Below are positions 1 through 64,000 of a stretch of DNA of 64,000 nt, one piece after another; position 1 is the first letter of the stretch, and each line of letters starts with the position of its first letter. Origin of the DNA: Nitratifractor salsuginis DSM 16511 (lineage in GTDB: Bacteria; Campylobacterota; Campylobacteria; Campylobacterales; Sulfurovaceae); contig NC_014935.1 of the NCBI RefSeq assembly GCF_000186245.1, forward strand, positions 1,054,001-1,118,000, read 5' to 3'. The position numbers and the translations under genes are program-made. The notes beneath the pieces were generated by a model, which searched no databases, had not been told where the DNA came from, and was given only the letters and a program-made list of their open reading frames with translations.

Positions 1-10
1 GAAAAACAGC

Positions 11-322
11 TTGCTGTATGACGAGATTGTGGCATATCTCAAAACGCTGAAGCCGGAACTCGAAAAAGAGGGAATTATTTCGCTCGGTCTTTTCGGCAGT
101 TTTGTAAAAAAGAGTGCCGATGAGAAGAGCGATATCGATATCGTAATAGAAACGACAGACAGATTTGTACAGAAGTACAGGGGCTGGAGTGCGTTTGCCT
201 ATATTGACGAACATCTTCGAAACAGAATCGAAGAGAAGTTTCACAGAAAAGTGGATATTTTCGACAAAAACAGCGATTCTCCTCTGAAAAAGAGGATTTT
301 GGAAGAAGTTTGTTATGTCTGA
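11..322 (+). CDS. mntA: MntA-type nucleotidyltransferase antitoxin (possibly partial at left edge)
   Basis: Minimal nucleotidyltransferase of about 103 residues. The core motif GSFVKKSADEKSDIDIVIE-like stretch (GSF then D-x-D) at residues 29-45 is the NTP/metal-binding signature of the MNT family. In known HEPN-MNT pairs MntA AMPylates the HepT toxin next to its active site and silences it. The first in-frame start seen is TTG at position 11, but the frame stays open to the window edge, so the true start may lie outside. It overlaps the following HepT gene by 8 nt, the usual tight coupling of this module. It is the first visible gene of the cas operon. Confidence 0.85.
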   Translation: MLYDEIVAYLKTLKPELEKEGIISLGLFGSFVKKSADEKSDIDIVIETTDRFVQKYRGWSAFAYIDEHLRNRIEEKFHRKVDIFDKNSDSPLKKRILEEVCYV

Positions 323-668
323 AAGGGAACTGCAACGACTTGGGACTATTTTGGAGAAGATCGAAATGATTGAGAATATCGTACAAAAATACAGTTTTGT
401 CTCCAAAGCGCTTGAGGATGAATTACTGGCAAAACCGGCTATATTGATGCATCTAACCTCCATAGCGGAACAGTTTTCGAAACTCAGAAATTCTGAAATA
501 GTAGAAAAATTTGATCCATCAGACATCAAGGGTGCTGTAGCGACGCGTAACTTTATTGCACACGATTATGACGGAGTCAATTTGAGCGTGATTGAAATGA
601 CAATACGCGAGAGATTGCCGGTGGTAAAAGGGGTAATAGAGGCCATCTTGGAGGATCGGAATGGGTGA
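315..668 (+). CDS. hepT: HepT-like HEPN toxin RNase
   Basis: Small alpha-helical protein (117 aa) with the HEPN catalytic signature RNFIAHDY, i.e. R-x4-H-x-Y, near residues 77-84. In the family this is the RNase site, and the Tyr is the residue AMPylated by MntA. The toxin start lies inside the end of the MntA gene. Its own last codons overlap the start of cas8b by 8 nt (661-668), so translation of the toxin should feed directly into cas8b. It follows MntA and is AT-rich like the cas effector genes. Function in the family is established; a role in CRISPR maintenance or immunity is inference. Confidence 0.87.
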   Translation: MSERELQRLGTILEKIEMIENIVQKYSFVSKALEDELLAKPAILMHLTSIAEQFSKLRNSEIVEKFDPSDIKGAVATRNFIAHDYDGVNLSVIEMTIRERLPVVKGVIEAILEDRNG

Positions 669-2409
669 TATCATAACCGCTTTTGCCAATATCGGTACGA
701 TTTACCTCGAAGATGAAAGACGCGTAAGAAATAAGGCATATGAATATCAAACTATCAAAACCTACCTGCTGGATATTGAATCAAAAACGATAGAGCCTTC
801 AGTCAATATAGCCAGAGATGATCTGATTATCACACGTTTTGGTGTAGGTGCCAACAGTGGTAATCTCTTTCCAAATGTGCCTTTCGAACCCAAAAATCTC
901 CAGAAAGATTTTCCCAAATTTGTCCGAGGTATTTTGAAAGCCAATAAAAACTTTCTCTCTTTTTTCGATGAAGATCAGATTAAAAAGAATGAAATACTTC
1001 AAAAAGTAGCAAAGATAGACGACGCATTTTTTGATGAACTAAAAGAAGAGATCATGGTATTGCCAAAATATGCGAAAGAGAAAGGTACCAGGGGAAAGGT
1101 AGCTACTTATTTTTCTCTGTCATTCCATCAAAAACCTCTTTCTGCCTATTTTAAAGATATATATGAGAAGTTTTTAACCAAAGAGGAGACTTCACCGCTG
1201 TACGGGTATGACATACTGACCAATAAAAAAGGTGTCGGCGGCGATCCTCATCTGGCTTTTTGCTCTGTCAATGAACTTCCGACTAAAATGAAAGGGGTTA
1301 AATACAGGTTGCTTCCCCTCTCTGAAGAAAGTGCGAAAAAGATTAAAATCGGTTTCAATGTGATGGATAAGAATCTGTCTCACAACTTTTACGGCTTGAA
1401 AATGGCGATGTTGCCGATTCTCTTACAGGATGATGAAAAACTGTATCGTGATATATTGTCCATTATGGAACGAACAGTCAAAGGTGAAATCAAAGAGATT
1501 GAGGAGAGCGAAATATTTATTGATGAGATGCTTGAGGAAGTGGCACATCAGGAAAAAAATCTCCCGGTGCTCAATACAATACTCTTTTATCAAAAAAGCA
1601 ATGCAGCGGTAGATGTGTTGCTGCAAATCGATGATTTGCTTCCCTCCTATATCAGCAGAGTCAGCCGGACAATGGCGAAATACAATATTAAAGCGTTCAA
1701 AAGTGATGCCGGTGGTGAAGAGAGTATCTATCTGCAAAATATTTTCGAAGAGAGACTTGATATTATGAATTTGCTGCTTTCAACGCAAAAGATTGAGAGT
1801 GATTTGCTTGTCGAAAAGTTTTCACAATTGCTCTATTGGGGAAATATTAACAAAAAGTATGCATACCCATTGGACTGGGGAAAGTATTTTAACGGTTACT
1901 ATGCCGGTCGATCCATCGATGCAATAGTTCGATATGTTGGATTATTTAAAGAGCTTGATAAGATAAGAGGGGATTTAAAAATGGAAAAGGAGCCTGTCAT
2001 GGGAGAAGAGACAAAAGAGAATATTATTGAGACACTTTTACAGGAAAATGAATTTCTGGACAACGACGTGTTGAAAACAGCATACCTGTTGGGTATGCTT
2101 GCCGCCGCTTTGAGTAACTGGCAGTATGCCGTTAGCCAGAATGACAGTTTTAACAGATGGCTCAATAATTTCGGTGCAATTACCAAAGAGAGGTTAGATC
2201 GGCTCTGGAAAAAGGAGGAAGAGACTGTGCGAAAACTCACTTCTGTCTCCGGTCATGGCAACAGAGCTGCCAACAGGATTCAGGAGATGCTGATAGAGTA
2301 TGCGCCCAAAGCCTTTAAAGAGAGTGGAGTGGTCAAAAGCAGTTATGTGTCACTTGCCTTTGCGATGGGTGGGAGTGACTTTGGAAAATATATCAAAGAG
2401 GAGCGATAG
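661..2409 (+). CDS. cas8b: Cas8b (Csh1-type) large subunit of type I-B Cascade
   Basis: Protein of 582 aa placed directly before cas7 and cas5, the standard position of the type I-B large subunit, which recognises the PAM and helps load the DNA target. I identify it by position, size and overall look of Csh1/TM1802 proteins (N-terminal block with GVGANSGNLFPNVPF, later a helical C-terminal region rich in Glu/Lys); no short catalytic motif is expected. Start ATG overlaps the HepT stop by 8 nt; the stop abuts the cas7 ATG with no gap. Base composition is AT-richer than cas4-cas2-cas1 downstream. Confidence 0.88.
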   Translation: MGDIITAFANIGTIYLEDERRVRNKAYEYQTIKTYLLDIESKTIEPSVNIARDDLIITRFGVGANSGNLFPNVPFEPKNLQKDFPKFVRGILKANKNFLSFFDEDQIKKNEILQKVAKIDDAFFDELKEEIMVLPKYAKEKGTRGKVATYFSLSFHQKPLSAYFKDIYEKFLTKEETSPLYGYDILTNKKGVGGDPHLAFCSVNELPTKMKGVKYRLLPLSEESAKKIKIGFNVMDKNLSHNFYGLKMAMLPILLQDDEKLYRDILSIMERTVKGEIKEIEESEIFIDEMLEEVAHQEKNLPVLNTILFYQKSNAAVDVLLQIDDLLPSYISRVSRTMAKYNIKAFKSDAGGEESIYLQNIFEERLDIMNLLLSTQKIESDLLVEKFSQLLYWGNINKKYAYPLDWGKYFNGYYAGRSIDAIVRYVGLFKELDKIRGDLKMEKEPVMGEETKENIIETLLQENEFLDNDVLKTAYLLGMLAAALSNWQYAVSQNDSFNRWLNNFGAITKERLDRLWKKEEETVRKLTSVSGHGNRAANRIQEMLIEYAPKAFKESGVVKSSYVSLAFAMGGSDFGKYIKEER

Positions 2410-3360
2410 ATGATACAAAAAAAAGAGATACTCTTTTTGTGGGACGGGGAGAACTGGAATCCAAACGGCGATATGCTTAATGACAATGCACCGCGTATCG
2501 ATGAAGAGACAGGTGTTGCGGAAGCGACGGATGTACGCATCAAACGAACGATCCGGGATGAGTTGATCAAAAAAGAGGGTGAGGATGCTGTGTTTATCAA
2601 AGAGTATAAGCGGGATGAAAATATTCTCGACTGTAAAACCGCTATCCGGGAAAATGGTATCGATATCAAACAGAGCAAAGCAGACCTTGAGAAAGAGATA
2701 CTTTCAAGATTTATCGATATACGTGCTTTTGGCGGAGTATTGCCTGTCTCAGATAAAGATGAGATGAAAAAAGATAAGGAGATCACAACTGCTGGTCTGC
2801 AGTTTACCGGTCCGGTACAGTTTCGTATGTCCAAATCACTCCATCGTGTTTCAGTAGAACACATCAAAGGTACCGGTGCCTTTGCAAGTGACTATTCCGA
2901 TACAGAGGCAAAAAAACAGAAACAACAGGCGACATTCAGAGAAGAAGATTTTTTACAGTATGCACTTTTTGCAACCTACGGTGTAATGGACAACTACAAT
3001 GCCAAAAAGACAGATTTTTCGGAAGAGGATGCACAAAAGGTGATCGATGCGCTTTGGTACGGCACCAAAAACCTTATCACCCGCTCCAAAATGGGACAGA
3101 CACCACGCTTTATGCTGGTGATCACCTACAAAGATGATCGTTTTGCGGGCGACTTGAACAATAATCTCGATTTTATCGGTAAAAAAGATGATGAAGCGAT
3201 CCGGAATATTCAAGATTATACGATAGATTTCACAAGATTGAAGGCAAAACTTGCAAGATATGCGGAAAGTATCGAGAAAATTGAATATTTCGTAGATTAC
3301 GATTTCGAGCAAAACCATAAAGATCAGTTTGAAAGTGACTGGATCAAGATCGAGCGATGA
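2410..3360 (+). CDS. cas7: Cas7b (Csh2-type) backbone subunit of Cascade
   Basis: Repeat-associated RAMP subunit (316 aa) that polymerises along the crRNA. The N-terminus has the family pattern NPNGDMLNDNAPRIDEETG followed by TDVRIKRTIRD, typical of Csh2/Csd2 Cas7 proteins; GPVQFRMSKSLHRV around residues 137-150 is a second conserved block. In type I-B the Cas7 subunits also cut the target region only indirectly, by recruiting Cas3. It begins immediately after the cas8b stop and overlaps cas5 by 4 nt (ATGA). Confidence 0.93.
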   Translation: MIQKKEILFLWDGENWNPNGDMLNDNAPRIDEETGVAEATDVRIKRTIRDELIKKEGEDAVFIKEYKRDENILDCKTAIRENGIDIKQSKADLEKEILSRFIDIRAFGGVLPVSDKDEMKKDKEITTAGLQFTGPVQFRMSKSLHRVSVEHIKGTGAFASDYSDTEAKKQKQQATFREEDFLQYALFATYGVMDNYNAKKTDFSEEDAQKVIDALWYGTKNLITRSKMGQTPRFMLVITYKDDRFAGDLNNNLDFIGKKDDEAIRNIQDYTIDFTRLKAKLARYAESIEKIEYFVDYDFEQNHKDQFESDWIKIER

Positions 3361-4076
3361 GTGAGAAGCATTTTGTAGCATTCAAAGTGTGGGGAGATTA
3401 TGCCCACTTCTCACATCCGGCTACGATCTACTCCAGCCTTACCTATCCGTTGCCGCCCAAAACAGCGATTATGGGATTTTTGGGTGCGTTGATCGGTGAA
3501 GATGCACACCATAAACTCTCTTCTATTCGCTACAGTGTCAAAATCGATCGACCGCTGGTCAAAAAGCGTTTTGTATTTAACGGTATCAAGTTTGCGCTCT
3601 CAAGCAATATGCACATCGATAAAGGGTATCAGGATGCGGGTGAAAAGAAGCAGTTTTACAGAGAGTTGATCTGTAATCCGGCATATACTATCTTTTTAGA
3701 GATCTCCGGACTGGAGAAAGCGTATCGCGAGCGTATCGTGGAACATCTCAGAGAGCATAAGACTTGTTATACCCCCTATCTCGGGATCAATTTTTGTATT
3801 GCTGATTTTTTGTGGATACCGGTCGAGTCGTTTGAAAAAGTGACAGATGCGGAGTGCAAAATCGATACATTTGTGCCCAAAGAGGATTTTATGTTCGATG
3901 CTGAGAACTATGGGGTCAGGCTCACTACGACAAGAATGGCTTGCGGTGTTGAAGAGGGAAGGGTGTTTAAAGATTTTCAGGAGTTTGTCGTAGAGATCAG
4001 TGCCGGGCAAAAGATCGATGCCAAAAATAGAGGCGATATTTACAGGCTGAACGATTACTATGTCTATTTCGTCTGA
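3357..4076 (+). CDS. cas5: Cas5b (Cas5h) crRNA 5'-handle binding subunit
   Basis: RAMP protein of 239 aa. The N-terminal segment with FKVWGDYAHFSHPAT and then PLPPKTAIMGFLGALIGE is the diagnostic Cas5 start (the first beta strand and the glycine-rich turn). It caps the 5' end of the crRNA in Cascade. Start ATG overlaps the cas7 stop by 4 nt, and its last 17 nt overlap the cas3 start. No Cas6 gene lies between the effector genes here, so the crRNA endonuclease must be encoded elsewhere or Cas5 may replace it, as in type I-C. Confidence 0.9.
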   Translation: MSEKHFVAFKVWGDYAHFSHPATIYSSLTYPLPPKTAIMGFLGALIGEDAHHKLSSIRYSVKIDRPLVKKRFVFNGIKFALSSNMHIDKGYQDAGEKKQFYRELICNPAYTIFLEISGLEKAYRERIVEHLREHKTCYTPYLGINFCIADFLWIPVESFEKVTDAECKIDTFVPKEDFMFDAENYGVRLTTTRMACGVEEGRVFKDFQEFVVEISAGQKIDAKNRGDIYRLNDYYVYFV

Positions 4077-6237
4077 AGTCTATCTCTCTCATCCGGATAA
4101 ACCGTATACTCAGCATATTCGCAATATGTTCGATGCGAATGATATACCGCTGGAGCGAAGCGTTAAACTGTATCATGATATCGCCAAACTGAAAAGTAGT
4201 TTTCAGTACTATATTCGCCATCCAGGGGAAAGTGTCAAAGATAAAAACCATACCCTTCTTTCCGGATATATCTTCCTGCTCAACAACGACTTTGAAACCA
4301 AAGAGATGCTTTTCGGATTTCTGAGTATCGTATCGCACCACAGCAGGGTGATCGATCTGTTTGACCTACGGGAAGACAATCGCTATATCGGCAGATACTG
4401 CTGCAACTCCGCAGAGCTTCAGTTTTTGGATGAGGTTATCGAACATGCAAAAGTTACCGGACTCTATCCTCCGCTTAACGCAGATGTCGCAGATCTGGAA
4501 CAGAAAAGTGAAACATACCGTAAGTTTCTCAGAAAAGCCTCTTTTCAGACATCTTTTGTCTATGGTGATTTTATCGCTTTTAAAAAGCTTTTTGCTTCAC
4601 TCATATACAGCGACAAGTTCGAAGCGATTTTTAGTATTCCCAAAGAACCGAAGAGAATGATACCGGAAAATGTTCTGGCAGAATATATCCGCAGACTTCC
4701 GTATCATGAAAAACGTGATCGGTTCAGAAAACATGTTCTTGAAAGTTTTGACAAGGAGAGAAGACTCTTTCGGCTTACCGCGCCGACAGGGTATGGTAAA
4801 ACGCTGACAGCGCTGCAGTTCGCTTTGCAGTTCGAAAAAGAGAAGATCATTTTTGCACTCCCTTTTACCTCCATCATAGATCAGACATATAGTGTGATTT
4901 CTGATATTTTCAAAGATACAGAGATCGATATCTTCAAAATCCACCACAAAACGGTTATCGATGAAGAGCATGACGAAGACCGCTATTCGAAAGTGAAATT
5001 TCTGATGAGCTCTTTCAGTGGCGAGATCAATGTCACAACACTCTACCAGATCATCTTTGCGATGTTTGGCAACAGCAATAAAGACAATGTCAAGTTTAAT
5101 CAGTTTAAAAACAGTGTAGTCATCATCGACGAAGCCCAGTCGATACCCTACCGTTTGCGAAAAGATTTTATTGCTTTGACCAGAAAGATCAGTGAAACGA
5201 TGAATACCGTTTTTATATTTATGTCCGCAACGATGCCGGTGGTGGGTGATGAATTTCTTGAAATCTCCGATTTGTCATACTTTCACGATCAGAACCGGTA
5301 TCGGCTCAAATGGCTCAATCTTCCAAACGGTGAAGAGACACTGAAAGATATGATTGCCCATGCTGCGCAGACAAAACATACACTCTGTGTTGTCAATACT
5401 ATTCAAAAAGCGCAGGAGCTCTATCTTTGGTTCAGAGGGGATTTTGAGTGTTATGCTCTGAATGGCTATATGACCGATACGGACAAACAGCGTGTTATCG
5501 CTGCCGTCGCGAAGAGACTGGAACAAAACGAAGAGAAGATTCTGCTGATATCTACACAATCGATAGAAGCCGGGGTTGATCTTGACTTTGATATCGGTTT
5601 CAGAGAAGTGGCACCGATTAGCTCGATTATCCAGACGGCAGGGCGTGTTAATAGAAACTTTAAAAAGGAGCAGGCGACACTTTATGTTTTCGAAGAGATC
5701 AGCGGCTATACCGATTTGATCTACGGTGATTTGCAACTGATCAGCAAAACGATCTTTTCACTGCTGCAGGAGAGAGATATACCAGAAAGCGACATTCTGG
5801 AGGTGAGCGATCTCTACTTTCAGAAACTTCACAGCCAGCTGGAAAGTGCATTGATTGATGAAGAGATAAAAAGGCTCGCTTTTGCCGCAATCAACCAAAA
5901 AATCGAAGAGGTGATGGATGGAGGCAACTATAAGAGACTGGTGATTGTCGAGCCGTATGAAGGATATGTCAAAAAGATTGAACAGCAATTGTTGGAGCTG
6001 CGAAGCAGCCATCTTGATAAATTTGTTTTAAAAGACCAGGTTGAAAAAGTTGTCAAAGAGTTGAGTCGATTTGGTGTCAATGTCTCTCTCAAAGATATTG
6101 AGAGATTCACTACTCGTTTGAACAGTATCCGAACACTGCCCAACATGATCTATCTTCCTTTTGGTGCACCGGAATATTCAAAAGAGTATGGTGTCCGCAA
6201 AGTCGGGATGGAGAGTGCAGAGAATATATTTGATTGA
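4060..6237 (+). CDS. cas3: Cas3 HD nuclease-helicase
   Basis: Single polypeptide (725 aa) with an N-terminal HD nuclease and a superfamily 2 helicase. HD residues are seen in LYHDIAKLKSSF and in the following NHTLLSGY and SHHSR segments (residues 37-95). The helicase has Walker A TAPTGYGKTLTA (about residue 241), the DExx-type box IIDEAQ, motif III MSATMP and motif VI QTAGRVNR. It degrades DNA unwound from Cascade-bound targets. All motifs look intact, so interference should be active. The stop codon (6235-6237) sits inside the first operator palindrome of the next transcription unit. Confidence 0.95.
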   Translation: MSISSEVYLSHPDKPYTQHIRNMFDANDIPLERSVKLYHDIAKLKSSFQYYIRHPGESVKDKNHTLLSGYIFLLNNDFETKEMLFGFLSIVSHHSRVIDLFDLREDNRYIGRYCCNSAELQFLDEVIEHAKVTGLYPPLNADVADLEQKSETYRKFLRKASFQTSFVYGDFIAFKKLFASLIYSDKFEAIFSIPKEPKRMIPENVLAEYIRRLPYHEKRDRFRKHVLESFDKERRLFRLTAPTGYGKTLTALQFALQFEKEKIIFALPFTSIIDQTYSVISDIFKDTEIDIFKIHHKTVIDEEHDEDRYSKVKFLMSSFSGEINVTTLYQIIFAMFGNSNKDNVKFNQFKNSVVIIDEAQSIPYRLRKDFIALTRKISETMNTVFIFMSATMPVVGDEFLEISDLSYFHDQNRYRLKWLNLPNGEETLKDMIAHAAQTKHTLCVVNTIQKAQELYLWFRGDFECYALNGYMTDTDKQRVIAAVAKRLEQNEEKILLISTQSIEAGVDLDFDIGFREVAPISSIIQTAGRVNRNFKKEQATLYVFEEISGYTDLIYGDLQLISKTIFSLLQERDIPESDILEVSDLYFQKLHSQLESALIDEEIKRLAFAAINQKIEEVMDGGNYKRLVIVEPYEGYVKKIEQQLLELRSSHLDKFVLKDQVEKVVKELSRFGVNVSLKDIERFTTRLNSIRTLPNMIYLPFGAPEYSKEYGVRKVGMESAENIFD

Positions 6238-6279
6238 CAATATCCTGTCACTATGCTACAATATGACAATATCTTGTCA
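6234..6279 (+). promoter_or_regulatory. yefM-yoeB promoter with twin operator palindromes
   Basis: A textbook sigma70 promoter: -35 TTGACA at 6234-6239, 17-bp spacer, -10 TACAAT at 6257-6262. Two almost identical palindromes of the form TGACA-N6-TGTCA lie at 6235-6250 and 6264-6279, 29 bp apart, one on the -35 and one just after the -10. This layout fits autorepression by the YefM/YoeB complex. The promoter starts within the last codons of cas3, so cas4-cas2-cas1 can be transcribed separately from the effector genes. Confidence 0.82.
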
Positions 6280-6291
6280 CTAAGGAACCAA

Positions 6292-6546
6292 ATGCGAGCA
6301 GTCAACTATTCACATGCCAGAAACAATCTCAAATCGCTTATAGATGATGTCGATCAGAACTTTGAAGAGTATCTGATCACCACCAAAAACAATACCAAAG
6401 CGATGCTCATCTCTGTCGATGAGTACAATGCCATGAAAGAGACGCTCTATCTGCTCTCTACCCCCGCAAACAGGGAACGGCTGCTGGAATCGATTCAGCA
6501 GATTGAAGCGGGCAGGTTTAGTGAAAAAGAGTTGATTGAAGAATGA
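6292..6546 (+). CDS. yefM: YefM/Phd-family antitoxin
   Basis: Antitoxin of about 84 aa. The N-terminus MRAVNYSHARNNLKSLIDDV is the YefM/Axe DNA-binding fold start, followed by VLISVDEYNAMKETLYLL-type residues, with the acidic C-terminal tail that neutralises the toxin. The start at 6292 is chosen because TAAGGAAC just upstream is a ribosome binding site; an earlier ATG at 6253 would lie inside the promoter. Its stop overlaps the yoeB start by 4 nt. It should bind the twin palindromes upstream. Confidence 0.9.
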   Translation: MRAVNYSHARNNLKSLIDDVDQNFEEYLITTKNNTKAMLISVDEYNAMKETLYLLSTPANRERLLESIQQIEAGRFSEKELIEE

Positions 6547-6806
6547 TTGTCGCCTTTTCGGATATAGCCTGGGATGACTATCTCTACTGGCAACAGACCA
6601 ATAAAAAGGTGCTCAAACGCATCAATACGCTCATCAAAGATATCAAGCGCAATCCTAATAGTGCGGAGGGTATCGGAAAACCGGAGATGCTCAGAGGAAA
6701 TCTGAGCGGTTATTTTTCCAGACGAATCACTGATGAACATCGGCTTGTCTATAAGATAGACGGTGACTACATGATTATCGCGCAGTGTAGATTTCACTAT
6801 GTTTGA
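6543..6806 (+). CDS. yoeB: YoeB-family ribosome-dependent mRNA interferase toxin
   Basis: Toxin of 87 aa, matching the usual 84-residue YoeB. Conserved residues are visible: KPEMLRGNLSGYFSRRI with the catalytic Glu and Arg region, then DEHRLVYKI and the C-terminal QCRFHY that carries the catalytic His-Tyr. In the family it cuts mRNA in the ribosomal A site. Coupled to yefM by ATGA. Its last 8 nt (6799-6806) overlap the cas4 start, so toxin and cas4 translation are linked. Confidence 0.92.
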   Translation: MIVAFSDIAWDDYLYWQQTNKKVLKRINTLIKDIKRNPNSAEGIGKPEMLRGNLSGYFSRRITDEHRLVYKIDGDYMIIAQCRFHYV

Positions 6807-7296
6807 CCCCTCCCTCATCACCGGCACGCTCGTACACTACTATGTCACCTGCCGCCGGGAGGCGTGGCTCTACAGCCGTCGTATTCACGCCGATCAGTGG
6901 GATGAAAATATCATGATGGGAAAGGCGCTGGCGGAGATCAAGGAGGAGCAGCTTTCGCAGTTTCCCTTCTCCAATCTGAAGTTTGACCGCATCGGCAAGC
7001 AGCGCGGACACTATCTCGTCACCGAGTACAAAAAGACGATGAAAAACCCCGAAGGGGCGAAGATGCAGCTGCTTTTTTATATGTGGCAGTTGAAAACCTC
7101 TTTGAAACTCAAAGAGATCAACGGCAAGGTGATCAGCGGTAAAAAGGTGCTCTTTGTGGAGGGGAGTGCGGAAAATATCGCGAAGATGGAGGCGTTGATC
7201 GCGGAGATTTCGGCATTTCTGGAGCGACCGGAGGCGCCGCCGTTTCATGAGATACCCTTCTGCAAAAAGTGCGGATACAGGGACTACTGTCTGTAG
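6799..7296 (+). CDS. cas4: Cas4 RecB-like nuclease of the adaptation module
   Basis: Protein of 165 aa with RecB-family nuclease features: a Cys in YVTCRREAWL near residue 16, the VTEYKKT lysine motif, the MQLLFYMWQLK stretch (Q-x3-Y region), and a C-terminal cluster CKKCGYRDYC. The four cysteines should hold a [4Fe-4S] cluster. Cas4 trims prespacers and checks the PAM with Cas1-Cas2. From here on the genes become more GC-rich than the effector genes, suggesting a different origin. Start overlaps yoeB by 8 nt. Confidence 0.93.
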   Translation: MFDPSLITGTLVHYYVTCRREAWLYSRRIHADQWDENIMMGKALAEIKEEQLSQFPFSNLKFDRIGKQRGHYLVTEYKKTMKNPEGAKMQLLFYMWQLKTSLKLKEINGKVISGKKVLFVEGSAENIAKMEALIAEISAFLERPEAPPFHEIPFCKKCGYRDYCL

Positions 7297-7304
7297 GAGC
7301 TGCG

Positions 7305-7583
7305 ATGTATGTGATACTCTTTTACGATATAGCCGACCGGAGCCTCAAAGAGCGGGACAACAGCCGCCGCATACGCAAAGCGGTGGAGAAATACCTCAGC
7401 CGTGTGCAGTTCTCTGTTTTTGAAGGGGAGATACGCGAAAGTGACCTCAAAAAGCTCAAGGCGTACCTGCGCAAGCACGTCCACAAAGAGCTCGACTCGA
7501 TCGTCATCTACGAATCGACAAAAGTGAGTTACACGGATCGGATCGTCATCGGCATAGACAAAAACGAGACACTTTTCAGCTAA
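7305..7583 (+). CDS. cas2: Cas2 adaptation protein
   Basis: 92 aa, beginning MYVILFYDIADRS, the ferredoxin-like first strand with the conserved Asp of Cas2. SRVQFSVFEGEI follows, another family block. It forms the dimeric centre of the Cas1-Cas2 integrase. The start at 7305 is preceded by TAGGAGC; an in-frame earlier start would overlap cas4 and lacks support. Confidence 0.95.
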   Translation: MYVILFYDIADRSLKERDNSRRIRKAVEKYLSRVQFSVFEGEIRESDLKKLKAYLRKHVHKELDSIVIYESTKVSYTDRIVIGIDKNETLFS

Positions 7584-7591
7584 GGAAGAGG

Positions 7592-8590
7592 ATGCAAAAG
7601 ACAGACAGAACACACTTTTTGATGAACAACGGCAGGCTCAGGCGTCAGGACAACAACCTCTACTTCGACCGTTACGATGAAGAGGATGAGGTGACCGGAA
7701 CGAAGATACTCCCTGTCAATGCGGTCGACGAGATCTACATCCTCGGCAAAGTCGACATCGACAGCTATACGATGGCGTTTATCGCGGACAACAATATACT
7801 GCTGCACTTTTTCAGTCCCTACCAGAGCTTTCGCGGCAACTTTTTCCCCAACACCTCCAACTCCGTCAACAAAAGCGGCTTCGTGCTGCTGCAACAGCTT
7901 CGGGCGTTTGACGACGCGAAACATCGCCTCTACATCGCCCGGCAGATCACCAGGGGACAGATGCTAAACGGCGCGGCAAACTGCAAACGCTACGGGGTGG
8001 ATTTCGCACTTGGTGAGCATCTCGCAGCGCTGGAGCGGGCAGGGGATATCGCACAGGTGATGGCAGCGGAAGGGGCATTCAAGAAAAACTACTATCAGTC
8101 GTGGAATAGCATCATCAAAAACCAGCGCAGTTTCAAGTTCACCGCACGCAGCAAACGCCCGCCCACCGACAAACTCAACAGCTTTATCTCCTACATCAAC
8201 ACCCGCATCTACAACGTCACCCTCAGCGAAATCTACAAAACCGAACTCGATCCGCGCATCGGCTTTCTGCACGAACCCAACTATCGCAGCCTCAGCCTGC
8301 ATCTGGACATCGCCGAGATCTTCAAACCCGTCATAGGAGACAACCTGATCTTTACGATGCTCAACAAAAACGAGATCACCGCCAAAGACTTCAAAACAGA
8401 CAGCGGACGCATCCGATTCACTAACGACGCGATCAAAAAGATCGAGATGAAGATGATCAGTAAACTCACAGAGCAAATCACCATCGGCAAACAGCAACTC
8501 ACCTGGCGCCAGATGATCCGCCGCGAAGTTAACCAACTCAAGAAAACTATCTGCGAATACAGTGACTACGAACCGTTTGTACTATCGTGA
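7592..8590 (+). CDS. cas1: Cas1 spacer integrase
   Basis: 332 aa. The catalytic region is seen in TELDPRIGFLHEP and LHLDIAEIFKPVIGD (residues about 214-250), giving the His and Asp metal ligands; the third acidic residue is in the preceding YNVTLSEIYK helix. It integrates new spacers next to the leader. It follows cas2 by 8 nt with AAGGAAGAGG as ribosome binding site, and it is the last cas gene before the leader. Codon use is GC-rich. Confidence 0.95.
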   Translation: MQKTDRTHFLMNNGRLRRQDNNLYFDRYDEEDEVTGTKILPVNAVDEIYILGKVDIDSYTMAFIADNNILLHFFSPYQSFRGNFFPNTSNSVNKSGFVLLQQLRAFDDAKHRLYIARQITRGQMLNGAANCKRYGVDFALGEHLAALERAGDIAQVMAAEGAFKKNYYQSWNSIIKNQRSFKFTARSKRPPTDKLNSFISYINTRIYNVTLSEIYKTELDPRIGFLHEPNYRSLSLHLDIAEIFKPVIGDNLIFTMLNKNEITAKDFKTDSGRIRFTNDAIKKIEMKMISKLTEQITIGKQQLTWRQMIRREVNQLKKTICEYSDYEPFVLS

Positions 8591-8729
8591 TAAAGCATTT
8601 TCTAAGTTTTACAAAAAGCCGAAATATCGGCGTTTGTGCAAGTGAAAGAGAGGGTGTTAAGCTGTTTGAGAGGCGTAAAAAAAAGAGCATATTTTGCTAA
8701 AAACACCTAAAATTGGGGATTTTTTTGCT
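8591..8729 (+). promoter_or_regulatory. CRISPR leader
   Basis: 139 bp between cas1 and the first repeat, AT-rich with A and T runs. The degenerate repeats sit at the far end of the array, so this side is leader-proximal. A small hairpin GCCGA-AATA-TCGGC at 8618-8631 could be a cas1 terminator or a protein site. Further downstream come a run of eight A and the TTTTTTTGCTA just before repeat 1. I cannot place the array promoter with confidence. Confidence 0.75.
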
Positions 8730-11700
8730 ATCATGAAGCAGTCCCTATGGGATTTGAAATTGTCGCCCCGCTTGAGATTGACAAAAGTCTCTGGAATCAT
8801 GAAGCAGTCCCTATGGGATTTGAAATCGCCGCCCCACGTCGCTAGGGCGATAACCCAGGCAATCATGAAGCAGTCCCTATGGGATTTGAAATCAGTCTTG
8901 GGGTGGTAGAGGTCGCAACTATCCCAATCATGAAGCAGTCCCTATGGGATTTGAAATCTTCGTGAGGGAATCCGCTCTGCTCGTGTGCTATGAATCATGA
9001 AGCAGTCCCTATGGGATTTGAAATGCTCTCTTTGAAACGGTCTCCACAAATTCCTTCGATCATGAAGCAGTCCCTATGGGATTTGAAATGTCTCATGCTG
9101 CCACCTTTTTCTTTTTCTGGATCATCATCATGAAGCAGTCCCTATGGGATTTGAAATCACAGAAGAGAAGCTGAAGAGGATCAACCCGCTCATCATGAAG
9201 CAGTCCCTATGGGATTTGAAATTTGAAGCGGTCCGCCTCGATGAGTTGGAGAGTAAACATCATGAAGCAGTCCCTATGGGATTTGAAATCCGTCAGCGGT
9301 TTTGGAGATCTTCCCGTCAGATGTCAATCATGAAGCAGTCCCTATGGGATTTGAAATACGTCGGCCATTGCGCTCTCGAAATCCATCGCTGATCATGAAG
9401 CAGTCCCTATGGGATTTGAAATTCAAGATATGTGGTTTTCAAAACGAAAGCATCCGGATATCATGAAGCAGTCCCTATGGGATTTGAAATGGTTTTTTCA
9501 AATGCTCATGTCCGATAGCTCCAGCCATCATGAAGCAGTCCCTATGGGATTTGAAATCAGTCTTTTTTGATAGCTCAGAATCTTCTGCTATTATCATGAA
9601 GCAGTCCCTATGGGATTTGAAATTCGGGTACCCACAGATCAAGCACGCCCTGGTCAATCATGAAGCAGTCCCTATGGGATTTGAAATCCTGATGGAAAAG
9701 GAGGCGATCGCTTCCAGCCGGGATCATGAAGCAGTCCCTATGGGATTTGAAATCGGACCCACGAGCAGGAGATCGCGACGATGGGCGCGATCATGAAGCA
9801 GTCCCTATGGGATTTGAAATATTTGGGCCTTCTTCCCCTCGTCGATACCCCCAATATCATGAAGCAGTCCCTATGGGATTTGAAATTCCGTCACCCTTGG
9901 CGACGTTCCCGGCACACTTTGATCATGAAGCAGTCCCTATGGGATTTGAAATGATGATGCAGCGCAGGACTTTGCCCACGATCTGAAATCATGAAGCAGT
10001 CCCTATGGGATTTGAAATGCCTCGCCAATGTCGCTGGACTCGATATCAACAATGATCATGAAGCAGTCCCTATGGGATTTGAAATTTTTGAAGAGCCAAA
10101 AGAAGGGGAATATATCGTGAATCATGAAGCAGTCCCTATGGGATTTGAAATCCCAGATCGAGCTTGCAAAAAAGATGGGTGTCAGATCATGAAGCAGTCC
10201 CTATGGGATTTGAAATTCAAAGTGAAGGTGTGCCTGTGAGCTTGATCGAAATCATGAAGCAGTCCCTATGGGATTTGAAATCGCTAAAAGCTTTTCGATG
10301 AGCTCCTCATGCTGCTTATCATGAAGCAGTCCCTATGGGATTTGAAATCAAAAGAGGCCAGCTCTCCCAGACGTTTGCCCACGATCATGAAGCAGTCCCT
10401 ATGGGATTTGAAATGGTTGATAGTACGCCCATGCACGGCAAATTCATACCATCATGAAGCAGTCCCTATGGGATTTGAAATCCGGTCATTTTCCAGAATA
10501 TTCAAAATCCCAATGAAATCTTGAAGCAGTCCCTATGGGATTTGAAATTGTGCTGCGTGCACTGTTTGAGGGGAATGCGGTGGAATCATGAAGCAGTCCC
10601 TATGGGATTTGAAATGCCCACACTCTGATCTCTCTGCCATCCTCCTGCCTGATCATGAAGCAGTCCCTATGAGATTTGAAATATCCAGATGAAAGGGGCG
10701 TTGTATAGCTCCAGGCATCACGAAGCAGTCCCTATGGGATTTGAAATATGACAAACAGATAGATCCCATACCTGCGGGCCAGCATCATGAAGCAGTCCCT
10801 ATGGGATTTGAAATCCACTCCCTGGTAAAGCTCCTTTACCACCCTGGTTATCATGAAGCAGTCCCTATGGGATTTGAAATGCATTACTTACGTCACTATT
10901 CAAGGAAGCAGTATGATCATGAAGCAGTCCCTATGGGATTTGAAATCCGAAGCGATGGCAGAAGCGCGCCTTCTACGAAGGGGATCATGAAGCAGTCCCT
11001 ATGGGATTTGAAATCTCAAAGGATGAGTCAAAGGTATACGATGAACAGCATCATGAAGCAGTCCCTATGGGATTTGAAATCCTCAATTTCTCTTACAATT
11101 TCATCGTAAGGGCGAATCATGAAGCAGTCCCTATGGGATTTGAAATACGCCGCTTGCCGTTCTTTTTCGATCTGCTCCGGAAATCATGAAGCAGTCCCTA
11201 TGGGATTTGAAATTTTTATTGTGCCAAAAGAAAGGCTCTACTGCTGAAATCATGAAGCAGTCCCTATGGGATTTGAAATTGGGAATGTTTTCGTGGACGT
11301 CTCCTCCTCGCGGGTATCATGAAGCAGTCCCTATGGGATTTGAAATTAGCGCATTTCGGCACTACGCGAGTCGATGAGATATCATGAAGCAGTCCCTATG
11401 GGATTTGAAATTCAATTATTTTGTTGACAAGTCCTATTGTAATTTCATCATGAAGCAGTCCCTATGGGATTTGAAATCCGTGTCTATGCCCTTGGGGAGT
11501 GGGGCACACTCAAATCATAAAGCAGTCCCTATGGGATTTGAAATTCTTGACATTCTACAAAAGTAGACGAAGATGTTGTATCATGAAGCAGTCCCTATGG
11601 GATTTGAAATTCCGTTGATAGCTTCATCTCACCTTTGGCCGGTGGCATCATGAAGCAGTCCCTATGGGATTTGAAATTATCGTTGTCGTCTTCATCATAT

Positions 11701-12682
11701 ACAGCATATGAGAATCATGAAGCAGTCCCTATGGGATTTGAAATACACTCCTTTTCTCCCAGGTTGACCTACTAGCCAAGATCATGAAGCAGTCCCTATG
11801 GGATTTGAAATAAGTCGTAGGTATGCCACACCGTATCCCCGACTTTGGATCATGAAGCAGTCCCTATGGGATTTGAAATAATTCCCCTACGGCATCTTCT
11901 GAATACCAAGATATATCATGAAGCAGTCCCTATGGGATTTGAAATGCTTTCCAAACTCTTGGAAGTTTCGCATTTCCAAAGCCATCATGAAGCAGTCCCT
12001 ATGGGATTTGAAATATGGTTCCTGCCGCTGGAACATTATTGGACGCTGCAAATCATGAAGCAGTCCCTATGGGATTTGAAATATTGCATCGAGTGTCTCG
12101 ATCTCCTTTGGAACATCGAATCATGAAGCAGTCCCTATGGGATTTGAAATTTTGGTGCTCTATGGCGGGGCAGGTTCCGGCAAGAATCATGAAGCAGTCC
12201 CTATGGGATTTGAAATATGTCTATAATAGCCTGGGCGTATTCGCTGATCCCCCATCATGAAGCAGTCCCTATGGGATTTGAAATTTGACGGTGCTTTCAT
12301 TGTATTATGAAAAAGTCGAATCATGAAGCAGTCCCTATGGAATTTGAAATTATCCAAATCCGAGAGGCGATATCAAGCCTGATATCATGAAGCAGTCCCT
12401 ATGGGATTTGAAATATTTCTACCTGTTCTATCTGTTTGCATGTGAACAAATATCATGAAGCAGTCCCTATGGGATTTGAAATGAATAGGCGCGGACCTTG
12501 CATTTGCAGTTGTAGCCATCATGAAGCAGTCCCTATGGGATTTGAAATCTTGCCCCCACACAATCAGGGCAGAGGACAAGACTGATTATGAAGCAGTCCC
12601 TATGGGATTTGAAATATATCGAGCCAGTAATTTTCAGGTTCGATAATGGGGATTATGAAGCAGTCCCTATGGGATTTGAAAC
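8730..12682 (+). CRISPR. Type I-B CRISPR array, 60 repeats and 59 spacers
   Basis: I counted 60 copies of a 31-nt repeat that starts ATCATGAAGC, ends GATTTGAAAT and has the central palindrome TCCC-TAT-GGGA. Spacers are mostly 34-38 nt. The first repeat is 8730-8760 and the last 12652-12682. Repeat variants: near 10518 (ATCTTGAAG), 10651 (TATGAGAT), 10718 (ATCACGAAG), 11514 (ATCATAAAG), 12319 (TATGGAATT), 12583 and 12652 (ATTATGAAG; the last also ends AAAC). Decay at the right end gives the orientation. The TTTGAAAT end matches the 8-nt 5' handle of type I-B crRNAs. Open reading frames across it (peptides such as HEAVPMGFEI) are artefacts of the repeat. Confidence 0.98.
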
Positions 12683-12700
12683 GCCCGTGGCCTGCCCCAA

Positions 12701-12719
12701 GACGAGTGAGGATTGAAAC
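12701..12719 (+). repeat. Possible relic of an unrelated CRISPR repeat end
   Basis: Eighteen bases after the array, GACGAGTGAGGATTGAAAC resembles the 3' half of a different CRISPR repeat type (many end in GGATTGAAAC). It is not a copy of the array repeat. Only one copy is present, so this is suggestive only. Confidence 0.3.
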
Positions 12720-12829
12720 ATATGTGCGATGGCAAAGTGTCTGGCGGGGCTGAGTCACACCCGTTCCGGATTGAGGCACAACACCTTTATTTTGATAAGA
12801 GCTCTATTTATCTACTCCCCCGTTTGCGT

Positions 12830-12835
12830 TACAAT
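12830..12835 (+). promoter_or_regulatory. -10 box upstream of small membrane protein genes
   Basis: GTTACAAT (TACAAT core) 32 bp before the ATG at 12868, with AAAAAGGAGAGGA as the ribosome binding site between them. No clear -35, as usual in Campylobacterota. Confidence 0.5.
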
Positions 12836-12867
12836 AACTCAAAGTAGCAAAGAAAAAGGAGAGGACA

Positions 12868-13152
12868 ATGAAACTACGCTGGAAAGCGACACTGGGATTT
12901 GGAGGGGGAATGGCGGTCGGGATCCTTCTCGGCGTGCTTCTGACGATGGGGATGACTTCCCTCTCTGGGGTCCAGGGCTCCAATCCGCGGATCGGGGTGA
13001 TGAATCTGCTGGGGATGGGCGTGGGGGCCTTTGTCGGTGGGGCGATTGGCGGGGCTTCGCTGGGACGGGGGCTCCGGCCGATGATCGGCTATGGGATCGC
13101 CTTTGTGCCGATGGCGGCGCTTTCGGCGTTCTCTTTGCTGATGTTTCTGTAG
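12868..13152 (+). CDS. Small membrane protein of unknown function
   Basis: 94 aa, mostly hydrophobic and glycine-rich, with about three predicted membrane segments (residues 7-30, 45-65, 73-94) and glycine-zipper-like spacing (GAFVGGAIGGASLG). A strong AAAAAGGAGAGG site precedes the ATG. It is followed 10 bp later by another small membrane protein, so the two probably form an operon. I recognise no family. Confidence 0.7.
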   Translation: MKLRWKATLGFGGGMAVGILLGVLLTMGMTSLSGVQGSNPRIGVMNLLGMGVGAFVGGAIGGASLGRGLRPMIGYGIAFVPMAALSAFSLLMFL

Positions 13153-13162
13153 GGGGTGCGGG

Positions 13163-13459
13163 ATGCCGATGATGCTGGAGGATCTCTTTTTTACCTTCGT
13201 GATCGTCCTGGGGATCGTCTATGCCCTGGCGGGAATGATAGGAGGGTTTTCTCTCGGTGAGGGGAGTGCCGGTGTCCGGGCCTCGGTCTTCTCTTTCGGG
13301 CTGGGGGCGGCGGCTGCCGGGATCCTGCTGACGACTGTGATGCTGACCGTTCCCCGCCTCGTACCCGAGGCGGCATTGCTCTATCCTGTCCTGGCGGCGG
13401 GAATGGGTGGTTATCTGCTGGGGCGCCATCTGGAGAGAAGCGAAAAGGAAGAAGAGTGA
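13163..13459 (+). CDS. Small membrane protein of unknown function
   Basis: 98 aa with membrane segments near residues 8-30, 40-62 and 68-86 and a charged tail (ERSEKEEE). The composition is close to its upstream neighbour, and the two may act as a pair. The start is preceded by GGGGGTGCGGG, a weak ribosome binding site; an ATG two codons later (MLEDLFF) is possible. No family recognised. Confidence 0.65.
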   Translation: MPMMLEDLFFTFVIVLGIVYALAGMIGGFSLGEGSAGVRASVFSFGLGAAAAGILLTTVMLTVPRLVPEAALLYPVLAAGMGGYLLGRHLERSEKEEE

Positions 13460-13505
13460 AGAGGGTCGGTCAACTATTCGGCTTCTCCTCTTCCGTTCAA
13501 GGTCT

Positions 13506-13979
13506 CTAAAAGCTAAAGGAGTTCAAAAGCTTCCGAAGCAAAAACCGTCTATCACGGTCGTCCGGGCGGCTCGCAGTGATCACGGCGATGCGCTTCCCCG
13601 AGGCGATCACCGCCGTGTTGACAGCATAGGCCTGTGGAGAGCGGGGAGTCCTGATGAACAGGGCAGGAAGCCCTCCGGGGCCGATCTGTTGACGGGAGAG
13701 CTCTACTCGGTCCCTCAGAAGATAAGCAAGATGCCGGCGGGCCCAGGCTTCCGGAGAGAGTGCTGCGGGATTATCATACAGGTCGATACGGGCCAACTCC
13801 TCCTGTCCTGCCGTATAGATCCGGATCGTATGGCGTATCTTGTCCGCAGGAAGCTGTATGGAGAAATGCTGCAAATCGATGCGATATCGTCCTTCGGGAA
13901 GGGTGAAGGAGCAGCCGCAGACCGGATCGGAGAAGCGCACCTGACCTCTGATCTCTTTTGTATCTGCTCTTCGTCGCAT
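13506..13979 (-). CDS. Hypothetical protein sharing a GCS-x-LP-x-GRY motif with its divergent neighbour
   Basis: 157 aa, no signal peptide. It contains CGCSFTLPEGRY near residue 21; the divergently transcribed VWA protein has KGCSYHLPIGRY close to its C-terminus, so the two may share a domain. The C-terminal part (NTAVIASGKRIAVITASRPDD) looks like a beta-rich domain. A GCTATAAT -10 box lies only 5 nt before the ATG, so the mRNA would be nearly leaderless unless an internal start is used. The opposite-strand frame over this region looks non-coding in composition. Confidence 0.6.
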   Translation of the reverse strand: MRRRADTKEIRGQVRFSDPVCGCSFTLPEGRYRIDLQHFSIQLPADKIRHTIRIYTAGQEELARIDLYDNPAALSPEAWARRHLAYLLRDRVELSRQQIGPGGLPALFIRTPRSPQAYAVNTAVIASGKRIAVITASRPDDRDRRFLLRKLLNSFSF

Positions 13980-14078
13980 ATTCGATTATAGCAACATTTA
14001 AAATATATTTAAAATTATAAATTTATTTCAAGGTAAGGGGATGTTATACTTGAAGACATTATGTATAAGGAGTTCCCA
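13980..14078. promoter_or_regulatory. Divergent AT-rich promoter region
   Basis: About 100 bp, very AT-rich. Minus strand: TATAAT at 13985-13990 for the gene ending at 13506. Plus strand: TATACT at 14044-14049, then ribosome binding site AAGGAG at 14067-14072 for the VWA gene. Confidence 0.5.
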
Positions 14079-15275
14079 ATGCGTCGTTTATGGATCTTGG
14101 CTTTTTTTCTCTTTTCCCTACAGCTATGGGCCGGGGCACCTCGGGCTATGATCATATTCGATGCCTCGGGCAGCATGTGGGGCCAGGTGGACGGTGAGCG
14201 CAAGATCGACATCGCGCGCCGAGCGATGCGGGATCTGCTCAGGGACTGGAATCCGCAGATCCCTCTGGGACTGACCGTATATGGTCACCGACGTAAAGGA
14301 GACTGCAACGATATCGAGACGCCTATCCCCGTCGGCCCCCTTGACCGTCAGCGTATGATACGAGCTGTCGAAGGGATCCGGCCCAAAGGAAAAACCCCCA
14401 TCGCCCGAGCCCTGAAGAGGGTAGCCGCTCAATTCAGAGGAAGTGAGGACCCGGCGACGATCATTCTCATAAGCGACGGAAAAGAGAGCTGCGATGCCGA
14501 CCCCTGTGCCACGGCCAGGGAACTCCGAAAATCAGGGATCCGTTTCGTCGCCCATGTGATCGGTTTTCACGTGGACAGGACGACGGACCGGCAGTTGGCC
14601 TGCATCGCCCGGGCCACGGGAGGCTCCTACTTCTCCGCCCGCAATGCGGCGGCTTTGAACCGTGCTATAACCCAGGTGGCCAAAAAGATCACCCGGGTCA
14701 CAAAGATCGAGGCCCGACCGAAAAAGGCGGCCAAACTCCCGGCCAGTGTGACGCTGACCGCTCTGGGAGAATCCGACCGACGAGGTACCGTCAAGACCGT
14801 CGGCATCACCGGAGTCCACTGGTGGGTCTGGCAGGACGGCAAAGCGGTCTACGCCGACAACGACCCGATGAACCACCAGCCCGAGATCTCGCTACACAGC
14901 GGTGAAGCACGGGTCAGAATGCTCTATCCCGACAGCTCCGAACCCCAGACCCTGGAGCGCAATGTCACGCTGCAGGGCGGAAAGAACCGGATCGTTTTCT
15001 ATCTCAAGGACGGGGGAGTGACGATCGAGGCGCTCGATCATGGAGCGCGGAGCAAAAGCTCCGTCCACCTCTACCCGATCATCAAGGGAAAGGTGGACGA
15101 AAGCAAAGAGGCCGACTGGTGCATCACATCACCCCGGAAGGGATGCAGCTACCACCTCCCCATAGGCCGCTATTATCTCAAAGGAACCTGCAAGGGTCAA
15201 AAGCTCGAAGGAGAGATCACGGTCAGGGAAAACGAGGAACAAACCGTCCGACTCGACTGCAACGCCGGGAAATAG
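14079..15275 (+). CDS. Secreted von Willebrand factor A domain protein
   Basis: 398 aa. The start at 14079 is set by AAGGAG six bases upstream and gives the signal peptide MRRLWILAFFLFSLQLWAGA. The VWA domain follows at once: MIIFDASGSMWG carries the MIDAS D-x-S-x-S, and IILISDGKESC the later Asp. Cysteines in KGDCND, ESCDADPC and the C-terminal CITSPRKGCSY and KGTCKGQ suggest disulfides, so it likely works outside the cytoplasm. The part after residue 220 is a beta-rich region of unknown function. Divergent from the gene at 13506, with which it shares GCS-x-LP-x-GRY. Confidence 0.85.
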   Translation: MRRLWILAFFLFSLQLWAGAPRAMIIFDASGSMWGQVDGERKIDIARRAMRDLLRDWNPQIPLGLTVYGHRRKGDCNDIETPIPVGPLDRQRMIRAVEGIRPKGKTPIARALKRVAAQFRGSEDPATIILISDGKESCDADPCATARELRKSGIRFVAHVIGFHVDRTTDRQLACIARATGGSYFSARNAAALNRAITQVAKKITRVTKIEARPKKAAKLPASVTLTALGESDRRGTVKTVGITGVHWWVWQDGKAVYADNDPMNHQPEISLHSGEARVRMLYPDSSEPQTLERNVTLQGGKNRIVFYLKDGGVTIEALDHGARSKSSVHLYPIIKGKVDESKEADWCITSPRKGCSYHLPIGRYYLKGTCKGQKLEGEITVRENEEQTVRLDCNAGK

Positions 15276-15285
15276 GAGCCTACGC

Positions 15286-15291
15286 TATAAT
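15286..15291 (+). promoter_or_regulatory. -10 box GCTATAAT before the histidine kinase
   Basis: TATAAT 85 bp before the kinase start. Seven bases after it an ATG (15299) opens a 24-codon frame ending at 15373, three bases before the kinase TTG; it could be a leader peptide or chance. Confidence 0.5.
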
Positions 15292-15375
15292 CTACCCTAT
15301 GATTGCTCCGCCCAGATACTATGAAATCGGAAACAACGCACAGCCCTATAGCTGCAGAAGAGCAGGGGAATAGCT

Positions 15376-17032
15376 TTGGGGCTCTCCTCCCTCTTTGCCA
15401 GGCGTTCCATCACCTCCATCTACCTGATCGGCCTCTCCATTCTCTTCGTTATCGTGCTTTTGGCAACGGCCATTGATCTCTATGTCGAATACCTCAATTT
15501 CGGCAAAGAGGTCGCTCAGCTTCGTCGAGGCTATATCAAAGAGCAGAAAGAGCAGATTCTCTTCGATACATCACGGGTCCTGCGCTTCATTTCCAAAACC
15601 TACGAAAAGAACCGGGGAAAAGTGGATGAGAGGGAACTCCGATCCCAGATCATCAATGCTATAGAACAACTCTATGGGCGCAGGGACGGGACGGGGTATA
15701 TCTTCATCTACGATTTCAACGGTACCTGCCTCAGCGACCCGGTGCGGCGGCAAATCGTCGGGCGCAATCTCTACCGTTTTCGGGATTCCGGCGGTGTGCA
15801 GGTCATCAAAAAGCTCATTGACGTTTCCCGACAACCAAAAGGGGGCTACGTCCGCTATACCTGGGTCAAACCCACCACCGGGACCGATAGCCCAAAAATC
15901 TCCTACGCGCGATCCTTCGAGCCCTGGGGTTGGATGGTGGGGACCGGTGTCTATCTCGACGAGGTGGAGCGGGTCATCGCCGCCAAGCGGGAGGCATTGC
16001 GGGAGAAGACCTTTCGCACCCTCTTCAGAGTGCTGGTGCTGATGGCCGTGCTGGCACTGATCGGGTTCCTTGGGGTTATGTTGCTCAATCGCATCATCCG
16101 CGGAGAGATCCGGCGGCTCCAGCGCCACTTCGATCTGGCGGCCAAGCGGCATATCCTCATCGACGGAGAGCGGGTGCGGCTGAGGGAATTCCGACCTATG
16201 GTCCACTCCATCAATTCTATGGTCAGTGAAATCCACCGACGTAAGCGGAAGCTCCAGGAGATCAACCTCTCTCTGGAGAAACGGGTCAACGAAAAGACCG
16301 CCGACCTGCGGGAACGTAACAAGCAACTGGCACAGGAGAAGGAGGCTAAAGAGGCCCTGATCCGCTCCCAGGACAGTTTCATCCGTCAGTCGATCCACGA
16401 GATCAACACCCCCCTGGCCGTGATTATGACCCATATCGATATTTTCAAGATGAAGGAGGGGGCGAATCGCTACCTGGCCAAGATCGAAGCCGCCGCCAAG
16501 ATGATCACGACCATCTTCGACGACCTGAGCTACCGGGTCAAAAAGGATCGATTCGACTATAAGCGACAACGCCTGAACTTTCAGTGAGTTCCTCCAAGAG
16601 CGGATACGCTTTTTCGACGAGATGGCGGCCGGGAATCGACTCGAAATCCTCTCCCGGATCGAATCGGATTTGAAGATCTGTTTCAATGAGATCGAGCTTC
16701 AGCGCATCATCGACAACAATCTCAGCAATGCCATCAAATACGCCAAAAGTTCCAGCGAGATCCTGATCTCCCTCTCCCGGTTAGGGGAGTCACTCCTCCT
16801 GGAATTCGTCACCGAGTCCCGAAATCCCATCGAAGATACCCGAAAGATCTTTGAAGCCTACCACCGGGAGGACGAGGAGGCGGAGGGGTTCGGCCTGGGC
16901 CTGGTGATCGTCAGCGAAATCTGCAAACGCCACGGGGTGAAAGTGGAGGTGAGTTCCAACGAAGAACGGACCCTTTTTCGCTATCGTTTCAATAACCGGA
17001 AGGAGGATGGGTGTGAAGATCGGACTGCTTGA
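15376..17032 (+). pseudogene. Cache-domain sensor histidine kinase, split by a frameshift
   Basis: The first frame (15376-16587) gives a membrane segment near residue 15-35, a periplasmic Cache domain (GYIFIYDFNGTCLSDP, then SYARSFEPWGWMVGTGVYL), a second membrane segment near 215-235, a coiled coil, and the phosphoacceptor region IRQSIHEINTPLAVIMTH. It stops at LNFQ. The next frame continues with SEFLQERIRFFDEMAAGN and then the ATPase domain (NNLSNAIKYAKSS, GFGLGLVIVSEICKRHG) to 17032. Reading one extra base at about 16583 (TTT-C-AGT) joins them, so a single-base insertion, a sequencing error, or a +1 frameshift explains it. TTG start with AGGGGA seven bases upstream. Pairs with the regulator that follows. 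Confidence 0.82.
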
Positions 17033-17672
17033 GGATGAGCTGATGCTCCGGGAAGCGATCCGGGAGTATCTCGAAGCGACGGGATACCGGGTGGATGTCT
17101 ACGAGGACGGGCTCGAAGCCTACGAGGCAATGCGCCAAAAGCGCTACGACCTCTATATCCTCGACATCAATACACCGGGAATCGACGGCCTCAGCCTACT
17201 CGAGCGCCTGCAGCGGGAGAAGATCTTCGTCCCGACGATCTTCATCAGCGCCATCACCCAGATCGAGCAGATCAGCCGAGCCTACGAGCTGGGATGCTAT
17301 GACTACCTCAAAAAACCCTTTCATCTCAAAGAACTGACTCTCCACATCGAACGTCTCCTCAAAATAGCGGATCTGCGGGCCTGCTCACTGCTGCGCATCA
17401 CTTCGATGTACAGTTATGATCTGGAGCGGCGACGTCTGATCTTCGATGGGGAGGATCAGCCCCTGACCCAGCGTCAGACTCAGATCGTGGACCTCCTGGC
17501 ATCCAATCTGGGGCATATCATCGGCTTCGATACCCTGCGCCACAGGGTTTGGGACGATTCAGAGGTGGACAACGCCACAATACGTGCCGAGATGCACCGG
17601 GTCCGCAAAGCCCTCAAAGAGGAGATCATCGAGAGCGTCAAAGGGGTGGGGTATCGGATGGTCAAAAATTAA
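17013..17672 (+). CDS. OmpR-family response regulator
   Basis: Receiver domain with the acidic pair ED in LLEDELML, phosphoacceptor Asp in LYILDINTPG, Thr/Ser in IFISA and Lys in LKKPF. The C-terminal winged-helix (LTQRQTQIVDLLAS...VKGVGYRMV) is of the OmpR type. I prefer GTG at 17013, which has AGGAGG six bases upstream, over ATG at 17007, which touches the ribosome binding site. It overlaps the end of the kinase frame and is its likely partner. Confidence 0.92.
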   Translation: MKIGLLEDELMLREAIREYLEATGYRVDVYEDGLEAYEAMRQKRYDLYILDINTPGIDGLSLLERLQREKIFVPTIFISAITQIEQISRAYELGCYDYLKKPFHLKELTLHIERLLKIADLRACSLLRITSMYSYDLERRRLIFDGEDQPLTQRQTQIVDLLASNLGHIIGFDTLRHRVWDDSEVDNATIRAEMHRVRKALKEEIIESVKGVGYRMVKN

Positions 17673-17821
17673 CTGATACGATTCTTCACACTTTCCAATT
17701 TTTTCGTCAACTTTCCATTCCGAATGGTGTGATGCTATGTTCCTGCTATATCGATTCCCTACTATGAATACATCCTGAGCATCAAGCTATGGAGAAATCA
17801 AACCTCAAAAAAGGAGTCTAG

Positions 17822-18400
17822 ATGGAACAAGTCAAATTGGGAAATCCCGCCGCGGTCGGTTTAGCCGGATTTGCGATGACGACATTTCTGCTGCAGTGTC
17901 ACAATCTCGGATGGATCGGGGTCGGTCCCGTGCTTTGGTTGGGACTTTTTTATGGGGGACTGGCGCAGTTCATTGCCGGTTTTTTGGAATTTAAAGTGGG
18001 AAACAACTTCGGGTTCAGCGCCTTTGTCTCCTATGGGGCATTCTGGATGGCTTTGGCCCTTTTCCTGATCTTTGGGACGAGCCCTGAAACGGTCAAAGCT
18101 TATCCCCTCCTAAAGTTGACGACCCCTGAAGTGGCCTATTTCCTTTTGGCTTGGACGATCTACACCGGTATTATGTTTATCGGTTCTATGAAGGTCAACG
18201 GTACACTCGCCTTCGTTTTCCTCACGCTTTTTCTCGGATTTCTGGGATTGACGATCAAAGATATGACCGGCAATCACCTTTTTGGAACCTTGGCTGCCTG
18301 GGATTTGATGGTCTGTGCCGCTGCCGCCTGGTATCTGATGGCCCACGTCATTTTTGAAGGCGTCGGTATTCATTTGCCGGTTGGAAAAGCCTGGCTGTAA
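17822..18400 (+). CDS. satP: SatP/GPR1-FUN34-YaaH family acetate transporter
   Basis: 192 aa with six membrane segments and the family start KLGNPAAVGLAGFAMTTFLL (the conserved NPAxxGL motif). Family members take up acetate or succinate with protons. Upstream AAAAAAGGAG is the ribosome binding site. It lies 49 bp before acs, giving an uptake-plus-activation pair for acetate. The 150 bp before it carry no clear promoter that I can name. Confidence 0.9.
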   Translation: MEQVKLGNPAAVGLAGFAMTTFLLQCHNLGWIGVGPVLWLGLFYGGLAQFIAGFLEFKVGNNFGFSAFVSYGAFWMALALFLIFGTSPETVKAYPLLKLTTPEVAYFLLAWTIYTGIMFIGSMKVNGTLAFVFLTLFLGFLGLTIKDMTGNHLFGTLAAWDLMVCAAAAWYLMAHVIFEGVGIHLPVGKAWL

Positions 18401-18449
18401 TATAATAAATCGACCAAGCTCGAAAAAATCATAAAAAAGGAGATCATTG

Positions 18450-20411
<1,962 letters not shown>

Positions 20412-20494
20412 GCCGCGCTACCTGCTTCTCCTTTTAGCATTGCACACTGATTTATCCATGATTTTTCATTACACACACGTACCGATCGCTCTGT

Positions 20495-20519
20495 TATAAT
20501 AGTTCCAAATGCCAAGGAG
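20495..20519 (+). promoter_or_regulatory. Promoter and ribosome binding site of a decayed gene
   Basis: TATAAT at 20495-20500 and AAGGAG at 20514-20519, followed by ATG at 20527. The expression signals survive although the gene is broken. Confidence 0.55.
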
Positions 20520-20526
20520 CGAACCG

Positions 20527-21003
20527 ATGGTTACACTTATGCGCCGTGCGGACGGAGGGAGAGCTCGTGGAGTATCGGGAGGTCCGACTCTCGGTAGCAC
20601 TGCAGGAATCGGCAAAGAAGGTACGCTTCTGGCAGGGGGACGCCTGCAACCTCAAACCGGTCTATAGCGGTTATAATCTCGTCACCGCCTTCAATCTGAT
20701 CGATCGGCTTTACGACCCGGAGAAGTTTCTACGCGAGATCAGCTCACGGATTGATCCGGGAGGTTTACTGGTCCTCAGCTCCCCTTATACCTGGACCGAA
20801 GAGCATACCCCCAAAGAGAAGTGGCTGGGAGGTTATCGCAGAGACGGGGAGCCGGTCAGCACCCTGTAGAGAATAGGTGAGATCCTCACCCCTGACTTCC
20901 GCATGCTCCATACCGAGAGGTTCCATTCGTCCTTCGTGAAACCGCCCGGAAACACCAACACACTGTCGCCGAGCTGAGTGTCTGGGAGAAAATCAGGGGG
21001 TGA
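20527..21003 (+). pseudogene. Decayed 4-mercaptohistidine N1-methyltransferase (ovothiol-type)
   Basis: The readable part is EGELVEYREVRLS, VRFWQGDACNLKP, YNLVTAFNLIDRLYDP, SSPYTWTEEHTPKEKWLGG and RDGEPVSTL, matching the SAM-dependent methyltransferase domain of the OvoA pathway. Three lesions are seen: the start at 20527 is in another frame from the body and most of the N-terminus is missing; an in-frame TAG follows PVSTL at about 20867; and a later frame change separates HTERFHSSF from the terminal [19 protein letters not shown], which ends at TGA 21001-21003. No separate sulfoxide synthase gene is nearby. Confidence 0.75.
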
Positions 21004-21165
21004 TAGTTCTTGGGGACTTTTGACCTTTTTCATCCGGAACACTTGGAATTTTGTCATTTACGACAGACTATACACACGAAACTCAAGTTAATTACAGTAT
21101 ACTGAATAAATTTGCCTGCAAAGAGATGACGAGACCTTCCGAACAAAGCAAGAGAGGACAAGATA

Positions 21166-23067
21166 ATGGGATCGGTTCGCAATCTCATCGAAGAGGATGA
21201 GATACAGAGCATTCTGAAATGGATCAGCTTGAAAAACAGAAACTTCCTGGAAACGATGCTCCAAAAGCTTATAAGCAGAACACCCGACCAGGATGATATT
21301 GAAAAATATGGCAAAGAACTCTACAAGCGCCTCATCAGTTTTAGCCGATTGCCCCGCCTGTTGGAGACGCTTGGAAACCGGCTTCCCCCCAAGCAGAGGG
21401 AGCAGCTCCGCCAATGTTCGGACCGTCTCGCCAAAGGATATCTGGATGCCCGAATGCCCCATGAGATGGACTCGCTCCGTCGAAAGGTCCACAGTGATTC
21501 CCATTGGCTTTCGACGGAAGATCTCGAAGTCATCGAGGAGCTTTTTCATTGGATAGACTCCCTGCTGCAGAATCTACAGGGCAAGGGTGAGGTGCCCGGT
21601 ATCGCGGAGCGGATGCAGGAGTTTGCGGCCTTTGTAGATCATCGCGGCAGCGGATACTTCGCCGATAGAGATATCCGGGAGGATTTTCTTCGGACCAACC
21701 GGGAGCTCTACCAGACCGCTATGGAGACGGTGGCACTCTTTGCCCGGGGAGAATACTACTATGGGGCACTCATCTATATCGAGATGATCGCGCTCTTCCT
21801 CAAAATGGCTACGCTTCTGAATGGCATGTTTCTCCAGGAAGAGCTCATGTCGGTCTACCTCGATCCGGTGACACTTTTGCCCAACCGTTTCCGTCTTCTC
21901 AAGGATATCGAAGATTTTCACGATGCCTATATTTTGATCCTCAACGTCAACGCTTTTTCCAAACTCAACCTTCTCTACGGCTACGATTACGGTGATGATG
22001 TGCTACGCCGGATCGCGCAGACGCTCCGAAACTCGATCGCCCAAAAAAGCTACCGTATCTACGGAGATGAATTTGCGGCGATCGTCGGGAACGAACAGGA
22101 AATCCGGGAGATTTTCCGCATGCTCAACCGCTCCGTCTCTGTTCTCAGAGACGAAAAGCTCTTCGATATCTATTTCTACGGTGCCTACCGGGAGTTGGAG
22201 GATCGTGCGCTCGAGATCTGTGAATTCGCCCTGCAGAGAAACCGCGGACGAGAACTGATCGATTCGAAGGAAATCGAGAAGATGATCGAGACGCTCCAAA
22301 GTGAACTGGCGCTGCTTCAAGAGTTCAAGGAGGCTCTTGATCAGGACCGGGTCGTCCCTTGGTATCAGCCCATCTATTCCACCGCAGAAGAGCGGATCGT
22401 GGCCTACGAAGCACTGATGCGTATCGAGCGTGATGGGATTCCCCCGCTGGAGCCGGGGGAGTTTCTCACCCAACTGATCGACTCTCCCTACTACTCCAAA
22501 TACACCCAAACGATACTGCGCAAAAGTTTTGAACGTTTCCGTGATGCGGAAAATTTCGAGTTCAGTGTCAATTTTCTTCCCAGGGATTTCCGCGATGAGG
22601 CGGTATCACATTATCTGGATAAGCTGGTTCGAAAGTATCCTGCCACTGCCTCCCGGATGACCATCGAAATCGTCGAGAGCGAGGCGCTAAGCGACTTCGA
22701 AGAGATTAACCGTTTCATCCGGAATTTTCAACCCAGGGGTATTCGCTTTGCACTGGATGATTTCGGCAGCGGTTATTCCAATTTTATCCAGTGCGTACGT
22801 CTGGAGATCGATATGGTGAAGATCGACGGCTCGATCGTCAAGCACTCCTTGAAAGAACAGAAAATGGGAAGGCTCCTTCACTCGGTACTGGAGTTTTCCG
22901 ACAGTTTCGGCATAAAGACCGCTGCGGAATATGTCAGTAGCAAAGCGCTCTTTGAATCGCTGAAGAGGCGTGTGGATAGAATGCAGGGAAGCTATATCGG
23001 TATGCCGTCGCCCCAGCTACGCTCCGGAACGGCAGGCGAGGGTCATGGGTTGTCAATCAGACGGTAG
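21166..23067 (+). CDS. GGDEF-EAL cyclic-di-GMP protein, probably a phosphodiesterase
   Basis: 633 aa. Residues 1-215 are a helical N-terminal region I do not recognise. The GGDEF domain has YGDEF instead of GGDEF, so cyclase activity is doubtful. The EAL domain is well kept: WYQPIYS, YEALMRIE, MTIEIVESEAL, ALDDFGSGYSNF and VKIDGSIVK. It likely hydrolyses cyclic di-GMP, with GGDEF as a GTP sensor. No membrane segment. The last 25 bp overlap the convergent regulator gene. Confidence 0.88.
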   Translation: MGSVRNLIEEDEIQSILKWISLKNRNFLETMLQKLISRTPDQDDIEKYGKELYKRLISFSRLPRLLETLGNRLPPKQREQLRQCSDRLAKGYLDARMPHEMDSLRRKVHSDSHWLSTEDLEVIEELFHWIDSLLQNLQGKGEVPGIAERMQEFAAFVDHRGSGYFADRDIREDFLRTNRELYQTAMETVALFARGEYYYGALIYIEMIALFLKMATLLNGMFLQEELMSVYLDPVTLLPNRFRLLKDIEDFHDAYILILNVNAFSKLNLLYGYDYGDDVLRRIAQTLRNSIAQKSYRIYGDEFAAIVGNEQEIREIFRMLNRSVSVLRDEKLFDIYFYGAYRELEDRALEICEFALQRNRGRELIDSKEIEKMIETLQSELALLQEFKEALDQDRVVPWYQPIYSTAEERIVAYEALMRIERDGIPPLEPGEFLTQLIDSPYYSKYTQTILRKSFERFRDAENFEFSVNFLPRDFRDEAVSHYLDKLVRKYPATASRMTIEIVESEALSDFEEINRFIRNFQPRGIRFALDDFGSGYSNFIQCVRLEIDMVKIDGSIVKHSLKEQKMGRLLHSVLEFSDSFGIKTAAEYVSSKALFESLKRRVDRMQGSYIGMPSPQLRSGTAGEGHGLSIRR

Positions 23068-23714
23068 CCCATTCCGTACTCAGTCTTGAGGAAGTTCTTA
23101 CCGCCCTGGGCAGCGATTTTTTTGCGGATATTCTTGATGTGGTTGTCCAATGAGCGGTTGGAGCTCACTGTCGAGAGAATCGAGAGCAGGCGGTCTCGTG
23201 TAACGGTACGGTTTTTGTTTTGCAACAGAAGCTGAAGGATTTTGAATTCGGTCCAGGTCAACCCGAGGGGTTTGCCATAGAGGAGAATGTCGCTGGTATC
23301 GATCCGGAAAGCTTCTTCTTCGAAATCCGAGGGGATTTTGGAGTTTTTGCCCAGCTGGACCCAAATACGGGCTTCAAGCTCTTCCAGGTCGATAGGCTTG
23401 ACCATATAATCGGTCGCTCCGTAACGGAACGCCATGATTTTGGATCGAGTGTCTCCATAGGCGCTCAAGATAATTGTGGGGAGCGAGAGCTCTCCTTTGA
23501 TGCTTTTGAGAAGTTCCATTCCACTATAGTCGGGAAGGTTGACGTCGAGTAATAAAATATCATAGGGATTCTGCTTGAGATGGGAGAGGGCATCAGTGAC
23601 GGAAAAGACCGTATCCACGTCGAATCCACTATCCCGAAGGAAGGTCGATAAAAACTCCGATGTTTCCACATCGTCTTCTACTAACAAAATTTTTACTTTG
23701 CTTTCTTCATTCAT
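23043..23714 (-). CDS. OmpR-family response regulator
   Basis: 223 aa. Receiver domain with VEDDVE, phosphoacceptor Asp in ILLLDVNLPD, Ser in IILSAYG and Lys in MVKPID; C-terminal winged helix (LTWTEFKILQLLLQ...KTEYGMGYRLI). Start ATG at 23714 is chosen for AAAGG seven bases upstream; an earlier ATG at 23732 is possible. It diverges from the multi-sensor kinase and may be its partner. Overlaps the GGDEF-EAL gene at its 3' end. Confidence 0.92.
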   Translation of the reverse strand: MNEESKVKILLVEDDVETSEFLSTFLRDSGFDVDTVFSVTDALSHLKQNPYDILLLDVNLPDYSGMELLKSIKGELSLPTIILSAYGDTRSKIMAFRYGATDYMVKPIDLEELEARIWVQLGKNSKIPSDFEEEAFRIDTSDILLYGKPLGLTWTEFKILQLLLQNKNRTVTRDRLLSILSTVSSNRSLDNHIKNIRKKIAAQGGKNFLKTEYGMGYRLIDNP

Positions 23715-23898
23715 ACATGTACCTTTATTCATTTTGTTTTACAGGTTCTACAGATTCTATCCAGATTTTGCTTAGAATTGTATTGTATCATCATAATTGT
23801 ATGAAGTTTAATATTGAAACAAGGATAAAAATAATTTTTTTGTTAATAAAACAATATCATGATAATTGGTCAAAAATAAAAGAACGGTGGGACTCCGA

Positions 23899-26800
23899 AT
23901 GAAACAATTCTTTAAAATCCTGATCGTCACACTCCTGACTTGCTCTTCCTGGAGCTATGCTGCATCGCCTTCTACTTCCAAAGTCGGGGAAACCCTCGAA
24001 CCGGTTACCCTTCAGTTGAACTGGTTATACAGTTTTGAATTGGCAGGATTCATCGCAGCTAAGGAGAAAGGGTTCTACCGCGATGCCGGACTCGATGTTA
24101 CTTTCCGTAAATTCAAAACGGGAATGGATGTCGTCAACGAGGTACTCAAGGGAAAAGCTGACTATGGACTCTACAGTTCGAAACTACTCGACTGCTTTCT
24201 CCAAGGGCAACCGGTCAAACTCGTCGCCAGTTTTTTCAAAACGCCTTCCATCTTTATCGTTGCCAAACCGGGAATCAAACAGCCGGAGGACCTCAAAGGC
24301 AAGACAATTATGGTCCCTTTTTCCCGGCATGACTTCGAGCTCAATTTTGGGGATATGTTCCGGAAACGGGATGTGAATATCTCCAGTATCAAACTTTCAA
24401 CTTCCCCCTACTCACTGGATGCCTTTATTCAGGGAAAGGTGGACGCAATCGTTCTTTTCCTCCCAAGCCAGCTCTATCGCCTCGGGACTCTGAACACGCC
24501 TTATACGATTATCAATCCCGGAGATTATAGTGATTTAACACTCCAACAGGAGCTGTTTACGACCCAAAAGATTGCCCAAAATTATCCCGAACGGACGCTG
24601 GCCTTTCGTAACGCTTCCATCAAAGGCTGGGAATATGCTCTTAAACATCCTTACGAGATCATCGATATCATTCGGAAAAAGTATGCACCGCATAAAACCT
24701 TAGAAGAGCTAAGTTACGAATACCGTATCGTTAAACGTCTGATCCAGGCAGATCTCTATCCTATCGGCTCGATCGATACTCACCTTCTGCTGCTGAAAAT
24801 CAAAAGGGATCTCAAACTTAAGAGGGATATTCAAGCCAAAAGACATCTGAATAAATATCTCTTCGGCGGAGGGGTTGAAATGTCCCCTTTGATCCTGACC
24901 AAAACCGAACGGGACTATCTCAAAACTCATCCTGTCATCAAGGCCCACAATGAGAGCAACTGGCCGCCCTTCAACTTTAATGAAAACGGACAGGCGAAGG
25001 GTTTTTCCATTGATTATATGAATCTGATCGCCGAGAAGATCGGGGTCAAGGTCAAATACGTCAGCGGCTATACCTGGTATGAGTTCCTCCAAATGATCAA
25101 TAGCGACAAACTCGATGTTATCGACAATATCGCCATCACGAAGGATAGGAAAAAGTTCGTCCGCTTTACGCACCCCTATATCGATCTTCGTCATGCCATC
25201 TATACCCAAGTGAATAATCAGGTCTATTTCTCCCTCAAGGATCTAGCCGGCAAAAAGGTCGCATTGGTCCAAGGTTTTTTTATCCAGCAATACCTGGCCA
25301 AACACTATCCCAGGATCAAGCAGGTTCTCGTCCCCGACCAGCTGAGCGCTCTAAAACTGCTTTCACTAGGGCGAGTGGATGCCGTGATTGGCAAGCAGGT
25401 TGTTGTGGATTATCTGATGCGCCAATATCTCATCTCCAATATCATTGCCACCAGTTATGTTCAGGATCCCGGTACGATCAGCCATGTCGCACTCGGTGTA
25501 AGTAAAAAGGATAAGATTCTTGCCCGAATTCTTAGCAAGGCTCAGAAAACAGTCACCAGAAAAGAACTCGATCAACTCAAGCACAAATGGTTCGGAATCA
25601 ACCCATTACTTGATAGCAAGGAGCTGTTGAGTGCCGATGAGGAGCGCTACCTCTCCAGTCATCGGGATCTTTCCGTCTGTGTTCTCAAGGAGAGAGCTCC
25701 TATCGAATTTTTCGACCGGGACAAAGCTCAGGGAATAGCCGTAGAAGTTATTGACACATTGACGCGACGACTTCATCTCAACCTTCATTATCTACCTGCT
25801 GAAGACAGGCCTCAGGAGCTCGCGATGCTCCGCGAACGCCGCTGTGACATTATCGCGGCAGCGAGCCGCGGACCCCAAAATGCCAAACTCCTCTATTTCA
25901 CCAAACCCTACCTCGAATACGATGAAGTCCTCGTTGCTCATCACAATGGGAAACCCAATAGCGGTGAGCTCAGTCTCGGGGGGAAACATCTCGCAGGTTG
26001 GAAGGGTGATCCAGCTCTCCGGCAACTTAAAAAGGCACATCCAAAGATGACAATTCTCGAATTCTCCTCGCCCAAAGAGATCCTGGAAGCTGTCCGAGAC
26101 GGCAGCGTCGATTATGCTCTGATGGCGCGGCCTGTTTTCAATTATCAAAAGAGACTTTTGAAATTAGACGATCTCGAAATCGCAGGGGTTGCCCCGGTCA
26201 AAGCCTCTCTGACGATCGGAGTGCGGAAGGATGAGCTCACCCTCTACAATATTTTCAACAAGATCGTTAACGTGATGCCCAAAGAGACCTACTATGCCAT
26301 CAGTGACAAATGGACCTCAAAGCGTATTCTCAAAGAGGTTGATTGGCGTACGATCGCCCTGATCGTCGGCGTAGCACTTCTCATCATACTGATCATTCTT
26401 TTCGCCTATTGGCGGCAACGCAAACTCTCCCGCAAGATCAAAGAGCTCAACGATACACTGGAGGAACGCATCGAAGAGGCTCTGCAAAAGAACAGGGAGC
26501 AGGAACTCTTTATGCTCCAACAAGACCGTTTGGCGAAAATGGGGGAAATGATCGCAATGATCGCCCATCAGTGGCGCCAACCCCTAAATAACCTCTCCTT
26601 ATTGATCCAACTCCTGGTCTCCAAATACAAAAAAGGGAAACTCGACAGAGAATCCATAGACTATTTCCAAAACAATGCCCTCAAACAAATCAATCAAATG
26701 TCTACAACCATCGATGATTTCCGAAATTTCTACAAAATAGAAAAGGAACCGGAGATTTTCTGTGTCAATGAAAGCATCGAGCATTTAATCAATTTGACCA

Positions 26801-27228
26801 GGATGAGTTTTTCCGCCAAGAATATCAATATTGTTTTTGATGCGAAAAACGATTATTATTACAAGGGACACCCCAATGAACTGGCTCACGCCATCCTCAA
26901 CATAATGAACAATGCCAAGGATGCCTTTTCCGATCGTGACGGTTCGATTGAGCACAAAGAGATTCGCCTCAGCCTCAGCCATATTGAAGAGGATATTGTG
27001 CTAGAAATTTGCGACAATGCCGGAGGAATCCCCGAAGGGATCATCGACAAGATCTTCGATCCCTACTTCTCCACCAAACAGGACAAAAACGGCACCGGGC
27101 TAGGACTCTATATGACCCGGGTGATGATCGTCGAGCACATGGGTTCCACTATCTCTGTACGAAATACCACTCAGGGGGCCTGCTTTACCATTACGCTGAA
27201 AGGGGAGTGGCACCATGTTGCTTTCTGA
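23899..27228 (+). CDS. Multi-sensor histidine kinase with three periplasmic solute-binding-type domains
   Basis: About 1109 aa. Signal peptide/anchor MKQFFKILIVTLLTCSSWSYA, then an NMT1/ThiY-like domain (TLQLNWLYSFELAGFIAAKE), a first SBP_bac_3 domain (ESNWPPFNFNENGQAKGFSI...DVIDNIAITKDRKKFVRFT) and a second (LSVCVLKERAPIEFFDRD...CDIIAAASRG). A membrane helix (TIALIVGVALLIILIILFAYW) leads to a coiled coil, the H-box MIAHQWRQPLNNLSLL and the ATPase domain (ILNIMNNAKDAF, DNAGGIPEGI, GTGLGLYMT). It should sense small molecules in the periplasm and signal to the CheY-like protein encoded by the overlapping next gene or to the divergent OmpR regulator. Confidence 0.92.
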   Translation: MKQFFKILIVTLLTCSSWSYAASPSTSKVGETLEPVTLQLNWLYSFELAGFIAAKEKGFYRDAGLDVTFRKFKTGMDVVNEVLKGKADYGLYSSKLLDCFLQGQPVKLVASFFKTPSIFIVAKPGIKQPEDLKGKTIMVPFSRHDFELNFGDMFRKRDVNISSIKLSTSPYSLDAFIQGKVDAIVLFLPSQLYRLGTLNTPYTIINPGDYSDLTLQQELFTTQKIAQNYPERTLAFRNASIKGWEYALKHPYEIIDIIRKKYAPHKTLEELSYEYRIVKRLIQADLYPIGSIDTHLLLLKIKRDLKLKRDIQAKRHLNKYLFGGGVEMSPLILTKTERDYLKTHPVIKAHNESNWPPFNFNENGQAKGFSIDYMNLIAEKIGVKVKYVSGYTWYEFLQMINSDKLDVIDNIAITKDRKKFVRFTHPYIDLRHAIYTQVNNQVYFSLKDLAGKKVALVQGFFIQQYLAKHYPRIKQVLVPDQLSALKLLSLGRVDAVIGKQVVVDYLMRQYLISNIIATSYVQDPGTISHVALGVSKKDKILARILSKAQKTVTRKELDQLKHKWFGINPLLDSKELLSADEERYLSSHRDLSVCVLKERAPIEFFDRDKAQGIAVEVIDTLTRRLHLNLHYLPAEDRPQELAMLRERRCDIIAAASRGPQNAKLLYFTKPYLEYDEVLVAHHNGKPNSGELSLGGKHLAGWKGDPALRQLKKAHPKMTILEFSSPKEILEAVRDGSVDYALMARPVFNYQKRLLKLDDLEIAGVAPVKASLTIGVRKDELTLYNIFNKIVNVMPKETYYAISDKWTSKRILKEVDWRTIALIVGVALLIILIILFAYWRQRKLSRKIKELNDTLEERIEEALQKNREQELFMLQQDRLAKMGEMIAMIAHQWRQPLNNLSLLIQLLVSKYKKGKLDRESIDYFQNNALKQINQMSTTIDDFRNFYKIEKEPEIFCVNESIEHLINLTRMSFSAKNINIVFDAKNDYYYKGHPNELAHAILNIMNNAKDAFSDRDGSIEHKEIRLSLSHIEEDIVLEICDNAGGIPEGIIDKIFDPYFSTKQDKNGTGLGLYMTRVMIVEHMGSTISVRNTTQGACFTITLKGEWHHVAF

Positions 27229-27613
27229 TGCAAAAGTGCTCCTCATAGAAGATCACCCGGAGGCTTTGGCACTTTTAACCGAATTGTTGGAAGGATACTT
27301 CAGAGAGATCTGTCCGGTATCCAGCGCAGAAGAGGGGCTCGACATTTACCGGGAGTCGGCTCCCGATCTGCTCATAAGTGACATCTCTTTGCCGGGTCTC
27401 GATGGCGTCGGATTGGCAGAAAGGATCAGAGCCGAAGATGAAAAAATCCCGATCTTCTGGCTCTCGGCCCACAACGATACCCGGCTTCATCACGAAGCGG
27501 CACGATTGAAGATCGATGGGGTCTTTGCCAAACCGTTGATTGATCTGGTGGGGTTTTTGGGGTCGTTGGAACATGCAGCAAAAGGTTTGCCGGTTCCTGG
27601 TATAGAGGAGTGA
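27215..27613 (+). CDS. Single-domain response regulator
   Basis: 132 aa receiver with LIEDHPEA, phosphoacceptor Asp in LLISDISLPG, Ser in FWLSAHND and Lys in FAKPL. No output domain. It overlaps the kinase gene by 14 nt, so it is the likely direct phosphorylation partner or a phosphate sink. Confidence 0.9.
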   Translation: MLLSDAKVLLIEDHPEALALLTELLEGYFREICPVSSAEEGLDIYRESAPDLLISDISLPGLDGVGLAERIRAEDEKIPIFWLSAHNDTRLHHEAARLKIDGVFAKPLIDLVGFLGSLEHAAKGLPVPGIEE

Positions 27614-27630
27614 AAAAAGGCCCTTAGGCC
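27613..27630 (-). terminator. Weak intrinsic terminator after sdhABE
   Basis: On the minus strand GGCC-TAAG-GGCC followed by six T. The stop codon of the last gene (27624-27626) lies in the loop. The stem is only 4 bp, so termination may be weak. Confidence 0.4.
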
Positions 27631-28595
27631 AGTTCCGTCGCTTTGGTGACGTTGTATTTGAGGCCGATCTGTTCCGGGCTGCATCCCAGGGCCAGGGCGA
27701 CCATCTGGGGCATGTGCAGAACAGGAATTTCAATATCCCGGCCCAGCTGCTTGCCGGCACTCTCCTGCTTGAGGTCCATATTGAGCTGACAAAGGGGGCA
27801 GGGGGTCACGACCACATCCGCACCGTTGTCGATGGCATCGCTCAGAGCGGTACCGGTGAGGGCATTGCTGGTTTCGGGAGCCTGCAGATCCACGTGGAAA
27901 CCGCAGCACTTGTTCTTGCTCTCGTAGTCGACCGGCTTGCCTTCTAGCGCTTCGATGAGGCGGTCGAGTGAAGTGGGGACGTAAGGGTTTTCGTGGCTGT
28001 ACTTGCTCATCAAAGGTTCTTCGTGGTGCAGAGCCTCTCCGCCGCCTTCACCGACATCGAACTCTCCTTTGGGGGGGAGGGTCTGGCTGTTGTGTTTGTA
28101 ATGGATATGACTGGGCCGGATATTGTGGCAGCCGTAAAAAGGAGCGATGTTGAAGTGGCTCAGGGGTTTGACCACCTTTTCGCGGATATTCTCCAGGCCG
28201 TAGTCATCGATCAGGGCATAGAGGAAGTGGCGCACGCTGCTGGTGCCTTTGTACTCCAGGCCGACCTCCGCCAACTTCTCATTGACTTTTGCCCGCATTT
28301 CGGGATCGTGGTCCAGACGTTCTTTGGTCATCACGCTATTGAGTTGGCACGTGTTGCAGATCGTGACCATCGGCAGGCCCAGTTTCTCAGCATAGCAGAT
28401 GTTACGAGCGTTGAGGACCAGAGAGAGGAATTCATCGAAATCCTGCAGGTGGCTCGCACCGCAGCAGCTGGCTTCGTCCAGCAGTACCAGTTCGATACCG
28501 AGCTTCTCGGCGACGGCCAGGGTGGAGGAGAGCAGCTCCGGGGTCGATTCCCGGGCAGTACATCCGGTATAGAGTGCGTATTTGAGTTTGCTCAT
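27624..28595 (-). CDS. CCG-domain subunit of succinate dehydrogenase/fumarate reductase (SdhE/MfrE type)
   Basis: 323 aa, HdrB-like. Two CCG-type cysteine motifs are seen: EASCCGASHLQDF with an upstream Cys (YTGCTARE) and CNTCQLN, then NKCCGFHVD with CPLCQLN. In Campylobacterota this subunit replaces the haem-b membrane anchor and links the enzyme to the quinone pool. Last gene of the operon, 12 bp after sdhB. The start ATG at 28595 has GGAAGCGAC upstream. Confidence 0.9.
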   Translation of the reverse strand: MSKLKYALYTGCTARESTPELLSSTLAVAEKLGIELVLLDEASCCGASHLQDFDEFLSLVLNARNICYAEKLGLPMVTICNTCQLNSVMTKERLDHDPEMRAKVNEKLAEVGLEYKGTSSVRHFLYALIDDYGLENIREKVVKPLSHFNIAPFYGCHNIRPSHIHYKHNSQTLPPKGEFDVGEGGGEALHHEEPLMSKYSHENPYVPTSLDRLIEALEGKPVDYESKNKCCGFHVDLQAPETSNALTGTALSDAIDNGADVVVTPCPLCQLNMDLKQESAGKQLGRDIEIPVLHMPQMVALALGCSPEQIGLKYNVTKATELA

Positions 28596-28607
28596 GTCGC
28601 TTCCTTC

Positions 28608-29609
28608 TTAGAGTTCGTGTGTTTTGGAAATTTCGATCAGCTTCTGGATCTCTTCGAGATTCTTGCTGCGTGGCATCTTTTTCTTCTGGAAGTCGAAGGG
28701 GTGCACCTTGCCCGCCTTGATCATTTTGAAGGCTTCGCTCAGGTGCTTGACCACACCGAGTCCTTCGGAATAGAGCACGATATCCTGCTCGTCCAGGTAG
28801 CCGAATTTTTTGATGGAGCGCACGAAACCTTCGGCATGCTTGGTCGCGACGTTGCGCTCGGCCACGTGGTGTTCGAACTGCAGGTTATGGAGTTTGGTGA
28901 TCTTCTCGATGGGGTTGACATCTTTGGGGCACGCCTCGGCACACTCGAAGCATTTGACACAATCCCAAACTCCGCTGCCCAGCTCCGCCGTGGTCTCCAG
29001 GCGGTCGATGGTCGCTTCGTCCCTGGGATCAACGGTGAAGCGGTAGGCGGCGGCAAACGCGGCGGGCCCGAGGTAATCTTCGTTGACTTCGATGACAGGG
29101 CAGGCGTAGTGGCAGGCACCGCACTGGATGCAGTAGTCGGCATCGAGGAAATTCTCCACCTGCTCAGGGGTCATAATGGTTTCGCTCTCGGGATGGGGAT
29201 CGACCTCGGCCTCCACATAGGGCTTGACCGCGGCATGCTTCTCCCAGAAGTCACCTTTGTCGATGATCATATCTTTGACGGCGCGCTTCTTGCTCTGGGG
29301 TTCGAAGACCAGTTCGTCGCCGAAAAGCTCCACGAGCTCCTGGGCGTTTTGCTTACACGAAAGTACCGGTTTGCCGTTGACTTTGATGCCGCAGGCACCG
29401 CAGATACCGTGACGGCAGCTGCGGCGATAACTGAAGCTACCGTCGTGCTCCCACTTGATGCGGTTGAGCAGATCGAGGATCAGCTCATCTTTGCCCACTT
29501 CCATCTCGTAGGTTTTGTAGTAGGGGAGGTAGTCGGTCTCGGCATTGAAACGGAAGGCCTTGACGGTCACTTTCCGGGTTGCGCCGCTGTTGTTCTTTTC
29601 GTTGCTCAT
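28608..29609 (-). CDS. sdhB: Succinate dehydrogenase/fumarate reductase iron-sulfur subunit
   Basis: 333 aa. [2Fe-2S] ligands in SCRHGICGACGIKVNGKP with a later Cys (VLSC); [4Fe-4S] and [3Fe-4S] ligands in CIQCGACHYACPV and CVKCFECAEACPK. It passes electrons between the flavoprotein and the CCG subunit. ATG at 29609 has AAGGAG five bases upstream, better placed than the GTG three bases earlier. Longer than the usual 240 aa because of a C-terminal extension, as in the SdhABE/MfrABE type. Confidence 0.93.
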   Translation of the reverse strand: MSNEKNNSGATRKVTVKAFRFNAETDYLPYYKTYEMEVGKDELILDLLNRIKWEHDGSFSYRRSCRHGICGACGIKVNGKPVLSCKQNAQELVELFGDELVFEPQSKKRAVKDMIIDKGDFWEKHAAVKPYVEAEVDPHPESETIMTPEQVENFLDADYCIQCGACHYACPVIEVNEDYLGPAAFAAAYRFTVDPRDEATIDRLETTAELGSGVWDCVKCFECAEACPKDVNPIEKITKLHNLQFEHHVAERNVATKHAEGFVRSIKKFGYLDEQDIVLYSEGLGVVKHLSEAFKMIKAGKVHPFDFQKKKMPRSKNLEEIQKLIEISKTHEL

Positions 29610-29618
29610 CACCGCTCC

Positions 29619-31343
29619 TTAATATTTTCTTTCTTGAGGTTCGAATTTGCCCAGGACCACATCGCCGTAACTCAGATCGAGTTCATAGTCTCCGCTGAAC
29701 CTGGCGTAGGTGTGTTTGAGGAAGTTCTCATCGTCACGCTTGGGGAAATCTTCACGGTAGTGGGCTCCCCGGCTCTCTTCGCGCGCCAGGGCCCCTTCCA
29801 CGATGAAGAGGCTGAAATCGATCAGGTGCCCCAGTTCGATCGCCTCCTGCAGGTCGGTATTGAAGGTATGGGATTTGTCGTCGATGCGAATGTTCTGATA
29901 GCGCTCGTAGAGCTCCTGGAGCTTCTGCTTCTGCTTGAGCAGGGACTCTTCGGTGCGGAAGACTCCCGCATCCATCGTCATGCTCTCCTGGAGCTCGTTG
30001 CGCAGCACCGGCACGCGCTCCTCGCCGTTGTTGCCCTTGATCCGGTTGACCTTGGCGATCATCGGCTCGGCATCGGCGGCCGTGGCGGGTTCGAGCTCGA
30101 TCTTCTCCATATCTTCGAGCATCGCCTTGCCGGCTTCGCGGCCGAAGAAGAGGGCTTCGAGCAGACTGTTGGCTCCCAGGCGGTTGGCGCCGTGGACACT
30201 GACGCAGGAGCACTCGCCCGCGGCGTAGAAGCCTTCGACGGTCTCATCGGGGCTCTTTTTGACTTGGCAGCGCTTGGTAACCGGGATCCCTCCCATCGAG
30301 TAGTGGGCGGTGGCGGCGATCATAATGGGCTCTTTGAGCATGTCTTGGCCGAGGAAGGTGATGGCCAGTTCCCGCAGTTCGGGGAGTTTGGTCAGGATGG
30401 TCTCTTTGGGCAGGTGGGTCAGGTCGATATAGACGGCGTCTTTGTTGGGGCCGACACCGCGGCCTTCGCGGATCTCCTGCATGATCGCCCGGCTGACGAC
30501 GTCGCGGCTCGCCAACTCCATGGCGTTGGGAGCGTATTTGCTCATAAAGCGCTCGCCCTCGCTGTTGAAGAGGCGTCCCCCTTCACCCCGGGCCGCTTCG
30601 GAGATGAGAATCCCCGATCCGCCCAGCCCGGTGGGGTGGAACTGGACGAACTCCATATCCTCCAGAGGCAGGCCGCGCCGCGCGACGATGGAGAGGGCAT
30701 CCCCGGTGTTGGCGTGGGCGTTGGAGTTGATCTTGTAAGCCCGGCCGTAACCGCCGGTGGCGAACATGGTCACTTTGGCATTGAAGATCGCCGGCTCGGA
30801 GTTGCGGATGTTGTAGGCGGCGACTCCTTTGACCTTGCCTTTGCCGTCATAGAGCAGGTCGGCGCAGTACCACTCGTCGAAGACTTCGATCCCGGCCCGG
30901 AAAGCCTGCTCGTAGATGGTCTGCAGCAGGGTCAGGCCCGTCCGGTCGGCAGCATAGCAGGCACGGGGCTTGGATTGCCCGCCGAAGGGACGCTGAGCGA
31001 TGTGGCCGTCCTCGGTCCGGGAAAAGATCGCTCCCATACGCTCGGCCCAACGGATGGTCTCGGGAGCTTTGGAACACATCAGCTCGATGGCATCCTGGTC
31101 GCCCAGATAGTCGCTTCCTTTGACGGTATCGAACTCGTGCAGCTCGGTGCTGTCCTCGGCGCCAAGCGCCGCGTTGATCCCGCCCTGGGCGGCGCCGGAG
31201 TGGCTGCGCAGGGGGTGAAGCTTGGTAATGACGGCGACCTTTTTGCCCGCCTCTTTGAGCTCTTTGGCTGCGGCGAGGCCCGCCAGTCCGGCCCCCACCA
31301 CCACAGCGTCATACTCATAGATTTTCACGTCGTTTACTTCCAT
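29619..31343 (-). CDS. sdhA: Succinate dehydrogenase/fumarate reductase flavoprotein subunit
   Basis: 574 aa. FAD-binding dinucleotide fold [16 protein letters not shown], the covalent-FAD region [17 protein letters not shown], active-site block [11 protein letters not shown] and [15 protein letters not shown]. Interconverts succinate and fumarate; in a reductive-TCA organism it would work as fumarate reductase. The start ATG at 31343 has AAGGA ten bases upstream; the in-frame TTG at 31376 lies inside the -10 box and cannot be used. No twin-arginine signal is seen, so the enzyme should be cytoplasmic, unlike the periplasmic MfrA of Wolinella. Confidence 0.95.
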
Positions 31344-31375
31344 GATGACCTGATCCTTCTGATGAATTTGCGTCA

Positions 31376-31381
31376 ATTATA
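31376..31381 (-). promoter_or_regulatory. -10 box of the sdhABE operon
   Basis: GCTATAATTG on the minus strand, 33 bp before the sdhA ATG, leaving room for a short leader with ribosome binding site. No good -35. Confidence 0.6.
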
Positions 31382-31488
31382 GCGCCGATGAAATATAAGC
31401 TACTTGAATAACTCTCACTTTTACGCCAAGAGAACGGGAATGTTACGATTTGACAAGGGGCCGAAGAGCGATAATAATCCGGGTTGAT

Positions 31489-32598
31489 CTACTGCATAAG
31501 TATCGAAGCGACCCGGGCGGCGCTCCCCCCGCCTAGATAGTCGCGTAGGGCCCGGCTGTCCCGGGTGAAGCGGCGGCGATCCAGTGTCCGATAAGCTGCC
31601 AGAAGGTTCGCAGTGCTCAGCTCCTCCTGGATCAGCTCGGGATGCATAGGGCGCGGCTGAAAATCAAGGCTGAAGAGATTGGCCAGACCGGCATAGCGCA
31701 GGTCGGTCAGTTTTTTGACCAGGAAATAATCCAATGCCTTGGCCCGGTAGGCAAGCACCATCGGGGTGCCGATAAGCGCCGCTTCGAGGGTGGCGGTGCC
31801 ACTGCAAACGAAGGCAAAATCACTCTCATAGAGAGTGGCATGAGTATCGTGACGGATCTCGAAACTGCTCAGATCTCCGTAAAGTTCGTTGATCTGCTCC
31901 GGCGTGAAGTAGGGGGGAACAACGATCTGCGCTTCGTGCTCAGGCAAAAGCCGACGCAGTTCGTGAAAATAGGGCATGAGCGCCCGGATCTCCCCACGTC
32001 GGCTGCCGGGGAGATAGGCGATCCGCTCCAGCCTCCCCTCGGCTGCGAGCCTCTCCTCTCCTTCGGCGGGAAGATAGCGCCATCTCTCCGACTCCCGCTC
32101 CCACTCCCCCCGGCGGAACCTGCCGATCTCGTCGAGAAGAGGGTGCCCCACATACTTGATGGGAGCGTTGGGAGAGTAATGTTTTTTTTCAAAAGGGAGG
32201 ATCGAAAGCAGCCGGTCACAGGTACGTTCCAGAGTCTTGATCCGGCCCTTTCTCCAGGCCCAGGCCTGGGGAAGGATATAGTAGATCACCTCTTTATTCG
32301 GATAGCGCTTCTTGATCTTTTTGGCCAGGGGCAGGTTGAAGCCCGAGGAGTCCATCAGCAGGACCTTGTCCGCGTCGGCGGCCAATTCGACCATCCGGTC
32401 GGCCAGCTTGAAGAAAAAGGGGAGCTTTTTCGCCGCGTCCACGAAGCCCATCACCGCCAGGGAGCGCAGGTCCACGATGGGCTCTCCCAGCTCGGAGCTG
32501 AAGATCCCCGTCATTTCCACCGTTTCGGGGAGATACTCGTTCAGAGCCGCCAGATGGATATTGGCCGAATGTTCCAGGGCGCTGACCAGGAGTTTCAC
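31489..32598 (-). CDS. lpxB: Lipid-A-disaccharide synthase
   Basis: 369 aa. Start MKLLVSALEHSANIHLAAL is the Campylobacterota version of the LpxB N-terminus. Later blocks are YYILPQAWAWRKGRI, YVGHPLLDEI, AYLPGSRRGEIRALMP and FVCSGTATLEAALIGTPMVLAYRA, which form the GT-B glycosyltransferase site. It joins two acylated glucosamines in lipid A synthesis at the inner membrane. Overlaps the upstream small gene by 4 nt. Confidence 0.95.
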   Translation of the reverse strand: MKLLVSALEHSANIHLAALNEYLPETVEMTGIFSSELGEPIVDLRSLAVMGFVDAAKKLPFFFKLADRMVELAADADKVLLMDSSGFNLPLAKKIKKRYPNKEVIYYILPQAWAWRKGRIKTLERTCDRLLSILPFEKKHYSPNAPIKYVGHPLLDEIGRFRRGEWERESERWRYLPAEGEERLAAEGRLERIAYLPGSRRGEIRALMPYFHELRRLLPEHEAQIVVPPYFTPEQINELYGDLSSFEIRHDTHATLYESDFAFVCSGTATLEAALIGTPMVLAYRAKALDYFLVKKLTDLRYAGLANLFSLDFQPRPMHPELIQEELSTANLLAAYRTLDRRRFTRDSRALRDYLGGGSAARVASILMQ

Positions 32599-32870
32599 TC
32601 GACCGCTCCGGCACTGGTGTAGAGTTCCCGTTTGATGCGGTCCTGATTGAGCTTATGGCGAATGTTTTCCCGGATCTGGGCCAGGCGTTCATCGTCGAGT
32701 TTCAATTTGCTTTTGATCGCATCTTCGCAATGGCCTTCGATGTCACCTTTGAGGACTTTGAACTCCTTTTTGGTCAGACGCCGACGCAACACCCACTCCA
32801 GTTCCTCGTTACTGCGAAGCTTGCCCAGAGCTTTGTCGATCTTCGATTCTATATATTGTGAAAGTTCCAT
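32595..32870 (-). CDS. Conserved small helical protein ahead of lpxB
   Basis: 91 aa, charged and helical, with no cysteines or signal peptide (LSQYIESKIDKALGKL, LRRRLTKKEFKVLKG). It overlaps lpxB by 4 nt (ATGA-type), so the two are coupled. I do not recognise a family; the position suggests a conserved Campylobacterota protein. Confidence 0.75.
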   Translation of the reverse strand: MELSQYIESKIDKALGKLRSNEELEWVLRRRLTKKEFKVLKGDIEGHCEDAIKSKLKLDDERLAQIRENIRHKLNQDRIKRELYTSAGAVE

Positions 32871-32916
32871 CTATACTTTGGCCTTGATTTTGCTATGCTT
32901 AATTATAACCTTAGTC

Positions 32917-32955
32917 TAACCGAGTAACCGAGCAATCGAGTAACCGAGTAACCGA
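32917..32955 (+). repeat. TAACCGAG 8-bp tandem repeat, five units
   Basis: Units TAACCGAG, TAACCGAG, CAATCGAG, TAACCGAG, TAACCGA in a row. The same unit recurs at 33444-33480 and in inverted form around 35720-35945. Confidence 0.9.
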
Positions 32956-33024
32956 AAAATGCATAAAATGGTAAAGAAAAAGCAGGAATGGTTAGCCAAA
33001 AACTCAAAAGGAAGGGGAGGGAGC

Positions 33025-33462
33025 ATGACCTATCGTGAATGGTTTGCGGAACATGCCAAGCAGCACCGTAGGATCGTCGAATCTCTGCCGCCGGATATGA
33101 GCCCGGAAGAGATCGTGGACTATTTCAGCTATGAAAATATGAAAGAGAAGCATCCCGACTTCTGTCCCCTCTATGCCCAGGGCGTAAAATGCCACGAGAT
33201 GGAAGAGCTCAACTGCTACCTCTGCGGCTGTCCCTATTTTCGCTTCTGCGACGAGGGGATCGACCGGATCGGAGGAAAGATCCGCTACAGCCTCTGCGCC
33301 ATCGGTTCACGAAAGGCCCGCTATTTCAAGAGTGAAAAAGCCCTCCACCTCGACTGCTCCGAGTGCCTGCTCCCCCACCGAAAATCCTTCATCCTGAAAC
33401 ATTTCGACCGGGATTGGAAAAAGATTATGCGGGAATGTGAGAATAACCGAGCAACCGAGTAA
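33025..33462 (+). CDS. Cysteine-rich protein, possible metal-cluster binder
   Basis: 145 aa. Nine or so cysteines, including FCPLYAQGVKCHE, NCYLCGCPYFRFC, YSLCAIG and LDCSECLLPH, suggest a metal or iron-sulfur site. Start ATG 33025 is chosen for the strong AAGGGGAGGG site; an upstream ATG at 32959 lies in the tandem repeats. The final residues ENNRATE and the stop codon are encoded by the 8-bp repeats themselves, so repeat growth has replaced the native C-terminus. Function unknown. Confidence 0.75.
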   Translation: MTYREWFAEHAKQHRRIVESLPPDMSPEEIVDYFSYENMKEKHPDFCPLYAQGVKCHEMEELNCYLCGCPYFRFCDEGIDRIGGKIRYSLCAIGSRKARYFKSEKALHLDCSECLLPHRKSFILKHFDRDWKKIMRECENNRATE

Positions 33463-33480
33463 CCGAGTAATGAGTAACCG
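33444..33480 (+). repeat. TAACCGAG 8-bp tandem repeat at the end of the cysteine-rich gene
   Basis: TAACCGAG, CAACCGAG, TAACCGAG, then TAATGAG and TAACCG. The second TAA is the stop codon of the preceding gene. Confidence 0.85.
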
Positions 33481-33489
33481 AATTCCTCT

Positions 33490-33575
33490 GGTTCCCACGT
33501 TTTACGTGGGAATCCATACTTCATTCTGTGCTCAGGATAAATATACACTCCCACGTGTAACGTGGGAGCGAGAAG
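33490..33575 (-). repeat. REPIN-like double-hairpin element, copy A
   Basis: Two 9-bp hairpins: TTCCCACGT-TTT-ACGTGGGAA (33492-33512) and CTCCCACGT-GTA-ACGTGGGAG (33548-33568), separated by 35 bp. The same element is present in inverted orientation at 35519-35605. Confidence 0.85.
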
Positions 33576-33636
33576 AACAAGGAAAGGATAAATCTTAACA
33601 CGTAACACGTAACACTTAGCACTGAACGCTCAACGC

Positions 33637-34566
33637 TCAACTCTCTCCCAAAAGATTCAACGCATCCCGATAGATCGGTTCGTCGATGAAGCCATAGCGT
33701 TCGTGCATGAAGCCGTGTATTCCTTTGGCGCTGGCGGCTTCGAAGGCCTCTTTGATCTCCCGTGCCCTGTGCAGAGCCTCTTCGTCGGGGCCGAAGATCT
33801 CGTTGGCGATCGCGACCTGGGCCGGGCCCATACAGGCTTTGGCTTCGAAACCCATCTCCCGCTCCCGTTCGCACCAGCGGCGGAAGCCCTCCAAATCTTT
33901 GTAATCCTGATACATAAAAGAGACCGGAAGCAAACCGGCGATCCGTGCATCGACCAGGAAACGGGTGAGGATCGCCTCGGCGGTAGGATTGCCCGGGCCT
34001 TGGGTGACGAGGCGCTGAGGAAGCCCCAGATCCGCCAGCAGATCCAAAATCCCCAGGTTGGCGGTGCTCAGGCGGGGATCGATCCCGCCCCAATGGGCCA
34101 GATCCCGAAAAGCCTCTTTGGTCTCCAGAGAAATATGTAGCTCACGGTCTTCCGGCAGCAGGGCCAGGGCCGTTTCAATCTCCGCTTTGCTTCGGACCTT
34201 GGGCAGGCGGATGGCATCGATGGCAAAATCGTTGAGAAATCGGATCTCTGCTTCTCCTCCAAGCTCCAGGGGATTGACCCGCACGACGATGCAGGAGTTT
34301 GAGCGCTCGAGATGGGAGAGGAAGAGGGCGATATTGACCAGAGCCTCCTTTTTACGGGAAGGGGCGATGGCATCTTCGAGATTGAGGGTCACCCAGTCTG
34401 CCTCCAGCTCATCCAGGCGGTTCATATGCTTTAGCATCAATGGATTGAGTATCATATTGGAGCGGTGGCGGCGCCGGGGGCAGAGGGCTTTGCCGCCACT
34501 GCCGATACACGTTTGCCTCTCCACGGGACTCAGGGATTCGATGGCGGATATATTTTCAAATATCAA
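33637..34566 (-). CDS. CitE-like HpcH/HpaI-family lyase
   Basis: 309 aa TIM-barrel of the citrate lyase beta/malyl-CoA lyase superfamily. Seen: DWVTLNLEDAIAPSRK (metal Asp region), VVRVNPLE, IRLPKVRSK, ISLETKEAF and KACMGPAQVAIANEIF. TTG at 34566 is the likely start (AAGGAG five bases upstream). The N-terminal 37 residues before MILNPLMLKH are unusual for the family. Substrate not clear: free-standing CitE proteins cleave acyl-CoA thioesters such as citramalyl-CoA. Its 3' end is duplicated in inverted orientation at 35609-35676. Confidence 0.85.
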   Translation of the reverse strand: MIFENISAIESLSPVERQTCIGSGGKALCPRRRHRSNMILNPLMLKHMNRLDELEADWVTLNLEDAIAPSRKKEALVNIALFLSHLERSNSCIVVRVNPLELGGEAEIRFLNDFAIDAIRLPKVRSKAEIETALALLPEDRELHISLETKEAFRDLAHWGGIDPRLSTANLGILDLLADLGLPQRLVTQGPGNPTAEAILTRFLVDARIAGLLPVSFMYQDYKDLEGFRRWCEREREMGFEAKACMGPAQVAIANEIFGPDEEALHRAREIKEAFEAASAKGIHGFMHERYGFIDEPIYRDALNLLGES

Positions 34567-34636
34567 AAGGGCTCCTTAGCTAGAGTTCATCAAAATGGAT
34601 TATAGCGAGCTTCCCCGTCTATGCTACAATCCCGGC

Positions 34637-35473
34637 ATGAAAGCCTTTAACCCCGAAGCGAGATTCATCAGCAAAATCAAAAGCCTCTATATCGGAGATG
34701 ACGCCGCCCTGGTCAATGGGCTGATCTACAGCGCCGATGCCTTTTGCGAGGGGACCCATTTTCTACGGGAGTGGATGAGCCCCGCCCAGGTGGGTCGCAA
34801 GGCGATGCTGGTCAATCTCTCCGATGCCGTGGCGATGAACGCCGATCCCCTCTATGCCCTGGTGACGGTGATGCTCCCCCGGGACTTCGGCCCCGGGCAG
34901 ATCGATGAGTTGGCCGGAGCTTTGAAGCAGACAGCCGCGGAGTTTGGCTGCGAAATCATCGGCGGGGATACCGTGGCGGGGGAGGAGCTCCATCTCTCCG
35001 TCACCCTGATCTCCTGCAGCGATGCCCCCCTGCTGCGCGGCGGGATTCAGCCCGGAGACCTGCTGGCCTATACCGGCACCCTCGGGGAGTCGAAACGGAA
35101 TCTGGAAGCCCTGATGCGAGGAGAAAACATCCCGTCCGACTCCCGCTTCTACGAGCCGGTGCTGCGCCGGGATTTCGTGCGCAAATGCCGCAAATATCTG
35201 CGCGCCGGAATGGACCTCTCCGACGGCCTCTACTGCGATACCGACAAACTACTCGACTACAACGGTTTGGGAATGGAGCTGCTCCAGGAGATCCCCGAAG
35301 CGATCGGCAGCAGCGGCGAAGAGTACGAAATGCTCGTCGCCGTCGCCCCGGAAAATCTCGAAGCCCTCCGGGAGTGCGCACGAAAAGAGGGAGTGCCTCT
35401 GAATGTTTTTGCCCGCGTGGAGGAGAATGACCGACGTTTCCCCTGCCGGGATCATCATTTAATTGAGAGTTGA
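34637..35473 (+). CDS. thiL: Thiamine-monophosphate kinase
   Basis: 278 aa. AIR-synthase fold with YIGDDAALV, the metal-binding LSDAVAMNADPLYALV, IIGGDTVAG and AGMDLSDGLYCDTDKLL. Phosphorylates thiamine monophosphate to the diphosphate cofactor. I prefer ATG at 34637, which gives the usual short distance to IGDD. A GCTACAAT box ends 7 bases before it, so the mRNA may be leaderless. ATG at 34595 would add 14 residues. The 3' end is followed by repeat-rich DNA. Confidence 0.9.
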   Translation: MKAFNPEARFISKIKSLYIGDDAALVNGLIYSADAFCEGTHFLREWMSPAQVGRKAMLVNLSDAVAMNADPLYALVTVMLPRDFGPGQIDELAGALKQTAAEFGCEIIGGDTVAGEELHLSVTLISCSDAPLLRGGIQPGDLLAYTGTLGESKRNLEALMRGENIPSDSRFYEPVLRRDFVRKCRKYLRAGMDLSDGLYCDTDKLLDYNGLGMELLQEIPEAIGSSGEEYEMLVAVAPENLEALRECARKEGVPLNVFARVEENDRRFPCRDHHLIES

Positions 35474-35518
35474 GAGCTGAAGGGGGGGCCGTTAGTCGTT
35501 GGTCGTTGGATTTTTTCT

Positions 35519-35605
35519 TCTCGCTCCCACGTTGCACGTGGGAGTGTATACCTGCCCTGACGCATAGAGTGAAGTATGGATTCCCACGTAAAACGTGGGA
35601 ACCAG
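35519..35605 (+). repeat. REPIN-like double-hairpin element, copy B
   Basis: CTCCCACGT-TGC-ACGTGGGAG (35524-35544) and TTCCCACGT-AAA-ACGTGGGAA (35581-35601), 36 bp apart; inverted relative to copy A. Small open frames across it are not genes. Confidence 0.85.
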
Positions 35606-35608
35606 AGC

Positions 35609-35676
35609 AAAAACACTACGGCTTCATCGACGAACCGATCTACTGGGATACGTTGAATCTTTTAGGAGAGAGTTGA
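35609..35676 (+). pseudogene. Inverted duplicate of the citE-like gene 3' end
   Basis: Encodes HYGFIDEPIYWDTLNLLGES and a stop, a near copy of the last 20 residues of the lyase at 33637 (RYGFIDEPIYRDALNLLGES). The DNA match continues past the stop (GAGAGTTGAG, TACGTG, TAAGATT). It has no upstream coding part, so it is a fragment. Confidence 0.85.
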
Positions 35677-35729
35677 GAGTTGAGTGCTACATGTTACGTG
35701 CTAAGATTCTTCCCTTTCTTCGGTTGCTC

Positions 35730-35945
35730 GGTTATTCGGTTACTCATTACTCGGTTATTCTGTTCCTCATTCCTCACTCCTCATTAGTGAAGGCTCCGCC
35801 TTCATCGGTTACTCGGTTATTCCGTTACTCATTACTCGGTTATTCTGTTCCTCATTCCTCACTCCTCATTAGTGAAGGCTCCGCCTTCATCGGTTACTCG
35901 GTTATTCCGTTACTCATTACTCAGTTACTAGTTACTCATTATTCA
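35730..35945 (+). repeat. 85-bp tandem repeat, about 2.5 copies
   Basis: Copies begin at 35730, 35815 and 35900 (exact 85-bp period). Each contains inverted TAACCGAG units plus a GAAGGCTCCGCCTTC palindrome. The third copy runs into the trpB 3' end, which uses it for the last codons and stop. Confidence 0.9.
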
Positions 35946-37164
35946 GTTTTTCCGGCGACCACTCCCGCACACCGAAGGTCTCCACCACATAGTCGATGTC
36001 TTTGTCGCCCCGGCCTGAGAGGTTGACCAGGATGGCGTCGTTGGGGTGTTTGCGGGCCAGCTTCATCGCGTAGGCGATGGCGTGCGCGCTCTCCAGGGCG
36101 GGGATGATCCCCTCGTATTGGCTGATGGCGTAGAAGGCGTCGATGGTCTCCTCGTCGGTGGCTCCGGCCACGTGGACCCGACCGATGCCGTGGAGATAGG
36201 CCTGCTCCGGGCCCACCCCCGGATAATCGAGCCCGCTGGCGACAGAATGAACGGGGGCGGGCTCTCCCTTCTCATCCTGGAGCAGGATCGATTTGAATCC
36301 GTGCAGCACTCCGGCTTTGCCGTATTCCAGCGTAGCGGCGTGGTCTCCCAGGCGGGTGCTCTTGCCCAGAGGCTCCACGGCGTAGAGCTCTACCGGATCG
36401 TCGATGAATCCGCTGAAGATCCCCATCGCGTTGGAGCCTCCCCCCACGCAGGCCACCACGTGATCGGGCAGCTCCCCGTCGGTCATCTCCATATACTGCT
36501 CCCGCGCTTCGATCCCGACTACGCTCTGAAAATCCCGCACCATCAGGGGGAAGGGGTGGGGGCCGACGACCGAACCGATGGCGTAGAGGGCGCTATCGAG
36601 CTGCTTGACATAGGATTCGAAGGCCGAATCCACCGCCTCTTTGAGGGTGCGCAGCCCGTGGGTAGCAGGCACCACCTGAGCACCTAGGATCTGCATACGC
36701 ACCACGTTGGGGTGCTCTTTGGCGATGTCCACCTCTCCCATATGAATCTCACACTCCAGGCCGAAATAGGCGGCCGCCGTCGCCAGGGCGACCCCGTGCT
36801 GCCCCGCACCCGTTTCGGCGATGAGCTTGGTCTTGCCCATATATTTGGCCAGGAGGGCTTCGGCCATACAGTGGTTGAGCTTGTGGGCGCCGGTGTGGTT
36901 GAGATCTTCCCGTTTGAAGTAGAGCTGGGCGCCTCCCACGGCGTCACTGAGCCGTTTGGCGTGATAGACCGGAGTGGGGCGCCCCTGGTAGTGCTTGCGG
37001 ATGCGGCGCAGTTCGCTGAGAAAATCGTGGGACTTTCTCAATTTCATATAGGCTTCGGTGATGCGGTCGAACTCTTCCACGAGCTGCGGCGGGAGAAAGG
37101 ATCCGCCGTATTCTCCAAAATATCCCTCTTCATCGGGCTGGTGTTTGAGATACTGGTGTTTCAT
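35932..37164 (-). CDS. trpB: Tryptophan synthase beta chain
   Basis: 410 aa. PLP lysine in [17 protein letters not shown] loop, phosphate loop VGGGSNAMG, and the C-terminal LSGRGDKD. Makes L-tryptophan from indole and serine. ATG 37164 has AAAGGAGGAA just upstream; an earlier frame extension to 37278 is not supported. No trpA nearby. The last residues (EKLNNE) and stop lie in tandem-repeat DNA. Follows the tiny lipoprotein gene by 58 bp on the same strand. Confidence 0.97.
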
Positions 37165-37222
37165 CGATTCCTCCTTTTGACTGCTATGCAAAGATTGTAG
37201 CAGGGAGGAGTTGAACGAATGA

Positions 37223-37360
37223 TTATCGTTCGGAGGGAGGAGGAGGGATGGTGACGGCCCGGCAGGCGGTGCACTCATCGACGGGTGCGGGTGCGCGGGA
37301 GGCGCAGGCGCTAAAAATCAGGGCGGCGATTACCGATAGCAGTGCTATGCGGCCTCTCAT
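37223..37360 (-). CDS. Tiny lipoprotein (45 aa)
   Basis: Starts at an ATGA overlap with the helicase stop. [19 protein letters not shown] is a lipoprotein signal ending in a lipobox Cys (residue 19), followed by a short Pro/Ala-rich tail with a CTAC pair. The mature part is only about 27 residues, so it may be a membrane-anchored peptide. Real coding is inferred from the overlap, the signal sequence and the fit between helicase and trpB. Confidence 0.6.
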
Positions 37361-40176
37361 TTCGTCTCCTTTTTGTGGGAACTGTGCCGGCGGCGCGTGG
37401 AGCGGAAAGAGCCTCGTTTCCCCTTTTGGTAGCAGCTTTCACAGATGCTGAAGCGGTAGCTGAAATCCAACTCCCGCCCGCAGCGGCGGCAGCGTTTGAC
37501 GAAATCGCCCTTTTGGAGGGAGTTTTCGATGAAATGGTTGAGGCGCTCCCTGGCTTCCCTGGCCTTTTCGGTATCGGGGAACTGCTCCCGAAATTTAAAG
37601 GAGAGCCAGAGATAGAGGGAGACCTCTTTGACCCGGTCTTCGGCGTTGAGGAGCTCTTCGTTGCTCACGGCGAAGTCGGGCAGCTCCCTCGGGGGGATGT
37701 AGGGCACCGGCTCTCCTTTTTCCAGATGGCCCAGATAGCGGTGGAAGACCGATTCGATATAGGGGGAGCTGATACTCACCGGGGCGCAGGCCAGGTGGTA
37801 GCGGGAACGCAGATCCAGCTCATACTCGTCCACGATGGCCGCCACCTCCATCATCGAATCGATGTTCGCCGCCTGGAAGGGGCCCTCGAATTCCATATTC
37901 TGGGCGAAGAATTCCAAAATCTCCAGAAGCTTGTCCGTCTCCAGGATCTCCCCGATGAGCAGCACGTGCTCCAGGCTCGCCATCACCGAAAAAGGCAGAC
38001 GGATCGGGGGGAGGGGGGCGTGGAACCGAGCGGCGATGGTCTGCAGTGTCCCGGCGTCCAGTGCCCCCACATAGCCGTGCTCGTGGAGCCCGTAGCGCCC
38101 GGCCCGGCCCGCGATCTGAAGGATCTCCGAAGTGGTCAGCTCCCGGCGCCTGAGCCCGTCGAATTTGTTGTCCTTGGCGAAGAGGATGGTGCGGATCGGC
38201 AGATTGAGCCCCATCGCGATGGCATCGGTAGCCACCAACACCTGGCTCTCGCCTTCACGGAAACGCCGCGCCTCTTCCCGGCGCACCTCGGGAGAGAGGT
38301 TGCCGTAGACTACCGAGACGTTGTAGCGGTTGGAGAGCTGCTGTTTGAGTGAGAGCACCTCTTTGCGGGAAAAAGCGACGATGGCGGTATTGGGCTCGAT
38401 CTTTTTGGTCGAGACGGGATGCTTCATCAACTCCAGAGGGTTCTTGCGCTCGAAGCGGATCACTTCCAGCTCTTCGCCCAGATAGTCGCAGACCTCCTGC
38501 ACCGCTTCAATGGCGTTTTCAGAGCCGGTCAGGATCACCTCCTTGGCCGGGGCGCCGATGAGGGCGTTGGCCCAGGCCCAGCCCCGATCACGGTCGTCGA
38601 TCATCTGGATCTCGTCGATGACGCAGCACTCCACCTCCACTTCGGTATTGAGCATCTCGATCGTGGAACTGATATGCGTCGATTCCTCATCCACGATCTC
38701 CTCTTCACCGGTAATGAGAGAGGCGGCGATGCCTGAATGTCTGAGATCCTCGTAGCCCTCCAGGGCCAGCAGGCGCAGGGGAGCCAGGTAGTAACCCGTT
38801 TCCGCCTTTTTGAGCCGCTCCATCGCCGCATAGGTTTTGCCGCTGTTGGTGGGCCCGGCGTGGAAAGTAATCTTGCGCTTAAGGCGTCGGGCGAGGGGAA
38901 AGAGCTGTTTGAAATCCCGGATCGTCTTGGCCAGGAGCTCTTCGCGCATCTTCTTTTCGCGCAGGGGACGGAGGTATTCGCCGAAATGGTAGAGAATACG
39001 ACGTTTTGTCTTCTCCTTGACCTTGAGCTTGCCCGAAGCCAGCAACTGGGGCTCGAGGAATTGCAGGATGAAGCGCCGGAGTGTCGCTTCGTCCACTTCC
39101 AGGCCCTCCGACATCTCCCGCATCCGCTCTTCCAGAGTCTCTACGGCGACGTGGAAATGTTCCAGTGTCGTTTCATTGAGCGCTTCGAGGTCTTCCAGGA
39201 CCGGCAGATCCTTCCCATCCCAGATCGTGGCGTAGATAAAGTTCCGTTCGTAGGAGAGGGAGAGCTTGTAGGGGATCCTCGCGTCGAAGAGCTCCAGCTC
39301 CTTCTCCCGCTCCAGAATGAAATGGTCTCCTCCGAGGATGACGAAAAGTTTGCTGTCGAGACTTCGGATGATCCGCTCCACCACTCCGAACTCGATCGGC
39401 GTATGACGCAGCTCACCCTCCATCGGGGTGCGGCGGAGATGATCGTATATCTCCTCCGGAGTGAGATAGGGGTGATCCTCCAGCGTCGCCAGGAAGTTAT
39501 CGATCTCCACCTGGCGTATTTCGATCGCCTTCTGTTTGACCTCTTCGAGTCTCTTTCGGGCCTCTTCATCCTCCAGGTCGAGCAGATGCTCCAGATCCAC
39601 CGGCTCGCTGCGCACCATCAGGTGCCGTGTGAACTCTTTGTCGAAAAGCACGAATTTGAACGGATGGACGAAGTTCAGACGGTTCTCGGCATCGATCTCC
39701 GCGTCGATGGCCTTCTCCAGCTCTTCGAGCCGACGCTGCAGGCGGAGATAAGCCAATTTGTTCAATACCTTTTCCCGGGTCACTTTGGCGCTTCGCATCG
39801 GCAGGAAATGCTCCAAAAGCGCCTCTTCCTCTTCCCGCGTATGGGCCTCGTCTCCCAGCATCGCCAGAATATGCTCCACTTTGTCCGGGACTACGGCACC
39901 GGTATTTTCTGAGCGTCTGATCCCTTTTTTCCTCTGGAGGAGATAATCGACGATCTGTTTGCGTACGGGATATTCTCCGTCGCTCCAGACCCGCCGCAAA
40001 GCCCGGATCATCTCTTCACGATCGGAGGAGGGGAGCTGGAGTCCCAGGAGCATTGTCAGCTCCATCAGCACTTCGTCATCCAATTGGGTCACCGCTTCAT
40101 CGAAGGGAAGCCCTGAAAAAAGCTCTTTGATCCTGTTGTTGAGTTTAATGTAGTGTCTTCTTTTTTTCTTTGCCAT
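37357..40176 (-). CDS. SUV3-like ATP-dependent RNA helicase
   Basis: 939 aa. Helicase motifs: FHAGPTNSGKTYAAMERL (Walker A), CCVIDEIQMIDDRDRGWAW (DEIQ box), AFSRKEVLSLKQQL, VLVATDAIAMGLNLPI and QIAGRAGRYG. The C-terminus has two CxxC pairs (CRRCGREL, CESCYQK), a likely zinc knuckle. The N-terminal 400 residues are long, helical and charged. SUV3 proteins unwind RNA in decay; a bacterial free-standing version with such a long N-terminus is typical of Campylobacterota. Downstream lipoprotein overlaps by 4 nt. Confidence 0.9.
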   Translation of the reverse strand: MAKKKRRHYIKLNNRIKELFSGLPFDEAVTQLDDEVLMELTMLLGLQLPSSDREEMIRALRRVWSDGEYPVRKQIVDYLLQRKKGIRRSENTGAVVPDKVEHILAMLGDEAHTREEEEALLEHFLPMRSAKVTREKVLNKLAYLRLQRRLEELEKAIDAEIDAENRLNFVHPFKFVLFDKEFTRHLMVRSEPVDLEHLLDLEDEEARKRLEEVKQKAIEIRQVEIDNFLATLEDHPYLTPEEIYDHLRRTPMEGELRHTPIEFGVVERIIRSLDSKLFVILGGDHFILEREKELELFDARIPYKLSLSYERNFIYATIWDGKDLPVLEDLEALNETTLEHFHVAVETLEERMREMSEGLEVDEATLRRFILQFLEPQLLASGKLKVKEKTKRRILYHFGEYLRPLREKKMREELLAKTIRDFKQLFPLARRLKRKITFHAGPTNSGKTYAAMERLKKAETGYYLAPLRLLALEGYEDLRHSGIAASLITGEEEIVDEESTHISSTIEMLNTEVEVECCVIDEIQMIDDRDRGWAWANALIGAPAKEVILTGSENAIEAVQEVCDYLGEELEVIRFERKNPLELMKHPVSTKKIEPNTAIVAFSRKEVLSLKQQLSNRYNVSVVYGNLSPEVRREEARRFREGESQVLVATDAIAMGLNLPIRTILFAKDNKFDGLRRRELTTSEILQIAGRAGRYGLHEHGYVGALDAGTLQTIAARFHAPLPPIRLPFSVMASLEHVLLIGEILETDKLLEILEFFAQNMEFEGPFQAANIDSMMEVAAIVDEYELDLRSRYHLACAPVSISSPYIESVFHRYLGHLEKGEPVPYIPPRELPDFAVSNEELLNAEDRVKEVSLYLWLSFKFREQFPDTEKAREARERLNHFIENSLQKGDFVKRCRRCGRELDFSYRFSICESCYQKGKRGSFRSTRRRHSSHKKETK

Positions 40177-40425
40177 ATTTTTGCTTTCTATCTTTTAATA
40201 TTAAATCGATGAGATATTTTGCAAATTATATCACTCTCATCTGTTATTTTTTATATATTACTTAATATATCCATAAGTTTATGCTACCCTAGTTGCAATA
40301 TTTTATAATATTGGCTATAGAAGATATCCATTTTATGGGCAGGATTGGCAAGCCATTGTTCTATTAAAAAATATAGTAAAGTTTTGGTAAAATACGATAA
40401 ATAATTCAATAATACAGGATTGGAC
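40177..40425. other. AT-rich divergent intergenic region
   Basis: 249 bp between the helicase and the polysaccharide deacetylase gene, both transcribed outward. Many TATA-like stretches; no unique promoter can be placed. No RNA gene or repeat seen. Confidence 0.5.
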
Positions 40426-41988
40426 GTGAAATACTCAGTGGGAATGAGCTTACTTGCCTTGATATGTTTACCCGGACTGTCGGCCTGGGCTACGCCGGTA
40501 CACCCCCCCGCTACGGCTCAGAGTGGCAGCCTCACCCTCGTGCGCCCCGGAATGACGATGCACATCAGCTCTCCCCGGCATAATGAATCCACGCCTCTAG
40601 ATCTCCTGAGATCCGATGTCAACTCCGAAGCCCTGGGAACCGGTTCCGTAAAATCCCCCGAGTCACAGACAAGAACCGACACCCACCGACAAGCCATCAC
40701 TCCCAAAACCAATCCAAACACACAAAATATCCCGGGGAACAATTTCAATCGTTCCGGGACCAAAGAGCTCTACCTCACTTTCGACGACGGACCGCTCAGA
40801 GGAACGGGAAATGTCCTGAAAATTTTGAAAGAGGAGGGGGTGCCGGCGACGATGTTCTGCGTAGGGCGCCATGCCCAGCAACATCCCGGGCTGCTTCAAG
40901 AAGAGCTCTCTATGCCCAACCTTCTCATCGCCAACCATACCTATTCCCACGCCAATGGTCACTATAGACGTTTTTACAGCAATACTTTCGGGCTTCTGAG
41001 CGATATCGAACACGCCCAACTCATCCTCGGAGGGAGAAAATACCTCCGTCTCGCCGGGCGCAATGTCTGGCGTACTCCCGAAATAAAGCGCGACGACCTG
41101 GCGATCGTGGCGCTGAGAGGTCGTGTGGAAGTCCCCGAGTATGACAGCATTTCAAAAGACGGTTTCTATATATATGGATGGGATACCGAGTGGCACTACA
41201 ATCACGCCACAGGCAAACCTATAGAGAGCCCGGAAAAGGTGGCCGCCAAGATCGATCATCTCTATAGGCGCCACCGCTCGGCCAAACCGGGAAAAGTGAT
41301 CCTGCTGGCACACGATTTTATGTTTCGGACCCAGGCCGGCGCCTCCCGACTCCGCCGCTTTATCCGTCTGATGAAACAACGAGGCTGGAGTTTTCATACG
41401 ATTCGACACTACAGCCGCTACAAACCGGAGCCCCTCTATGTAGCCAAATATTACGGACACAGCCCGAAAGAACTGTATGCCGCAAACAAACAACGATCGT
41501 TTCGTCCTGTTCAAGAGAATAGGGGAGTAGAGAGCATTAACCGATCCTCTTCTTCCCCCCGTCCAACGGCCCAAAACGGAAAGGGACTGATGCAAAACCG
41601 TCTCATCGAAGCGATACGCCGCTACAACGCAAAAGAGGTGGAGCACCTTATCGATCAAGGCGCCTCCGTCAATCAGCCGGATAGCTACGGGCACATCGCT
41701 CTCAATAGCGCCGTCAAAGCCAACAGTATCTATCTCGTGAAAAAACTCCTCGCTCACGGGGCCGATCCGATGATAAAAGATGCTCGAGGGGAAAATGCCT
41801 TGTATACCGCCAAGCGGTACAACCGCGGCGGAATCGAGAGATATCTCAAAAATTATTACAGCGCCCGATCACAGACATCGACTATCGTCAATCAGGTACA
41901 AGAAAAGCAAATTGCAGAAACTCCCCATTTGGCTGACTCTTCAAGCACAGCCCATACCAATCCGCTGAAACTTCTGAGGATGCGTTGA
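40426..41988 (+). CDS. Polysaccharide deacetylase with C-terminal ankyrin repeats
   Basis: About 520 aa. Signal peptide MKYSVGMSLLALICLPGLSAWA from GTG 40426 (AGGA six bases upstream). NodB domain: LYLTFDDGPLRGTGN, NHTYSHANGHYRRFY (His-x3-His metal ligands), WRTPEIKRDD, GWDTEWHYNHATG and VILLAHDFM. The final 150 residues hold about two ankyrin repeats (EVEHLIDQGASVNQPDSYGH, YLVKKLLAHGADPMIKDARGE). It should act on a surface or peptidoglycan-type glycan outside the cytoplasm; ankyrin fused to a NodB enzyme is unusual. Confidence 0.87.
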   Translation: MKYSVGMSLLALICLPGLSAWATPVHPPATAQSGSLTLVRPGMTMHISSPRHNESTPLDLLRSDVNSEALGTGSVKSPESQTRTDTHRQAITPKTNPNTQNIPGNNFNRSGTKELYLTFDDGPLRGTGNVLKILKEEGVPATMFCVGRHAQQHPGLLQEELSMPNLLIANHTYSHANGHYRRFYSNTFGLLSDIEHAQLILGGRKYLRLAGRNVWRTPEIKRDDLAIVALRGRVEVPEYDSISKDGFYIYGWDTEWHYNHATGKPIESPEKVAAKIDHLYRRHRSAKPGKVILLAHDFMFRTQAGASRLRRFIRLMKQRGWSFHTIRHYSRYKPEPLYVAKYYGHSPKELYAANKQRSFRPVQENRGVESINRSSSSPRPTAQNGKGLMQNRLIEAIRRYNAKEVEHLIDQGASVNQPDSYGHIALNSAVKANSIYLVKKLLAHGADPMIKDARGENALYTAKRYNRGGIERYLKNYYSARSQTSTIVNQVQEKQIAETPHLADSSSTAHTNPLKLLRMR

Positions 41989-42413
41989 TATTTACCGGGC
42001 TCTCGATGCTTTGGGTATCAGGGGCTATCATATTCAGTAAAATATATATTGGTTAACATAATATATATTCTCTGTAACAAAATCACAGGGCATTCCGGAC
42101 TGACCCAACCTGCCTGAAAAGCCGCTACCAACTTCAAAATTTTCACTCTTGAAATCGAATCGATAAATATCTTCCAAGATTAGGGAAACTAAAGACTTCC
42201 AATTTCACATAAAATATAGTTCCACCAAAAATCCCTCTTGATTATAGAGGCGCATTTCTCGCGATCAAGCAAAACTCTTTATAACGACGAGCATGTCTCT
42301 TCTCGACGACCATATGCAGATCAGTCACTTCTGTCACCTCAGAACATCTCGCCCAAAATAATAGACAAAGCACTTCGTAAGCGAATAGATGGAAACACTA
42401 TGAAGCAGCAGGA
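41989..42413. other. Non-coding stretch before tetR operators
   Basis: 425 bp without a convincing gene. It contains two AATATATATT boxes (42041-42050 and 42060-42069) around GGTTAACAT. A 73-codon frame starting near 42238 has no ribosome binding site and runs into the operators, so I do not call it. Confidence 0.5.
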
Positions 42414-42563
42414 TGAACAAATGTTCATAGATTGCAGCAGGTCTTCTAAAGTAAAGTGAACACTTGTTCACATAAAAAGATGATGTGATATCCCCAATAT
42501 GAACAGTTGTTCACCAGGATATCAGACTAACACATTGACTTATGAACATTTGTTCACTATAAT
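42414..42563 (+). promoter_or_regulatory. tetR promoter with four palindromic operators at exact 43-bp spacing
   Basis: Palindromes TGAACA-NN-TGTTCA start at 42414, 42457, 42500 and 42543. The last one lies between a -35 TTGACT (42535-42540) and a -10 TATAAT (42558-42563), spacer 17 bp. All four have perfect arms; only the central two bases differ (AA, CT, GT, TT). 43 bp is about four helical turns, so the sites face the same side of DNA. Likely binding sites of the TetR protein encoded next. Confidence 0.88.
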
Positions 42564-42591
42564 GATGAAAAACTTGATGAGGTGCCATAAA

Positions 42592-43215
42592 ATGGACAAA
42601 GAAAAGGTCTCAACGAAGCAACGAATACTCGAAAGCGCTCTAAAGCTCTTTTCGACGAAAGGTTACAAAGCCACGACAATGCGGGATATTGCCGCCGAGG
42701 TCGGCGTGAGGCAGGGAGCGATCTATAACCACTTCAAAAGCAAAGAAACCATCCTGGAAAGCCTCATAGCGGACTTGACCGACTCCGCCCTGGTACATCT
42801 GTTCGACAAAGATCTCGACCCGAAAAAGGGAAAGCAACTCCTGGCCAAAATCGCCACCACTTTCAAACTCATCAGTTTCGATCCAAGGAATGAAGCCCTC
42901 TTCCGTCTGATGATGCAGGAGCTCTTTCGTAATGAAAAGGTGCGGGAACTTTATCACGAACACTTCTATCAGCAGAATGTCAAACGGCTCTCGACCTATC
43001 TTTTCCAAATGATGCAGGAGGAGTTGATCCGCTCTTCGGACCCCCTGCTCCTGGCCAACGAATTCTTCGCTCCGCTTTTCTTTTATCAGATGCAGGTAGT
43101 ACTCCTGAAACTCGACGGCAAATCCACATCCGCCGCGGTCACGATGTTTGAAAAACATGTGGATCTATTCTGGGATTCGGTGAAGCTCAGCAATCACACA
43201 CCCACCCTCTTCTAG
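42592..43215 (+). CDS. TetR-family transcriptional regulator
   Basis: 207 aa. The helix-turn-helix is plain: KQRILESALKLFSTKGYKATTMRDIAAEVG, with GAIYNHFKSKETIL as the recognition end. The C-terminal ligand domain is not assignable. ATG 42592 follows GAGGTG and fits the family start; earlier ATG codons lie within the operators. It is expected to repress itself through the four palindromes. The next thing downstream is an insertion sequence, so any co-transcribed target gene may have been displaced. Confidence 0.92.
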   Translation: MDKEKVSTKQRILESALKLFSTKGYKATTMRDIAAEVGVRQGAIYNHFKSKETILESLIADLTDSALVHLFDKDLDPKKGKQLLAKIATTFKLISFDPRNEALFRLMMQELFRNEKVRELYHEHFYQQNVKRLSTYLFQMMQEELIRSSDPLLLANEFFAPLFFYQMQVVLLKLDGKSTSAAVTMFEKHVDLFWDSVKLSNHTPTLF

Positions 43216-43248
43216 CATATATTAATTAATATGTTACATGAAATAATA

Positions 43249-44294
43249 GACTTAAAGCGGGTTTTCGGGTTGCTATTTCATTGCTTTTTCTAGGAAATCA
43301 GTGATGAGTTTCTTCTTCATAGAGTCTCCAATACCCCGATGGATTTTCAATAAAGCTTTCATAGGAGAGAAGAGTCCACCATCCAAAGTATTGGTTGTAT
43401 TGGCTATGCCAAGATGAGGATGGGTTTTATACGTGAAGAGATAAGGAAGATTGCGTTCAAGACTTCGATAGGCCGAGCGGAGTCGATCATGGGTGTAATG
43501 CCATCCACGTGGAGAATCGTCAGGGGTTTTCTCTTCATAGAAATCTTTGTGCCGTTGGAGCCAGGCTTCCAGCATATAGCGGAAACGGCAGGGGGTTGTC
43601 TGTCCAAGATAGGAAGCGATACGCTTGAGATCCCTAGAGGCTTGATAGGTAGGTCTGCGCGTCAGATAACGAGTGAGAATGGCTTGTTGATGGAAATGGC
43701 ACATTTGAACCGGAAGGTCGGCAAAGAGCCCAAACAATCCCCGTCGGCCATCGACGGTGACGGCCTGGATGATAAAGCCCTGATCCAGAAGGCTTTGCCG
43801 AAGCATCGCATATTCATTGAGCGTCTCAGTCTGAATGAAACGATACGCTACCAGTTGGCCACTCAGGATATCTTTAGCTACAAGAACACCAAAGCCCTCT
43901 CCCCGTTTTCCGAAGAATGTCGCATCGATAACCAAAGTGACCGGTCTGGGATGTGGTGAAGTCTTTGGCGGTTCATAGCTATGAATCTGACGTTGAATCC
44001 ACTCCCGATCCTTATGATAGGTCCGGGATAAGGCTTTGAGGGTTTGGTGCTCATAGAAGTAGGCAGTAAAGAGTCGTTTTCTGAGGCGGGAGGGACGTCT
44101 ACGAGAAGAGAAGCTCTGCCGGCAACTTTGGCAAAAATAGCGCTGAATTCCTGCTCTTTTACCATTCTTTTTCGTCGCTTTTGAACCACAGATAGGGCAC
44201 TTTTTTACAAGCCATCTGTAAAAAAGTCCTTTTTAGGCACCATATTACCGAAGGTTTAAAGGATTTTTAGCAACCCGAAAAACCGCTTTAGCTC
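43249..44294 (-). mobile_element. IS256-family (zinc-ribbon variant) insertion sequence with 8-bp target duplication
   Basis: 1046 bp. Terminal inverted repeats of about 27 bp with three mismatches: left end at 43249-43275, right end at 44268-44294, both containing TAAAGCGG and TTTTCGGGTTGCTA. An 8-bp direct repeat AAATAATA flanks it at 43241-43248 and 44295-44302, the usual length for this family. It holds one transposase gene on the minus strand. Confidence 0.9.
43273..44215 (-). pseudogene. Transposase with a one-base frameshift after the start codon
   Basis: The body reads CPICGSKATKKNGKRAG, then YFCQSCRQSF (zinc ribbon), VTLVIDATFFGKR, AVTVDGRRGLFG, CHFHQQA and TNTLDGGLFSPMK, the DDE regions of the Mutator-type transposase. 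The only start found, ATG at 44215 (MACKK), is in another frame: a run of six A (44201-44206 on the plus strand as T) is one base too long. With five A the frame reads MACKKCPICGS. This may be a dead copy, transcriptional slippage, or a read error. Confidence 0.75.
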
Positions 44295-44473
44295 AAATAA
44301 TATGATAAACTCTATGATGAAAAATTATTTGGGGTGAAAGCAAAGATTTTGCGTAATGGTGTAAAGGTCTTATTTATAAATATGGAAATAGGTGAGTGCG
44401 ATTGTTTATAAACCGCGCGGAAGTTGTCCGACATTCCCTTCTACGGAGGAAATGACGGATGATGTATCGAGGT

Positions 44474-44683
44474 TTAGATCAAGCCGAGCTCTTCCAGAAG
44501 CGCTTCGATCTTGGGAGAGATCTCCGCCAATTTTTCATAGAGGGTTCCGAATGCCTGGTCCTCGGCGTACCACTCTTCGATATGTTTCCACGCGTTACTC
44601 TTCTCCTCTTCACTCAGATCTGAATTGGCGATCGCATCTTTGATCTTTTGCAAGTGTTCTTCACGTTTCAGTTTGTTACCCAT
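44474..44683 (-). CDS. Small conserved helical protein
   Basis: 69 aa, charged and helical (MGNKLKREEHLQKIKDAIAN, SNAWKHIEEWYAED). ATG 44683 is preferred: it has AAGGA upstream, whereas ATG 44707 lies in the -10 box TATAAT (44706-44711). No family recognised. Separated from the UvrD-like gene by a few bases but with its own promoter. Confidence 0.72.
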   Translation of the reverse strand: MGNKLKREEHLQKIKDAIANSDLSEEEKSNAWKHIEEWYAEDQAFGTLYEKLAEISPKIEALLEELGLI

Positions 44684-44705
44684 TTCCTCATCCTTTTTTC
44701 TTGGC

Positions 44706-44711
44706 ATTATA
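44706..44711 (-). promoter_or_regulatory. -10 box of the small helical protein gene
   Basis: GATATAATG on the minus strand, directly after the uvrD-like stop codon (44712-44714). Transcription would begin near 44699. Confidence 0.5.
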
Positions 44712-46769
44712 TCACACGGGCTCCGTAAGGAGCGAAGCGTTCTCTTCCCGAACGAGGCCGGCCTCCGCCAGGAAGGGCGAAGGTTTGAAATCGATCTTCT
44801 TGACGCGATCGTATTTGGCCATCGAGAGGAAAAGCCGGCTCTTGGCCCGGGTCACCGCCACATAGAAAAGCCGGCGCTCCTCCTCCATACTTCCGGTGCG
44901 TTCCATCAGTTTGCGGTTGGGGAAGCGCCCGTCCATCAGATCGATCACATAGACATCTTCGAACTCCAAGCCTTTGGAGGCATGGACCGTCAACAGATTG
45001 ACCCCCTCCCCCTCACTCATCTCTCCGCCGCCGAGGATCATCGCGTTGACGAAGCGGGACATTTCCCGGTAGTGGGAAGCGAGATCCGTCAGCAGCCGCG
45101 CCTTGCGCAGGATCCGCTCTCTGGCCAGCTCCCGCTTCTCCTCGTCGATCTCCCCGCTCTTGAGCCGACCCCTCTGGGCCGAGAGCTGATCCACGATCTC
45201 CTGATAGAGAGGCGATGCGATCGCTTTGCGCAGGATCGTGGCGGGCCGTTGACTCCGGTCGATGCTCCGGTAAAAGCGGTAAAACTTGATGAAGAACCTC
45301 AGGCTGTCCTGATTGAGCCTCGGGTGTTTGAGCAGAGGATGGGCGCGAATCTCCTCCTCCATTTCGATCTGGGCGAAGCGGGTGACCGATCCGATCTCCA
45401 GATCGTCATCGAAGAGCCCCAGCTGCGTGTTTTTGTTGGGGTTGAGCTTGGGGAGTGTCGTGATCGCGGGGCGCAGAAGCCCTCTTCTGAGATCCCCTTC
45501 CCCGAAATGCATCAGGCACTGGAAGATCTCTTTGGCGAGGGCTGTGCCGATCCCTCTTCCATATTCAAAGATATGAATGAAAGCCATCATATCCCTGGGG
45601 TTGACCAGCAGGCTGGCGAGGTCCAGGAGAAACTTCACCTCTTTGGCTTCGAAAAAGCTGGTTCCCCCTTTGCGGCGGCAGGGGATCCCCCGCTCCCGGA
45701 GGCTGGCTTCGATCCCGTCAGCACTGGCGTTGTTGCGAAAGATCACCGCGGTGTAAGTATGGGGTGTGGCGGATTCGGCGATCTGGGATGCGATCCCCTG
45801 ATACTGCTCGAAGAGCTCCTCGAAAACCAGGAGTTTGGGCGGATGGTTCTTCCCCGATTTTCCGACGATGAGCTCTTTGGGGTAGATCCGTTCGTTGCGC
45901 TGGATCACCCGGTTGGCCAGGGCGAGGATCGCCGCACCGGAACGATAATTGGTCCGCAGGGTATAGACCCGGGCATCAGGATAACGCTCGGTGAAGGTAG
46001 CGATGTTGGCGATGTTGGCGCCGTTGAAGGCGTAGATGCTCTGGTCGTAATCCCCGACGCAAAAGAGGGAAGCCGGCTCCAGCGCATCGATCAAAGCTCC
46101 CTGCAGTGTGTTGGTATCCTGGTATTCATCGACAAGAACCTCCTGAAAAGGGATGCGTTCCCCCTCTTCCAGGCGCTTTTTGACCTGAAGCAGCAAATCG
46201 TTGAAGGAGAGAAAACCGTACTCCTCCTTGGTGCGTTCGAACTCGTCGCAGATGTCCACATAGATATCCATCCAGACCTCCTGCTCGGGACAACGCTCCA
46301 GAAACCATTCGTCGAAACTCCCCAGGGCCGCGTTTTGGTAGAGTTGATAGAGTTCGTAGAGATAGGTCGAAGAGAAAGGCTTCACATCGTAGCCCACACG
46401 CTTCATATCCCGCTTTTCGTAGACACTGCGAAAAAGGGTCTTGAGCTCACCGGGTTGCTTGAGGGTCGCCTGGGGCAAGCGGGTTTTGAGCCAGCGGTAG
46501 CAGACTGCGTGGAAAGTCCCCGCTTCGATCCGATCGACGATCTGGGCGGGGAAATAGTGTTTGAGCCTTGTGACCATCTCTCCGGCGGCCTTGTTGGTAA
46601 AAGTAAGGAGAAGAATTTTTTCTGGAGGAACACCTTTCTGCAGAAGATAGGCGATTCGTCCGACAATAGTGGAGGTTTTTCCCGTTCCGGCGCTGGCAAT
46701 GATGAGATTGTGGCCGAAGGGGGCGGTCGCCGCTTCACGCTGCTCCGGGTTGAGCCTGCTCAGCGGCAT
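44712..46769 (-). CDS. UvrD/PcrA/Rep-type DNA helicase
   Basis: 685 aa superfamily 1A helicase. Motifs: LNPEQREAATAPFG (Q motif), ASAGTGKTSTIVGRI (Walker A), LTFTNKAAGEM, LVDEYQDTN (motif II), YDQSIYAF (III), LRTNYRSG (IV), LLTVHASKGLEFEDVYVIDL (V) and YVAVTRAKSRLFLS (VI). It unwinds DNA in repair and replication restart. Which of UvrD, PcrA or Rep it corresponds to cannot be told from motifs. Shares a strand with two small downstream and upstream genes. Confidence 0.93.
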   Translation of the reverse strand: MPLSRLNPEQREAATAPFGHNLIIASAGTGKTSTIVGRIAYLLQKGVPPEKILLLTFTNKAAGEMVTRLKHYFPAQIVDRIEAGTFHAVCYRWLKTRLPQATLKQPGELKTLFRSVYEKRDMKRVGYDVKPFSSTYLYELYQLYQNAALGSFDEWFLERCPEQEVWMDIYVDICDEFERTKEEYGFLSFNDLLLQVKKRLEEGERIPFQEVLVDEYQDTNTLQGALIDALEPASLFCVGDYDQSIYAFNGANIANIATFTERYPDARVYTLRTNYRSGAAILALANRVIQRNERIYPKELIVGKSGKNHPPKLLVFEELFEQYQGIASQIAESATPHTYTAVIFRNNASADGIEASLRERGIPCRRKGGTSFFEAKEVKFLLDLASLLVNPRDMMAFIHIFEYGRGIGTALAKEIFQCLMHFGEGDLRRGLLRPAITTLPKLNPNKNTQLGLFDDDLEIGSVTRFAQIEMEEEIRAHPLLKHPRLNQDSLRFFIKFYRFYRSIDRSQRPATILRKAIASPLYQEIVDQLSAQRGRLKSGEIDEEKRELARERILRKARLLTDLASHYREMSRFVNAMILGGGEMSEGEGVNLLTVHASKGLEFEDVYVIDLMDGRFPNRKLMERTGSMEEERRLFYVAVTRAKSRLFLSMAKYDRVKKIDFKPSPFLAEAGLVREENASLLTEPV

Positions 46770-46775
46770 GGAGGG

Positions 46776-47111
46776 TTACTTGTGGCCGAGGATGTAGTAG
46801 GTGTTTTTTCCTTCCACTTTCTGAAGAGCCACTTTGTACTTTTCGGCCCACTGCTTGACATACTCGTTGAACGCTTCGATCTCTTCGGGGTTCGTGCTGT
46901 CGGTCTTGACCTTGAGATAATCTTTGGAGTTGGACATCGCGACCACTCCGGCGAAGCGCTTCACTTCATCGTTGAGGGTCAGGATGTGCTTGGCGAATTT
47001 CTCGAAGCCGGGTGTGTTGTCGATAATACGCTGCATCTGGGCCAGTGTGGCCTCTTTGACGGGATAGCCGAGTTGAATCAGCAGGTTTTCGGGAGTCAGT
47101 TCAATATTCAT
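46776..47111 (-). CDS. Conserved hypothetical protein
   Basis: 111 aa, soluble, starting MNIELTPENLLIQLGYPVKE. No cysteine motif or signal peptide. It ends 6 bp before the UvrD-like gene, so the two form an operon. Probably a Campylobacterota-specific protein; function unknown. Confidence 0.75.
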   Translation of the reverse strand: MNIELTPENLLIQLGYPVKEATLAQMQRIIDNTPGFEKFAKHILTLNDEVKRFAGVVAMSNSKDYLKVKTDSTNPEEIEAFNEYVKQWAEKYKVALQKVEGKNTYYILGHK

Positions 47112-47174
47112 TCAATACCTCGCTCTTGATCTTTGGTGAGCGGATTTTAGCAAATCTTCCATTAGAGGGGACTT

Positions 47175-47867
47175 CTAAAAGAGTGTCTCCCGGGGTTCGA
47201 CCTTGGCCAGAAGCATCCGATAGTGCTCGAGATTCTGAAAGGCTTTCTCGTAACGCCAGCGCAGGACAAACTCGATGACCTGGTTCTTGCGGCTCGGCTC
47301 CAGGGTCTCGGCTTTGCCGAAATACCCCAGGGAAATGTTTTTCGCCTTTTTCTTGCCGTTTTTGTCCGGTTCGTAGGTGATGGCGATCACCTGGACATAC
47401 TTGCCCTCGCGAATTTCACCGAAATCTTCCTCTTTGAGCCCGATTCCGCTGATATTCATCGCTTTGTAGATGAAAAGCTCCTCGATCGGCTCTACCTTTT
47501 TGCGAATATCGAGGGCCAGATAGAGTTCGGCCAGCCTTTCCAGGTTCCGGGCACGGACCGGTTCGCTGTGTGGGTCGACCCCCAAATGGGTATAAAGTGT
47601 CCGGGCCAGCAACGATAGATCGTGCGACGTTTCCCCTGCCGAAGCCTGTTCCGAACGCGCTGCATCCTTTGCAGCAGCGGCTTGAGCTTGTCGGGGTTTG
47701 ACTTCTTTGGGCCGGGGAGGTTCATTCCCCTCCTCTCTGGGAGGCACTGTCGTCGCCTTCGGCGGGGTCGACTCTTTGTTTTTCGTCCCCTTCTTCGCGC
47801 TGAGTTTCTCTTCGAGCTTGCTGTTGAGTGCTTTAAGTCTATCCAGTGTATCGCTCATATTTTCCAT
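47175..47867 (-). CDS. Hypothetical protein with a disordered linker
   Basis: 230 aa. Coiled-coil start (LDRLKALNSKLEEKLSAKKG), a Pro/Lys/Ala-rich disordered stretch (residues 30-80), then a folded helical domain (LARTLYTHLGVDPHSEP... and a C-terminal RWRYEKAFQNLEHYRMLL). No family recognised. Transcribed toward the small conserved gene at 47111, probably with it. Confidence 0.7.
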   Translation of the reverse strand: MENMSDTLDRLKALNSKLEEKLSAKKGTKNKESTPPKATTVPPREEGNEPPRPKEVKPRQAQAAAAKDAARSEQASAGETSHDLSLLARTLYTHLGVDPHSEPVRARNLERLAELYLALDIRKKVEPIEELFIYKAMNISGIGLKEEDFGEIREGKYVQVIAITYEPDKNGKKKAKNISLGYFGKAETLEPSRKNQVIEFVLRWRYEKAFQNLEHYRMLLAKVEPRETLF

Positions 47868-48063
47868 CCACTTCAGCAGGTCTTCACCTGAATATTAAGT
47901 AATATAGTAGCACGCCTTCTATTAAACATATCTAAAAATATCAACAATACTATTAGAAAATATGGGATCATATTAGTTAATAAGTATTCAAGCGTTGAGA
48001 ACGCTTCAACTCGATTGGATACAATGTCGCCAATATAGATTAATAAATGTATGGTGGGTATCA

Positions 48064-49338
48064 ATGGATTATCTGGAAATCGAAGGTGGAAAGAGACTGA
48101 GTGGATCGATCAGAATCAGCGGGGCGAAAAATGCCGCCCTACCCGTTATAGCTGCCACGATTCTGAGTGATCAGCCCGTCGTCCTGGAAAACCTCCCCAA
48201 CGTCGTAGACATCCGCACGCTTCTGAAACTGCTGGAAATGCTTGGCGCCGAAGTGGAGCACGAAGGGCATGTCGCCAGGATCGATCCCGGCACCATCACT
48301 TCGACCCGCGCCGTCTATGAGATCGTGGCACAGATGCGTGCTTCGATCCTGGTCCTCGGGCCGCTGCTGGCACGATTCGGCGAATGCGAAGTGAGCCTCC
48401 CCGGCGGGTGTGCCATCGGACAGCGTCCGATCGACCTGCACCTCAAAGCGATGGAAGCCATGGGGGCCCAAATTGAGATCAAGGGAGGCTACGTCCGCGC
48501 CATCGCTCCCGAAGGGGGACTGCAGGGGGCCAAAGTCGTCTTCGACAAAGTCAGTGTCGGGGCCACGGAAAACACGCTGATGGCAGCCGCACTCGCCCAT
48601 GGGACGACCGAGATCATCAATGCCGCCCGGGAACCGGAGATCGTCCAGCTCTGTGAAATGCTCCAGGCCGGAGGGGTGAACATCGAGGGGATCGGGACCG
48701 GGCGCCTCACCATCGAAGGGACCGGCGGCACCCTCCTCCATTTCCCGGAATCGATACGGATCATTCCCGACCGGATCGAAGCGGGTACCTATCTTTGCGC
48801 CGGAGCGATCACCTATTCCCAGATCACACTGGAGGCGGTCAATATCGAGCATCTGCAAAGCACCATCGACAAACTCGAAGCGATGGGATGCAGTTTCGAA
48901 TATCCTTCCGAAGAGAGTGTCACGATCTTCCCCGCCCGAGGAGGGCTCAAAGAGGTCAACATCGTCACGGCGGAATATCCCGGTTTCCCCACCGATATGC
49001 AAGCACAGCTCATGGCGGTCGCGACCTTGGCCGCCGGGGAGAGTCTCATCGAGGAACGGCTCTTTGAAAACCGTTTTATGCATGTGAGTGAATTGAACCG
49101 TCTCGGAGCCGATATCTGGCTCAAAGGAAATGTGGCGGCGGTGCGTCCGGTCGAGAAGCTCTACGGTGCCGATGTAATGGCGACCGATCTGCGTGCCAGC
49201 TCCGCGCTTGTCCTGGCCGGGCTGGCCGCCGAAGGAACGACACGCGTCCGACGCATCTATCACCTGGACCGCGGCTATGAAGATCTGCAGGGCAAACTGG
49301 AAGCCCTGGGAGCGACGATCACCCGAAAAAGCGAATAA
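48064..49338 (+). CDS. murA: UDP-N-acetylglucosamine 1-carboxyvinyltransferase
   Basis: 424 aa. [16 protein letters not shown] at the N-terminus, the catalytic Cys in [15 protein letters not shown], and the late ETIFENRF-equivalent [16 protein letters not shown]. First committed step of peptidoglycan synthesis in the cytoplasm. The start at 48064 follows GGTGGGTATCA; the frame extends upstream but without support. Convergent with the small secreted protein at 49342. Confidence 0.97.
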
Positions 49339-49341
49339 GCC

Positions 49342-49698
49342 CTATCGCATTCTCCGTGCACGTGCCAGGCGTTCCGCCAGGACACGGATCCTCTCCAGAT
49401 AAAAAAGCATCAATTCATCACGATCGGCGATCCGGTTGCGACGTCGGAGCCAGGCTTTCTCTTCCAGACGGAGGGCATCGACATCGATGGAAGGATAGAA
49501 TTGGAGATGCCGGTAGATGGAGGAGAGCAGATTGTCTTCGATACTCAATATTTCATCACTGCAGACCGTCCGCTCTCCCGGACTAAGGAGACTCCAGTCC
49601 GTCGAACACCAGGGGGGCTGCGGACAATAGTCGGAGGGCATCGCCCACAATGCCGTCGAGAGAAAAACTCCGGCTATAAAACGGGGAAAGATTTTCAT
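49342..49698 (-). CDS. Secreted LprI/DUF1311-like protein
   Basis: 118 aa. Signal peptide MKIFPRFIAGVFLSTALWAM, then a short Cys-containing region (DYCPQPPWCSTD, TVCSDEIL) and the LprI-like pattern IEDNLLSSIYRHLQ followed by LRLEEKAWLRRRNRIADRDE. Family members inhibit host lysozyme or are of unknown function. Probably periplasmic. Shares strand with the next peptidoglycan-binding gene. Confidence 0.75.
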   Translation of the reverse strand: MKIFPRFIAGVFLSTALWAMPSDYCPQPPWCSTDWSLLSPGERTVCSDEILSIEDNLLSSIYRHLQFYPSIDVDALRLEEKAWLRRRNRIADRDELMLFYLERIRVLAERLARARRMR

Positions 49699-49721
49699 CT
49701 CTTTACTCCAAATTTTTTAGC

Positions 49722-50648
49722 TCACTGTCCCTGAGGCTGTTGGGCAGGAGCGACAGGTTGAGCAGACGGCTGCATATTCTGCGGCTGGACAGGCTGGGCA
49801 GGCGCGGACGGCGCCGGAGCCGTAACGACGGGAGCGCTCTGCCGGACTACGGGAGCAGGAGCCTCCTGGGTGATGGTGGGCTGGACCGGAACCCGGGGAT
49901 TGCTGGGTTGCAGGATGACCGGCTGTCGGGGAGCGGGCATCGGGTTTCTCGGCTGGGCCAGACGGTTGGCCGAGCCACCGAGACGTTTCAGGGAAGCCAA
50001 AGTCTCCTGAATGTAATTGTCGTTGGACTGTTTGGCCGTATTGATCAGGCGATATTCGGTCTCATAGTCGAGATTGTAGCCGGCGGGCAGTCCGTTGGCG
50101 CGGCGGTACTCCGCAATGGCCCGTCGGGTCATCGGGCCGTTGGAGCCGTCGAGCTTGCCGTTGTAGAATCCCAGGATTTTCAATGCCGTCTGGACCCGGC
50201 GTGTCCGTGTCCGCCGGTCGCTTCCCTGGGCCGCCAAATTCCGATCGAATTGCAAAAGCGTTCCGAGATAGATCAGAGCATCACGCTCCTGGGGGCTCAT
50301 ATAGGGAGTATCCCCGATCTCATAGGCCTGGTTAAAGGCGCGAAGTGCATTGCGTGTCGTAAAGGAGTTGACCTGCCCATCGATTGGCCCGTGATAGTAG
50401 CCCAGGTTTTTCAGGGCGATCTGGATCTTCATCTCATCACTGTGATTCTCCTGCACAGCCGGGGCGGCACGATGTCTTCTGTGACGATAGTGACGTCGTC
50501 CGTGACGATACACCTCATTGGTGATGACCGATCCGACGACCCCGCCGACGACCCCGCCGACAACCGCATCGCCGAAACTCGCCTCGGCACTTTCGATTCC
50601 CGCGAGCGACAAAATGGCTGCCATAGCCAATATGTTGATCCTTCTCAT
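49722..50648 (-). CDS. Secreted peptidoglycan-binding-domain protein
   Basis: 308 aa. Signal peptide (MRRINILAMAAILSLAGIESAEA), a glycine zipper (GDAVVGGVVGGVVGSVI), a His/Arg-rich stretch (RHGRRHYRHRRHR), then two PG_binding_1 domains (IQIALKNLGYYHGPIDG and VQTALKILGFYNGKLDG) and a long Pro/Gln-rich tail. The tail is low complexity and may be extended in the cell wall. Likely envelope associated. Confidence 0.8.
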   Translation of the reverse strand: MRRINILAMAAILSLAGIESAEASFGDAVVGGVVGGVVGSVITNEVYRHGRRHYRHRRHRAAPAVQENHSDEMKIQIALKNLGYYHGPIDGQVNSFTTRNALRAFNQAYEIGDTPYMSPQERDALIYLGTLLQFDRNLAAQGSDRRTRTRRVQTALKILGFYNGKLDGSNGPMTRRAIAEYRRANGLPAGYNLDYETEYRLINTAKQSNDNYIQETLASLKRLGGSANRLAQPRNPMPAPRQPVILQPSNPRVPVQPTITQEAPAPVVRQSAPVVTAPAPSAPAQPVQPQNMQPSAQPVAPAQQPQGQ

Positions 50649-50734
50649 TTTTCTCCCTTTGTTTTGTAGTGATTAGATTGTATAAGATGAAAGCTTAAGC
50701 CGGAAATACTTACTCGGTGCGGTAATGATCTTTG

Positions 50735-51244
50735 TCAGAATTTCGGCTTGGTGACGAGATACCTGGGACCCTTGGCGAATAGAAGTGTTTGCACTTCGCC
50801 GGTCACGGCATCTTCCATAGAAAGAGTCAGCTTTTTGTCGGAAGTATGGGGGAAGAGGATCCGATAGGAGTCAAACCAGCCCGGCGTATGTCGTCGCAAA
50901 GCCTCCGGCAGTTTCGTATGGGAGATTTTTTCGATGGCTCGGGGAGCTTGACCGTCGAGCTTCATCCTGCGCAGGGCCACACACTCCTCCGGATAGACGG
51001 AGAGGATAAAGCGTTCTCCCTCTTTGGACTCCTTCGGCAAATAGCTGACGATGGCGACCGTCGTATTTCCCTCTCCGTGTCGGAAGAGAATCTTTTCGCT
51101 CTGTTGGAGCATCGAAAAGTCCGAGCGATGTTTATGAAGCCGATCATAGATGTGCCGATCATTTTTGGCGGCACATCCCCCCAGCCAAAGCAGCGAGCCC
51201 AAAATAACGGCACCTCCACCTACTCTCACCAATCGTGCGGTCAT
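50735..51244 (-). CDS. Lipoprotein of unknown function
   Basis: 169 aa. Signal with lipobox: GGAVILGSLLWLGGCAAKND, the lipidated Cys at about residue 24. The mature part is soluble and beta-rich; no family recognised. Monocistronic by position. Confidence 0.75.
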   Translation of the reverse strand: MTARLVRVGGGAVILGSLLWLGGCAAKNDRHIYDRLHKHRSDFSMLQQSEKILFRHGEGNTTVAIVSYLPKESKEGERFILSVYPEECVALRRMKLDGQAPRAIEKISHTKLPEALRRHTPGWFDSYRILFPHTSDKKLTLSMEDAVTGEVQTLLFAKGPRYLVTKPKF

Positions 51245-51368
51245 CCGTCCACCTTCTATCGACTTTGATGGACAATTGTAGCATAAGGGCGAATCGGCGG
51301 CCCCTCCTACTGTTCAGGGGAGATATACTACAATCCCTTTAAAATAGATTCCTCCTCCAAAGGCGAAT

Positions 51369-51875
51369 ATGGAGTACAAAGCAGTAGCGTTCACCGGCCC
51401 CTCCAACAGCGGAAAAACGACCCTGATCGAAAAAATAGCCAAAAAGTTGGTTCCCGACAGAGCCGTCGCCATCATCAAACACGACCCGTCGGACAAAGCC
51501 CGCTTCGACCGCGAAGGCAAAGACAGTGACCGCTTCTTCAAAACCGGAGCGGAAACCGCGGTCCTCTCCCCGACACGGACGACCCTCTTTTCCCACCGTC
51601 CCCGCACGATCGAAGAGGTCGCCCGACTTTTCGGGGAGTTCGATCTCCTGATGGTCGAGGGGCTGAAGCACTTTCCCCTGCCCCGTATCGGTATCTTTCG
51701 CGGAACGATCGATCCTGATTATCTCGATGTCCTCCAGGCGGTCGCCGTGGACCAAACGGTCCCGGATGAAGAGCTCTCGGCACTGCCCGATCGAATAGAG
51801 GTCCTGGATCTCAACGACATCGATGCCATTATCCGATGGATCGATCGCCACGCCACCCTATTGAAAAAGGATTGA
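51369..51875 (+). CDS. mobB: Molybdopterin-guanine dinucleotide biosynthesis adapter MobB
   Basis: 168 aa. Walker A AFTGPSNSGKTTLIEKI, IIKHDPSDKARFDREGKDSDRF (His/Asp block) and LLMVEGLKHFPLPRI (Glu of Walker B). A GTP-binding helper for adding GMP to molybdopterin. It ends 3 bp before fbp, so the two are in one operon. Presence suggests molybdoenzymes such as nitrate reductase. Confidence 0.93.
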   Translation: MEYKAVAFTGPSNSGKTTLIEKIAKKLVPDRAVAIIKHDPSDKARFDREGKDSDRFFKTGAETAVLSPTRTTLFSHRPRTIEEVARLFGEFDLLMVEGLKHFPLPRIGIFRGTIDPDYLDVLQAVAVDQTVPDEELSALPDRIEVLDLNDIDAIIRWIDRHATLLKKD

Positions 51876-51878
51876 AAA

Positions 51879-52733
51879 ATGCAGACAATATTTCAAAAGA
51901 TCAAAGAGATCGCCCTCAAGGTCGATCAGGCGATCAAAGACCAGGAGATGGGTTACAGTGAGCAGTGTAACGCTTCAGGCGACGACCAGCTCAAACTGGA
52001 TGTCTATGCCGATGAACTCGTCGAATACGGCCTGAGGGAGCTTCCTCTCGTCAAAGCGATCATCAGTGAAGAGAAAGAGGATGTCATGCCCGTGCACGAG
52101 GAAGGGAAATATACCATCTGTTACGACCCCCTCGACGGCTCGAGCATTGTGGATGTGAACCTTTCGGTGGGGACGATCTTCGGGATCTATGAGGGAGAGC
52201 CCAGCGGGGAAACCCTCGTCGCTTCTGCCTACATCGTCTATGGCCCCCGGATCGAGATGGTCACGGTGACGCGCGGCGGCGAAGTCCAGCACTACCGATC
52301 GGGCAGCAGCCAACTCTTCAATCTCTGCTATAAAGCGGTGCGCCTGGAGGAGAAAGGCAAACTCAACGCTCCCGGCGGCACCCAGAAAAATTGGCCGCCC
52401 CACCACAAAGCCTTCATCGATTCCCTCTTTGCCGAAGGTTATCGGCTGCGCTATAGCGGTGGGATGGTTCCCGACTTGCATCAGATCCTTCTCAAAGGGG
52501 GCGGCCTCTTCAGCTATCCGGGCACGAGCGACAAACCCGACGGTAAGCTCCGCCTTCTTTTTGAAGTCCTCCCCTTCGCGCTGATCTACGAAACGGCGGG
52601 AGGAGAAGCGGTCAATGAACAGGGAAAACGCCTCCTGGAGCTGAAAGCGAAACATATTCATGACACGAGCCCCTGCTTCTTCGGATCCCGTTACGAGATT
52701 CATAAAATGAAGGAGGCTTACGGTGTCCTCTGA
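51879..52733 (+). CDS. fbp: Fructose-1,6-bisphosphatase, class I
   Basis: 284 aa. Metal and substrate motifs: [29 protein letters not shown] and [19 protein letters not shown]. Gluconeogenic, which fits autotrophic growth. GAAAAATGCAG precedes the start. Overlaps the next small gene by 11 nt. Confidence 0.96.
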
Positions 52734-52938
52734 GTCCGCTTCCCGGCCCTTCCCTGCCGATCAATGGGAAGAGGCGCTGGCCAGAGAGCTGGAGCGGCTC
52801 AAAGAGTGCCAAAGCGCTCACAACCTCTCCAGCTGCCTGCAGTGTCCGGAGATCCTCGGCTGCAAAATCCGGGAAAGCTACGTCACCGCCGTCTACGAGA
52901 GTATGAACAAAGGCCAGGGAGGCGGCTTTGAATTCTGA
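52723..52938 (+). CDS. Small cysteine-containing conserved protein
   Basis: 71 aa. GTG start (GGAGGCTTACGGTG) overlapping the fbp stop by 11 nt. Contains C-x6-C-x2-C-x5-C ([17 protein letters not shown]), probably a zinc or iron-sulfur site. Conserved position between fbp and apt suggests a Campylobacterota protein of unknown function. Confidence 0.8.
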
Positions 52939-52957
52939 TACCAAGCAAGGAGCCAAG

Positions 52958-53515
52958 ATGAAGACTCTGACCGAAGAAGAGAAGGAAAAGATCCTCCGGA
53001 GCATACGCACCATCCCCGATTTTCCAAAGCCGGGTATCCAATTCAAGGATATTACGACTCTGCTCAACAATCCCGAAGCGTTGAAACTGCTGATGGACCA
53101 TCTGGAAGCCAGATACCGGGATTATGAGCTCGACTACGTGGCAGGGATCGAGGCCCGGGGATTTGTTTTCGGCAGTGTCCTAGCCGACCGACTCGGGATC
53201 GGCTTCGTGCCGGTGCGCAAAAAGGGCAAACTCCCCTACACGACCGTCTCGGAAAAATATTCACTGGAGTACGGATTCGATGAGGTGGAGATCCATATCG
53301 ACGCTTTTGGGGAGGGAGGGATGTGCCGGGAGCATCCGGCCAAAGTGCTTCTCATCGACGATCTGATCGCCACCGGAGGCACGGCCGCTGCCGCAGCGCG
53401 CCTCATCGGCAAAGTGGGAGCGGAGTGTGTCGAGTGCTGTTTCGTTCTCGAACTCTCCTTTCTCAAAGGGCGCGAAGGGATCGACGCCCCCGTCTACTCG
53501 GTCATTACCCTCTGA
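52958..53515 (+). CDS. apt: Adenine phosphoribosyltransferase
   Basis: 185 aa. [32 protein letters not shown] and the PRPP loop [17 protein letters not shown]. Salvages adenine to AMP. ATG 52958 has AAGGAGCC upstream. Converges with ppi. Confidence 0.96.
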
Positions 53516-53528
53516 TCCTCTCGATCAG
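53512..53528. terminator. Palindrome holding both convergent stop codons
   Basis: CTGATC-CTCTC-GATCAG, 6-bp stem. The apt stop (53513-53515) is in the left arm and the ppi stop (53525-53527) in the right. No T-run follows, so a bidirectional terminator is only possible. Confidence 0.35.
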
Positions 53529-54043
53529 TCGGTACTCTCCACGACTCTGATCTCATCGATATCGTCATTCATCTCGATACTGTCGAGGACCCGGAAACTC
53601 TCGGTGTCCCCCTCTTCGATCCCGCCGAATACCGTATGGACCCCGTCGAGATGGGGCGTATCGACAAAGGTGATGAAGAATTGGCTTCCGCCGGTATCTT
53701 TGCCCGCGTGGGCCATAGAGAGGGCTCCCCGCTTGTGGGGGATGCCGTTGTCGGTTTCACAGCGGATCGCCCAACCGGGCCCGCCGGTCCCGGCGAGTCT
53801 GGGGTTGTCTTTGGAGTGGGGGCAACCGCCCTGGGCCATAAATCCGGGGATCACCCGGTGAAACTTGAGCCCGTCGTAGAAACCGCTGTTGGCCAGATGG
53901 GCGAAGTTGGCCACGGTATTGGGGGCTTCTTTGGGGTAGAGTTTGATCTTGATCGTCCCCTTGGGGGTTTTGATGAGGGCGTATTGGAGCTTTTCAAGCT
54001 CTTCGGGACTGAGGTTGTACTCTTTGAGTTCTTTTCCGAACAT
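53525..54043 (-). CDS. Cyclophilin-type peptidyl-prolyl isomerase
   Basis: 172 aa without signal peptide. Active-site block [15 protein letters not shown], then [23 protein letters not shown] and VFGGIEEG. Cytoplasmic protein folding helper. A 44-residue membrane peptide gene overlaps closely upstream. Confidence 0.95.
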
Positions 54044-54045
54044 TT

Positions 54046-54180
54046 CTATTCTCCTTGTTGATGGGTGATTTTGGGTTTGGGATGGGTCATGGCGCTGGCC
54101 TTTTCCAATCCCTGCATAATAAAGATAGTGGCGATGACAAAAAGTGCCAACACTATCAGCGGTGCAATTTTTTGAAACAT
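54046..54180 (-). CDS. Small single-span membrane peptide (44 aa)
   Basis: [20 protein letters not shown] gives one membrane helix; the tail is short and polar ([18 protein letters not shown]). It ends two bases before the ppi start and includes AAGGAG as ppi's ribosome binding site near its end, so it likely shares the mRNA. Too short for many gene finders. Confidence 0.6.
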
Positions 54181-54257
54181 TGCCGATTCCTTTTAGGCTC
54201 GTAGTGAACGTGAAGCGATTGTAGCCTATTTTCAGCTTTGATTCAACTATTTTCGAC

Positions 54258-54263
54258 TATAAT
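54258..54263 (+). promoter_or_regulatory. -10 box of tRNA-Ser
   Basis: GACTATAATTC, 14 bp before the tRNA 5' end. No clear -35. Confidence 0.6.
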
Positions 54264-54276
54264 TCTGCGTCCTTAA

Positions 54277-54367
54277 GGAGACGTGGGTGAGCTGGCTGAA
54301 ACCACACCCCTGCTAAGGGTGCGTGCCTTAACGGGCACCGAGGGTTCGAATCCCTCCGTCTCCGCCA
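54277..54367 (+). tRNA. tRNA-Ser(GCU)
   Basis: 91 nt including CCA. Acceptor GGAGACG pairs with CGTCTCC before G-CCA; anticodon loop CTGCTAA with GCT; long variable arm (GTGCGTGCCTTAACGGGCAC); T-arm GGGTTCGAATCCC. Long variable loop is typical of serine tRNAs. The DNA to its right is an accessory patch. Confidence 0.96.
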
Positions 54368-54496
54368 TTCAAACCCCCATTGATAAACCTTGATCTTCAA
54401 AAAAACCTCAATTACCAAAGTCTTTGAAAGCTTGATTTAAAGCGGACTTTTAAATAGATGGCCCATTCACACCATAAGTGCAATTTTCATTTCTAA

Positions 54497-54796
54497 TCAT
54501 GCCGCAAACTTTTTAAGAAACTCCCCCAAGAAAACCTCGTAAGGCGTTTTGAACCCCATAGCTTTTCGTAGACGATGATTAAGCCGGTTCTGAATCATGG
54601 CCAGTTCTCTTTTTGTTACCGTCAGGAATTCTTTTTCCTTGGGTAGATACTGCCGGATGAGTCCATTGGTGTGCTCATTGAGTCCCCGTTCCCAGGAGCG
54701 GTAGGGATTGGCGAAATAGAAACCGGCTTCCAGTTCCTCGGCGATCGTAATATGCTTGTCAAACTCCTTGATGCCCTTTACCGATAACGGTATCAA
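54497..54796 (-). pseudogene. IS30 transposase C-terminal fragment
   Basis: Carries VKGIKEFDKHITIAEELE, SWERGLNEHTNGLIRQYLPK and FKTPYEVFLGEFLKKFAA, the last third of an IS30-type transposase including the GLNEHTNGL block. It is in a different frame from the N-terminal piece. Confidence 0.85.
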
Positions 54797-54813
54797 TTTC
54801 CCAATCTCCGACT

Positions 54814-55167
54814 CTAAATTTCTTCTCTACAATCTTCGGACGTTTTTCTATCCCAACTCTTCTCACGCTTCATTCTTCCGGCAATCTGCTCGGGGGACCA
54901 TTCCAGCTTCAATTTCGCCCGAACGTATCGTTCCACTCCCGGAGTCCACACAGTATATTTCCGTTTTCTCTGCTGACGCAGTCTCGCTTCACTGGCCGCA
55001 TACTTCGGATCGTAATGCCCATCGAGATTACCGTTCCGTCTCAATTCCCGGCTAATGCTTGATGGGGAAACCTTTAGTTTCCGGGCTATCTCCTTCTGGC
55101 TGTAATCAATCTTACGGAAAGCTGAAATACGGTATCGTTGCTGCAGGGTTAACTGGCTATAGCTCAT
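54814..55167 (-). pseudogene. IS30 transposase N-terminal fragment
   Basis: MSYSQLTLQQRYRISAFRKI and the helix-turn-helix YSQKEIARKLKVSPSSISRELRRNG, the DNA-binding start of IS30 transposases. It ends at DCREEI after about 118 residues; the first catalytic Asp region is absent. About 100 residues of the middle domain are missing between this and the C-terminal fragment. Confidence 0.85.
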
Positions 55168-55348
55168 ACAACCTCCTATCTTTTTGGTCGAAAACAAGGA
55201 TAACCGAGCTCCGGTTAACCCTCTCTTACACACCTCAATTCGGAAAATTGCACTTTTGATTTGAATTGGCGTTTATAAAAAATTGTACTTATGGGTTAAA
55301 TTAATGTAACAATATGCTACCATTTTTAAAATTCAAAAAAGGAAAGTC

Positions 55349-55861
55349 ATGAAAGAAGATATCAATTCTGCTGCAAGAATAAAAGATAGTAGAAATGAAA
55401 TTGTATATAGTGAAGAACTGCCTAATTCGTACAATGATGGGAAATTAGATAAAGAGAGTTTTATTTGCTTGGGATGTAATGCAAAATCCATTCCCTGTTC
55501 ATATAAGCCTAATAATTTAAGACGACCTTATTATAAAGTGTTAGAGCATGAAAAAGAGTGTGAGGTTAAAAAATATCAAGAATTAGTCCAAATAGGGAAA
55601 AAGAAAAAAATAAGTAGTAATGATGGTTTTCCTGTTCCCTACCCATCAAAACTATATTTAATAAATAAAAATCGTAAAATTGCTTCAAGTAAAGAAAATC
55701 AAGAGAATATAGATACTAAAGAGATTAAAAGTTATCAACAACATACTGTACATACTACTGTCGATGGTAAGCATCATCGCATCAGTTCAACCATACGTCC
55801 AATTGTGAAACATTTTATAAATTTTCCACATGATAGGCATGTGAATGTCTCCACCGGCTAA
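55349..55861 (+). pseudogene. N-terminal part of an AT-rich gene cut by the IS200 element
   Basis: MKEDINSAARIKDSRNEIVY onward to about residue 167 (HFINFPHDRHVN), then it reads into the IS end (VSTG). It has a cysteine pair FICLGCNAKSIPC and further His/Cys (EHEKECE), similar in layout to CoiA-like zinc sites, but I cannot assign a family. GAAAGTC precedes the ATG. The rest of the protein resumes at about 56413. The low GC suggests recent transfer. Confidence 0.65.
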
Positions 55862-56400
55862 TAGCCGGTGGCTTCAGATTACGGCTGAAAGCCGGTCATT
55901 CAGCCTGAAGGCCGTCGGTTGATCAGACAACTCGGAACTCATCATCAAGCTCTGGTGGTTGTTGGTTCTTGATATATTCCATCCAGACTTCATCGGTCAC
56001 ATTTCCACTCGTTGCAACCCAGTATCCTCTCGCCCACAAATGCTGCCCCCAATACCGCTTCTTCAGCATCCGAAATTCACTCATCAATTTATGCGAACTC
56101 TTCCCTTTCAAATATTGCACTGCCTTTGATACGGACATATTTGGCGGTATCCCTATCAACAAATGTACATGATCCCGATTGATGGATCCTGCATAAATCA
56201 CCATCTCCCGACTCATCGCAATCTCACGTAACAAATCTCGGCATCGGTACCCCACATCCCCTTTTAAGACGGGATAACGGTATTTTGTCGTCCACACGAG
56301 ATGGTATTTACAGTCCCATACTGTATGCCCACCATTTCTATACTCTTGCATCTTTCAAGCATACCATATCCCGGCCGCCTAAAGGCGTGGGGTTTACGGA
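55845..56400 (-). mobile_element. IS200-type element
   Basis: Bounded on the left by the hairpin CCACCGGCT-AAT-AGCCGGTGG (55851-55871) and on the right by short hairpin sequences (GCCTAAAGGC, GTGGGGTTTACGG). Contains one Y1 transposase and no inverted repeats or target duplication, as expected. Exact ends are not certain. Confidence 0.75.
55923..56351 (-). CDS. tnpA: IS200/IS605 TnpA Y1 transposase
   Basis: 142 aa. HUH motif in INRDHVHLLIGIPP, a C-terminal Tyr in the VWMEYIKNQ helix, and the family start YHLVWTTKYRYPVLKGDV. Complete length, so it may be active. It moves single-stranded DNA by hairpin recognition. No TnpB accessory gene is present. Confidence 0.93.
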   Translation of the reverse strand: MQEYRNGGHTVWDCKYHLVWTTKYRYPVLKGDVGYRCRDLLREIAMSREMVIYAGSINRDHVHLLIGIPPNMSVSKAVQYLKGKSSHKLMSEFRMLKKRYWGQHLWARGYWVATSGNVTDEVWMEYIKNQQPPELDDEFRVV

Positions 56401-56412
56401 TCCCCGATGGGG

Positions 56413-56743
56413 GACTCTAGAACTGGAAATACCAATGATAAATTTTGATACTTATAAAAGCGCCTTTAAAAAAATAAGCACATATGAAACCAGTGATCAA
56501 GAGTTCTTAGAAAAATATTCAATCAGAAGAATCTATCTTGGGAAATTGAGTCTTGCAAAGGATAGTGTAAAAAACAACGGTACCAATATTATGTTTAGGT
56601 TTTTTGATAAAGAGAAAGATATAACATTAAAAATAGATGTATCTGATTGGAGCGACAGAAAAATAAATGAAGTGGTCAATGATATTGAAGATTTGAAAGA
56701 TAAAGTCAAAACACAATTTTCTGTAGGACTAAAAAAATCATGA
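56413..56743 (+). pseudogene. C-terminal part of the IS200-split gene
   Basis: Resumes at LELEIPMINFDTYKSAFKKI and runs through KYSIRRIYLGKLSLAKDS to VGLKKS. AT-rich like the N-terminal part. A reading frame start upstream belongs to the IS and is not real. The join at HDRHVN/LELEI looks in frame. Confidence 0.6.
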
Positions 56744-56946
56744 AAGAAAAGAACAAATCATACGAAGATATATCTAAAGAAGAACGGAAAAAAATTAAAA
56801 CAGATGATATTTATATTTTTTTCTTAGGTAGCCTATCAAAAGAAGACTATACCTTTGAATTATATGAAAATGATCATAGACTATACTGTACGCAATTAAT
56901 TACAGGTAACTTGTATCCAGAATTGCACAAACAGGAAAGTATATGA
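56740..56946 (+). CDS. Small hypothetical protein
   Basis: 68 aa, charged, AT-rich (EKNKSYEDISKEERKKIKTD). Overlaps the end of the split gene by 4 nt (ATGA), so it was probably co-translated with it. No family recognised. Confidence 0.6.
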   Translation: MKEKNKSYEDISKEERKKIKTDDIYIFFLGSLSKEDYTFELYENDHRLYCTQLITGNLYPELHKQESI

Positions 56947-56996
56947 AACAATAGTGATAAGTGAATATAACTTATCATTGTCCATGACAAACTACA

Positions 56997-57578
56997 TCAA
57001 AACATCTCTTTTAATAACAATCCGTTTGCCTTTTTAAGAAGCATCGCGTAGCTTCCCGGATCTGCAGAGAGTTTCAAACGGACTTCATAGCCTGGGAAAT
57101 CCCGATGAAGCACTTCGATATCCAACTCATTGATAAGGCACTCCAATCGGTTCAATGCACTGTAAGCACAGCCGATATGATAACGCTCCTTCATCACCCA
57201 ATGCTTCAAATTCGCACAATCAATAACGCTGCTTGCCGCCTGGGTATAGGCCCGCACCATCCCGCCCGTGCCCAGTTTTATCCCGCCGAAATAACGGACC
57301 GTCAGGATGGCGCACTCCACGAGGTCGTTGCCGCGCAGCACGTTGAGCGTGGGCACACCGGCGCAGCCTTTGGGCTCGCCGTCGTCGGAAGAGTGTTCGA
57401 CGATCTGCCGATGTTCGTTGAAGCGGCGGTAGGCGGTGACAATATGGTTGGCTTTGGGGTGTTCCTTTCGCAACCGGCTGTGAAGCGTTTCAAAATCGGC
57501 GATGGGAACGAGATAACTGAGAAACTTGGATCGTTTGACGATCGTCTCGGCGAAAAAACTTTGGGAAACCGTTTGCAT
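56997..57578 (-). CDS. YigZ/IMPACT-family protein
   Basis: 193 aa. KRSKFLSYLVPI at the start, HSSDDGEPKGCAGVPTLNVL and VRYFGGIKLGTGGMVRAYTQA are the IMPACT signature. Role in bacteria is unclear; eukaryotic homologues affect translational control. Begins the host-like, GC-rich segment on the right of the accessory patch. Confidence 0.93.
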   Translation of the reverse strand: MQTVSQSFFAETIVKRSKFLSYLVPIADFETLHSRLRKEHPKANHIVTAYRRFNEHRQIVEHSSDDGEPKGCAGVPTLNVLRGNDLVECAILTVRYFGGIKLGTGGMVRAYTQAASSVIDCANLKHWVMKERYHIGCAYSALNRLECLINELDIEVLHRDFPGYEVRLKLSADPGSYAMLLKKANGLLLKEMF

Positions 57579-57658
57579 AGGGAGAGTTTACAGGAAGGAT
57601 GGGTAAAGATGGATAAAAAGCCCCAGAGGCAGGGCTCTTTCATAAGCCAAGGAGGGAT

Positions 57659-59962
57659 CTAGATCCCCAGCTCTTGACGCACCTCTTTGACCGCTTGGAC
57701 CATATTGGCCAGGCTCGCCTCCACCTCCGGCCAGCCCCGGGTCTTGAGGCCGCAGTCGGGGTTGATCCAGAGCTGCCGGGGCGGCAGGACTTCCAGGAGG
57801 GCGTGGATCTGATCGACCATCTCGTCCACACTCGGGACGCGGGGGGAGTGAATGTCGTAAACGCCGGGGCCGATCTCCATCTCATAGCCGCGCTCTTTGA
57901 AGATCCGCAACAGGACATTGCCGCTGCGGGCCGTCTCGATGCTGATGACGTCGGCATCCATCCCTTCGATGGTGTCGATGATGTCGTTGAATTCGCTGTA
58001 GCACATATGGGTATGGATCTGGGTCTCGGGCTCGGCGACATTGGTAGCGATCCAGAAACTCTCCAGAGCGAAGCGCTCATACTCGGGCCGTTTGGCCGAG
58101 CGCAGGGGGTAGCCCTCTTTGAACGCCGCCTCATCCACCTGGATCATCCCGATGCCCGCCTTTTGCAGATCGTCCACTTCGTCCCGGATCGCCAGGGCGA
58201 TCTGATAGCAGGTCTCGGATCGGGGCTGGTCGTCGCGCACAAAAGACCAGTTGAGAATGGTTACGGGCCCGGTGAGCATCCCCTTCATCGGACGCTCGGT
58301 CAGACTCTGGGCGAAGGTGCTCCAGCGGACCGTCATCGGTGCGGGCCGGCTCACATCCCCGTAGATCAGCGGGGGTTTGACGCAGCGACTTCCGTAGCTC
58401 TGTACCCAGCCGTTCTCGCTAAAGGCGACTCCAGAGAGCTGTTCGCCGAAATACTCCACCATATCGTTACGCTCGAACTCCCCGTGTACCAGAATCTCCA
58501 GGTCGATGCGCTCCTGAAACTCCACACAGGCTTTGATCTGCTCTTCGATGTAGCGCTCATAGGTTTCGGCATCGATCCTGCCCTCCTTGTAATCCCGCCG
58601 CATCTTGCGAAGCTCGGGCGTCTGGGGAAAGCTGCCGATGGTCGTCGTCGCCAGGGGTTTGTACCCGAAGCGCCGATGCTGCGTTACGATCCGCTCTTTG
58701 AAGGGGGTCTTGCGTTTCCGGCGCAGAGTATCGAGGGCTTTCATCCGCTCCTGCACCGCCGGGTCGGTGACGTGGGAGCTTTCGCGCCGTTTAGCCAAAG
58801 CACAGCGGCTCTCTTCCAGAACCTGGTGCTGTGACTCAGCCAAAGACTTTTTGCGGAAAAGCGCGTTGAGTACATTCAATTCCTCCAGCCGCTCCGTGGC
58901 GAAGGCCAGGTAGCTTTTGACCGCGGGATCCATCTTCTCTTCGTAGCGCAGGGTAAAGGGAATATGCAGCAAAGAGCACGAAGGGCTCAGAATGACGCGT
59001 TCGGCGGGGACAGTCTGCGCTATGCTTTCGAGCAGTTCCAGACGCTTGTCCAGATCGGTCCGCCAGATATTGCGTCCGTCGATCACACCGGCGATCAGAG
59101 TTTTGCCCGAATCGGCGATCGCCTGGAGGGCTTCCCTGTTTTGCCCTTCGTCATAGAGAAAGTCAAGCCCGATCCCCGCAACCGGGGTTTGTGCCAGCAC
59201 GCGGGCCGCCTCGACGGCGTGATCAAAATAGCTCACGACATAGAGTTTCAAGCGGGAGTCGATGCTCGCCAGGCGCTCGTAGGCGTTTCGGATCAACAGT
59301 CCCATCTGCGCCGCTTTGTCGGTAACAAACACGGGCTCTTCCATCTGGATGATAATCTCTTCCTCATCCAACTGGGCCAGCTGAGTCAGCAGCGTTTCAT
59401 AAAGAGGCAGGATCCTGTCGAAAAGCCCCAGGGCGTCCACGTCGGGAGAATCGGGCCGTTTGGCGTTGGCCAGGAAGGTCAGAGGCCCGATGAGATTGAT
59501 CTTGGGGTGCTCGATCCCCTGCGCTTTGGCTTCGGCGTAGCGTGCTATGATCCCCGAAGCGTCCGCCCTCCCCTGCAAAGCGGCACTGAGCTCCGGCACG
59601 ATGTAGTGGTAATTGGTATTGAACCACTTGGTCATCTCCATCGCGGGGCGGCTTTCATCCCCTCGGGCCATCGCGAAATAGCGCTCGACCGGATCGCTGA
59701 TCGTGCGGAAGCGCTCGGGCTCCAGGCCCAGGGCGACGATCATATCCAGGGTCTGGTCATACCAGCTGAAATCGTTGCAGCTGATCGCATCGATTCCCAC
59801 GGCGCACTGATAATCCCAATGGCGGCGGCGCAGCTGGGCGCTGGTTTTTTCCAACTCTTCCAGAGAGCTCTCTTTTTTCCAATACTTTTCCAGGGCGAAT
59901 TTGAGCTCACGCTTTTCGCCGATGCGTCCGAAACCTATATTCCACGTCTCAATCCGTGACAT
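57659..59962 (-). CDS. metE: Cobalamin-independent methionine synthase
   Basis: 767 aa, full length. N-terminal domain with RELKFALEKYWK; C-terminal catalytic part with LTGPVTILNWSFVRDDQPR, IGMIQVDEAAFKEGYPLR, zinc ligands HTHMCYSEFND and INPDCGLKTRGW. Transfers methyl from methyltetrahydrofolate to homocysteine. Monocistronic by position, with a GC-rich codon use. Confidence 0.97.
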   Translation of the reverse strand: MSRIETWNIGFGRIGEKRELKFALEKYWKKESSLEELEKTSAQLRRRHWDYQCAVGIDAISCNDFSWYDQTLDMIVALGLEPERFRTISDPVERYFAMARGDESRPAMEMTKWFNTNYHYIVPELSAALQGRADASGIIARYAEAKAQGIEHPKINLIGPLTFLANAKRPDSPDVDALGLFDRILPLYETLLTQLAQLDEEEIIIQMEEPVFVTDKAAQMGLLIRNAYERLASIDSRLKLYVVSYFDHAVEAARVLAQTPVAGIGLDFLYDEGQNREALQAIADSGKTLIAGVIDGRNIWRTDLDKRLELLESIAQTVPAERVILSPSCSLLHIPFTLRYEEKMDPAVKSYLAFATERLEELNVLNALFRKKSLAESQHQVLEESRCALAKRRESSHVTDPAVQERMKALDTLRRKRKTPFKERIVTQHRRFGYKPLATTTIGSFPQTPELRKMRRDYKEGRIDAETYERYIEEQIKACVEFQERIDLEILVHGEFERNDMVEYFGEQLSGVAFSENGWVQSYGSRCVKPPLIYGDVSRPAPMTVRWSTFAQSLTERPMKGMLTGPVTILNWSFVRDDQPRSETCYQIALAIRDEVDDLQKAGIGMIQVDEAAFKEGYPLRSAKRPEYERFALESFWIATNVAEPETQIHTHMCYSEFNDIIDTIEGMDADVISIETARSGNVLLRIFKERGYEMEIGPGVYDIHSPRVPSVDEMVDQIHALLEVLPPRQLWINPDCGLKTRGWPEVEASLANMVQAVKEVRQELGI

Positions 59963-60048
59963 TTCTTATCCTTGATATTTATAAATATTTCAACAAAGGC
60001 TATAGGGTTCCCTACAGCAAATCGCTCTTGTTTGGGGTTCAGGGTGAA

Positions 60049-60396
60049 TTAGGAAAAGAGAAAGTACGGTGGAGAAGTGCCGGTTTTTGTTTTGAAATAG
60101 CGTCCGGGAGGGGTGAAGAAAAATTTATAGAGATGCCAGAGTCGGCGGAATTTTCGGCGGAAGATACAGTTGCAGTGGCAAGCTTTCCGGGCGACCCGGG
60201 TCGTGACGGCCTCATAGAGCTCGGAGAGCTCCAAAGGCGGCGGCTCCTCGGACCGCTCATCGGTCTCACCGCCCTTTTGGCACCGATGGTGGCGTACAGT
60301 GCGCACATGATCCTCCGCGATGCGGATCGAACCGTTGAGTGCGGCGATGGCGCTGAGGCGGAAATAACGCCCCTTGAAACCGATGAGTCTTTTCAT
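60049..60396 (-). CDS. Hypothetical basic protein
   Basis: 115 aa, rich in Arg and Lys, beginning MKRLIGFKGRYFRLSAIAAL and containing SELYEAVTTRVARKACHCNC and RRKFRRLWHLYKFFF. It could be a nucleic-acid or membrane-surface binder, but I recognise no family. The opposite strand also has an open frame of similar length, so which strand codes is not certain. I favour the minus strand for its protein-like composition. Confidence 0.45.
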   Translation of the reverse strand: MKRLIGFKGRYFRLSAIAALNGSIRIAEDHVRTVRHHRCQKGGETDERSEEPPPLELSELYEAVTTRVARKACHCNCIFRRKFRRLWHLYKFFFTPPGRYFKTKTGTSPPYFLFS

Positions 60397-60439
60397 ACCG
60401 GGAGTATAGCAAAAAACCGGATTCCGATGACTATCGGAA

Positions 60440-60829
60440 CTATTTGCGGATCCCCTGGACCCAGGCGATCATCGTCTCGTGAGCCTGGGGATTGGGAGCG
60501 TCCATAAAGCTGACGGTGAACTTGTCATCCTCTTCGACGACGGCGATACTGCGGGGGCGGACAGCCGCCATCTGGGGGATGGGAAGCTCTTTGCCGAAGC
60601 AGAAGACGATCAGTTTGACATCTTTGATCTTCTCGTCCATTTTGTGATCGGGGAGGTTTTTGGTGTGGGTGTAGTGGTCGAACGTAGCGATATAGGTAGC
60701 GACGGGGTGGGCTTCGATCGCCTCTTTGAGGTAAGCGATGATCTCGTCGGTGTTGGAGAATTTCGCTTCATCTTTGCCGATCTCGGCCGCCTGGATGGGA
60801 TAGGTGTCTTTGATGGTCATACTTTTCAT
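60440..60829 (-). CDS. Conserved small hypothetical protein
   Basis: 129 aa, soluble, acidic. YPIQAAEIGKDEAKFSNTDE, FDHYTHTKNLPDHKMDEKI and KLIVFCFGKELP suggest a compact alpha/beta fold. Conserved-looking, but I cannot name a function. Two bases separate it from the VanZ-like gene on the same strand. Confidence 0.75.
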   Translation of the reverse strand: MKSMTIKDTYPIQAAEIGKDEAKFSNTDEIIAYLKEAIEAHPVATYIATFDHYTHTKNLPDHKMDEKIKDVKLIVFCFGKELPIPQMAAVRPRSIAVVEEDDKFTVSFMDAPNPQAHETMIAWVQGIRK

Positions 60830-60830
60830 C

Positions 60831-61262
60831 TTATTGTCCTTCGTTATCGATTTTATAGGGCGGCATTATACTCAGAATTTTATTTACCGTCCAAACAAAA
60901 AAGGGATAGAGGATCAAACCCGTCATCGCCGCCAGGGCATCCACCCCCAGATCGGCCCATTCGGCGCTGCGCCAGGGGAGGAAGTACTGGATGCCTTCGA
61001 TCCCCGCCCCGTAAGCGACCAGCAGCCCCCAGCTCCTCAGCCAACCCGGCCGATAGGCAGCCATCAGCAGCCAGGCCAGGACTACAAAGGCGGCGAAGTG
61101 GTTGAGTTTGTCGGACCACCGGAAAGGCTTGGGGAGTTCCTGGGTCCAGGGCATCAGCGCCAGGAAGGCGATGATCGCCAAAGCAAGCCAGAAAAGCCGC
61201 TTCCAGGAGAGCGGTCTAGGCAGAGGCCGCAATCTTCTCTCCGATAAATCGGGCGAAGGCAT
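60831..61262 (-). CDS. VanZ-like membrane protein
   Basis: About 143 aa. LFWLALAIIAFLALMPWTQEL, SDKLNHFAAFVVLAWLLMAAYR, GIEGIQYFLPWRSAEWADLGVDALAAMTGLIL are the VanZ/acid-resistance pattern (D-K-x2-H-F and E-x2-Q). Four membrane helices. Start chosen at 61262, which overlaps hemH by 47 bp; a shorter start is possible. Confidence 0.8.
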   Translation of the reverse strand: MPSPDLSERRLRPLPRPLSWKRLFWLALAIIAFLALMPWTQELPKPFRWSDKLNHFAAFVVLAWLLMAAYRPGWLRSWGLLVAYGAGIEGIQYFLPWRSAEWADLGVDALAAMTGLILYPFFVWTVNKILSIMPPYKIDNEGQ

Positions 61263-62160
61263 CGGTATCGTTGGGGCAGCGGGCGACCCGGTAATCCTCG
61301 TAGCCGATCTTCTCGGCGATCTCCCGGTGCTCCCGGTCCAGCTCGAAGAGGGTTTCACTGTTGTCGACGGTAAAGGCCAGGGGAAAGATCAGGACCTTGA
61401 GATTGTCCGGCTTGCGCAGGAGATCGGCCAGATTGGGCTCCAGCCAGGCGGCATTGCCCACTTTGGATTGGTAGGCCAGTCTTATATTTTTAAATATAAT
61501 CCCCTGCTCCCTCAGATAAATTTTGAGGGCCGAGACATTGGCTTCTATCTGTTTCTCATAGGGGTCACCCGCTTTGATGATACTCATCGGCAAGCCGTGG
61601 GCCGAGAGGATCAGGTCATATTCACTGGTATCAATCCCTTTGGCGGCCTGGCGGATCATCTCTGCCTGGATCGCCACATAGTCGTAGTCGTCATAATAAG
61701 GCTCGATGAGGCGGATTTTGGGCTCATAGCCCATCGCTTCGCAGCGCTCCTGCACATCTTCGAGCGAAGATTTGGTCGTGGTGGTGGAATATTGGGGATA
61801 CATCGGAAAGAGGATCAGCTCCTCGACACCCTCCGCCTGAAATTCCCGCAGCGCTTCGTCAGCAAAAGGTGGCACATAGCGCATCGCGGGACGCACCGGC
61901 ATCCCCGTCCCCTCCTCTACCTTGGCCTCCAAAGAGAGGGTGATCTCCGTTAGCGGAGATTTGCCCCCCAGCTGACGATAATTCTCCTGCGCCTCGGCCA
62001 GCCGCTTGCGGACGATCATATTCCCGATCATCCGCCGCATCCAGGGATTCATCGGCAGGATATTTTTGTCGGCAAACATATTCCGCAAGAAGAGCTCCAC
62101 CTCTTCTATGTTGTTGGGGCCTCCCATATTGAGCAGCAGCACGGCGCGTTTCATTCTCAT
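61216..62160 (-). CDS. hemH: Ferrochelatase
   Basis: 314 aa. LLNMGGPNNIEEVELFLRNMF, ILSAHGLPMSIIKAGDPYEKQ (catalytic His) and LAYQSKVGNAAWLEPNL. Inserts iron into protoporphyrin for haem. ATG 62160 has AAGG five bases upstream. It overlaps the VanZ-like gene, so the two are coupled. Confidence 0.96.
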   Translation of the reverse strand: MRMKRAVLLLNMGGPNNIEEVELFLRNMFADKNILPMNPWMRRMIGNMIVRKRLAEAQENYRQLGGKSPLTEITLSLEAKVEEGTGMPVRPAMRYVPPFADEALREFQAEGVEELILFPMYPQYSTTTTKSSLEDVQERCEAMGYEPKIRLIEPYYDDYDYVAIQAEMIRQAAKGIDTSEYDLILSAHGLPMSIIKAGDPYEKQIEANVSALKIYLREQGIIFKNIRLAYQSKVGNAAWLEPNLADLLRKPDNLKVLIFPLAFTVDNSETLFELDREHREIAEKIGYEDYRVARCPNDTDAFARFIGEKIAASA

Positions 62161-62679
62161 TATGACCTTGTCTTGTTTTGGGGAATGGTAGCATATTCGG
62201 GAAAACTGTTCTTTGGACTTTCTCTATCGATACGGGGATGGCGGTGCATGTCTCGTAGCACTGTCTCTACAAAATCTCCCTATTACCCTTCAGCTATCCG
62301 TCTATAACAATAACCAAAAGAAGGACTATTGTCTTAGTCTCTCCAAAAAGACACTATCTCTTCTCTTATAGCTGAAATAAGTCATTTTCCACAATAGAGT
62401 ATTTAGTTAAGCTCTTAAAGTATCGCCCATTATACGTACAAAATACACGGATAATGTCTTAGAACCAATAGAATGACATCATAAATAGAATGACATCATA
62501 ATATAAGGTATTTCTGGGGAAATCTAGTTAATATATTTGATATATGATGATTTGCAATATTGGTTGGGAGGAGCAGTAAGACATTTTAAAAATCGTACCG
62601 TTTGGAGACGTTGAAAGAATATGATACAAAGTTTTTTACATTAATTAATAATTTTTTACATTAATAAGGAGAATGGAAA
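62161..62679. other. AT-rich non-coding stretch with a 17-bp direct repeat
   Basis: About 520 bp without a gene. A perfect 17-bp unit (AATAGAATGACATCATA) occurs twice in tandem at 62467-62500. TTTTTTACATTAAT occurs twice just before the next gene. GC falls sharply here, marking the edge of a foreign segment. Confidence 0.6.
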
Positions 62680-63837
62680 TTGAAAAAAATTTATTATTGT
62701 GTTTCTCAAATTAAAATGACTAAAATTCTATTAGAAAAAATTAATTCTGATTTTTTTTCAAGAGTCTTATCAAGACAGATAATTATCAGATTATATGATT
62801 TTATTACTTTGACAAGGCAGTATAATAATGCCTTTATTACTGATTATAATTTAAAAATAATATTAAAAAATAAATTAAACTCATTGTCTTATGAATTCGA
62901 AGATAAACTAAAAATTCAAAGACATAAATTCAGTGCACATTTTCAAGATTTAGAATTCATAAATAGAGCCGATGCTTGGTCAAGAATAACAAAAACTAAA
63001 ATTGATAATTTTTACATTAATGTTTTGGAAATTTATAACTTATTGAAACACGAATGTGCTTTTCAAGACATATTAACCGAAAATTTGAAATTATCTTCAA
63101 ATGACATTAGAGGAATAAAAAAATTAGTAAATAATAAAAATATAGAAAAAGAACCTCATTTCTCAAATGATATTTTATCCATAACTAGAACCAATGCAGT
63201 TTCAATAATACCTTGTCATCCAATACAAGATAAGGTTTTATCATTAAATAGTATTCATTTAATGATAGATTTCGAAGTTTCCCTTTACTATGTATTGCAG
63301 ACTAAAGTTTATAAAGAGCTCATATTTATTATATTAATCACTGATATTGTAAATTTTATAGATAACTTAATTACAAGGGAAGGGTCAAAATACATTGGCC
63401 TAGATAAAATAATTGACAAACAAATTCGACCTTGGATGTATCTAAAATATCAAACAAATAAGCTAAGTAATTTTATACTATTAAAGCAAACAAAATATGA
63501 TTATAAAACAGATACACAACTAGAAAATGTTCAAAATATATTAAATTCATTTTTGGACATCTATAATATAGAAAGTTTAAACGAAATTAGAATTATCAGA
63601 AATAAACTTTGTGCACATATTGATACTAAAGATAATTTAGATTATCTTTTGGAATCAGTTGATAAGATAGATATTGATTTTTTGTTAAAAATATATCTAG
63701 ATTTTTATAGATTATTTTACACAATATGTAGTTCTGTTCATTATCTTAAACCATTTATAATCCCACCAACAAAGATACATGGCATAACTTCAATATCTCC
63801 TCAACCTGATAAAGATAAAATGTTTTTTAAAAGATAA
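62680..63837 (+). CDS. Unknown AT-rich protein with two HEPN-like R-x5-H motifs
   Basis: 385 aa, very AT-rich compared with its neighbours. Two segments look like HEPN sites: QRHKFSAHFQDLEF (residues about 80-90) and IRNKLCAHIDTKDN (about 308-320), both R-[NH]-K-x3-H within long helical regions. This suggests two HEPN-like domains of the AbiU2 kind, which in other systems are RNases in defence. TTG start with AAGGAG eight bases upstream. Alone on its strand between hemH and rnz; may be an incoming defence gene. Confidence 0.6.
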   Translation: MKKIYYCVSQIKMTKILLEKINSDFFSRVLSRQIIIRLYDFITLTRQYNNAFITDYNLKIILKNKLNSLSYEFEDKLKIQRHKFSAHFQDLEFINRADAWSRITKTKIDNFYINVLEIYNLLKHECAFQDILTENLKLSSNDIRGIKKLVNNKNIEKEPHFSNDILSITRTNAVSIIPCHPIQDKVLSLNSIHLMIDFEVSLYYVLQTKVYKELIFIILITDIVNFIDNLITREGSKYIGLDKIIDKQIRPWMYLKYQTNKLSNFILLKQTKYDYKTDTQLENVQNILNSFLDIYNIESLNEIRIIRNKLCAHIDTKDNLDYLLESVDKIDIDFLLKIYLDFYRLFYTICSSVHYLKPFIIPPTKIHGITSISPQPDKDKMFFKR

Positions 63838-63963
63838 ATACATTCAAACTACATTTTATAAAAAATGAAGATTTGTATAAAGGTACACTCTTTTTTGAAG
63901 TATTAATAGACAATTATTATTAAATTAAAATCCAAGATAATGCAGTTAAATGAGGAGACAACA

Positions 63964-64000
63964 ATGATCGAACTCACCTTCCTGGGCACCTCCGCAGGCG
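63964..64000 (+). CDS. rnz: Ribonuclease Z, 5' end only
   Basis: The first 12 codons, MIELTFLGTSAG, match the RNase Z start. GAGGAGACAAC is the ribosome binding site. The gene runs out of the window. It would process tRNA 3' ends. Confidence 0.8.
   Translation, partial: MIELTFLGTSAG

Follow-up and report, generated by a model that had tools for sequence, protein, structure and literature searches.

Why should a single TetR-family gene be preceded by four identical palindromes at strictly equal intervals? In the window, by which we mean the whole 64,000-nucleotide stretch of DNA analysed here, TGAACA-NN-TGTTCA occurs in four perfect copies starting at 42414, 42457, 42500 and 42543 with a period of exactly 43 bp; the sequence-only reading of this DNA had reported these four sites, and its coordinates and spacing are both correct. 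It had also placed the last site inside a promoter spacer, and operator 4 does occupy the 17-bp spacer enclosed by TTGACT and TATAAT upstream of the TetR gene. That reading overlooked a conserved linkage of the array to the chromosome dimer resolution site dif, which changes the probable purpose of the array. We propose with moderate confidence that an autoregulated TetR builds a phased complex at dif in the terminus, probably linking chromosome position to division or dimer resolution. The features concerned are as follows.

42051–42078, minus strand: dif of the XerCD type, GTTACAGAGAA-TATATA-TTATGTTAACC (GTTACAGAGAATATATATTATGTTAACC), about 335 bp upstream of operator 1
42414–42427, no strand: operator 1, TGAACAAATGTTCA, kept in orthologous loci
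42457–42470, no strand: operator 2, TGAACACTTGTTCA, kept in orthologous loci
42500–42513, no strand: operator 3, TGAACAGTTGTTCA, kept in orthologous loci
42543–42556, no strand: operator 4, TGAACATTTGTTCA, within the promoter spacer
42535–42563, plus strand: putative tetR promoter as read in the sequence, TTGACT at 42535–42540, 17-bp spacer, TATAAT at 42558–42563
42592–43215, plus strand: gene of a TetR-family regulator of 207 aa (Pfam TetR_N, E=4.9e-19; TetR_C_7, E=2.5e-7)
43250–44290 (approximate), minus strand: IS256-variant insertion sequence (NCBIfam NF048019, E=6.8e-68)

The operator array and the adjacent regulator

With up to two mismatches allowed, the window contains five operator matches, compared with a mean of 1.96 in the shuffled window; beside the perfect copies there is a single match, at 56156, that differs at two positions; by our own arithmetic, a perfect match to the 12-base operator is expected about 0.004 times per 64 kb. 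A genome-wide search for the palindrome, as the earlier reading had proposed, covered one contig of 2,101,285 bp whose first base lies at dnaA, and the rest of this 2.1-Mb genome yielded just one more perfect operator, at C1:21447, together with a singly mismatched one at C1:1458256. The equal 43-bp spacing could hint at recent tandem duplication of a promoter segment, but no tandem repeat was detected in the DNA between the operators and the spacer sequences are unrelated, which argues against such an origin. Moreover, nearly all of the orthologous loci, about 110 across six families of the Campylobacterales, carry 3–4 operators each, which fall within about 210 bp of the tetR start codon in nearly every locus. 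This conservation excludes chance, and sequence coincidence or recent duplication, which it refutes, is scarcely credible as an explanation.

The relatives also bear on the geometry of binding. Among 301 operator spacings, which are not independent of each other but fall into the same classes across 36 distinct spacing patterns, 218 lie at 42.4±0.5 bp, 67 at 32.3±0.6 bp and 15 at 22.0±0.6 bp, corresponding to four, three and two helical turns, with none between the classes and one of 53 bp as the sole exception. Spacers are shortened or mixed by lineage (for example 43-32-42, 33-21-32 and 22-22-22), and the change is always by whole turns. No other evidence for same-face binding is as good as these natural changes, from 43 to 33 and on to 22 bp, and they strongly support the earlier suggestion that the sites share one face of the DNA; the cooperative filament or looping proposed along with it is a more tentative idea. 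The natural 22-, 32- and 42-bp spacings are in effect ready-made spacing mutants for studying TetR cooperation at a distance.

That the operators belong to the adjacent TetR, as the sequence-only reading had assumed, is supported by their conservation upstream of tetR orthologues and by one genome (G003) in which the tetR frame lacks its first 34 residues, part of the HTH included, and the array is absent too, as expected if this TetR is the array-binding protein. The TTGACWWA-operator-NTATAAT layout around operator 4 is kept throughout the window's family, which makes autorepression very likely: TetR bound at operator 4 would block the core promoter. Autoregulation of tetR is well supported by this anatomy.

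The protein itself is a typical member of its family, with a TetR_N HTH, an all-alpha predicted fold (AlphaFold pLDDT 89; top Foldseek matches all TetR) and the customary palindromic operator at its own promoter, conserved as operator 4. Its C-terminal domain is AefR-like and the closest folds by Foldseek are the efflux-type regulators FrrA, MexL and SmeT; the modelled structure is that of an ordinary ligand-type repressor. Orthologues share 55–80% identity within the family and 42–50% in five other families of the order; 95 of 150 sampled same-family genomes match the TetR at E<=1e-10, nearly all of them with true orthologues. No viral relatives were found.

Could autoregulation account for everything? 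TetR would then be a ligand-sensing repressor of its own operon, comprising tetR and a SAM methyltransferase gene in most relatives; the phased array would provide cooperative, steep repression, and the proximity of dif would be inherited linkage only, in a region with symmetrical inversions. The conserved operator 4 in the promoter spacer, the AefR-like domain with its efflux-type fold neighbours and the methyltransferase gene following tetR in 66 of 87 loci all agree with this. However, no methyltransferase gene lies beside tetR in the other families, where the downstream genes differ again. In the window, the IS256-variant lies directly after tetR at the place taken in most relatives by the methyltransferase gene, which was not observed here. 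This insertion sequence has a near-identical copy at C1:14.6–15.5 kb (L005). The locus with the truncated tetR (L124, in G003), from which the array is gone, has no dif nearby and continues with three tandem copies of the methyltransferase gene. Two other regulatory roles were rejected: no pump gene recurs beside tetR in the examined loci, as an efflux-pump regulator would demand, and the upstream genes are not conserved, contrary to CmeR-like divergent control.

The array beside dif

The site at 42051–42078 has the 11-6-11 layout of a XerCD-type dif, comparison with which set the limits of its arms, and it combines a conserved XerD arm (TTATGTTAA) with an intergenic position near the terminus. 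AGAATNTANATTATGTTAAYC is matched with 0 mismatches at C1:1096051–1096071, the dif of the window, and this site agrees with the published dif of Sulfurovum and Sulfurimonas (PMC2731167). The 21-base dif core has just one other match in the genome, at C1:203888.

Upstream sequence of 1 kb or more is available for 96 loci; in 83 of them dif or difH lies 0.1–2.1 kb upstream of tetR, and three further loci (L228, L232 and L233) show dif once longer upstream DNA is read, giving 86 of 96. The linkage holds for both XerCD-type dif and XerH-type difH, and the sites and positions agree with those published for the Campylobacterota (Carnoy and Roten 2009). In the 2,562,277-bp genome G042 the array starts at 1187524, beside the dif at 1186929 published for Sulfurovum NBC37-1 (2,562,277 bp), and in the 1,877,931-bp genome G209 it ends near 1001342, beside the difH at 1001399 published for Nitratiruptor SB155-2 (1,877,931 bp; both from PMC2731167).

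General synteny does not explain this association. Within the family, 38 kinds of gene occur on the far side of dif, and past the methyltransferase gene the downstream neighbours change as well, so the neighbourhood turns over while dif, array and tetR stay together. That 86 of 96 loci, from several families and with two Xer systems, nevertheless keep tetR no more than about 2.1 kb from dif speaks against pure autoregulation with inherited linkage. On the other side stand the ten exceptions. In two of these, G007 and G061, the array is intact at distances of 21 and 32 kb from dif, indicating that autoregulation alone can maintain the array; the other eight are ambiguous or have no recognisable dif. 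Inherited linkage under pure autoregulation is still the chief competitor of our proposal, and we consider it unlikely. Carnoy and Roten (2009) described dif and difH as having no specific genetic environment, with difH often near a recombinase gene, and the available text of their paper (PMC2731167) makes no mention of a linked tetR or operator array; nor was a prior report of a link between a TetR and dif or Xer found in the openly licensed literature. Against that description, families with two different Xer systems have kept tetR and its phased array next to dif.

Alternatively, the array might control recombination at dif, as ArgR and PepA do at plasmid cer sites, or repress a neighbouring xerH. 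Helical phasing is typical of accessory nucleoprotein complexes and fits this proposal, as does the order xerH(-)-difH-array-tetR(+) in XerH lineages, where xerH is the next gene and the gap between difH and the array is about 45–90 bp. In XerCD lineages, however, the gap separating dif from the array is about 30 bp at its shortest and 1.9 kb at its longest and keeps no fixed register, and an adjoining xer gene is usually absent. The variable distance argues against a fixed dif-array complex, and a single register was rejected on this ground. Accessory sites of the cer/psi type hold a constant spacing and register relative to their core site, which was not observed here. We regard an Xer accessory complex as quite improbable.

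The second dif-like core (C1:203888–203908, L230) has a counterpart in genome G038 (L231). Both lie in prophage-like regions with RecT-like, exonuclease-like and replication genes recognised by eye, and the core adjoins repeated TTATTCACA motifs, possibly reflecting an Xer-using phage.

Chromosome position and dispersed operators

The array lies at 0.90–0.99 of the distance from dnaA to the antipode of the origin in 23 of 23 genomes, four of which are numbered from a point other than dnaA; its assignment to the terminus is based on dif and on this distance. A relaxed operator, WKAACANNTGTTMW, is commoner than its reversed control in two sister families (f16 and f18), in which the sites outside the array lie towards the origin. 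This bias was tested afterwards on new genomes, among them G245 (dnaA at 631 kb) and G244, in which 14/14 dispersed sites each fell within 46% and 48%, respectively, of the half-chromosome from dnaA. Over 23 genomes, 130 dispersed sites had a mean normalised distance of 0.30 with 8.5% in the outer third, compared with 0.46 and 28% for a control palindrome (KS against uniform, p=1.5e-12 for dispersed sites and 0.31 for the control). In genomes not used to form the idea, 14/93 sites lay in the terminus half against 47/106 for two controls (Fisher p=7e-6); with one genome per genus, the figures were 5/58 and 35/71.

All 22 dispersed sites checked in G245 and G351 lie inside ORFs, including recA-, gapdh-, nuoH- and bioB-like genes by our own reading, indicating that they are not promoter operators. 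Such origin-proximal intragenic sites in two families, having no promoter role, also count against pure autoregulation. The excess over control palindromes is only 1.4–3.2 fold, implying that some dispersed sites are due to chance, and one control leans mildly towards the origin. The window's family has six dispersed sites in five genomes, without positional bias. TetR appears to bind further single intragenic sites, mostly origin-proximal, in the sister families, as is known for SlmA; in the genome of the window this dispersed component is almost absent and the array beside dif remains.

The perfect operator at C1:21447 (L005, position 7448) is found in the interval separating pcm from a nitrilase-like gene, at 21 kb from dnaA, and recurs in a genome of the same genus (G029; L223, position 3347) as a possible second target. 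A regulon was rejected, because this is one site with no perfect counterpart in the other searched relatives; pcm would be a minor target at best. At another locus of genome G105 (L224, 3700–3760), near a nuclease-like gene, there is a further pair of operators separated by about 33 bp, one of them in a TTGACA/TATAAT promoter; it may be another target or the operator of a paralogue.

A candidate terminus mark

From the conserved layout we infer that TetR, made from the gene just downstream, binds the four operators as dimers on one DNA face at whole-turn spacing, and that these dimers act together in a complex serving the terminus. On the upstream operators, whose helical register is maintained across families, several dimers would be able to form one higher-order complex through contacts or DNA bending. 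By our own estimate, operator centres 43 bp apart are separated by about 145 Angstrom, a gap that ordinary dimers lying side by side would not span, so the DNA would have to be bent or bridged. Placed beside dif in the last-replicated DNA, such a complex could mark the terminus and thereby tie chromosome position to division, to segregation of the terminus or to Xer dimer resolution, acting like SlmA and RefZ, which are division factors of the TetR family.

Autoregulated repressors with several operators, the EthR, SmeT and TtgR class, resemble this one in their ordinary TetR fold and in an operator overlapping the core promoter of their own gene. Operators of that class abut or overlap, whereas here 3–4 separate sites lie 2–4 turns apart, are conserved across families and are tied to dif. 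MatP, of a protein family unrelated to TetR, offers a different parallel. Like MatP at matS, the proposed factor would be a site-specific protein organising the terminus, MatP also contacting the divisome (cited in PMC4726725), but many matS sites are spread over a macrodomain, in contrast to one phased array here.

SlmA is likewise a TetR-family protein, and the dispersed sites of families f16 and f18 are distributed similarly to its sites, but the array itself lies at the terminus, and no natural array of SlmA sites beside dif is known to us. Identity of the window TetR to SlmA is low (28–29%), the SlmA profile NF007015 gives 45.7 bits against a cut-off of 120, and by our own column reading the FtsZ-contact residues F65, R73, L94 and G97 are not conserved and only R101/N102 match, in the window TetR and its near relatives alone. 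In E. coli, the palindromic SlmA sites are frequent around the origin and depleted in the terminus (PMC4117426, PMC4726725). Like the absence of most of these contact residues and the ordinary fold, the placement of the densest sites at the terminus, which a nucleoid-occlusion factor should avoid, counts against a chromosome role. Division is delayed by artificial site arrays in the terminus (PMC4726725), a hint at the possible effect of a natural array at dif. RefZ of B. subtilis, also of the TetR family, has few near-palindromic motifs at conserved positions and acts on septum placement (PMC6657595). It is the best NCBIfam profile match of the window TetR by a small margin (62.2 bits against a cut-off of 180), but its motifs lie two per arm with one near oriC, and no phased array or dif linkage is described for it. 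Orthology to SlmA or RefZ was rejected, since both profile scores are far below their cut-offs.

C. jejuni is without MinC and MinE genes (PMC3228812), and no report of a nucleoid occlusion factor in Campylobacterota was found in the openly licensed literature, so that a candidate link from chromosome to division would fill a gap. It is possible, though doubtful enough to be offered only tentatively, that this TetR is a terminus/division factor across several Campylobacterota families, the array complex at midcell holding division until dif is resolved and segregated. If true, the array would be a built-in counterpart of the terminus arrays by which division has been delayed artificially in E. 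coli and B. subtilis.

Two other repeat regions were observed in the window. A CRISPR-like array occupies 8730–12548, with the repeat ATCATGAAGCAGTCCCTATGGGATTTGAAAT and spacers of about 30–38 bases, and in 32917–35948 short degenerate repeats (TAACCGAG / TCGGTTAC) form several blocks, with one 85-bp tandem unit.
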